The notes beneath the pieces were generated by a model that had not been told where the DNA came from, ran no database searches, and saw nothing but the letters and a program-made list of their open reading frames with translations. This document shows positions 1-36,753 of a DNA stretch of 36,753 nt, piece by piece. The position numbers and the translations under genes were made by a program. The stretch is from the NCBI GenBank assembly GCA_013388455.1, contig JACAFF010000017.1, positions 69,252 through 106,004 on the forward strand, given 5' to 3'. The first letter of the stretch is position 1. Each line of letters starts with the position of its first letter. Source of the stretch: Nitrospirota bacterium. GTDB taxonomy: Bacteria; Nitrospirota; Thermodesulfovibrionia; Thermodesulfovibrionales; SM23-35.

Positions 1-1
1 T

Positions 2-397
2 ACTGATACAGTTGGATTCATTAGAGATCTACCCAAGGATCTTATGTCTGCTTTCAGGTCAACTCTTGAAGAACTTGAGGATGCTGATCTGTTTCTGCAT
101 CTTGTTGATGTATCTAATCCCCGCTTTGAACAACATATCGAATCTGTTGAGAACATTTTAAAGGATCTTAATTTAAATCTGAAACCTCGTCTTCTCGTTT
201 TTAATAAAATTGATAAATTGAATTACGAAGAAGCAAGAAATTTATCAATGCGATATAATGCAATATCCATCTCTGCACTCGATCCAGGAACATTCTCTTC
301 CCTGCTTAATGCAATACAGCATCATATATGGGACATTAAAACTCAATCCGAATCTTATGCTGAAGTCATACAGAATGACTATGTCACAAGTAAATAG
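2..397 (+). CDS. hflX: GTPase HflX, C-terminal part (5' end outside window)
   Basis: The frame is open from base 2 and begins inside the G domain with [10 protein letters not shown], the HflX form of the G3 motif. NKID follows as G4 (near base 212) and SALD as the G5-like motif. The stop is TAG at 395-397. HflX is a ribosome-associated GTPase that binds the 50S subunit and can rescue or split stalled ribosomes under stress (known for the family). Only about the last 131 residues are present, so the N-terminal nucleotide-binding domain and G1 loop lie upstream of the window. The next gene begins 9 bases later on the same strand, so read-through transcription is likely. The family call is confident from [10 protein letters not shown] plus the following leucine-rich segment. 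Confidence 0.93.
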
Positions 398-406
398 GGG
401 ATATAG

Positions 407-1498
407 ATGATTATAGAATTCACACCAAAATGGATAGCATGGGAAATAACCAGAAGATGTAATCTAAAATGCATCCACTGTAGATCTTCATCAGAAATAG
501 AAGTCAATGCACATCCTGATTTTTCCACAGAAGAAGCATTTAGAATCATAAATGATATCACAAGTTATGCAAAACCTGTTATAGTGCTTTCAGGAGGCGA
601 ACCTCTGCTCAGAAAAGATGTATTTGAGATTGCACGCTATGGTACGGATAAAGGACTAAGGATGTGTCTTGCTACAAATGGAACTCTTGTTGATGATTCG
701 GTCTGTGATAAGATTAAGTCTTCAGGAATGAAGATTGTATCCCTTAGCCTCGATGGTTCAAATGAAAAAACTCATGATGATTTCAGAAATCAGAAAGGTG
801 CATTCGAAGGAACTATTCATGCCGCAACACTATTCCGTAAATACGGCATCGAATTTATTATCAATTCATCTTTTACAAAAAGAAATCAGGAAGAAATACC
901 AAAGGTATATAAACTTGCAAAGAACATCGGTGCCACTGCATGGTATATGTTTATGATCGTCCCAACTGGCAGGGGTGAGGAGATAATGAACGAGCTTATA
1001 TCAAAGGAGGATTATGAAGAGATTCTCGAATGGCATTATCACATGGAAAAAGACGAAAAGGATATACTTGTAAGACCTACTTGTGCACCACATTATTACA
1101 GAGTAGTCCTTCAGAAATCGAAAGAAGAAGGGACTAAATTCGAAAGGAGGACTTTAAAATTTTCTACAGGCGGTGCAAAGGGCTGCATTGCTGGACAGCT
1201 CATAGCACTTATTGATGTTGATGAAAATGTTCTTCCATGCAGCTATTTCCCGAAATCAGCAGGAAATCTTAAAAATCAATCTTTCAAGGATGTTTGGGAA
1301 AATTCACAACTTTTCAAAGAACTTAGAGATTTTAAAAGTTATAAAGGCAAGTGTGGATCATGCGAATACATTACAGTATGTGGCGGGTGCCGGGCAAGGG
1401 CATATTCAATATATGGAGACTATCTGGAAGAAGAGCCTTTTTGCAGTCATATTCCTCTAAAAATGAAAATTAAGAAAAATGGAGGGAATCATGAATGA
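407..1498 (+). CDS. Radical SAM/SPASM protein, AhbD/NirJ-like heme biosynthesis enzyme
   Basis: This 363-residue protein has the radical SAM cluster motif CNLKCIHC (Cys18, Cys22, Cys25) and SGGEPLL near residues 65-71. TCAP near residue 225 is typical of the AhbC/AhbD/NirJ group. The C-terminal SPASM-type cysteines ([16 protein letters not shown], then EPFC) bind auxiliary FeS clusters. AhbD converts Fe-coproporphyrin III to heme b by two radical decarboxylations; AhbC and NirJ act on related tetrapyrroles (known for the family). The gene overlaps hemE by 8 bases and is followed by hemH, so a heme role is well supported by context. Which reaction it performs cannot be decided from sequence alone: AhbD is my preferred reading, and a NirJ-like or peptide-modifying SPASM enzyme is the alternative. 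ATG 407 follows the hflX stop closely with AGGGG upstream. Confidence 0.8.
1481..1486 (+). promoter_or_regulatory. Ribosome binding site that fixes the hemE start
   Basis: GGAGGG lies 4 bases before ATG 1491. The in-frame upstream ATG at 1479 would place this site inside the coding sequence and has no site of its own, so 1491 is the better start. The product then begins [12 protein letters not shown], the usual HemE beginning. Confidence 0.75.
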
Positions 1499-2522
1499 TA
1501 CATTTCTAAAAGCCTGTCGAGGCGAAAAAGTGGAGTATACACCTGTATGGCTCATGCGTCAGGCAGGAAGGTACCTTCCTGAATACCAGGCTATCCGATC
1601 ACATATCGATTTTCTCACTCTCTGTAAAACTCCCAGTCTTGCAGCTGAAGTTACATTACAGCCAGTCAATCTTCTTGGAGTTGATGCTGCAATATTATTT
1701 TCCGACATCCTTATCCCAGTAGAATCTATGGGCATGAAGCTTGAGTTTTCTGAAAAAGAAGGTCCTTTACTTAGCGAACCAATCAGGAATAAATTATCAG
1801 TAGAGCGATTGGTTATTCCAGACATCGAGGAAGATCTCTCTTTTGTTTTAGAGACTATCAGAATTCTCAGAAAAGAGCTTAAAAATAAAGTCCCTTTAAT
1901 AGGATTTTCTGGTGCACCTTTTACGCTCGCTACTTATATGATCGAGGGTGGGACATCAAGGAATTTCCTTCATACAAAAAAATTGATGTTTCAGCATAGT
2001 AACGTATTTGATTATCTTATGGAAAAAATTGCTACAACCATTACTGCTTATCTCTCTGCACAGATACATTCTGGTGTTCAGGCGGTACAGATTTTTGATA
2101 CATGGGCAGGGATTCTGTCTCCTGTCGATTACAAGACATATGCTCTTCCATATGTAAAAAAAGTTATTTCCGAGATTAAAAAAGAAGGAGTACCGATAAT
2201 CTATTTTGTAAATGACTGTGCGGGAATTCTCAGGGAAGTTAAGAAAGCAGGCGCTGATGTTATAGGCATAGACTGGAGGATTGATATTGCTGATGCAATC
2301 AAAAAACTCGGTAAAAAGCTTGTTGTGCAGGGAAACCTCGATCCATGTTCATTATTCCTTTCAAGAGAAAAACTTGAAGACAGAATAAAAGATATTTTAT
2401 GGAAAGGTGAAAATGCAAAAGGTCATATATTCAATTTAGGACATGGTGTATTACCTCAAACGCCTGCAGAAAATGTGATTGCGATGGTAGAGATGGTCCA
2501 TTATTATGGAAGGAAAAGTTAA
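1491..2522 (+). CDS. hemE: Uroporphyrinogen decarboxylase HemE
   Basis: HemE removes the four acetate carboxyls of uroporphyrinogen III to give coproporphyrinogen III, in the cytoplasm and without cofactor. The 343-residue product has both family signatures: [10 protein letters not shown] near the N-terminus (the conserved Arg and substrate-binding face) and [17 protein letters not shown] near residue 140. FSDIL holds the catalytic Asp, and [13 protein letters not shown] is the usual C-terminal motif. Length is normal for the family. The start overlaps the radical SAM gene by 8 bases and the end overlaps hemH by 17, a pattern of translational coupling in one operon. No oddities were seen. Confidence 0.97.
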
Positions 2523-3552
2523 TAATATTAAAAAAGAAACTATAGGTGTCATGCTACTTAATCTTGGCGGTCCTGATTCTCTTCAGGCTATTAAGCCCTT
2601 TCTCTATAACCTTTTTTCAGATAGACAGATTATACGGCTTGGGCCTTCCTTCATGCAAAAACCATTAGCATGGCTAATATCTTCAATAAGGTCCAAAAAA
2701 ACCGAAAAGATGTATCGCATGATAGGTGGTAAATCACCAATACTTGATATAACAATGGCTCAAGCAAAAGCACTTGAGGAAACACTGAATAAGAAATCTT
2801 CAAACAATCAACTATCAACTATCAAAACTCAAATTTCTTTTAAGGTATATGTAGGAATGCGATACTGGCATCCACTGATTGAGGATATCATCTCTGAAAT
2901 TCATAGAGATGGTATAAGGAAAATAATCGCTCTAAGCCTTTATCCTCAATATTCTATAGCTACATCGGGTTCTTCTCTATCAAAATTTGATGAGGCAACA
3001 AAATTTTTTAATATGGATACAATGACCATTCCATACTGGAATAAACATCCGCTATATATTGAGGCTCTTATAGATATGATAAAAAAAGGGATAGAATCAT
3101 TCAGCCCATCCTTCCCCCCTAAAGGGAGAGGGATTGATGAGGAAGATATCCATGTTCTTTTCAGTGCACATAGTCTACCCAAAAAGATTATCGAGCAGGG
3201 GGATCCTTATGAGCAACAAACTAAAGAAACCATTCAAGAAATAACAAAACTGATACCTCTGAAATGGCATCTCAGCTACCAGTCTAAAAGTGGACCTGTT
3301 GAATGGCTTGGACCTTCTACCAAAGAGAAATTACAGGAACTTGCCCAAAAAAAAATTAAGAATATACTTGTCGTTCCAATAAGTTTTGTTTCTGACCATA
3401 TCGAGACTCTCTTCGAAATAGATATCCTTTATAGAAATTTAGCTGAAAAACTTGGTATGAATTTCAGAAGAATAGATTCACTAAATACTTATCCTAAATT
3501 TATAGACGCACTTGCTGGAATCATAATTAAAAAATTGATTGATTCTGGCTAA
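2506..3552 (+). CDS. hemH: Ferrochelatase HemH (proto- or coproporphyrin type)
   Basis: Ferrochelatase inserts Fe2+ into a porphyrin. The protein (348 residues) starts with the conserved GVMLLNLGGPD. It has LYPQYSIATSGSS, the metal-site SAHSLP histidine motif, and PISFVSDHIETLFEID with the conserved catalytic-site Glu. Whether it takes protoporphyrin IX or coproporphyrin III is open. There is no HemN, HemG, HemY or HemQ gene beside it, and the AhbD-like gene in the same operon makes coproporphyrin plausible (inference). Two low-complexity insertions are seen in loops: a repeated TCAACTA heptamer at 2808-2821, and a palindrome-like CCTTCCCCCCTAAAGGG segment at 3108-3132 coding for SPSFPPKGRG. 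Both keep the frame. The start at 2506 overlaps hemE; no better start precedes the conserved core. Confidence 0.95.
   Translation: MEGKVNNIKKETIGVMLLNLGGPDSLQAIKPFLYNLFSDRQIIRLGPSFMQKPLAWLISSIRSKKTEKMYRMIGGKSPILDITMAQAKALEETLNKKSSNNQLSTIKTQISFKVYVGMRYWHPLIEDIISEIHRDGIRKIIALSLYPQYSIATSGSSLSKFDEATKFFNMDTMTIPYWNKHPLYIEALIDMIKKGIESFSPSFPPKGRGIDEEDIHVLFSAHSLPKKIIEQGDPYEQQTKETIQEITKLIPLKWHLSYQSKSGPVEWLGPSTKEKLQELAQKKIKNILVVPISFVSDHIETLFEIDILYRNLAEKLGMNFRRIDSLNTYPKFIDALAGIIIKKLIDSG
2808..2827 (+). repeat. Heptamer tandem repeat inside hemH
   Basis: TCAACTA is repeated twice and followed by a partial TCAAAA. It encodes the NQLSTIKTQ stretch between the usual helix and the conserved YVGMRYWHP segment. 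It keeps the frame and looks like a small repeat insertion in a surface loop. Confidence 0.5.
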
Positions 3553-3661
3553 ATTCAGCCTATACTTACCTTGACTTTAGTTAAATATCTATGGTAAATG
3601 GTAAAAATCGAAATTTATTTTTTTATTACCTATCTGCTTCAATTTTGTAGGAGAAAGCTCT

Positions 3662-4389
3662 GTAAATATAAAGGCTTTTAAAGGTGGCATACATCCTCAA
3701 GATAAAAAAGGATTTACATCAAATAAACCTATAGAAGAACCAAACCAACCAGAGAGAGTTGTTATTCCGCTGACACAGCATCTTGGTGCATCGTGCAAAC
3801 CACTTGTGTCAATAAATCAGGAAGTAAAAAAGGCGATTTAATCGGAGAACCTGGAGGTTTTGTCTCAGCTCCTGTCCATTCATCAGTATCAGGAAGAGTA
3901 TTAGCAATAGGAACATCTTTTGCAATATATGAAGCTGTCCGGTATGGAAAACCTTTGATAGAGCGAACTATTACTATAACAGGAGAAGGTATAAACAACC
4001 CAAAAAATCTTTTAGTAAAACCAGGTACTCTCAGCTCTCATCTTATCGAAAATTGCGGTGGCTTAAAAGATAAAAATGTGAAAGTCATATCAGGTGGCCC
4101 AATGATGGGTTTTGCCTTAGCTTCACTTGAAGTGCCTGTTACAAAAGGCGCATCAGGCATAGTTGCTTTAACAGCCAGTGATATTATACATACAAGAGAT
4201 TTTGGACCATGCATAAGATGTGGTAGATGTATTGAAGCTTGCCCTATGGGACTCATGCCTTCAATGATGAGTATTTATGCTGAAAAAGGATTCTATGAAG
4301 GAGCAAAGGAATATAATCTCTTTGATTGTTTCGAATGCGGTACATGTGCATTTGTATGCCCTTCGAAAAGACCAATTGTCCACTTATAG
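3662..4389 (+). pseudogene. rnfC: rnfC remnant: lost start, one frameshift, large internal deletion
   Basis: RnfC is the peripheral subunit of the Rnf complex that binds NADH/FMN and two [4Fe-4S] clusters. The N-terminal barrel is readable from 3671 (KAFKGGIHPQDK, IPLTQHLGA) but meets TAA at 3839-3841. One extra A in the A6 run at 3826-3831 would restore the frame into GDLIGEPGGFVSAPVHSSVSG. No ATG, GTG or TTG stands at the proper place; GTA (3662) sits 7 bases after AGGAGA where a start would be expected. SVSGRVLAI then joins directly to GTSFAIYEAVRYGKP near 3900-3912, so about 200 or more residues of the NADH/FMN-binding domain, including the usual GLGGAAFP loop, are absent. Both ferredoxin motifs (CIRCGRCIEACP, CFECGTCAFVCP) remain. 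The frame ends at the junction with the rnfD tail. A real pseudogene is most likely; assembly error is the alternative. Confidence 0.85.
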
Positions 4390-4448
4390 ACAGAGGGTTT
4401 AAAACCGAGATATTTGGTATTCAAAAGAAAAAGCCAATTAAAACATGA
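4380..4448 (+). pseudogene. rnfD: rnfD remnant: last ~22 codons only
   Basis: In the frame shifted relative to the rnfC remnant, bases 4380-4448 read PLIDRGFKTEIFG and then a Lys-rich tail ending in TGA. This resembles the conserved C-terminal end of RnfD/NqrB-family membrane subunits (a PLID motif followed by a short basic tail). Its stop overlaps the rnfG start as ATGA, exactly as an intact rnfD would in a C-D-G-E-A-B operon. RnfD is the large membrane subunit with covalently bound FMN. Everything upstream of PLID, roughly 300 residues, is missing, so a deletion has joined the 3' part of rnfC to the 3' end of rnfD. The identification rests on a short match plus gene order. Confidence 0.7.
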
Positions 4449-5005
4449 CAATCAGGGATATCATAAAAATAACATTGAATCTCGTCATAGTATATATTAT
4501 CGGTGGTATAATCCTTGCTGCTGTTTATGCCCGAACTTCTCCAATTATATATAGGAATACTGTAAAGGAAAAAGAAACAGCATTGAAAAAACTTATGCCC
4601 CGGGCTGATTCGATACAAAGGATGGGTGAATGGATTACTCATGAAAAACATGCTGAATATTTTATTGCAAAAAAAGATAAACAGATTATCGGATACATTA
4701 TTGAATCTTTTGGTAAAGGTTACTCAAGCTATATTGATACACTCATTGCTGTTGATACAGACTTAAGGGTTTTAAACATAAGTATCCTCGGCCATGCTGA
4801 AACCCCTGGACTTGGAGACGAGATTGAGTCAGAAAGTTTTAGAAACCAGTTTGCAGGAAAAGATATAGAACATTTGAAAGTATTAAAGACAGATACAAAA
4901 GATTACATTCAGGCAATATCAGGAGCAACTATCTCAACCAGAGCTGTTGCAGAAGACGCTGTAACGAATGGAGTAAATTTTTTAAAAAAAACATTAAATG
5001 AATAG
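4445..5005 (+). CDS. rnfG: Rnf complex subunit RnfG (covalent FMN protein)
   Basis: RnfG is a membrane-anchored electron carrier of the ferredoxin:NAD+ oxidoreductase. The 186-residue product has one N-terminal membrane helix (about residues 8-28), GHAETPGLGDEI at residues 116-127, and SGATIST at 159-165, the motif whose Thr receives FMN through a phosphoester bond. Length is normal. The gene starts on the stop of the rnfD remnant and overlaps rnfE by 8 bases, so translation is coupled through the operon. It looks fully intact although its partners RnfC and RnfD are broken. Covalent flavin would need ApbE, which is not in this window. Confidence 0.95.
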   Translation: MTIRDIIKITLNLVIVYIIGGIILAAVYARTSPIIYRNTVKEKETALKKLMPRADSIQRMGEWITHEKHAEYFIAKKDKQIIGYIIESFGKGYSSYIDTLIAVDTDLRVLNISILGHAETPGLGDEIESESFRNQFAGKDIEHLKVLKTDTKDYIQAISGATISTRAVAEDAVTNGVNFLKKTLNE

Positions 5006-5618
5006 AGTAGAAAAAATAAACTATATTGAACTTCTGAAAAATGGAATATTTAAAGAGAATACAATCTTTAAACTTGCACTCAGTCTATGTCCTTCTATTG
5101 CAGTAACAAATAATCTCAGAAATGGCTTTTTAATGGGGACCGCTGTTCTTTTTGTCCAGGTGATGGTAAACATCACAATATCCCTCATGAGGAATATTAT
5201 TCATCCAAGGATACGTCTTCCTGTTTTTATGCTTGTGATTTCAGGTTGGGTGACTGTAACTGATATGACAATGGCAGCATTTACACCTGAAGCTTACAAA
5301 CAGATGGGGCTTTATATACAATTAATAGTTGCCTTTGCCTCAATACTGGCTCGCGCTGAGATGTTTGCAAGTAAAAACAAGTTTGTTCCTTCCATGTTTG
5401 ATGGAATAGGTATGGGACTAGGATTTCTATTTGCACTCACTATAATAAGCCTATTCAGAGAACTCCTTGGAAAGGGCTCAATATGGGGTTATTCTGTAAT
5501 AAGCGGAAAACCATTATTGATAATGATACTGCCTGCAGGAGGTTTTTTTGCTGTTGGTTTTCTTATGGGTTTATATAACTGGATAGACATAAAATACGGT
5601 AAAAAATATGAACGCTGA
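4998..5618 (+). CDS. rnfE: Rnf complex membrane subunit RnfE
   Basis: RnfE is an integral membrane subunit of the NqrD/RnfE family and forms part of the ion and electron path with RnfA. The protein is 206 residues with about six hydrophobic segments. Conserved parts include LALSLCPSIAVTNN near residues 26-39, which carries the family Cys that helps bind an FeS centre between RnfA and RnfE, and later SLFRELLGKGS and PAGGFFAVGFLMG. The start overlaps rnfG by 8 bases and the end overlaps rnfA by 11. No damage is seen. Confidence 0.95.
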   Translation: MNRVEKINYIELLKNGIFKENTIFKLALSLCPSIAVTNNLRNGFLMGTAVLFVQVMVNITISLMRNIIHPRIRLPVFMLVISGWVTVTDMTMAAFTPEAYKQMGLYIQLIVAFASILARAEMFASKNKFVPSMFDGIGMGLGFLFALTIISLFRELLGKGSIWGYSVISGKPLLIMILPAGGFFAVGFLMGLYNWIDIKYGKKYER

Positions 5619-6201
5619 TACTGGAAAAATCTTTGAACTTATTGTTTCAGCATCTCTGATTAATAATTTTGTCTTCACCCGTTTCCTCGGCCTCTGTATC
5701 TTCTTTGGGGTTTCAAAAAGAATGGAAACAGCAATCGGCATGAGCATCACTTTCACTGCTGTTATGATGATCAGTGCTGCTTTGAGCTGGCTTGTCTTCA
5801 ATTATGTGATGCTACCTCTTGATATTACTTTTTTAAAAATCATTATATTCATCGGAATCGTTGCTGGTTTTGTCCAGGCATCAGATACTATCATGAGAAA
5901 AGTTTCTCCTGTGCTTTATTATAAACTCGGAATCTATCTCGCTCTAATATCAACGAACTGCATTATTTTAGCTGTTCCTTTAATCAACGCTGGAGAAAGA
6001 TATAACTTAATCGAAAGTCTTTCATTTGCACTCGGTTCAAGTCTTGGCTTTGCTCTTGCACTTATCATCATGGCCAGCATTCGTGAAAAGCTTGAGCTTT
6101 CAGATATACCGGCACCATTCAGAGGACTTCCGATTGCATTTATAGTAACAGGATTGATCGCCCTTGCATTTGCAGGGTTTTCGGGTTTAATAAAAGTCTA
6201 A
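5608..6201 (+). CDS. rnfA: Rnf complex membrane subunit RnfA
   Basis: RnfA is an integral membrane subunit of the NqrE/RnfA family, homologous to RnfE with inverted topology. The 197-residue protein has about six membrane segments. NNFVFTRFLGLCIFFGVSK carries the family Cys, and YLALISTNCIILAVPL carries a second conserved Asn-Cys pair. The gene overlaps rnfE by 11 bases. It ends 23 bases before rnfB. It appears intact and of normal length. Confidence 0.95.
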   Translation: MNADTGKIFELIVSASLINNFVFTRFLGLCIFFGVSKRMETAIGMSITFTAVMMISAALSWLVFNYVMLPLDITFLKIIIFIGIVAGFVQASDTIMRKVSPVLYYKLGIYLALISTNCIILAVPLINAGERYNLIESLSFALGSSLGFALALIIMASIREKLELSDIPAPFRGLPIAFIVTGLIALAFAGFSGLIKV

Positions 6202-6224
6202 TATGATTTTACAACTGTAAGGCT

Positions 6225-7379
6225 ATGACAAAAATCCAGGATGTTTTCACATATGTATTTCAGTTCTTGCAGCTTGCTGATATATTTAATTCAGCTATTC
6301 CACTTGTTGGCGTTGGTGGTGGTATTGAAGCTAAAGAGCATGTTCATTTTATACAAGTTCTGAAATCATCTTTAATTTTTCTTGGAGGGATCAGCCTTTT
6401 ATTCGGACTTGGACTTGCTTTGGCTACAAAAAAATTTTCTGTCAAGATTAATCCACTTGTCGAACAGGTAAAAGATGTTCTTGCAAAAACACACTGTGGT
6501 GCTTGTGGTTTCGCAGGTTGCGAACAATATGCAGAAGCTGTAGTAAATAATCCTGATGTTCCACCAAATCTTTGCACACCAGGTGGAAAGAAAACTGCAG
6601 AAGCAGTTGCTCTTATAACAGGAAAGAAACCAATAATGAGGGAGCCTGTATATGCAAGAGTATTATGTAAGGGTGGTTTGAGTAAATCTAAAAAAAGATT
6701 TATTTATGAAGGAGTTCAGGATTGCAGAGCTGCAATCCTTGCAGGAGGTGGTGACAAGGCATGTATATACGGATGCCTCGGTTATGGGACATGTGTAAAG
6801 GTATGTCCCTTCGGAGCTATAACTATGACCAATGATCAACTCCCGCAAGTTGATATTAGTAAATGCACTGGTTGCAGAAAATGCGAAGCAGCCTGTCCAG
6901 TCAAAGTAATTGAAGTAATACCTGCATCAAAAAGTGTTCTTGTAACCTGTCATTCCCATGACAAAGGCCCTGTTATAAGAAGTAATTGTCAAACAGGCTG
7001 CATTACATGCGGTATTTGCGTAAAAGTATGCCCTTTTGAAGCCTTATCCATAGAATCCAACCTTTCGAAAATTAATCTCGATAGATGTAAAGTTTGTGGA
7101 TTATGTGTTCGGAAGTGCCCGACAAAAGCTATTTCAGACTTTATTCCTGAAAGACCAAAGGCTAACATAAATGATAATTGTAATGGTTGCCATATCTGTT
7201 ATGACATATGTCCTGTTGATGCAGTTTGTGGAGAACCAGGCAAAAAACATTCTATTGACCGGGCTAAATGTATAGGGTGCGGAATCTGCAGCGGTAACTG
7301 TCCGGTTCAGGCAATAGAAGGAACATTCAATTCCCCAGTAGTGTCAGATGTAGTTGGGAAAATTTCCCGGGCAGCATAA
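6225..7379 (+). CDS. rnfB: Rnf complex ferredoxin subunit RnfB, long form with six ferredoxin-type motifs
   Basis: RnfB takes electrons from reduced ferredoxin and passes them into the membrane part of Rnf. The 384-residue protein has a membrane helix at about residues 47-66, then a CGACGFAGC...NLCTPGG cluster domain. Six cysteine groups ending in CP follow: CIYGCLGYGTCVKVCP, CTGCRKCEAACP, CQTGCITCGICVKVCP, CKVCGLCVRKCP, CNGCHICYDICP and CIGCGICSGNCP. Enterobacterial RnfB has only two such motifs; this is closer to the long forms of strict anaerobes. About 45 residues precede the usual membrane helix, so the start at 6225 (TAAGG a few bases upstream) is somewhat uncertain. It is the last gene of the Rnf locus. 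Confidence 0.93.
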   Translation: MTKIQDVFTYVFQFLQLADIFNSAIPLVGVGGGIEAKEHVHFIQVLKSSLIFLGGISLLFGLGLALATKKFSVKINPLVEQVKDVLAKTHCGACGFAGCEQYAEAVVNNPDVPPNLCTPGGKKTAEAVALITGKKPIMREPVYARVLCKGGLSKSKKRFIYEGVQDCRAAILAGGGDKACIYGCLGYGTCVKVCPFGAITMTNDQLPQVDISKCTGCRKCEAACPVKVIEVIPASKSVLVTCHSHDKGPVIRSNCQTGCITCGICVKVCPFEALSIESNLSKINLDRCKVCGLCVRKCPTKAISDFIPERPKANINDNCNGCHICYDICPVDAVCGEPGKKHSIDRAKCIGCGICSGNCPVQAIEGTFNSPVVSDVVGKISRAA

Positions 7380-7465
7380 GAAACCCTCCTGGTGATATTG
7401 AAGAAAACCTCATTCTTTGATATAGTGTAAATAGCCATTCAAACGTTTTCAAAAATAAAAAAATT

Positions 7466-9271
7466 ATGATTAATAAATTATTAAATTATCTTAGATCTAA
7501 TCATATTATCAAGAAATATAACTTCTCTGATGAAGAAATATATGAATTTGCAGATTATATTAAGAATGAAATCACATCCCAGCTCGAAAATATCGTTAGA
7601 ACAGTTGAGGACGTCATAAGTATTGAACCTACCCTCGACTGGAAAGAGATTTTAGCTAAAGCAACAAAAATTATTGTGAATTTTCTACATGCAGATGCAG
7701 CGTCAATCCGAATTTTTGACCCAGAGACTGATAGGCTTCTTGCATTAGGCTCGTATCAGTATTCTGAGACAGGAAGATTAAAGAGTATTCCTGTTGAACA
7801 ATCTGTTGCAGGTAAAGTTATAAAAAGCGGAAAAAGTTATCTTGTACCAAATATAATGACGGAGCCTGATTATAAGAACAAGGATATTGTTAAAGAGTAT
7901 GGATTTAATTCTCTAATGGCTATTCCAATCAATATTCCCGGCTTTCTTTTTCGTGAAAAAAATATACAGGGAACAATACAAATTTACTATAAACAAATCA
8001 ATAAAGATTTTGATCCCCTCGAAGTTGTTAATGCAGAAATGCTTGCAAGAAGAATAAGTCACGTTCTTGCAAGAAAACGCATCCTTTATCTTCAGAAACT
8101 GAACATGCAAAAAGAAAAAATCGTTGAAAAGATTTTTGTCAAGCTCAGCCACAGGGAAGGGATTAAGATGAAAGATGTCTTCACAATGATGATTCCAGAA
8201 CTGGTCGACATCCTACAGATTCAGAGCTGCTCTCTATTTTCAATTTCATCGGATAGAAAATATGTTCAGTTAGAACTTGAATATCCACATGGCCAGGAAA
8301 GTTATGATATTAGCCGTTTATACTCAATAAAAGATCATCCATATTTTTCTGCATTAATCAATGAAACAGAAAAAAGAGGGGATTACATGTATGATAGAAT
8401 CGATTCATCATACATCCTTATTAAGGATCCCTTGAAGAGCAGACTATCTAATGACGAATTAAAAAGATACGCTTCAAAATATAATGTAAATTCAGTGCTT
8501 TTAATACCACTAAGAGCAAAAGATGAGATAAATTATTTCCTTTTATTCTATGCAAAAGACCGACGACAGGAATTTACCGAGCACGAGATTGAACTTCTCA
8601 GCTTTTTCGGTAAAGAGATTATGAAAGCTCTCAGGATCGAAAAACTGGATGATGTTCTTCATGATTTTAAGAATCCAAGTATCGCTATAGCTGGCTTTGC
8701 AAAAAGGGCAAAAAAACTTTTAGAAGAAAAAGATATAAGCAGTGTAAAAGATAGAATTGCCGAGTATTTGGACATTGTTATTCAAGAGGGTATTAGAATG
8801 CAGGAACTTGCTATCTTACCAACCATTGAAGGTCGTGAACGCACTGTTGATCTTACTGAAATTTTACTTATTCGTTTCAGGATAAATGAAGAAGCTATCA
8901 ATGAACAGAAAAGGAAAAATATCAGACTTGTTAAGGATGAATTACAATCAGGATTATATATTTACTGTTTTCCATTCGGATTAGAGAGGGTTCTCGATAA
9001 TCTGCTCGATAATGCAACAAAAGCCATACCAGAGCAAGGCGGTGAATTATCGATTAAGACTTATAAAAATGGTGATATGGCATGTTTCGAGATTCGCAAC
9101 ACCGGAAAGATACCAGAAGAAAGCATCGAACAGATTAGAAAAGGTGAAGTGAAAGGCAGAGGTTTAAATATTATATACCGATTTATTAATGCAATTCATG
9201 GCGAACTTGAAGTTTTTACAGACGATAATACCACTACTTTCCGGGCATCAATCCCAATGTACAAAAAATAA
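7466..9271 (+). CDS. Soluble sensor histidine kinase with two GAF domains
   Basis: The 601-residue protein has no membrane segment. A GAF domain spans about residues 55-200 (ADAASIRIFDPETDRLLALGS, SVAGKVIKSGKSYLVPN, LMAIPI) and a second about 230-390 (SVLLIPLRAKDEINYFLLFYAKDRR). LHDFKNPSIAIAGF holds the likely phospho-accepting His near residue 399. The HATPase domain follows with N-box LDNLLDNATKAIP and G-box GRGLNIIYRF. The protein would sense a small ligand, redox state or light in the cytoplasm and phosphorylate a response regulator. No regulator gene is adjacent, so it is an orphan. It follows rnfB after 86 bases with no clear ribosome site; ATG 7466 is simply the first ATG of the frame. 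The ligand is unknown. Confidence 0.85.
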   Translation: MINKLLNYLRSNHIIKKYNFSDEEIYEFADYIKNEITSQLENIVRTVEDVISIEPTLDWKEILAKATKIIVNFLHADAASIRIFDPETDRLLALGSYQYSETGRLKSIPVEQSVAGKVIKSGKSYLVPNIMTEPDYKNKDIVKEYGFNSLMAIPINIPGFLFREKNIQGTIQIYYKQINKDFDPLEVVNAEMLARRISHVLARKRILYLQKLNMQKEKIVEKIFVKLSHREGIKMKDVFTMMIPELVDILQIQSCSLFSISSDRKYVQLELEYPHGQESYDISRLYSIKDHPYFSALINETEKRGDYMYDRIDSSYILIKDPLKSRLSNDELKRYASKYNVNSVLLIPLRAKDEINYFLLFYAKDRRQEFTEHEIELLSFFGKEIMKALRIEKLDDVLHDFKNPSIAIAGFAKRAKKLLEEKDISSVKDRIAEYLDIVIQEGIRMQELAILPTIEGRERTVDLTEILLIRFRINEEAINEQKRKNIRLVKDELQSGLYIYCFPFGLERVLDNLLDNATKAIPEQGGELSIKTYKNGDMACFEIRNTGKIPEESIEQIRKGEVKGRGLNIIYRFINAIHGELEVFTDDNTTTFRASIPMYKK

Positions 9272-9313
9272 CAATATTAGGGCGTGGATGTAGAGAAGGG
9301 AGTAGCGAGAGCA

Positions 9314-9865
9314 ATGAAAATAATCGAAAAAAAGACAATTTTTGAGGGCAAGTTTCTTAGATTTGTAATTAACACTTATATTGACGCTTCTGGTGTGCAA
9401 AGGAAGTGGGAGTCTTTTGAACGCGTTAATTGTGCAGGTATTGTTGTCATAGTCCCGATAACAGACGACAAACAATTCTTACTTACGAAACAGTTCAGAC
9501 CTCCTATTAATGGATACGTTATAGAATTTCCTGCTGGGCTGAATGATAAAGGAGGCCATCTTGAAGACGCAGCTCGCAGAGAATTGCTCGAAGAAACAGG
9601 ATATGATGCAAAAGAATTGATTTTTCTCACTGACGGCCCCATGTCATCAGGTGCTTCTGGAGAAATACTTACTGCATATCTTGCGCGAGGACTGGAATAT
9701 AAAGGCATACAAGGCAGGGATGAGGCTGAAGATATTGAAATTATTAAAGTGCATATGAGTGAGCTTGATAAACGATTATCTGAATTTAGGGCAGAAGGAA
9801 TTTATATTGACCTCAAAATCTATGGTTTAGTTGAACTTGCAAAAAAGTTTTTGCCAATTCATTAA
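9314..9865 (+). CDS. Nudix hydrolase, ADP-ribose pyrophosphatase-like
   Basis: The 183-residue product shows the Nudix helix RELLEETGY preceded by PAGLNDKGG, and the ADP-ribose pyrophosphatase pattern of an N-terminal beta domain (KKTIFEGKFLRFVINTY) with LTKQFRPPI before the box. Family members cleave ADP-ribose or related nucleoside diphosphates with Mg2+. The first Glu of the G-x5-E-x7-REUxEExGU consensus is Gly here, while the catalytic REUxEE glutamates are kept. ATG 9314 is preferred over the GTG at 9284 because the protein core begins right after it; the AAGGGAG at 9296-9302 is a little far away, so the longer form remains possible. Confidence 0.88.
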   Translation: MKIIEKKTIFEGKFLRFVINTYIDASGVQRKWESFERVNCAGIVVIVPITDDKQFLLTKQFRPPINGYVIEFPAGLNDKGGHLEDAARRELLEETGYDAKELIFLTDGPMSSGASGEILTAYLARGLEYKGIQGRDEAEDIEIIKVHMSELDKRLSEFRAEGIYIDLKIYGLVELAKKFLPIH

Positions 9866-9924
9866 CAATAGAGAATTGCATACGGGCATCAAAAGCCACA
9901 AATAATTGTGTTATTATAAAATTC

Positions 9925-10695
9925 ATGCATCCTATACTAATAAAATTTGGCCCGGTAACTATACATACCTATGGTTTTTTCGTAGCCCTCGGGTTTCTGT
10001 TAGGTCTATTATTAGCGGTTAAGGAAGCAAAAAGACATGGTATCTCTGAGAATAAAATCATAGATCTTGGCTTTTATATCCTGCTTGCTTCAATCCTCGG
10101 ATCAAGGCTTTTTTTTATTATGTTGAATGCATCTCACTATCTTAAAAATCCTTTAGATATTTTTAAAATATGGGAAGGTGGTCTTGTATTTTATGGAGGA
10201 GTTCTTTTTGCTATACCAACTGTTATCTGGTATGTAAAAAAACATAATCTTAGCACTTGGGATATTGCTGATTTATTTGCACCTTCGATTGCTATCGGGC
10301 ACGCATTTGGCAGACTTGGTTGCTTCTCTGCTGGATGCTGCTATGGAAAAACTGCTGAATCATTGCCGTGGGGTATCATTTTTACTGATCCAAATTGTCT
10401 TGCTCCAACTAATATCGCATTGCATCCGACACAGCTTTATGAATCTGGGGGAGAGTTTATTAATTTTCTCATCCTTTTACTTCTTAAAAAGCATAAATCA
10501 TTCAAGGGCCAGCTTTTCATGACCTATCTGCTTCTTTATTCCATTTTAAGGTTTATGGTGGAATTCTTCAGAGGGGATGTCGAGCGAGGATTCATCTTCG
10601 ATAACCTCTCTATCGCTCAGGGAATCAGTGTAGTAATGTTTTTAATTGTAATAGCAGGAATGATAGCCTTGAAACGAAGGAACAATCAGGTTTAG
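9925..10695 (+). CDS. lgt: Prolipoprotein diacylglyceryl transferase Lgt
   Basis: Lgt moves diacylglyceryl from phosphatidylglycerol to the lipobox Cys of prolipoproteins, the first step of lipoprotein maturation in the inner membrane. The 256-residue protein begins HPILIKFGPVTIHTYGFFVALGF, as usual. It has GRLGCFSAGCCYG (the Lgt signature region with its essential Arg), HPTQLYES and a C-terminal RFMVEFFRGD. About seven membrane segments are visible. Its stop overlaps the tsaD stop on the other strand by 4 bases. Two lipoproteins with clear lipoboxes (12417 and 31323) are encoded in the same window as likely substrates. Confidence 0.95.
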   Translation: MHPILIKFGPVTIHTYGFFVALGFLLGLLLAVKEAKRHGISENKIIDLGFYILLASILGSRLFFIMLNASHYLKNPLDIFKIWEGGLVFYGGVLFAIPTVIWYVKKHNLSTWDIADLFAPSIAIGHAFGRLGCFSAGCCYGKTAESLPWGIIFTDPNCLAPTNIALHPTQLYESGGEFINFLILLLLKKHKSFKGQLFMTYLLLYSILRFMVEFFRGDVERGFIFDNLSIAQGISVVMFLIVIAGMIALKRRNNQV

Positions 10696-11678
10696 AGCGG
10701 TAAGTATGCCTTTGGATTCAGATCCAGTCCTGCAATATTTCCTGCCTTAAAATGGTGATATCCTGCTGCTGCAATCATAGCAGCGTTGTCAGTACATAGT
10801 GAAGCTGAAGGTAGAAATAGCTCTACTTCCCTTTTATCACACATCTCTTTCATTTTTTCACGTAACTCGCTGTTTGCAGCAACTCCTCCTGAGATAACAA
10901 CCCTTCTGAGCCATGTTTTTTTTATTGCCCATTCAATTTTTTTGACAAGCACATCAACTACTGATGCTTGAAAAGATGCGGCTATATCCTCAAATCTCAC
11001 CTTTTCACCCTTTTCTAAAAAATTCAGTACCGCAGTCTTCAATCCGCTGAAACTGAAATCAAAAGAATTTGGAAGGTAAGCTCTCGGGAAATCGATTGCT
11101 TCTGGATTTCCTTCCTTTGAAAGCTTATCAATTACAGGGCCTCCCGGATATCCAAGACCAAGCAGTTTTGATACTTTATCATATGCCTCGCCTGCTGCAT
11201 CGTCTCTTGTCCTGCCAAGCTCTTTATATTGTTGAAACCCATCTACGTGATATAGCGATGTATGGCCACCAGAAACAATCAAAGCCAAAAAAGGAAAAGA
11301 TGGTTTGTGCTCTTCTAAAAACGGAGTGAAGATGTGACCCTCAAGGTGGTTTACTGCAATAAGCGGAATATTTTGCGAATAACAAAGCGCCTTTGCAAAA
11401 GAACATCCAACTAATAAAGAGCCTATCAGTCCAGGCCCATAACAAACAGCAATACAGTCTATATGCTTAAATGAAACCCCAGCACATTTTAATGCTTCAT
11501 TGGCTACTGGCCAGATCATTTCTATATGTCTTCTGGATGCAAGCTCAGGGACTATACCTCCATACTTTTTATGTATATCTGTCTGATTAGAGATAATATT
11601 TGATATTATCTTTATTCCATCCTCAACAACCGAGGCAGATGTATCATCACAAGAAGTATCTATCCCCAGAATAAGCAT
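10692..11678 (-). CDS. tsaD: tRNA N6-threonylcarbamoyladenosine synthase subunit TsaD
   Basis: TsaD, with TsaB and TsaE, transfers threonylcarbamoyl to A37 of tRNAs that read ANN codons. The 328-residue protein starts MLILGIDTSCDDTSASV. It has NHLEGH (both metal-binding His), LIVSGGHTSLY, and FSFSGLKTAV, all typical. ISGGVAANSELR is the nucleotide-binding motif near the C-terminus. It is convergent with lgt (4-base stop overlap). Length and motifs are normal. Confidence 0.97.
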   Translation of the reverse strand: MLILGIDTSCDDTSASVVEDGIKIISNIISNQTDIHKKYGGIVPELASRRHIEMIWPVANEALKCAGVSFKHIDCIAVCYGPGLIGSLLVGCSFAKALCYSQNIPLIAVNHLEGHIFTPFLEEHKPSFPFLALIVSGGHTSLYHVDGFQQYKELGRTRDDAAGEAYDKVSKLLGLGYPGGPVIDKLSKEGNPEAIDFPRAYLPNSFDFSFSGLKTAVLNFLEKGEKVRFEDIAASFQASVVDVLVKKIEWAIKKTWLRRVVISGGVAANSELREKMKEMCDKREVELFLPSASLCTDNAAMIAAAGYHHFKAGNIAGLDLNPKAYLPL

Positions 11679-11811
11679 AATTTTATAATGGTTTATCTAT
11701 ATTTTCAGGATGTATTATGCATTAAAAAAATCAGAAAATGCAGAATAGTTGAAAATTATAAGGGCAATAGAGAATGATAAGTAAAACCTTTCCTAATTAA
11801 AGAATGACAGA

Positions 11812-12174
11812 TTATACCCGACCGGATTCTATGGCGCTCTTACTAACAGTAAAACACTTATCTTCAACTAATTTTCTTATAGTTTCTATTTTAGCTTTGG
11901 GATTTTTCCCGAGAGTAATCCTTACCATTGTGTTGTCATCGCTTGCTAATTTATCAAGCACATCTTCTGGAGTATGAGGATTTAATGCAACGCTATTTCT
12001 AACCATATAATTATCATCTTTCGCTAATTTTCTGAGCGCATCCTTGGAAGTATTCCTGTTTTTTGCAACAGCACTCCTGATAATCCAGTTTACATCACCG
12101 GAAAGAGAATCAAGAATCTCAGGCTGTGTATCCGGATCATTAGCAGCCTGCCATTTTGTTTGGAAATCACCCAT
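11812..12174 (-). CDS. Small leucine-rich-variant (LRV) repeat protein
   Basis: The 120-residue protein is built mostly of four repeats of about 24-26 residues with the pattern NP-x-T-P-x-x-x-L-x-x-L-A-x-D-x-x-x-x-V-R (for example NPHTPEDVLDKLASDDNTMVR). This is the LRV/HEAT-like helical repeat family, which forms right-handed solenoids for protein contacts. No catalytic residues are visible. The start is set by AAGGAGG six bases before the ATG whose first base is 12174; the frame stays open 17 codons further upstream but without a ribosome site. It stands alone between tsaD and the divergent BepA-like gene. Its partner is unknown. Confidence 0.75.
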   Translation of the reverse strand: MGDFQTKWQAANDPDTQPEILDSLSGDVNWIIRSAVAKNRNTSKDALRKLAKDDNYMVRNSVALNPHTPEDVLDKLASDDNTMVRITLGKNPKAKIETIRKLVEDKCFTVSKSAIESGRV

Positions 12175-12270
12175 TTTCAACCTCCTTAGAATTTCAAAAT
12201 TAAGATATATTAGATTGATATTCACATATAATCTACATACTTTGTTTACTCATGTCAACAAGATAGCTAA

Positions 12271-12358
12271 ACCCAAATCTGTCACACCCCGAAAGTACTC
12301 AGGACTCACAATAACATGCTATATAATGCTTCTGTAAGCTTATCACTGGATTTAGGCT
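12271..12358 (+). repeat. Decayed copy of the palindromic element also found at 31035-31181
   Basis: The left end ACCCAAATC (12271-12279) and right end CTTATCACTGGATTTAGG (12339-12356) match the ends of the element at 31035-31181. The core ACCCCGAAAG...CAGGACTCACAATAAC matches GCCCCGAATG...CGGGACTCACAATGAC there. About 60 bp of the longer copy are missing on the left side. It lies between two divergent genes, about 60 bp ahead of the protease start, where promoters are expected. Confidence 0.7.
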
Positions 12359-12416
12359 AACTTCTTCAAACTTCGATATGTTATATTATGTAAATTACCA
12401 AACGGATAAAGAAACT

Positions 12417-13931
12417 ATGAAATTTAAGCATATTAACAGATTCATCCTGTTTTTTCTCCTGTTCCTCATTATAAGCTGTGCAACTAATCCAGTTTCAGGA
12501 CAGCGTGAGCTCATGTTCGTTTCCGAGAATCGGGAAATCGAAATGGGTAAAGAGCTTTATCCAAATGCACTCTGGGGTGATTTAGGAGGAGGTGGTGAAT
12601 ACAAAGATGAAAAATTGAAACCTTATCTCGAAAATATTGTTTTAGGTATAAATCAGGTATCACACAGACCGCATCTCCCTGTTTCTTTTGCAATTCAGAA
12701 CAGTTCGGTTCCTAATGCCTGGGCTATCCCTGGCTATGTTGTGATTACAAGAGGACTACTTGCTTCACTCGACAATGAGGCGGAATTTGTCTTTGTAATG
12801 GGACACGAAATGGGACATATATCAGCAAGACATTCAGCGAGTCAGATCACATATGGAATGCTTCAGCAGATAGGCCTTGGGGTTCTCAGCATAGCTTTAG
12901 GAGGATCAAAATATGGAGAACTTGCAGTTGGCATCGGTGCAATCGGAAGCAGTCTGCTACTATTGAAATACAGCAGAGACGACGAACTCGAAGCTGATGG
13001 TTTAGGCATTGCTTATATGACAAAACTCGGTTATGATCCTAAAAATGCAATCAGTGCTCATAAAAACCTTGAACGTGCCTCACAGGAGTATTTGCAATCA
13101 TTAGGAAAAAATTCTTCAGAGAGGGGCTTTTTTGAAGATCTTCTGTCTACTCATCCAAGGACTTCTGTAAGAATTGATGAAATTCAGCATATGATAGATA
13201 TCAACAAGCCATTTCAAATTAAAGGGGATGGGACTCAAAGGGAAAAATTTCAGAACATCACAACAGACCTCAGGAATAAAAATAAAATCTACAGAAACTT
13301 TTATGACAAGGCATTATATGCTTACCAGAAAAATGACCTGTCTGAAGCCGAAAACCTTATATCACAGGCAATAGAATTGGATCAGAGCCAACCCGCATTC
13401 CACAGCCTTAAGGGATATATACTGATGAAAAAAAAGGAGTATTCCTTTGCAAAAAGCTCATTTGATAAGGCAATTGAACTTGAAACAGACTATGAACCTT
13501 CACTTCGCGGTATTGGTATCTTGTTGTATTATCAAAGAAAATACTCAGAAAGCATAACATATTTTAAAAAAGCAATATCTCTTTACCCACAGGATATTCA
13601 GGCAAACTATTTTCTGGGAATGATTTACTATGAAAAACAGAATTACAGGGAAGCCATACCTCATTTAGCCCTTTTTGCGCAGGCTCAATCAGACCATAAC
13701 GAAATACACGGAATTCTTGGCATATGTTATGAAAAGAACGGGGATATCCGTTCTGCTTATAACGAATATTCAAAGCAGGTGCGCATAGCACCAAAAAATG
13801 AAATGGGGGAATATGCCTCTCAACGAATCACTGCATTAAAACCACAAATTGAACCTGAAAAAAAAGAAGACAAAAAAGAAGACAAAAAGAAAAACAAGAA
13901 AAAAGATAAAAAAGAAGATAAGAAGCAATAG
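12417..13931 (+). CDS. BepA-like M48 metalloprotease with TPR repeats, predicted lipoprotein
   Basis: From ATG 12417 the product is 504 residues. A signal peptide ends in the lipobox IISC (Cys21). The zinc site is HEMGH at about residues 130-134, with the third ligand in DDELEADGLG, followed by LLSTHPRTSVRIDEI. TPR repeats fill about residues 290-480, and the tail is a Lys/Asp/Glu-rich string. BepA/YfgC proteases work in the periplasm on outer-membrane protein and LptD assembly (known for the family). The frame extends to ATG 12378, but the signal peptide makes 12417 the better start. lolA lies just downstream on the other strand, another envelope-assembly gene. The charged tail is unusual and may be a surface or wall contact (inference). 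Confidence 0.9.
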   Translation: MKFKHINRFILFFLLFLIISCATNPVSGQRELMFVSENREIEMGKELYPNALWGDLGGGGEYKDEKLKPYLENIVLGINQVSHRPHLPVSFAIQNSSVPNAWAIPGYVVITRGLLASLDNEAEFVFVMGHEMGHISARHSASQITYGMLQQIGLGVLSIALGGSKYGELAVGIGAIGSSLLLLKYSRDDELEADGLGIAYMTKLGYDPKNAISAHKNLERASQEYLQSLGKNSSERGFFEDLLSTHPRTSVRIDEIQHMIDINKPFQIKGDGTQREKFQNITTDLRNKNKIYRNFYDKALYAYQKNDLSEAENLISQAIELDQSQPAFHSLKGYILMKKKEYSFAKSSFDKAIELETDYEPSLRGIGILLYYQRKYSESITYFKKAISLYPQDIQANYFLGMIYYEKQNYREAIPHLALFAQAQSDHNEIHGILGICYEKNGDIRSAYNEYSKQVRIAPKNEMGEYASQRITALKPQIEPEKKEDKKEDKKKNKKKDKKEDKKQ

Positions 13932-13936
13932 AATTA

Positions 13937-14587
13937 TTAGGGCTTATATTCATAAATATTCAAGTCGTCAGGAAGTTTAGGCATAAAAAATCCATCTTTT
14001 AATCCAGAATTTATCTTAACATCTTTCAGTGTCAGCTCAATGCTGTTTGAATGTATATCATAGATTATTAAAGATTGTATAGGAAATTTGTTATCAGATA
14101 GATATATTTCAACAGATACTATTCCTCCCATCATTTTTTTGGGTTTAAGAAGGAGCTTTCCATTTTGTCCTGTTACAGCAAATTCCTCCTCTATATTTCC
14201 AAAACCACTCAGCAGGGCAATTGGTGCCTGGCCATATGTCTGTCTGTCAAATTTACTTCTGAATGCCTGTTTTTCCTTTTTCTGATAAATGATAATATCA
14301 TTATTAGTGATATAAACTTCCTGAGCATCTTCGCCCGTATAATACCATTTCATTTTCATCGGCATCTTTATGAAAAATTGCCCCCTGAATGTTTTACTGC
14401 TTTTCAAATCTTTAATATGGCTTTTCTGTATGAAACTACCACTTATATCCCTGATATCTTCATAAGCCTTTTGAATCTTTTCAATCTCATTAGTGGCTGA
14501 CTGAGAAGAAATGGGAAGGATGGTCATCAGATTAAAAACAATAATTATTACACTAATCATCACGTATTTATAACCGCTTTTTTTCAT
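13937..14587 (-). CDS. lolA: Outer-membrane lipoprotein carrier LolA
   Basis: LolA ferries lipoproteins through the periplasm from LolCDE to the outer membrane. The 216-residue product has a signal peptide (about residues 1-31). It then shows the family pattern IEKIQKAYEDIRDISGSFIQKSH, KTFRGQFFIKMPMKMKWYY and FPIQSLIIYDIHSNSIELTLKDVKINSGL, with FFMPKLP near the end. AAGGAAGG six bases ahead of the ATG at 14587 fixes the start; nine more codons upstream are open but lack a site. It converges with the BepA-like gene, 5 bases apart. Confidence 0.88.
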   Translation of the reverse strand: MKKSGYKYVMISVIIIVFNLMTILPISSQSATNEIEKIQKAYEDIRDISGSFIQKSHIKDLKSSKTFRGQFFIKMPMKMKWYYTGEDAQEVYITNNDIIIYQKKEKQAFRSKFDRQTYGQAPIALLSGFGNIEEEFAVTGQNGKLLLKPKKMMGGIVSVEIYLSDNKFPIQSLIIYDIHSNSIELTLKDVKINSGLKDGFFMPKLPDDLNIYEYKP

Positions 14588-14639
14588 TTTTAACCTTCCT
14601 TTAGTTTCATGCATCTTTTTTTACGATAACATATAAAAA

Positions 14640-15065
14640 TTAACTCTCAACAGCAATCTTTAGCTCTTTTAAAAAAGACTTTGTGAGATAAATCATTTTC
14701 CGTTTAGGAAGAAGAATTCCTCTGCCTTTTGCAAGAATTCCAGTAAACTTTTCGAGGCTTGTTACCATTACAACACGCTCGTTTTCTTCAAAAATAAACT
14801 CATGATATGCGGATAATCCCCTTTTTTTTGCTAACCAAACTATATGTTTATAAGGTACAATCTCTTCTACAGAAATATTAACTTTGATAGGGAAAAAAAA
14901 CGGTCTAAATCTACAAAATATTTCTTTTCCCTTTGTAAGCTTTTGACTGGTTGTGCTTACATCATACATAACAGTATTCCATTTTTTCCAGCAGGTAAGA
15001 TCAATAAAGTTTTCCCAAACTTTTTCAATCGGGGCATTAATCTCTATAGTCTCTTTTATAATCAT
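14640..15065 (-). CDS. SRPBCC (START-like) domain protein
   Basis: The 141-residue protein has the SRPBCC fold pattern: IIKETIEINAPIEKVWENFIDLTCWKKWNT at the start, a middle set of strands, and a C-terminal helix LTKSFLKELKIAVES. Such proteins bind hydrophobic ligands in a deep cavity; the ligand here is unknown. It is a single domain without signal peptide. It is upstream of lolA on the same strand with a gap of about 50 bases, so joint transcription is possible. Confidence 0.75.
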   Translation of the reverse strand: MIIKETIEINAPIEKVWENFIDLTCWKKWNTVMYDVSTTSQKLTKGKEIFCRFRPFFFPIKVNISVEEIVPYKHIVWLAKKRGLSAYHEFIFEENERVVMVTSLEKFTGILAKGRGILLPKRKMIYLTKSFLKELKIAVES

Positions 15066-15125
15066 AAACGTCGTAACTTTTTTATTATAAACATTTCTAT
15101 AAATCTGTTGTATAACTTAAAGCCG

Positions 15126-15254
15126 ATGGAAAAAAAGGAGTTTCTGAAGGATTCTGCTGATAAAAGAAAGGTTGTAATATATATGATAAAGAAGCATACG
15201 GGAGCGACAAACAGGGACACATCCCATTTTCTTGACACTCAACTTAAAAATTAG
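15126..15254 (+). pseudogene. Remnant resembling the C-terminal helix-turn-helix of a REP-type transposase
   Basis: The short frame reads KRKVVIYMIKKHTGATNRD, which resembles the C-terminal HTH segment found in one branch of Y1/REP-associated transposases (pattern IYL-x-KK-x-TG-x-TN-x-E-I-G). It then runs into the inverted repeat at 15209-15231 and stops at 15254. No ribosome site or N-terminal domain is present. The best reading is the tail of an older element into which the current one landed. The match is short, so this is a moderate call. Confidence 0.45.
15209..15231 (+). repeat. Left 23-bp inverted repeat of the Y1 transposase unit
   Basis: This 23-mer is the exact reverse complement of 15936-15958. 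Its centre GGGACACATCCC can itself fold as a small hairpin (GGGA/TCCC), as REP sequences recognised by this transposase class do. Confidence 0.85.
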
Positions 15255-15265
15255 TAATATTTTTC

Positions 15266-15937
15266 ATGCCGAGGATTAGGCGGGCAGTCGCAGCAGGATT
15301 TCCACACCATGTAATACAAAGAGGAAACAATCGCGAAATTGTTTTCTTCGATTCAGAGGACCGAAAAAAATATTTATCACTACTTAAGAAATACTCTGTT
15401 AAGTGGAAATCTCCAATAATATCATACTGCCTCATGAGTAACCATATTCATCTTTTGACGATACCGGAGTCTGATGAATCATTGTTTAAAATGATGCAGG
15501 GTCTTACCCTCTGCTATACGCAATATATAAACAGGATGTATCAGCGGACAGGAAGACTATGGGAAAGCCGTTACCACTCATGCATTGTTGATAAGGAGAA
15601 ATATTTATGGGCTGTTGCCCGATACATCGAGCAAAATCCAGTACGCGCAGGGATAGTCGAGAAAGCTGAAGATTATCCTTATTCCAGTGCACAAGCCCAT
15701 GTAAACGGGGGCAAGGATTCTGTTTTGGGAAAAGACCTCTTCAGTAATGATCAGAGAGAAAACTATATACTCTTATTGCGCTCTGAGATACCTCGAGAAG
15801 AAATAGATCATCTGCGATACGCAACAAGAACTGGAAGACCTTTTGGTAATGAGGTATTTGTAGTCGAGATGGGAAAGAAGCTTGAAAGAAGGCTATTAAA
15901 TCGCCCCCGGGGAAGACCAAAGAAGGAATTACCCTGA
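15266..15937 (+). CDS. REP-associated tyrosine (Y1) transposase
   Basis: The 223-residue protein begins MPRIRRAV with HHVIQRGNNR near residues 14-23. It has the metal-binding HIH at residues 60-62 (CLMSNHIHLL) and the catalytic Tyr120 in ARYIEQNPVRAGIV. It ends in a basic tail, RPRGRPKKELP. HUH/Y1 enzymes cut single-stranded DNA at hairpins and form a 5'-phosphotyrosine link. All catalytic residues are present, so the enzyme may be active. Its stop lies 2 bases ahead of the lipoate ligase ATG, so the two could be translated from one message. Confidence 0.93.
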   Translation: MPRIRRAVAAGFPHHVIQRGNNREIVFFDSEDRKKYLSLLKKYSVKWKSPIISYCLMSNHIHLLTIPESDESLFKMMQGLTLCYTQYINRMYQRTGRLWESRYHSCIVDKEKYLWAVARYIEQNPVRAGIVEKAEDYPYSSAQAHVNGGKDSVLGKDLFSNDQRENYILLLRSEIPREEIDHLRYATRTGRPFGNEVFVVEMGKKLERRLLNRPRGRPKKELP

Positions 15938-15958
15938 AAATGGGATGTGTCCCTGTTT
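15936..15958 (+). repeat. Right 23-bp inverted repeat, containing the start codon of the lipoate ligase gene
   Basis: It is the exact reverse complement of 15209-15231. The ATG at 15940-15942 lies inside it, and the first six or so codons of the downstream gene (MGCVPV) are repeat sequence. Confidence 0.85.
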
Positions 15959-16755
15959 TATTCTGGCGGTTTATTGATTCAGGTCCATGTAGCGCTGCGT
16001 ATAATATGGCTTTGGATGAGGCAATAGTTACTAATGTAAGGAAAGACCTCTCACCTCCTGTTTTGAGAATATATGAATGGGACAGGCCATCGGTAAGTAT
16101 AGGAGCTTTCCAGAAGACAAGCGATATAGATTTTGACTACTGCGTTAAAAATAATATTCCCATTGTCAGAAGGTTAACCGGCGGTCGTGCAATTTTACAT
16201 AAAGATGAGATTACTTACAGTTTTTCAGCAAAAACATTAAACGGCATATTCTCCAAAGGTCTGTTCGATAGTTACAAAAAGATATGTCTGGCTCTTAGCC
16301 ATGCATTCACTGAAATTGGCCTTGTAACTCAATCAAAATTATGCAAAAAAAATCTGAAACAACATATCCAAACGATACGCAATCCTTTATGCTTTCATTC
16401 AATATCCTATGGAGAAATCATGATAAATGGAAATAAAATTGTAGGTTCCGCACAAAAGCGATGGCCTGACGGTATGCTCCAGCAGGGTTCTATCCCTCTT
16501 TTGATTGATAATAGCGAAATGTTAAGAATATTCAGACTTAGCAATTCACAATTAAAACAAAAAACTATAAATGGTCTGAAAGAAATATTGCCAGAGCTAC
16601 ATTATATTGATTTAAAAAATGCAATTTATTCCGCTTTCGAAAATATCTTTAACATTCAGTTTATTATTTCATCACCCTCACAGGAAGAAATTTCTTTTGC
16701 AAAGGAACTCGAAGAGAAAAAATATAACTCAAAAGAATGGACTTTTAAACGATAG
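15940..16755 (+). CDS. Lipoate-protein ligase / LipM-type octanoyltransferase
   Basis: The 271-residue protein has FWRFIDSGPCSAAYNMALDEA at its start, RRLTGGRAILH near residue 80, CFHSISYGEIMINGNKIVGSAQ near 150, and LQQGSIPL. These are the BPL/LPL fold motifs that attach octanoate or lipoate to E2 or GcvH lysines. The Cys before F in NPLCF matches the place of the LipM catalytic Cys, so an octanoyltransferase is possible; LplA-type ligase is the alternative. The first residues (MGCVPVL) come from the transposon end, and no other ATG, GTG or TTG precedes the conserved WRFIDSG. The next Met is inside the conserved MALDEA, so translation must begin at the repeat-encoded ATG. A weak AAGGA stands 13 bases upstream. 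Confidence 0.88.
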   Translation: MGCVPVLFWRFIDSGPCSAAYNMALDEAIVTNVRKDLSPPVLRIYEWDRPSVSIGAFQKTSDIDFDYCVKNNIPIVRRLTGGRAILHKDEITYSFSAKTLNGIFSKGLFDSYKKICLALSHAFTEIGLVTQSKLCKKNLKQHIQTIRNPLCFHSISYGEIMINGNKIVGSAQKRWPDGMLQQGSIPLLIDNSEMLRIFRLSNSQLKQKTINGLKEILPELHYIDLKNAIYSAFENIFNIQFIISSPSQEEISFAKELEEKKYNSKEWTFKR

Positions 16756-16785
16756 GAAAATTCATCTAATGATATAATTTAATAT

Positions 16786-17667
16786 ATGTACGTTTATCTC
16801 AATGGTAAAATCGTTCCTTCTAAAGAAGCTGTTGTTTCTGTGTTTGACCATGGTTTCCTTTATGGAGATGGAATATATGAAACAATGAGGGCATATGATG
16901 GTATTATTTTTAAACTTGATGAACACTTAACACGCCTTTTTCGCTCTGCATCGCTGATCAGCCTTTCAGTTCCATTAGATGTTTCATCATTAAAAACTGC
17001 ATTATATGAAACACTTATTGCAAACTCTTTGAAAAATGCATATATTCGACTCACGGTGTCAAGGGGAAGTGGAGCAATAGGACTTGACCCCGACCTATGC
17101 CCCAAACCTACTATGGTAATCATTATGCAGCAACTGAAAGAATATCCTCAATCATTATATAAAAATGGGATAAACCTGATTATTGCTGAGACAAGAAGAA
17201 ACCATAAAGATGCAATAAGCCCCCTTATAAAATCACTAAACTTTCTCAATAACATACTTGCTAAGATAGAGGCAAAAAGAGCAGGTGCATATGAAGCTCT
17301 TATGTTAAATGCTGCTGGAGAACTGACCGAAGGGACTATTAGTAATCTTTTTTTCTATAAAGATAATGTGCTATGTACCCCATCGATTGATTGCGGCATT
17401 CTTGATGGTATAACGAGGGGTATTATTATAGATATCGCTAAGAACAAGGGTATTCATGTCAAGGAGGACAGGTTTACAACAGGAGATATTTATTCTGCGC
17501 AGGAAGTTTTTATCACAAATACCACACTTGAGGTAATGCCTGTCTTAAGCGTAGATGAATATTCTTTTAAACCCGGGGATATAACAAGGCTTCTTCGAAA
17601 TGCTTACAGAAAAGAAGTAAAATCTTATCTGAAAAAAGAGAAAACAAAGAAGCCTTTGTTTCGATAA
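16786..17667 (+). CDS. PLP-dependent class IV aminotransferase (IlvE / D-amino acid / ADC lyase group)
   Basis: The 293-residue protein begins YVYLNGKIVPSKEAVVSVFDHGFLYGDGIYETMRAY, the fold-type IV start. The likely PLP Lys is in IKSLNFLNNILAKIEA, followed by EALMLNAAGELTEGTISNLFF and TNTTLEVMPV. The length fits branched-chain aminotransferase, D-alanine aminotransferase or aminodeoxychorismate lyase. The KSLNFLNN form is common in BCAT-like enzymes of anaerobes, but substrate choice cannot be set from sequence. It is 30 bases after the lipoate gene and converges with the phosphofructokinase gene. Confidence 0.88.
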   Translation: MYVYLNGKIVPSKEAVVSVFDHGFLYGDGIYETMRAYDGIIFKLDEHLTRLFRSASLISLSVPLDVSSLKTALYETLIANSLKNAYIRLTVSRGSGAIGLDPDLCPKPTMVIIMQQLKEYPQSLYKNGINLIIAETRRNHKDAISPLIKSLNFLNNILAKIEAKRAGAYEALMLNAAGELTEGTISNLFFYKDNVLCTPSIDCGILDGITRGIIIDIAKNKGIHVKEDRFTTGDIYSAQEVFITNTTLEVMPVLSVDEYSFKPGDITRLLRNAYRKEVKSYLKKEKTKKPLFR

Positions 17668-17688
17668 CATAATATCTGAGTATCTGTT

Positions 17689-18903
17689 TTACAGATGTCT
17701 TTCTATCTGATCCTTTACCTCCACAAATTCATACTCGAATTTCCGGGGTTCCCTCCCGAAGCATGTTCCCAGGCTTTCAAATATAGCAATCTCTTTTAAA
17801 TCAACTGACCTCCTTTTTATCAATTCCTCAGTTGGCTGATAGTAAATCTTTTCTCCATTTACATTAACAACAGTATTGCCAACTTTTCCTTCAAGCAATA
17901 GGAATACAGCCGCTGCACCTGCTTTATAGCCAAAATTTACATCAAAAGCAGATGAATGCCCTGAACGCACAAGATGTCCTGGAGTTACCTCTCTTACTTC
18001 TGGTATTTCGTAGACTCCGGGAGCAAACATCCCTGTTCTCTGCATGAAATCTTTTACTTCGGGGTCTTTTTTCATTCTATTTTCAAGCTGTTGTCTTACA
18101 TACTTTCCTGCACCTGCAAGTTTCTTATGACCGAATGCGTCTACGCCGGCACTCTCATCATAAAGCAAATCGCCGGTTGCAGTTTTAATTCCTTCTGCAA
18201 CAACAATAATATATGTGCCTGCCTTTACATCGCTCCTTTCGATCCTTGCAAAAAAAGTGGTCTTCATATGTTCATATACAACGTCAAAGTCAACAGGTAT
18301 TTCAGGGATAAGAATACAATCTGCTTCAGCCCCGATGCCACCACGGAGGGCAGTATGTCCAACATATCTTCCAAAAACTTCTATAATCAGTATGCGGTTA
18401 TGACTCATTCCAGTCGTTTTTAAGTCTCTCGTGAAAACCGCTATTCTATTGACTGCTGAATCACCGCCTACACTGTAAGATTGCAAATCAAGATCCATTG
18501 TTTTCGGGACATGCACACATGGGATATCCCTTGAAGTAAGGTCTACAACAACACTGCCTGTATCATCTCCTCCACTGATTATCAAACCATCAATCTTGAA
18601 TTTCTTAAGACCTTCTTTTATCCGTTCATATTTATTAGGATCGGTTATCTTGCTAATCTTTACTCTTGAATGTCCAGCTTCAGAACCAGCAAGAGACGCT
18701 TCAATACGACTCACCCTTTCTGCATTGAGTAGAACAACATCATCGAGATTAACAAGATTATAAAGACCTGCATAACCATGAGGAATAACAACCGATTCAA
18801 TTCCAAGTGCATATGCCTCTCTGGCTATGCCTTTGATCACTGCATTAAGTCCTCCGCAGTCTCCGCCACTGGTTATAACTCCGATTCTTTTGATTTCATC
18901 CAT
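17689..18903 (-). CDS. 6-phosphofructokinase, probably PPi-dependent
   Basis: The 404-residue protein has ITSGGDCGGLNAVI at the N-terminus, SGGDDTGS at residues 110-117, and PKTMDLDLQSYSVGGDSA near residue 133. MSHNRILIIEVFGRYVGHTAL and EIPVDFD follow. In this family, Gly-Gly-Asp-Asp and PKT (instead of GGDG and PGT) mark use of pyrophosphate; both are present. The catalytic Asp of the T-(I/M)-D motif is kept. The enzyme would phosphorylate fructose 6-phosphate reversibly, saving ATP in an anaerobe. AAAGGAG stands seven bases ahead of ATG 18903. Confidence 0.88.
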   Translation of the reverse strand: MDEIKRIGVITSGGDCGGLNAVIKGIAREAYALGIESVVIPHGYAGLYNLVNLDDVVLLNAERVSRIEASLAGSEAGHSRVKISKITDPNKYERIKEGLKKFKIDGLIISGGDDTGSVVVDLTSRDIPCVHVPKTMDLDLQSYSVGGDSAVNRIAVFTRDLKTTGMSHNRILIIEVFGRYVGHTALRGGIGAEADCILIPEIPVDFDVVYEHMKTTFFARIERSDVKAGTYIIVVAEGIKTATGDLLYDESAGVDAFGHKKLAGAGKYVRQQLENRMKKDPEVKDFMQRTGMFAPGVYEIPEVREVTPGHLVRSGHSSAFDVNFGYKAGAAAVFLLLEGKVGNTVVNVNGEKIYYQPTEELIKRRSVDLKEIAIFESLGTCFGREPRKFEYEFVEVKDQIERHL

Positions 18904-19085
18904 ACTATTACTCCTTTCTGTATTTATGTTTGTTAAGAAATCCTAAATGGAATGAATTTTTTAATTATAAGCTTTTTTAGAGATAAGGTAAATCAAGTTT
19001 AGTTCTTCTATTTACCTCAAGACATTAATACCATATTAATCATTTGCTATCTTTATAAAAAATACCATCATTCAATATCAAGAAG

Positions 19086-19716
19086 GCCCTGCTCTTATGT
19101 TTGGAACTGCAGGCCTACCTCAATTCTCATGAGATTTTACACAGTTACGGATGCAAAAGAAACAAGAAAACATGACCTCTTTGTTGGTGTTATAATAAAA
19201 TATAGGGTTACTGCTGAGAAAAAAGAAGTCACGGTTGCAAAGATAGCTATCATAGAGCTTGGCATCTGTGCAATACTCCTCGGCATTCTCTTTAAAGGAC
19301 AGAACGTAGCCTTTTTTGTCGTGTTAACATTCGCGATTGCGGCAAGTGCAAATTTTCCTGCACTTTTAATGTCAATAACATGGAAAAAATACAATACAAA
19401 AGGAGCGTTAGGCAGTATGTATAGAGGCCTTATAGTTGCAACAGTTCTGCTTATACTGATTCTAATTGTATGGGTGGATATTATTCATAAGAATGAAAAA
19501 GCTGCAGTAGAAAAAGAGATAAAGGCTATAGAAGATTCATCAAAAACAAAGTCAAAGATGCCAAAGCCCATATTCCCTTTGAAGAATCCGGGTATTTATT
19601 CTAAGGGGGCTGCTTTTCTTGTCGGAATCCTCTTGTCACTTATAAGCCGTGAAAAAGAGGCTGAGGCAAAATATGAAGATGAAAAACTCAGATCTTATAT
19701 TAGGAATAGGAGCTGA
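19086..19716 (+). pseudogene. actP: actP (acetate permease, SSS family) remnant with deletions and a frameshift
   Basis: Bases 19091-19120 read ALMFGTAGLP, a hallmark of ActP just before LMRFYTV. One extra A near 19121-19125 is needed to join it to MRFYTVTDAKETRK (from 19129). At about 19168-19172 the protein then jumps to HDLFVGVIIKYRVTAEKKEV, which in intact ActP lies about 100 residues further on. The rest matches the ActP C-terminus: LFKGQNVAF, TFAIAASANFPALLMSITWKKYNTKGA and a closing LKNPGIYSKGAAFLVGILLSL. Everything before ALMFG (about 300 residues) is absent. An intact ActP is about 550 residues with 13 or so membrane segments; only about 205 residues remain, so it cannot work. The frame from 19129 (195 residues) may still be translated. 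It sits directly ahead of acs, the usual partner of actP. Confidence 0.85.
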
Positions 19717-19776
19717 AGAATAGACTTTTCAAATTTCCATATATTACATACTGACAAAAAGGAGGAACTATAAAGA

Positions 19777-21747
19777 ATGTCACAGAAAGGTATTGACGTA
19801 TTACTTCCAGAGAAAAGAGCTTTTCCACCATCGAAGGAATTCAGTGAGAGGGCTCATATAAAAAACATCTCTGAATACGAAAAGCTTTATAAACGTTCTG
19901 TTGAAGACCCTGAAGGATTCTGGGCTGAAATGGCAGAAAAACAGATTACATGGTATAAAAAATGGGATAAAGTCCTCCAATGGAATTTTGACAAACCCGA
20001 AATTAAATGGTTTATTGGTGGAAAACTAAACGTTGCTTATAATTGTCTGGACAGATTCATGAATACACCTATAAGAAACAAAGCTGCTCTGATATGGGAA
20101 GCAGATGACGGTGAATACAAAACATATACATACCAGCAACTTCTATACGAAGTTAACAAATTCGCCAATGTATTGAAAAAGCATGGAGTTAAAAAGGGGG
20201 ATAGGGTAACGATTTATCTGCCAATGATACCTGAACTTCCCATTTCAATGCTGGCATGTGCCAGAATCGGTGCGATTCATAGTGTTGTTTTTGGTGGATT
20301 CAGCTCTCAGTCATTGAGGGACAGGATACAGGATTGTAAAGCATCAATCCTTATTACTGCAGATAGAGGCGTAAGGGGTGGCAGACTTGTGCCTTTAAAG
20401 TCAAATGCTGACCAGGCATTACAAGAATGTCCAACAGTAGAGACGGTTATTGTAGTAAAGAGAAGCGGTTATGTTGATATGGAGCCACAACGTGACTTCT
20501 GGTGGCATGATGAGATGAATGATCCGGACGTCTTAAGCTTTTGTGAACCTGTCGAAATGGATGCCGAAGACCCTCTTTTCATTCTTTACACTTCAGGGTC
20601 TACAGGAAAACCTAAAGGTGTCCTTCACACAACAGCAGGATATCTACTATACACAAATCTTACTTTCAAATGGATTTTTGATTATCATGAAGAAGATATT
20701 CACTTTTGCACTGCAGATATAGGATGGGTAACCGGCCACAGTTATATTGTATATGGCCCTCTCAGCAATGGGGCTACAAGTCTGATGTTTGAAGGTATTC
20801 CTACATATCCTGATGCCGGTCGTTTCTGGAAAATTATTGATAAATTCAAAGTAAGCATATTCTATACAGCTCCGACAGCTATAAGAGCCCTCATGAGGGA
20901 AGGAGAACACTGGGTAAACAGTCAAGACCTTTCCTCATTAAGATTATTAGGAACTGTTGGAGAACCAATAAATCCTGAGGCATGGATGTGGTATCACCTC
21001 CACGTTGGCAAATCAAAGCTACCGATAGTTGATACCTGGTGGCAAACTGAAACAGGTGGAATTTTAATTACTCCTCTCCCAGGAGCAATGACCACAAAAC
21101 CAGGGTCAGCAAGCAAGCCTTTCTTCGGAATAGTTCCGAAGGTTCTTAAAGAGGATGGCTCTGAAGCACAGGTCAACGAAGGAGGGCTACTTATAATCGA
21201 GCGCCCTTGGCCAGGCATGTTGCGCGGCACATATGGAGACCCTGAAAACAAAAGAATAAAAGAAATCTATTTTACAAGATTCCCGGGGAAATATTTTACA
21301 GGTGATGGTGCACGAATTGATGAAGATGGAGATTACTGGCTTATGGGAAGGATTGATGATGTTATTAACGTATCCGGGCACCGTATTGGGACAGCAGAAG
21401 TAGAATCAGCACTCGTAAGTCATCCAGCAGTTGCAGAAGCAGCAACCGTTGGATATCCTCATGAAATTAAAGGCGAAGGCATATATGTTTATATAACGTT
21501 AAAGGAGGGCTATGAACCTTCTCCAGAACTTACGAAGATGCTTATAGGGCATGTTAGGCACGTTATTGGTCCTATTGCAACACCTGACAAATTGCAATTT
21601 ACGCCAGGGCTACCGAAGACCAGAAGCGGCAAAATCATGCGGAGAATTCTGAGAAAGATTGCAAGAGGAGACACCGAAGATCTTGGTGACACCTCAACTC
21701 TTGCTGACCCTTCTGTAGTCGGACAGCTTTTACAGGGTAAACTATAA
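19777..21747 (+). CDS. acs: Acetyl-CoA synthetase (AMP-forming)
   Basis: Acs makes acetyl-CoA from acetate, CoA and ATP through acetyl-AMP. The 656-residue protein has the AMP-binding P-loop [57 protein letters not shown], and [15 protein letters not shown] with catalytic Lys near position 619. That Lys is the known site of regulatory acetylation. Length and motifs are normal. AAGGAGG is upstream, a little far from the ATG (about 12 bases). It is preceded by the actP remnant and followed by a Pat-type acetyltransferase gene. Confidence 0.97.
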
Positions 21748-21769
21748 TTTGCATACAGGATAATTGGAT

Positions 21770-24454
21770 ATGTCAGTAAAAAACCTTGAGTTTTTATTTA
21801 ATCCTCACCGAATAGCTGTAATTGGTGCAAGTGAAGAAAAAAAATCTGCTGGACATAACATCTTTAAGAATTTACTCGGGCAGGGTTTTAAAGGATCTGT
21901 ATATCCAGTAAATCCTGCGCTCGAGTCTGTTCAGGGTGTAGAGGCATATCCTGCCATCACTTCAATTCAGCGCGATATTGATCTCGCTATAGTTGCTGTT
22001 CCACCATCTGACATACCGAATATCCTGAATGAATGCGGGGTTAAAGGAGTAAAAGCCGTTATCATTATCAGTCCTGATTTTAAGAGCAAAATCGAAAACG
22101 TGCAATCTCTTGAAAAAAATATTCAAGACATATCTCAAAAATTTGGTTTCAGAGTATTGGGACCTGATTCTCTTGGTTTTATCAGACCACGTTTAAGACT
22201 GAACGCAAGCCTTTTCCCACAGATTCCGCCAGCAGGTAATATTGCTTTCATAGTTCAAAGTGTAACGCTCTCAACTGCACTTCTTGATCTTGCTGTCAGC
22301 AAAAACATAGGATTCAGTTACTTTATATCTGTAGGAACAAAAATAGATATCAAATTCGCCGACCTGATCGATTTTCTTGGTGTTGATCCAGAGACAAGAG
22401 CAATTATCCTGTATATCGAATCAATCAAAAATGGTAGAAGGTTTATGACCGCTGTGCGAAGTTTTGCCTCAAGTAAACCAATTATGGTCGTTAAACCCGG
22501 AAAATTTGATGTTTCAGCTCAAATTGCACTCACACATTCAGGATTTATGGCTGGAGAGGATAAGGTCTATGAAGCAGCGTTTAAAAGAGCTGGAGCGATC
22601 AGGGTCGACGAGATTCTCGACTTATTTTATCTGGCTGAATCTCTTTCAAAACAACCCAGGCCAAAAAGCAAACGTCTGGCGATCGTAACAAACTCGGGCG
22701 GCCCGGCTGTCATTGCAGTAGATTCTTTATTAAAACTTGATGGAGAACTTGCAAACCTTGGACATGAGACAATACAATCACTAAAAACACATTTTTTATC
22801 TGCAAAACATTTTCAAAATCCTATTGATCTTTTTTTTGAATCATCACATGATGATTATTCTGCTGCTGTAAAAAATTGTCTTAAGGATAAAGAAGTTGAT
22901 GGACTACTGGTTATACATACGCCATCCTATGCATCCGATACTGATGAAATCGCAAAAGCTCTGGTTGAAGCAGCTAAAGAATTTCCATATAAGCCGATAT
23001 TCACTGTATTGATGGGAGATGAGCATGTATCATCTGCAAGAGAATATTTGAATCAACAAGGCATACCTACTTTTATATCTCCTGAACAGGCAGTGAAAAG
23101 CTTTATCTACATGTACCGCTATGATTACAATCTAAAACTTCTTCTTGAAACTCCAGAAGTTATCCTTAAGGATTTTGAACCTAATGAAGACAAGGCTGAA
23201 GAGATAATCAGACATGCATCAGAAGAAAAAAGACTTCTTTTAAACTTAAATGAAGTTAATGAGGTCCTCCGGTCATACGGTATCCCTGTAATTCCTACAA
23301 AAACAGCATTTGTCGAGGAAGAAGCTATCAGTATATCTGACTCTTTTGGTTATCCCGTTGTTCTGAAAATAGACTCGCAGAAAATTTATCACAAACTTGA
23401 ATACGGAGGCGTTATCTTAAATCTCAAAGATAGAGATGCTGTCAAAGATGCATTCAGAAGGCTCAAAAAACTGGCAGAAGACTTAAAAGATCCAAATGCT
23501 CCTATACTCATTCAGCCAATGGTAATCAAAAAGGGATACGAACTTGTTATAGGTGCGAAAAAGGATCATACCTTTGGCTCCGTAATCATATTCGGGACAG
23601 GAGGGGAACTCGTTGAAGCAATGGAAGATTATTCAATAGGGTTACTACCTTTAAATCAGACATTGGCAAGACGTATGATGAGCGAGACAAAAATTTACAA
23701 ATACCTAAATACTCAAAAATCATATCAAAAGATACTGCGTTATCTCGAAGAGATTCTCGTCAGGTTTTCTCATTTCATCATTCACTTCCCACATATCAAG
23801 GAAGTAGATATTAATCCGTTCTTTATAACTGAGAATGAAGGATTCGTTCTTGATGCAGGCATATTGCTCGAAGCAGACGTTCTTGAAGGATTCCAGTCTG
23901 TAAAAGGAGATTTCTGCCCGCCGCATCTCTCAATCTGTCCTTATCCTGACCAGTTTATAGAGATATTCCGACTGAAAGACGGGACTCCGGTAATCATACG
24001 CCCTATCCGTCCTGAAGATGAACCACTAATTGATGAATTATTAAGAACCTCTTCCGAACAGACACTGATGCTGAGATTCTTCCGAAAAACCCCTGATATT
24101 CCTCATGAACAACTCGTAAAATATTGCCACATAGATTATGACAGGGAAATAGCTTTTGTGGCTACCATAAGGGAAGGAGAACGCGAAAGGATCATAGGCG
24201 ATGTAAGAATGAGCAGGCAGCCGGACCTTGAAAACGCAGAAATGGCTGTGGTTGTAGGGGATCGGTGGCAAGGTCGGGGAGTAGGGAAGATACTCTGTCA
24301 GCACTGTCTGAAGATAGCCAGAGAATTGGGTATAAAAAGGATGTGGATGGAGATATTGCATATCAATCCACGGATGCTTCACAGAGCAGAGACTTTAGGA
24401 TTTAAAAAACATTCATCCAATGATGATTCAGTCAAAGTTGTCCTGAAATTATAG
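21770..24454 (+). CDS. Pat/YfiQ-type protein: ADP-forming acyl-CoA synthetase domains fused to a GNAT acetyltransferase
   Basis: The 894-residue protein contains a CoA-binding Rossmann domain (FNPHRIAVIGASEEKKSAGH, about residues 7-130), a ligase-CoA domain (about 150-290) with ALTHSGFMAGEDKVYEAAF, and an ATP-grasp domain (about 480-700, IPVIPTKTAF, EVDINPF). A C-terminal GNAT domain (about 735-894) carries the acetyl-CoA loop VVGDRWQGRGVGKILCQHC. This is the architecture of Salmonella Pat / E. coli PatZ, which acetylates and silences Acs. The gene sits 22 bases after acs, so Acs is the obvious target (inference). The His of THSG, which aligns with the phospho-His of active ADP-forming synthetases, is present, so synthetase activity is possible too. 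ATG 21770 (AGGA upstream) is preferred to TTG 21764. Confidence 0.92.
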   Translation: MSVKNLEFLFNPHRIAVIGASEEKKSAGHNIFKNLLGQGFKGSVYPVNPALESVQGVEAYPAITSIQRDIDLAIVAVPPSDIPNILNECGVKGVKAVIIISPDFKSKIENVQSLEKNIQDISQKFGFRVLGPDSLGFIRPRLRLNASLFPQIPPAGNIAFIVQSVTLSTALLDLAVSKNIGFSYFISVGTKIDIKFADLIDFLGVDPETRAIILYIESIKNGRRFMTAVRSFASSKPIMVVKPGKFDVSAQIALTHSGFMAGEDKVYEAAFKRAGAIRVDEILDLFYLAESLSKQPRPKSKRLAIVTNSGGPAVIAVDSLLKLDGELANLGHETIQSLKTHFLSAKHFQNPIDLFFESSHDDYSAAVKNCLKDKEVDGLLVIHTPSYASDTDEIAKALVEAAKEFPYKPIFTVLMGDEHVSSAREYLNQQGIPTFISPEQAVKSFIYMYRYDYNLKLLLETPEVILKDFEPNEDKAEEIIRHASEEKRLLLNLNEVNEVLRSYGIPVIPTKTAFVEEEAISISDSFGYPVVLKIDSQKIYHKLEYGGVILNLKDRDAVKDAFRRLKKLAEDLKDPNAPILIQPMVIKKGYELVIGAKKDHTFGSVIIFGTGGELVEAMEDYSIGLLPLNQTLARRMMSETKIYKYLNTQKSYQKILRYLEEILVRFSHFIIHFPHIKEVDINPFFITENEGFVLDAGILLEADVLEGFQSVKGDFCPPHLSICPYPDQFIEIFRLKDGTPVIIRPIRPEDEPLIDELLRTSSEQTLMLRFFRKTPDIPHEQLVKYCHIDYDREIAFVATIREGERERIIGDVRMSRQPDLENAEMAVVVGDRWQGRGVGKILCQHCLKIARELGIKRMWMEILHINPRMLHRAETLGFKKHSSNDDSVKVVLKL

Positions 24455-24538
24455 AGATAAACTAAAATTATTATGAACAAAAACAAGCTCAACTAACCTT
24501 AACATAAGTTTCGATAATTTAAAATTAAGGAGTAGAGG

Positions 24539-24919
24539 GTGAAAAGGTTGTCTTTTATCACAATGTTGTTTTCAATTATTCTTTGTTTGTTTGATTATAA
24601 TGGAAACCTCTGGAACAGAGTTCCCCAAATAACAGTTAAACAAAATTTGGGAAGCGGCATTGAGGGACTTTTCACAATTTACCGTTATCGCTGGAGTAAT
24701 GATGATACAACTGCTGTCTCTAAGACTCGGATAGATACACAAAAGCACTCGTTACTCGACTTCTCTTATTTATACCTTGTAAAACCAACAAAGGGGGGTT
24801 CTACTCAGCCCCCCTATCTTTTTCTGCGTAGAAAATCCCTCGGTTTTCCTGCTGCTTTAGGTGGACCGACAAGTCCATCTTCTTCCATCAACTCCATGAT
24901 TCTTGCTGCTCTGTTATAA
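24539..24919 (+). other. Doubtful ORF with signal-like start, running through a terminator
   Basis: A strong AAGGAGTAGAGG precedes GTG 24539, and the first 20 or so residues (KRLSFITMLFSIILCLF) resemble a signal peptide. After that nothing recognisable follows. The frame runs across the hairpin at 24793-24814 and on into the antisense of ftsK, so the last 35 residues are probably not natural. It may be the start of a lost secreted protein fused by deletion to other sequence, or chance. The interval 24455-24813 holds no other gene that I can support. Confidence 0.25.
24792..24825. terminator. G6/C6 hairpin terminator at the 3' end of ftsK
   Basis: AGGGGGG and CCCCCCT (24792-24798, 24809-24815) pair around a 10-base loop, followed on the + strand by ATCTTTTTCT. 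It overlaps the ftsK stop and can end transcription from the left; its use for the minus strand is weaker because the T-tract is on the + side. Confidence 0.65.
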
Positions 24920-26901
24920 CCTATTTTAAGACGCCGTTGAATTGATGATATGGATACTTCACCGAGCATCTCCCCAATCTCTATTGCTTTCAGATAAAGC
25001 TCATCTCTCTCTACTGATTTCTCTTCATCATCTCCTTCATCGAAACTGGTTACTATTTGCTCCATTATTGAATAATCAGGGGTGCCCTGGGCTCTAATGA
25101 ATTCAGTAACAGCCCTGGTCTCTTCTTCAGTAATCAAAGCACCATGCACCCTGATCAATTTTGCGCCAGGTAACATAAAGAGCATATCCCCCTTCCCAAG
25201 CAACTGTTCTGCTCCCTGAGTATCAATGATTGTTCTTGAATCTACCCTCGATGAGACATGGAAAGAAATTCTTGCAGGGAAGTTTGCCTTAATAATTCCT
25301 GTTATTACATCAACCGATGGCCTCTGAGTCGCAAGTATAAGATGTATACCTGAAGCCCTGCCCATCTGTGCAAGTCTTGCAATCGAATCCTCTACATCAT
25401 TAGGAGCCGTGAACATCAGATCAGCAAGTTCATCTATAATAACTACGATATAAGGAAGTCTTTCTTCATCAGAAGCTTTAAGATTAAAACTTTCAATATT
25501 TCTCGCTGCCTTTTCAGCAAGAAACCTGTATCGCCGCTCCATTTCAAAAACCATCTTTTTGAGCGAATCAGCAGCTTCTTTCGGATTTGTTATTACTGGC
25601 GATATAAGATGTGGTATTTCTTCATAAGCTGAAAGCTCAAGAAGCTTCGGATCCACCATTAACATTTTTACCTCTGAGGGCGTTGCTTTATAAAGAATAC
25701 TCATGACCATGGAATTGATTGATACACTCTTCCCCGAACCTGTGGCACCAGCAACAAGAAGATGTGGCATTTTCGAAAGGTCAGCAATGACCGGTGAACC
25801 ATAAATATCTTTTCCGAGTCCGATTGTAAGTTTAGACTTGCTCTTTTGAAAAATATCTGATGACAAAATCTCTCTCAAAAAAACAGTATCTCTTTGTTTA
25901 TTTGGAACCTCTATTCCAATAACTGCATTCCCCGGTATTGGAGAAACCCTTACGCTCTGAGCTTTGAGCGCAAGCGCAAGATCATCAGACAGAGACACAA
26001 TCCTGTTTATCTTCACTCCAGGTGCGGGCTCAAATTCATACATTGTGACTATTGGGCCAGGATGCACCTGTGTTATCTTTCCTTCTACACCAAAATCTTC
26101 AAGTTTCTTTTCAATGAGTGATGAATCATATAAAAGGTCTTCTCTGGGAGGTCTGCTTGATGAAGCATCAGGCAATTTTAAAAGCTCCAGAGAAGGGAGT
26201 TCATATGATCCAATCTTTCTTGTAGTTTCTAACTCAGGCAAAGGTTTTGACATACTCTGTGATACTGATAACTGCTCTGGCTCCCGAATAATTATATCCT
26301 GTTCTCTGATCTCATCTTCTATTGTATCCTCAACCTTTTTTCTATCCTTTGATACTTTCTTCTTTTTCTTTCTTTTTAGTGCAAGGGCTGTCACTGAAAC
26401 AGGACTCAATAATATAATCGCAGTTAAAAAAAGTGAAAGAGAAAAGATGTAAGCACCTGGTATATAAGCAAGTTCATTGGCAATATAGGTTATTCCTTTG
26501 CCTATCAGACCACCAATTCCATCTGGATAACTTTCAATAGTTATGAAAAAAGCTTCGGAAATCAGTGAAAATAACATAGCTGATGAAATAATAAAAAGAA
26601 TTACTCCAAGCAAGTATATTTTGTGTCCTTCCTTTCCAAGAAGTCTTTTGATTCCATAAATGATTATAAAAACTGGTATAAAAAAAGCTGAGAATCCAAA
26701 AAAAATTATCATCCAACCTGATATATTAGCACCGATAACACCACCAAGATTTCTGTAATGTTCAAAGGGCTCTATTGTTCTAAAAAAAAGAACCGGATCT
26801 TTTATATTGTGTGAGACAAGGCTTATTAAAAGATAGATACTGCCCATTACTGATATAACTCCAATTACTTCTTCTTTTATGCGTTTTATCCTTTCAACCA
26901 T
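24814..26901 (-). CDS. ftsK: DNA translocase FtsK/SpoIIIE
   Basis: FtsK couples chromosome segregation to division by pumping DNA at the septum. The 695-residue protein has four N-terminal membrane segments (about residues 12-30, 55-80, 90-115, 145-170) and a short charged linker. The motor carries Walker A GATGSGKS near residue 385, Walker B YIVVIIDELADLM, and ATQRPSVDVITG. The gamma winged-helix domain follows (SISSIQRRLKIGYNRAARIMELMEE). The linker is short compared with E. coli FtsK. Its start overlaps the end of uppP by 16 bases, so the two are one operon. Confidence 0.96.
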   Translation of the reverse strand: MVERIKRIKEEVIGVISVMGSIYLLISLVSHNIKDPVLFFRTIEPFEHYRNLGGVIGANISGWMIIFFGFSAFFIPVFIIIYGIKRLLGKEGHKIYLLGVILFIISSAMLFSLISEAFFITIESYPDGIGGLIGKGITYIANELAYIPGAYIFSLSLFLTAIILLSPVSVTALALKRKKKKKVSKDRKKVEDTIEDEIREQDIIIREPEQLSVSQSMSKPLPELETTRKIGSYELPSLELLKLPDASSSRPPREDLLYDSSLIEKKLEDFGVEGKITQVHPGPIVTMYEFEPAPGVKINRIVSLSDDLALALKAQSVRVSPIPGNAVIGIEVPNKQRDTVFLREILSSDIFQKSKSKLTIGLGKDIYGSPVIADLSKMPHLLVAGATGSGKSVSINSMVMSILYKATPSEVKMLMVDPKLLELSAYEEIPHLISPVITNPKEAADSLKKMVFEMERRYRFLAEKAARNIESFNLKASDEERLPYIVVIIDELADLMFTAPNDVEDSIARLAQMGRASGIHLILATQRPSVDVITGIIKANFPARISFHVSSRVDSRTIIDTQGAEQLLGKGDMLFMLPGAKLIRVHGALITEEETRAVTEFIRAQGTPDYSIMEQIVTSFDEGDDEEKSVERDELYLKAIEIGEMLGEVSISSIQRRLKIGYNRAARIMELMEEDGLVGPPKAAGKPRDFLRRKR

Positions 26902-27653
26902 ATTCCTGCTATTATAACAACTGCAAGGATAAACCTGTAATAAACAAAGATATTCATTGGATACTTTTTAAGAAATCTCAACAAGAACTTGATGGCAAGA
27001 AATCCTGTAATGCTTGATGTGATAATACCTGTTAAAAAAAGTTCAGGGTTATAATTTAAATGACTTGAAAATGCCTTATATGAATGTAATAATGTTGCCC
27101 CAGCAATAATAGGTGTTGAAAGAAGAAATGAGAATTTTGCAGATGCATCCCTATACATTCCTGAAAAAAGTCCTGCTGCAATAGTAATCCCTGAACGAGA
27201 AACTCCCGGTATAATTGCGAAAGCCTGTGCAATACCTATAATAATAGCTTCTTTTAATCCTATCTTTTCTATTTCTTTATATTTTATTGCTTTTTCTGCA
27301 ATGAGCATTAAGATACCAACAATGATTAGAGTAAAAATTATTATTATTGGATTTCTCATTTTGGCCTCAACAAAATCATTCAGAAGAAACCCTGCAATAC
27401 CTGCTGGTAATGAACCAATGAAAATGAGAAAAAAAATTCTCTGCTTTTTTGTGATAAAATTCAGCCAGTCTTTCCAGAAACATGCGAGAACAGCTAATAA
27501 AGTTCCTGCATGAAGTGCAATATCAAATGTGAGTGTGTCAACTTCTCCACTCCAGTTAAAAAACCATGGGAATAATATCAGATGTGCTGTACTGCTTATT
27601 GGTAAAAATTCTGTAATACCCTGAACAATGCCAAGCATAAATGCTTCGATCAT
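26886..27653 (-). CDS. uppP: Undecaprenyl-diphosphatase UppP (BacA)
   Basis: UppP recycles undecaprenyl pyrophosphate to the monophosphate lipid carrier for peptidoglycan and surface polysaccharide. The 255-residue protein begins AFMLGIVQGITEFLPISSTAHL and has PGVSRSGITIAAGLF, the two catalytic motifs with the conserved Glu, Ser, His and Arg. Hydrophobic segments fill the rest. It starts 5 bases after the RNase J stop and overlaps ftsK by 16 bases. Confidence 0.95.
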   Translation of the reverse strand: MIEAFMLGIVQGITEFLPISSTAHLILFPWFFNWSGEVDTLTFDIALHAGTLLAVLACFWKDWLNFITKKQRIFFLIFIGSLPAGIAGFLLNDFVEAKMRNPIIIIFTLIIVGILMLIAEKAIKYKEIEKIGLKEAIIIGIAQAFAIIPGVSRSGITIAAGLFSGMYRDASAKFSFLLSTPIIAGATLLHSYKAFSSHLNYNPELFLTGIITSSITGFLAIKFLLRFLKKYPMNIFVYYRFILAVVIIAGIWLKG

Positions 27654-27658
27654 AAAAG

Positions 27659-29314
27659 TTAAATTTCCAGAATGATCGGCATGATCATCGGCCTCCTGTC
27701 CATGGTATCTCTGAGATATTTCTTTAATGTGCTTCTGAGTTTAGCCTGAAGTAGTGAAGTGTCAGATAGAAGTTCCTTATCAAGTCCCTTTATGGTGTTT
27801 GAAAGAAGCTCTTTAACATTATACAATACATCCTGAGATGCATCTTCAAATACAAATCCTCTCGATATAATGTCAGGGCCTGATATAATATTACCATTCA
27901 GTTTTTCTAATGCTAATAGAATCAATACAATACCGTCATGCGCAAGTCTCAATCTATCCCGCAGCACCATTTCTTCAACATCACCGATTCCTTTTCCATC
28001 CATGAATATACGGCCAGAATTCACCCTCCCATTCTTTTTAGCTTCATTTTCACTGATTTCAAGAATATCTCCATTTTTCAGGATGAAAATATTTTCATTT
28101 GGTATATCGAGTTTTTTTGCAAGCATCGAATGATAGACGAGATGCCTATATTCTCCATGAATCGGCATAAAGTATTTAGGTTTTATAAGGTTTATCATAA
28201 GTTTGAGCTCTTCTTTTGAAGCATGCCCGGAGACATGGACTTCTGATACCTTTTCGTAAATAACTTCAGCACCACGTCTGAATAGGTGATTAATAATCTT
28301 GCCTATAGACCTTTCATTGCCTGGGATCATCTTCGCTGACAGAATTACAGTATCTCCTTCTTTAATCTTAATTTGCTTATGCTCATCTGTTGCAATCCTT
28401 GATAGCACACTCATCGGCTCACCCTGACTTCCTGTTGTGATAATAACTATCTCATTATCATTAAGTTTTTTAAGATCTTCGAGTCTGAGCCATGTATTTT
28501 GAGGTATTCTAAGATATCCAAGATCAAGTGCAATCTGGGCATTTGAGACTATACTCTTTCCGCAAAGGATAACGCGCCTTCCAAATTTTACAGCTACATC
28601 AATTGCCTGCTGAATTCTATGAATATTTGATGCAAAGGTGGCAATTATGATTCTTCCCTTTGCATTAAAGAAAATATCCTCGAATGCGCGTCTTACTTCT
28701 TTTTCAGAGTATGTAAATCCTCCTTTTTCGGCGTTAGTGCTATCAGATAAAAGGAGGAGGGTTCCTTTCTCTCCATACTCTGAAAATTTATGGAAATCCA
28801 TTAACTGTCCGTCTACAGGAGTCGGGTCAAGCTTGAAATCACCTGTATGGACAATAAGGCCTAAAGGTGTCTTAATTCCGAGTCCAACACCGTCAACAAT
28901 GCTGTGAGTAACTCTCACGAACTCAATGGAGAAAACTCCAAGATTTACAACCTCCCTTGGTCTTACTGGAATAAGTACAGAATTTTCAAGATGATATTCT
29001 TTAAGCTTTTCTCTTACAAGGCCAAGTGTCAAAGGAGTTCCAAAAATAGGGACATTAATCTCTCTGAGCAGAAAAGGAAGCGCACCTGTATGGTCTTCAT
29101 GCCCATGTGTGAGAACTACTCCTCTTATCTTGTTCTTATTTTCTAAAAGATAGGAAAAGTCAGGGATAACAAAATCAACACCAAGCATATCCTCTTCAGG
29201 AAACATTAGGCCTGCATCAACAACAATAATGTCGTCCTCGTATTCAAAGACAGTCATGTTGAGGCCTATCTCCTCAACACCTCCGAGAGGGATAACAGAA
29301 AGCGTATTTTTCAC
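27659..29314 (-). CDS. rnj: Ribonuclease J
   Basis: RNase J is a 5'-3' exo- and endonuclease of the metallo-beta-lactamase/beta-CASP family, used in place of or beside RNase E for mRNA decay and rRNA maturation. The 551-residue protein has HGHEDHTGALPFLL (zinc motif), HTGDFKLDPTPVDG, SDSTNAEKGGFTYSE (beta-CASP) and HVSGHASKEELKLMINLIKPKYFMPIHGEYRH. The C-terminal domain is present. It is the first gene of the minus-strand operon rnj-uppP-ftsK. Confidence 0.96.
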   Translation of the reverse strand: MKNTLSVIPLGGVEEIGLNMTVFEYEDDIIVVDAGLMFPEEDMLGVDFVIPDFSYLLENKNKIRGVVLTHGHEDHTGALPFLLREINVPIFGTPLTLGLVREKLKEYHLENSVLIPVRPREVVNLGVFSIEFVRVTHSIVDGVGLGIKTPLGLIVHTGDFKLDPTPVDGQLMDFHKFSEYGEKGTLLLLSDSTNAEKGGFTYSEKEVRRAFEDIFFNAKGRIIIATFASNIHRIQQAIDVAVKFGRRVILCGKSIVSNAQIALDLGYLRIPQNTWLRLEDLKKLNDNEIVIITTGSQGEPMSVLSRIATDEHKQIKIKEGDTVILSAKMIPGNERSIGKIINHLFRRGAEVIYEKVSEVHVSGHASKEELKLMINLIKPKYFMPIHGEYRHLVYHSMLAKKLDIPNENIFILKNGDILEISENEAKKNGRVNSGRIFMDGKGIGDVEEMVLRDRLRLAHDGIVLILLALEKLNGNIISGPDIISRGFVFEDASQDVLYNVKELLSNTIKGLDKELLSDTSLLQAKLRSTLKKYLRDTMDRRPMIMPIILEI

Positions 29315-29588
29315 TTGTTTATTATATCAGATTTTCAGCAGTGTTATTTAACGGAATGTTTCACGAAAAAAATAAGCCTCACTTCAGATGAGCATTAAAG
29401 GCTACTAAACTTTAGTTATGATACTTTTATCAAATTCTTTTCTTAAAAAAAGATAAATTATACATTTTTCAATTTTTTTGATATAATTTTTTTTGTTGAC
29501 AATTGATTGCTAAGGAAAGAACGATGCTAATCCTGAACAAAAGATACACTGAAGTTAACTGATGAATTCCTAAAAATAGGAGGACATT

Positions 29589-30020
29589 GTGAGAAGGATT
29601 ATGTTTGCAGTAATTTGTATAGCCGTTTTTATATGTGTCAGTAATTATGCCATGGCAATACCGTCCAGCCCTCCCCCTCCTGGCAAGGTCTGGATTGAAC
29701 AAGAGGGAGAATGGATTTTGGTCAGTGCACCACCAGGAGATGGTCCTTATATATGGAAAGATGGGAAATGGATAATAGATCCAACCCCGCCACCTTCCAA
29801 TTCTGAGTGGATTCCAGGGCACTGGACATCAAATGGATGGGTAAAAGGTCATTGGGAAGTCGTCCCTTCGCCTGGGCCTGGAACTCATTGGGTCCCAGGT
29901 CATTGGGAGCATGGTAAATGGATAGCAGGACACTGGGCTGGCAAACCGAAAAGCGGGGAACATTGGGTACCAGGTCATCGCGGTCCGGGAGGACGATGGA
30001 TTCCCGGACACTGGAAATAA
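29589..30020 (+). CDS. Secreted Trp/His-rich repeat protein (W-x-x-GHW repeats)
   Basis: The 143-residue product starts at GTG 29589, four bases after AGGAGG. A signal peptide (about residues 1-23, ending AMA) leads to a Pro-rich stretch PSSPPPPGK. Short units follow: WIPGHW, WVKGHW, WVPGHW, WIAGHW, WVPGHR, WIPGHW, with Gly/Pro spacers. It resembles the YXWGXW/WxPGHW type repeat found in secreted proteins of unknown function. Trp and His are very frequent and could bind metal, heme or sugar (inference). The neighbour is an OmpA-domain protein, so an envelope location is likely. No known enzyme motif is seen. Confidence 0.8.
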   Translation: MRRIMFAVICIAVFICVSNYAMAIPSSPPPPGKVWIEQEGEWILVSAPPGDGPYIWKDGKWIIDPTPPPSNSEWIPGHWTSNGWVKGHWEVVPSPGPGTHWVPGHWEHGKWIAGHWAGKPKSGEHWVPGHRGPGGRWIPGHWK

Positions 30021-30071
30021 GTTTTTTTATCAGCTAAAAGAGCCCTCAGCTTTACCATGGGCATAGATTTC

Positions 30072-30088
30072 TATATTTTATAAATATA
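30072..30088. promoter_or_regulatory. 17-bp AT palindrome ahead of the OmpA-domain gene
   Basis: TATATTT-TAT-AAATATA is a perfect inverted repeat 10 bases before the GTG start at 30099. It might be an operator or part of a promoter, but AT-rich palindromes also occur by chance in this genome. Confidence 0.25.
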
Positions 30089-30098
30089 AGAAGGCAAA

Positions 30099-31052
30099 GT
30101 GTTTATTAAAAAAACAGGTCTGCTGGTCGGAATGATATGCTTATTATGGTTATTTACAGTCCTGACTGCTGATTGCTTTGTCGAGAATAGTACTACATAT
30201 ACTGATAATCGCGGGAAACAGGTAAATTTTCCATTAGGAGATATATCTTTTGCTGACCAAGCAGTTTCTTTCATAAAAGGGACACCATCTTTAGCAGAAA
30301 AATATTGCAAATCTGATCAGGCACTGGGGCCACCAGATTATGTACATGATAACCAGACACCACCGAGTTATGTCACCATAGGATGCGGCGGGACGTTAAT
30401 TGTGAGATTTGCAGATAATGTTTTAGTTGATGTTAGTGGCCCGGATTTATATGTTTTTGAAATAGGACCTGATGTTGAACCGACAGAACTTTCGATATCA
30501 AAAGATGGAAAAAATTGGATAAAGATCGGAAAAATTTCCGGAGGAACAGCAGATGTAGATATATCAAAACATGTAAAATCCGGAGAAGTATTTCAATATG
30601 TACGACTGACAGACCTTAAATCAGCATGTGGCGGAGCCTATCCTGGAGCAGACATTGATGCAATTGGAGCAATAGGCTCTGCAGTGCAAATAACACTAGA
30701 CACGTCTGTTTTATTTGATTTCAATAAATATATATTGAAACCTGAAGCCCAAAAAGAGCTACACAAAGTGGCAAATAAAATAAAAGAGTTCCCAGGCTCA
30801 AGAGTAATAATTGACGGCCATACAGATAGCATAGGTGCAACAGAATATAACCAGAAACTATCAGAAAACAGGGCGAGAGCAGTTCGGGATCATCTATTAA
30901 CAAACGAGAAATTGAAAAATATTGATATAAATATTAATGGATATGGAGAATCAAGACCAATAGCGACAAATGACACGGAAAAAGGCAGAGAAAAAAACAG
31001 AAGAGTGGAAATAATAATACTCCCAAATAGTAAAACCCAAATCCAGCGATAA
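30099..31052 (+). CDS. OmpA C-terminal domain protein with an N-terminal sandwich-like domain
   Basis: The 317-residue product has a signal peptide (about residues 1-24) and a middle domain (about 40-200; CKSDQALGPPDYV, TLIVRFADNVLVDVSGPDLYVFEIG, SKDGKNWIKIGKI) seen in other cell-surface proteins. The OmpA-like peptidoglycan-binding domain (about 205-310) carries VLFDFNKYILKPEA, IIDGHTDSIGATEYNQKLSENRARAV and GYGESRPIATNDTEKGREKNRRVEI. It likely ties the envelope to peptidoglycan. The start is GTG 30099 with AAGAAGG four bases upstream. The last codons (TQIQR and stop) lie within the inverted repeat of a palindromic element, so the C-terminal tail has been replaced. Confidence 0.88.
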   Translation: MFIKKTGLLVGMICLLWLFTVLTADCFVENSTTYTDNRGKQVNFPLGDISFADQAVSFIKGTPSLAEKYCKSDQALGPPDYVHDNQTPPSYVTIGCGGTLIVRFADNVLVDVSGPDLYVFEIGPDVEPTELSISKDGKNWIKIGKISGGTADVDISKHVKSGEVFQYVRLTDLKSACGGAYPGADIDAIGAIGSAVQITLDTSVLFDFNKYILKPEAQKELHKVANKIKEFPGSRVIIDGHTDSIGATEYNQKLSENRARAVRDHLLTNEKLKNIDININGYGESRPIATNDTEKGREKNRRVEIIILPNSKTQIQR

Positions 31053-31181
31053 GGAGGTGTCATTCCGAGCGGAGCGAGGAATCTCGCCGTTCAAGAAAAG
31101 ATTGCCACGCCCCGAATGCTTTCGGGACTCACAATGACAAACTATCCAAGGTTTCTATCATCTTATCGCTGGATCTGGGTA
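31035..31181 (+). mobile_element. 147-bp MITE-like palindromic element
   Basis: The ends ACCCAAATCCAGCGATAAG (31035-31053) and CTTATCGCTGGATCTGGGT (31163-31181) are reverse complements at 18 of 19 positions. Inside, a second palindromic unit runs from GTCATTCCGAG (31059) to CTCACAATGAC (31138), with inner hairpins around GAGCGGAGCGAGG and CCCGAATGCTTTCGGG. It codes for no protein. A decayed copy is at 12271-12358. The GTCATTCCGAGCGNAGCGAG unit is widespread in environmental bacterial genomes (general knowledge). It overlaps the 3' end of the OmpA-domain gene. Confidence 0.8.
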
Positions 31182-31205
31182 AAAAATAACTGTAAAAAGA
31201 AAGAA

Positions 31206-31270
31206 GGGACAGTTTGACGACCAGAGGGGGGAACTCTGGCAGAGGGAAGGAGGGAAAATCAAACTGTCCT
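31206..31270. repeat. Nested hairpin element between GGACAGTTTGA and TCAAACTGTCC
   Basis: GGACAGTTTGA (31207-31217) and TCAAACTGTCC (31259-31269) are exact reverse complements. Inside, CCAGAG (31221-31226) and CTCTGG (31234-31239) form a second hairpin, and the rest is purine-rich. It looks like a REP/BIME-type unit. The leading GGGACA resembles the start of the transposase-flanking repeat at 15213. It has no T-tract typical of a terminator. Confidence 0.65.
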
Positions 31271-31322
31271 TTATGGTATATTTTAATTTAATACACAAAT
31301 GTGAAGAAAGTATGAAGAAAAT

Positions 31323-31655
31323 ATGAAAATTTACCATCTATGTATATCAGCCATATTATTCATCCTGTTTGTATCCTGCGTCCATTATCAAAAAGAAATC
31401 GGGATGTGGCGGGAAATAGGAAAAACACCAACTCTGGAATTCATGGAAGATGGTTCTTTCAGGACAGTCGATAATATGGGAATGACTGTCAGCGGGAAAT
31501 ACTTTCTCGATAATAATGGGAATGCAAAGTTTGAAATAATTCATCAGGGAGTTTCCATCGAGACAATAACTGCAAGAATTACGATAAAGGGGGATAAGAT
31601 GACCATTAAATTCACGGATACAGGTGAGGTTGAGATATATAGAAAAGAGAGATGA
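31323..31655 (+). CDS. Small predicted lipoprotein
   Basis: The 110-residue product has a signal peptide with lipobox FVSC (Cys19). A single small beta-rich domain follows: GMWREIGKTPTLEFMEDGSFRTVDNMGMTVSGKYFLDNNGNAKFEI. This pattern resembles small lipocalin-like domains in which a comparison strand reads G-x-W-x ... LEF-x-xDG. The function is unknown. Several ATGs are crowded just upstream; 31323 gives the compact signal peptide. It is separated from the OmpA-domain gene by two repeat elements, so it probably has its own promoter. Confidence 0.7.
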   Translation: MKIYHLCISAILFILFVSCVHYQKEIGMWREIGKTPTLEFMEDGSFRTVDNMGMTVSGKYFLDNNGNAKFEIIHQGVSIETITARITIKGDKMTIKFTDTGEVEIYRKER

Positions 31656-31691
31656 ACTTGTAAATTATAGCTTTATAGATTCCCCCGCCTT

Positions 31692-32936
31692 TTATTTCTT
31701 TGCCTTTTCTCGCATATCCTCAGCAACCTCTTTTATTTCAGTAAGATCACGCTGCATTTCGCTCCAACCGTACCATAAAGCATAGTCGGGATTAGCATGG
31801 AAAGTCCCCTGGAATGTTCTCATTCTGTGCTTCAGGAACATAATAAACAGTTTCTGTTCAATTACAGTCGGCGCATCATGGAATGTCAGCAAATCAGGAG
31901 AGGCATGAATATATTTCAACGGCTTTTTTAATATTCCATCTTTATAAAGATCAGTAACAATACGCAGAGCCTTTGCCATCAACCTATCAGCTTCTCGTAT
32001 CATTTTATCACCCTTTTCAAGTTCGGCTGTTGCAAATCTTGATGAATGGCATTTTGTGCATACATTAATCATTCTGTCTCTCTCATGTTGCCAGTCTTCT
32101 TGAGTTAATCGCACAACATCTGCTGATTTGACAATAGCAAGCCTTGCTGTTGGATTACCATTTGGATCGAGCACTCCAAGACCCTTGAGGATGGTGGTTC
32201 GATCAGATGCCCATTCTTTGTCCTCTGGCATCGGAAGCCTCACAGCAAGAAAGCCCCATGCAGTTCTTACCGCATGATTACCATCTTGCATATGGCACAT
32301 CTGGCAGGTAGGAGCAGCAACACTTTCAGGAAGTATCCCGTTCTGCTTCAGTAGAAAACGAACACCATGCTTGGAAGATGAATACATCTCCCACTGGGGA
32401 TGGTCAATACCCATATGACACGTCTGACATGCCTGTGGTTGCATTGCCTCTTTAACTGAGAAGGTATGCCTCGTGTGACAGACATCACAAGAAGCGATAC
32501 CGAAGCCACCTATTTCTTTCAGTCCCTTTATTTCTTCTTCTGACTTTAAGCCAATACGATGGCATCCACCACAGCCCTTTTTCCCTTCCATCAGGGTCAT
32601 AGGTTGCCAGTGTGCAGTTGGCATAGCCCATTGGGCAGCCCATGCATATGCATGTTTTCCCTTTTTAAATTGATGAACCTGCAACTCATGGCATGAGGCA
32701 CAAACATCAGGAGTTTGACTCTTTACATTTGCAACATCCTGAGCAGACTTATGCTTATCCCCATGGCATGTATCACAGCTTACATTGTTCTTACTGTGCT
32801 TACTGTTCTCCCAATCAGAGACTATATTAGGCTGTAACTTTTTGTGACATTCAATACATTGCTGAGCAAAAACAGCATACGGCAAAAGAATAATCAGACA
32901 GATTATAAAAAAAACTCGTGCTCTAAAATTATTCAT
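31692..32936 (-). CDS. Octaheme c-type cytochrome, HAO-like
   Basis: The 414-residue product has a signal peptide (to FAQQ, about residue 26). Eight CxxCH heme sites follow: CIECH, CDTCH, CASCH, CGGCH, CDVCH, CQTCH, CQMCH and CTKCH. The C-terminal part is rich in helices and carries TFHANPDYALWYGWSEM, typical of the hydroxylamine-oxidoreductase-like octaheme family. The protein is periplasmic. Family members oxidise hydroxylamine or hydrazine, or reduce nitrite or hydroxylamine; those lacking the crosslinking Tyr are thought to be reductases. Whether that Tyr is present here cannot be settled by eye. It is shorter than classical HAO (over 500 residues). AAGGGGG lies upstream of the ATG at 32936. 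Confidence 0.85.
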   Translation of the reverse strand: MNNFRARVFFIICLIILLPYAVFAQQCIECHKKLQPNIVSDWENSKHSKNNVSCDTCHGDKHKSAQDVANVKSQTPDVCASCHELQVHQFKKGKHAYAWAAQWAMPTAHWQPMTLMEGKKGCGGCHRIGLKSEEEIKGLKEIGGFGIASCDVCHTRHTFSVKEAMQPQACQTCHMGIDHPQWEMYSSSKHGVRFLLKQNGILPESVAAPTCQMCHMQDGNHAVRTAWGFLAVRLPMPEDKEWASDRTTILKGLGVLDPNGNPTARLAIVKSADVVRLTQEDWQHERDRMINVCTKCHSSRFATAELEKGDKMIREADRLMAKALRIVTDLYKDGILKKPLKYIHASPDLLTFHDAPTVIEQKLFIMFLKHRMRTFQGTFHANPDYALWYGWSEMQRDLTEIKEVAEDMREKAKK

Positions 32937-32969
32937 AATTCCCCCTTACAATTTATTGATAATATAAAA

Positions 32970-34622
32970 TTATATCAAAACATCTTCCTTTAACAAATCA
33001 AACTGCGCTGTAATCTTGTTTTCAATAACACATTGAAGCATTTCGAGTTCATCAGCCTCGAACCATGTAATATTACAAATCTTACAGTGATCAATTTCGA
33101 TCAGATATGCAAGGCTGTAAAAAGTCCTTAACATAGGGTTCTTACATTTCGGGCATAAAGTTAAAGCTCTCGCAATCACATCTTTTCCTTTCAATTTCTT
33201 TATGGTAAATTTCTTTTGGTTATCTGCTATTATAGCTCTTGCCAGTAATTTTATCCTCTCAGCGCATTCTTTTTCTTTTCTAACTATTATTCTTGGAATC
33301 CTGGTATCTTCGACCAGGGTTCCTCTACAGAATATACACTGATATACTTTAGTCCTTTCATAAGGTATCTCAATAAGTGGTTGTCTGCATAAAGGACACT
33401 GGAATGCTGAGGGCTCTCGTTTACTCTTATTAATCTGGTTTTTGAACATTAAACCAAATAAAGGATTTTCTGAAGCTCTTTCAACCCCTGTCTCTTTGTC
33501 AGACTTAATCCACGTCATAGGTAAGAGCCACGACAAAGTAAAAAGTTCTTCGGCTGTATATGGCCCTTGCCATTGATTTTTTTGATCAAGAGCATAATAT
33601 TGTTTATACATACCTGTTGAAAATACTGGAGTTTTTGACTCTGAATTGAGTCTTCTATCCATATCAGCCATGCTTACATGCACCATATTTAACAAAATCT
33701 CTATTCTCTTTTTTATAGGTGGATGTGTTGACATTAGGTTTGACCAGAATCCCTCGTATTCATCCAGTTCATTTTTCTGAGGGTTTATTATACAAAGCAT
33801 TTCGAGCCCACTTCCTATCAGCCCTGCTCCCCTCCAGTTACGTCCGATTAGATGTAAAGCCTCCGCCATAGCCAATGGGTTACGCGTCATCCGAACCGAG
33901 GCTGCATCTGCCCTGTACTCACGTTCTCTGGATATAAGCATACTCAGAATCTGACTAAACTTTACCAGTATCCAGAAAAAAAGAAACGCAGGGTGCAATC
34001 CACGTTTATCTTCTTCTCCTAAGTCCTGAAGTTTATCAAGCATAGCAGCATACATTCCAAAAAGACTGGTTGCAACAGTAGTTTCCATACAATCACCAGA
34101 GAGTATATGATATGCTTCATGTGCCACTACTGCTTCTGTCTGTGACCTTGTTAACCTTGAGAGCAAACCCTCGGTTATTGCAATAGCTGCGTTCCCTTTC
34201 AAATCTGCTACTGCAATTGCATTCATAGAAAGTGTTGGAATAACCATACAATGAATTTTTTTTTCATAACCAGTCACAACATGTATTTCATCTACAATGT
34301 TTTTAAGACGCCTGTGTATTCCATCTTCAGGATCAGGAGGGATTGCTTCGAGATTATTCATTACTGTCTGCACAGCATCTGCTGCAGAAAACCAGAAATG
34401 GATCGCAGCTATAATTAACGAAAAACCAAATATCCCCAGAAGATAAAAAGGATTGACGAATAAAAAGATGGAACCAGTTTTCATAAAATAAACCGGGAAA
34501 AGGAGGAAAATTCCCTGGATTAATGCTGTTGTTGCAAGGAAATACATAATTAAGAGAATAAGAAAGAAGATCCCTATTCTCCATGTCTTCTGTTTTTCTA
34601 TATCAATATAGGTTAACGGCAT
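32970..34622 (-). CDS. HtpX-like M48 membrane metalloprotease with GYF-like and zinc-ribbon C-terminal domains
   Basis: The 550-residue protein has two hydrophobic segments (about residues 15-45 and 50-80), then the protease domain with AHEAYHILSGD (HEAYH at 168-172) and third ligand in SREREYRADAASV. LMSTHPPIKKRIEIL follows. After residue 340 a GYF_2-like segment appears (YYALDQKNQWQGPYTAEEL), then cysteine pairs CPLCRQPL, CIFCRGTL, CPKCKNPM and CKICNITWFEADELE, the last being like zf-TFIIB. The plan suggests a membrane quality-control protease with a cytoplasmic zinc-ribbon sensor (inference). It is 7 bases downstream of lemA, a pairing seen in other bacteria. Confidence 0.85.
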   Translation of the reverse strand: MPLTYIDIEKQKTWRIGIFFLILLIMYFLATTALIQGIFLLFPVYFMKTGSIFLFVNPFYLLGIFGFSLIIAAIHFWFSAADAVQTVMNNLEAIPPDPEDGIHRRLKNIVDEIHVVTGYEKKIHCMVIPTLSMNAIAVADLKGNAAIAITEGLLSRLTRSQTEAVVAHEAYHILSGDCMETTVATSLFGMYAAMLDKLQDLGEEDKRGLHPAFLFFWILVKFSQILSMLISREREYRADAASVRMTRNPLAMAEALHLIGRNWRGAGLIGSGLEMLCIINPQKNELDEYEGFWSNLMSTHPPIKKRIEILLNMVHVSMADMDRRLNSESKTPVFSTGMYKQYYALDQKNQWQGPYTAEELFTLSWLLPMTWIKSDKETGVERASENPLFGLMFKNQINKSKREPSAFQCPLCRQPLIEIPYERTKVYQCIFCRGTLVEDTRIPRIIVRKEKECAERIKLLARAIIADNQKKFTIKKLKGKDVIARALTLCPKCKNPMLRTFYSLAYLIEIDHCKICNITWFEADELEMLQCVIENKITAQFDLLKEDVLI

Positions 34623-34629
34623 AATTTAT

Positions 34630-35181
34630 TCATCTGGGAATAAATGAAGGCAGAATTTTATCCGCTTCTCCTGCATTGAAATATTCTGCCTTGCTAAAAT
34701 GAAAAAGCGAGGCAATAATATTATTCGGAAATATTTCAATTTTTGTAGCAAAGTTTGCAACAAGGTCATTATAGAGTTGTCTTGAGAAAGCAATTTTATT
34801 CTCTGTAGAGGTTAACTCTTCCTGCAACTCCATGACATTTTCATTGCTCTTCAGCACAGGATAGTTCTCTATTACAGCAAAAAGATGGCTTAAAGCCTGT
34901 GTAAGGATATTTTCAGCAATGGCTTTTTCATGGATCTTGACAGCCAATACTGCTTTTGTTCTCGCAGCAGTAACTTTTTCAAGCACATCTCGTTCAAACT
35001 CCATATAACCTTTAACAACAGTTATAAGATTCGGAATAAGGTCATGCCTGCGCTTCAACTGCACATCAACCTGTTTCCAGGCATTTTTTACTTCGTTTTT
35101 AAGTGCAATAAGCGTGTTATAAATATAAATTGTCCAGATTAAAAGTAAACCAATAATGATACTTAGAATCCAGATTACCAT
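34630..35181 (-). CDS. lemA: LemA family membrane protein
   Basis: The 183-residue protein has one N-terminal membrane helix (about residues 2-22). Then comes the LemA core YNTLIALKNEVKNAWKQVDVQLKRRHDLIPNLITVVKGYMEFERDVLEKVTAAR, with the conserved N-P region near SENVMELQEELTSTENKIAFSRQLYNDLVANF. LemA forms long helical hairpins anchored in the membrane; its role is not well known, but it is often encoded with an M48 protease, as here. It ends with FPNNIIASLFHFSKAEYF, the usual LemA tail. Confidence 0.95.
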   Translation of the reverse strand: MVIWILSIIIGLLLIWTIYIYNTLIALKNEVKNAWKQVDVQLKRRHDLIPNLITVVKGYMEFERDVLEKVTAARTKAVLAVKIHEKAIAENILTQALSHLFAVIENYPVLKSNENVMELQEELTSTENKIAFSRQLYNDLVANFATKIEIFPNNIIASLFHFSKAEYFNAGEADKILPSFIPR

Positions 35182-35279
35182 AACTGCTCCTTTTGTTTTC
35201 TTGAAGTTTATTATATCCTAAACTTAATGATAATGACTGTTTGTTATATAATTCATTTACAATTCAAAAGGAGATTTAA

Positions 35280-35921
35280 ATGGAAGATTTAAAGCATTCA
35301 GAAACATGGAGAGTTTTTAAAATTCAATCAGAACTCGTGGAAGGGTTTGAGACTCTTAGTGACATTAAATCAGCCGTTGCAATTTTCGGTAGTTCACGGA
35401 TGAAATCCGGCTCTTTTTATTACAAAAAAGCTGTTGAACTCGGGAAGAAACTTTCAGACACAGGGTTTGCTGTAATAACTGGAGGAGGGCCGGGGATTAT
35501 GGAAGGAGCAAATAAAGGAGCAAAACAGGGGAAAAGTAAATCTATCGGACTAAATGTAGAAATCCCGTTAGAGCAACATCCAAATAAATACCAGGATTTG
35601 ACTTTGACATTCCGCTATTTCTTTATAAGAAAACTCATGTTTGTCAAATATTCTCAGGCTTTTATTATTTTCCCGGGTGGTTTTGGAACCATGGATGAAC
35701 TGTTCGAAGCACTCACACTTAAACAAACAAAAAGGATTGGTGAATTTCCTATCATCCTTTTTGGTAAAAAATACTGGAAAGGCCTTATCGATTGGATAAA
35801 GTCTACCCTTATCAAGAATGATGCTATTTTAGCTCAGGACCTCAATTTAATTTCGATTGTAGACGATGTTGACGAAGTATGTGAAATCCTGGAGAAATAC
35901 AGGATTACACCTTTGAAATGA
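35280..35921 (+). CDS. LOG family protein (Rossmann fold, TIGR00730 type)
   Basis: The 213-residue protein has AIFGSSRMKSGSFYYKKA, VITGGGPGIMEGANKGA, RKLMFVKYSQAFIIFPGGFGTMDELFEAL and IILFGKKYWKGLIDW. These are the PGG-x-GT-x-x-E and GGG-x-x-G motifs of LOG proteins, which release adenine from nucleoside 5'-monophosphates (cytokinin-activation type phosphoribohydrolase in known members). The bacterial role is uncertain. AAAAGGAG stands six bases before ATG 35280. Its stop directly abuts the nuclease stop on the other strand. Confidence 0.93.
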   Translation: MEDLKHSETWRVFKIQSELVEGFETLSDIKSAVAIFGSSRMKSGSFYYKKAVELGKKLSDTGFAVITGGGPGIMEGANKGAKQGKSKSIGLNVEIPLEQHPNKYQDLTLTFRYFFIRKLMFVKYSQAFIIFPGGFGTMDELFEALTLKQTKRIGEFPIILFGKKYWKGLIDWIKSTLIKNDAILAQDLNLISIVDDVDEVCEILEKYRITPLK

Positions 35922-36476
35922 TTAAAATCTTGGATGTTCTTTCCGGTAATTTTGTGGTAGTTCCTTGAGCCCCTCTGTACTCCATATACCAATTTCTTTT
36001 TCCCTTGCTTCTTTCTGTGCAACTCTGAACTCCTCGACGTATTTTACATTTGGTGGAAATGTATAAAGCACTGCATAACCACTCTTCAACATCAAAAGAT
36101 TCACATTTTTGTTATCCTTCGTCCAGATGTAAGCAAGAAGACGATTATACTGATCTCTCTTTTCTATGTCGTATTCCAGTCTTATCTCCCAATCTGATGA
36201 ATCCAACAGGTTCTCCAGATATCTCTTTGCATTTTCTCCCCATGGTTCTTGCCCCATCTCAGGGGCATCAATGCCTATAAGTCTAATCTTTTCCTGTTTC
36301 CTGTCAACTTTAACACTCACAGTATCACCATCATAAACTTTTATAACTGAAACGTAAGGTTCTTCCGATTTGCTTTTAAGAGGATACTTTTCATTTATAA
36401 GATAGAGCACAGCAACCAGAATAAAAAATATCAGAGCAACAAGATTTAAGCCTTTTCGTTTCTTCTTTACCTTCAT
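35922..36476 (-). CDS. Membrane-anchored thermonuclease (SNase-like)
   Basis: The 184-residue protein has one N-terminal helix (about residues 10-28) and then the staphylococcal-nuclease fold: VIKVYDGDTVSVKV, IRLIGIDAPEMGQEPWGENAKRYL, RDQYNRLLAYIWT, and GYAVLYTFPPNVKYVEEFRVAQKEAREKEIGIWS. The Asp and Arg residues of the active site (YDGDT, IRLIGIDAPE, RDQYNR) are present. It probably cuts nucleic acid outside the cytoplasm. It converges with the LOG gene without a gap. Confidence 0.92.
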   Translation of the reverse strand: MKVKKKRKGLNLVALIFFILVAVLYLINEKYPLKSKSEEPYVSVIKVYDGDTVSVKVDRKQEKIRLIGIDAPEMGQEPWGENAKRYLENLLDSSDWEIRLEYDIEKRDQYNRLLAYIWTKDNKNVNLLMLKSGYAVLYTFPPNVKYVEEFRVAQKEAREKEIGIWSTEGLKELPQNYRKEHPRF

Positions 36477-36628
36477 GTTATATTATACTTTTTAATCCAT
36501 TTTCTTTTTTATGATGGTAAGAAGTTTATATAGAATTAAGGTAATGGCCTAAAATACCTGTAAAAAGAGAAGGCTTCGGATATCCTTAATAAATCGTGAC
36601 ATTTAGAAAGGAGATTCAACTGAAGCCT

Positions 36629-36718
36629 ATGAAAAAGAGAGACTTATCAAGAATTTTGTGTCTCCTTGTAGAATTTGATATTAAAAAGTTGCAAAAGGTC
36701 ATATGCCTTTGCCCTTAG
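36629..36718 (+). CDS. Possible 29-residue peptide at the window end
   Basis: ATG 36629 opens a 29-codon frame (MKKRDLSRILCLLVEFD...) ending in TAG. AAAGGAG lies 15 bases upstream, too far for a firm start. It has no recognised family. The stretch 36477-36753 otherwise shows no gene. Confidence 0.2.
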   Translation: MKKRDLSRILCLLVEFDIKKLQKVICLCP

Positions 36719-36753
36719 TATAGGAACCGGATTTTTCCACTTTCCCTGTTTCA

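Follow-up and report, generated by a model that had tools for sequence, protein, structure and literature searches.

Transposon ends are usually regarded as promoter donors or gene breakers. In the draft record of an uncultured Nitrospirota bacterium (44 contigs; genome completeness, 99.4%), the reading frame of an enzyme gene opens within the terminal repeat of a transposon, which raises the question of whether a transposon end can supply the start codon, the first residues, and possibly the expression of a host gene. We analyzed the surrounding stretch of 36,753 nucleotides (here termed the window), in which the locus comprises the following features.

15126 to 15208, plus strand: left host flank, possibly with the lost native 5′ end of the enzyme gene (from joined flanks)
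15209 to 15231, no strand: left terminal inverted repeat (TIR), 23 bp, core GGGACACATCCC
15232 to 15260, plus strand: predicted transposase promoter on the inner side of the left repeat (TTGACA at 15232-15237, 17-nt spacer, TAATAT at 15255-15260; consensus match)
15266 to 15937, plus strand: intact gene for a Y1 (HUH) transposase of 223 amino acids (aa), IS200-like/REP-associated type (PF01797, E = 2.5e-16)
15923 to 15927, plus strand: Shine-Dalgarno-like AAGGA in the C-terminal codons of the transposase gene, 12 nt before ATG 15940
15936 to 15958, no strand: right TIR with the outward starts ATG 15940 (enzyme frame), ATG 15945, and GTG 15947, one per frame
15940 to 15957, plus strand: repeat-derived first six codons, MGCVPV (from repeat and open reading frame [ORF] coordinates and the N-terminus comparison)
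15940 to 16755, plus strand: intact gene for a LipM-type octanoyltransferase (LplA/LipB fold) of 271 aa (PF21948, E = 5.8e-28)

The two repeat arms, 23 nt each with 704 nt between them, were 100% complementary, and the right arm contained ATG 15940, as the initial annotation had stated. The transposase stop codon (TGA, 15935-15937), of which the last two bases already lie inside the right repeat, is followed by AA and then by ATG 15940, confirming the 2-base distance between stop and start that had been noted; this ATG opens the 271-aa frame. Codons 1 to 6 fall entirely within the repeat and codon 7 (TTA 15958) starts with its last base, in agreement with the earlier reading of MGCVPV as repeat sequence. 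The claim that no other start precedes the conserved FWRFIDSG was likewise borne out: ATG 15940 was the sole ATG, GTG, or TTG in this frame from the stop upstream of it to the conserved Trp9 (in WRFIDSG), and the next downstream ATG encodes M23, within the conserved NMALDEA motif. The 22 nt preceding ATG 15940 yielded a duplex energy of -6.6 kcal/mol compared to a background mean of -3.2 (standard deviation, 2.9), with a long spacing (12 nt) between AAGGA and the start. These sequence features support the view that the only plausible start codon of the lipM-type gene, along with its first residues, comes from the transposon end.

This view also withstood a comparison with 96 distinct relatives of the LipM-type protein. 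Neither MGCVPV (0/96) nor the repeat core within 200 nt upstream (0/96) was present in any of them; therefore, the present N terminus derives from the insertion. In the relatives, the nearest start was mostly located 3 to 5 codons before Trp9, typically in the form M[T/S][D/N]xWRFID. A true empty site was sought among the relatives and not seen, the nearest being only 62% identical members of the same family from other genera. When the flanks of the element were joined, ATG 15183 (or 15126) came into frame with the enzyme only upon removal of exactly 748 bp (MIKKHTGATLFWRF or a longer form), while joins with 746, 749, or 750 bp removed gave no in-frame start. The left flank may thus hold the lost native 5′ end. 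The element boundary is not fixed to the base, because host loops vary between the mnmE and ruvC copies of the repeat (described below) and the same sites in congeners or relatives. The left flank (GGGAGCGACA) bears some likeness to ATGAGTGATATA of one relative (L015), which we regard as weak. Several relatives (e.g., L015, L020, L021, L027, and L040) displayed a TATAnTT-like box about 4 to 9 nt before the ATG of the enzyme gene, and this position suggests leaderless messages for the gene in these organisms.

The product had initially been named a lipoate ligase. We abandoned this name, since the invariant Cys151 and the similarity to the Bacillus group point to an octanoyltransferase instead. 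The cysteine was invariant across 97 aligned sequences, Bacillus-group homologs among them, and in Bacillus subtilis LipM the nucleophile is a cysteine near position 150. The protein consists of an LplA/B-type catalytic domain without the LplB part. Matches to LipA and GcvH were found in the same genome, in which a search for a second LplA/LipB-family gene, including LipB, gave none. On these sequence grounds, a LipM-type octanoyltransferase is the best reading of the product; LipM is not limited to Firmicutes (PMC10332631). Conserved residues were nearly all kept, including the invariant C151 and K166, with the exception of C116, which is a serine in relatives. Since no other LplA/LipB-family gene was found in this 99.4% complete genome, matches to LipA and GcvH are present, and the conserved residues are nearly all retained, the gene is probably in use. 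In an AlphaFold model of the 271-aa protein (mean pLDDT, 91.4), residues 1 to 6 formed a coil ahead of the first strand (E7-17), and the new six-residue tail encoded by the repeat should therefore be tolerated.

How could such a gene have survived the insertion? We consider it probable that a TIRtron-like element cut off the native lipM start and that ATG 15940 now serves as the start, by way of a joint transposase-lipM message and termination-reinitiation; while the arrangement of repeat, stop, and start is read directly from the sequence, we infer the cotranscription, the reinitiation, and the functional protein. A TIR-flanked Y1 single-strand transposon of about 750 bp would have landed at the very 5′ end of the genome's only lipM-type gene or slightly within it and removed the native start. 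The frame would have stayed open because the right repeat brings outward start codons in all three frames, and ATG 15940 would have become the start, with the six-residue tail replacing the usual M[T/S][D/N]x. A single two-gene message for transposase and lipM would then arise from the transposase promoter, and ribosomes ending the transposase at TGA 15937 would reinitiate two bases on, at ATG 15940, aided by AAGGA.

TTGACA, the 17-nt spacer, and TAATAT directly precede the transposase start, with the ATG 5 nt after the TAATAT box, and thus imply a near-leaderless message. No terminator was predicted between the transposase and the lipM-type gene. Since TTGACA was found immediately inside the left repeat at 13 of the 14 left ends of the family and is joined here by a -10-like box, a near-leaderless start, and this lack of a predicted terminator, a dependence of lipM expression on the transposon is plausible. 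RNA folding was calculated for two messages. With the RNA begun at the transposase start codon, the A and U of ATG 15940 were about 75% unpaired, although a small GGGA/UCCC hairpin still lay over the start region; in a read-through RNA from outside, which contains both repeats, ATG 15940 was held in a 23-bp helix (unpaired probability, 0.00). The predictions suggest that folding acts as a filter by which outside read-through RNA buries the start and the internal message exposes it. During translation of the transposase, the ribosome would unwind either structure.

Other readings of the locus differ in how the gene is expressed or in whether it is expressed at all. ATG 15940 might be used, but on a short message of lipM alone that begins at an outward promoter in the 3′ part of the transposase gene, with no coupling. 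Outward promoters are common near insertion sequence (IS) ends, as with the ISAba1 Pout that drives a truncated adeS (PMC3498117), and AAGGA ahead of ATG 15940 would serve such a message as well. However, a promoter scan gave no second strong plus-strand site near the transposase 3′ end, and the sole other plus-strand site (15455) was weak and within the number expected by chance, so that we regard this reading as rather unlikely. Somewhat less likely still is that the insertion inactivated the gene, leaving a young pseudogene in which the frame opening from the repeat is a coincidence. In favor of this, the two repeats do not differ and the transposase ORF is unbroken, so that the insertion may be too recent for decay to have set in. 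Against this stand the retained conserved residues (C116 excepted), the lack of any other LplA/LipB-family gene while LipA and GcvH matches remain, and the recurrence of the same pattern at an alkD-like gene (see below).

Translation could also begin at a nonstandard or upstream codon, the repeat ATG then encoding an internal methionine. The frame is indeed open to the previous stop and includes CTG 15934 and ATT 15928, but both codons are rare as starts, whereas ATG 15940 lies 2 nt past the transposase stop. We consider them less likely starts than ATG 15940 and this explanation highly improbable; even if it were true, codons 15940 to 15957 would still be repeat encoded. The coupled use of ATG 15940 thus remains our preferred reading.

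The repeat family (core GGGATGTGTCCC) was present in 57 of the 395 Nitrospirota genomes sampled, and a reversed-pattern control gave almost no matches; therefore, the repeat in the window is no chance match. In the genome that holds it, the 18-base core was matched exactly at both ends of the element and at one solo site and nowhere else, and no second intact transposase copy was found there, which makes a repeat-driven misassembly unlikely. The insertion could occur in only a part of the population. A decayed second transposon copy was observed in the same genome (G000 contig 31, about 33860-34550; L116, L004), 44% identical and with several stops but with recognizable repeat ends. Full elements of the family are roughly 740 to 790 bp long, and the family also includes far shorter pairs of repeats, whose starts are in some cases about 50 to 60 bp apart. 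The transposase in the window shared 50 to 82% identity with those of 13 other elements; its score against NF047646 (REP-associated tyrosine transposase) was 75.8 bits, below the curated cutoff of 80. The bases just after the repeat core were often tandemly repeated in the flanking DNA (L152, L153, L144, and L147), in units such as TGTATTTT or TTGTTTTC, which may reflect a target or cleavage rule.

The closest known group is TIRtron/TIRYT (Di Nocera et al. 2013, PMC3733652; subclass 2.1 of Quentin et al. 2018, PMC6006769), with which the element shares one Y1 transposase gene between terminal inverted repeats and small dispersed repeats or dimers elsewhere. The PF01797 match is accompanied by perfect 23-bp repeats without GT[AG]G, which are thus not GTAG REPs, and the end motif AGGGACAC fits 7 of the 8 positions of GGGGWSAS, a motif shared by some TIRs. 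A C-terminal HTH-like domain of subclass 2.1 (Bac_DnaA_C, HTH_23, or HTH_28) was found in none of four family members at E values up to 5, and the element is therefore filed as TIRtron-like only and not as TnpA-Y1 subclass 2.1. The family is a TIR-flanked Y1, "TIRtron"-like one that has spread through Nitrospirota.

Repeats supplying start codons are not reported in the searched text of PMC3733652 and PMC6006769, and in the limited open-access literature we found related precedents only and no report of a start codon made by a Y1 repeat or an IS. GTAG REPs provide flanking ORFs with stop codons, and REPs also occur inside genes (PMC3733652). Both systems are Y1-associated palindromes that give translation signals or codons to host ORFs; theirs is a TAG stop, whereas here it is a start codon with an N terminus. 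Rickettsia palindromic elements are small palindromes read in frame inside host genes (PMC10969869), and our family likewise has in-frame copies inside mnmE and ruvC; in contrast to such internal insertions, the full element in the window replaces a 5′ end. As in the ISAba1-adeS case, the downstream part of a gene would stay expressed after the insertion, but ISAba1 gives a promoter (Pout), and the truncated protein made there corresponds to the C-terminal transmitter portion of AdeS (PMC3498117), while nearly the whole enzyme is kept here. What this locus adds to these precedents of a general kind (REP stops, Rickettsia palindromic elements, and ISAba1-adeS) is a repeat that seems to give the start.

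Two points had escaped the initial annotation: the arrangement recurs in another genome, and repeats of the family usually offer a start in each of the three frames. On contig 61 of G036, an intact 224-aa transposase has a TAA stop adjoining the right repeat, and a GTG in this repeat opens a 227-aa AlkD-like frame. As far back as the previous stop, this frame has no other ATG, GTG, or TTG, and three relatives of the ORF, about 62% identical, have N termini of their own. As judged from the sequence, the AlkD-like gene is a second, independent start capture by a right repeat, so that host genes are started by 2 of the 13 transposase-linked right ends examined. (The names AlkD, MoaC, RuvC, MnmE, and TolB-like come from sequence recognition and homolog searches, not from profile matches.) Outward start codons in all three frames were present at 138 of the 203 repeat ends of the family; they are worth noting yet no proof of selection, because 3.7% of shuffles of the repeat have them too. 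The transposase stop was located within 6 nt of the right core at 10 of 13 right ends.

A transposon end thus seems to give the start codon and N terminus of a probably indispensable enzyme gene and, in a second genome, likewise of a repair gene. This would be a concrete route by which a selfish element inserts into the beginning of a needed gene, leaves it functional, and becomes hard to lose, and start-site annotation beside such elements will be wrong or surprising. A bolder idea, to which we assign a low probability, is that the family carries a portable start-codon cassette made up of its own promoter, a stop abutting the end, purine-rich codons before the end, and a start in every frame. 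If so, insertion at a gene front would put the host gene under the transposon's translation, the cost of insertion would be lowered, and the element would be locked in place once the gene is needed; captures such as those of lipM and alkD would recur above chance, and the three-frame starts would be kept by selection.

Further apparent captures among the 203 ends were set aside, namely, those of a TolB-like lipoprotein (L235), MoaC (L237), a secreted protein (L148), and a signal-peptide protein (L144), which are ambiguous because another start lies nearby or the copy lies inside a gene. Genome G368, in which the repeat pattern matched more than 80 times when 3 mismatches were allowed, contains two of these: a start within a repeat pair precedes the TolB-like lipoprotein signal (MGRVPIFLAGAALAGGLLAGC; L235 near 1231) in one and an N-terminally shortened MoaC (L237 near 1257) in the other. 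Short copies were also observed within genes. A paired-repeat copy lies in frame inside mnmE (L129:1500-1600; G041 contig 8) and adds a IRDTSHIFENIRRKVDINMGCVPN-type peptide; at this position, a different loop of 36 nt is present in three congeners. Another lies in frame inside the repair gene ruvC (IRDTSHICGSISRKVDTNMGCVPN; L180:1270-1345; G223 contig 28) and resembles an intragenic insertion of a Rickettsia palindromic element. Two more short copies are read in frame through apparent sensor/histidine kinase genes (L192 near 1257 and L228 near 1261).
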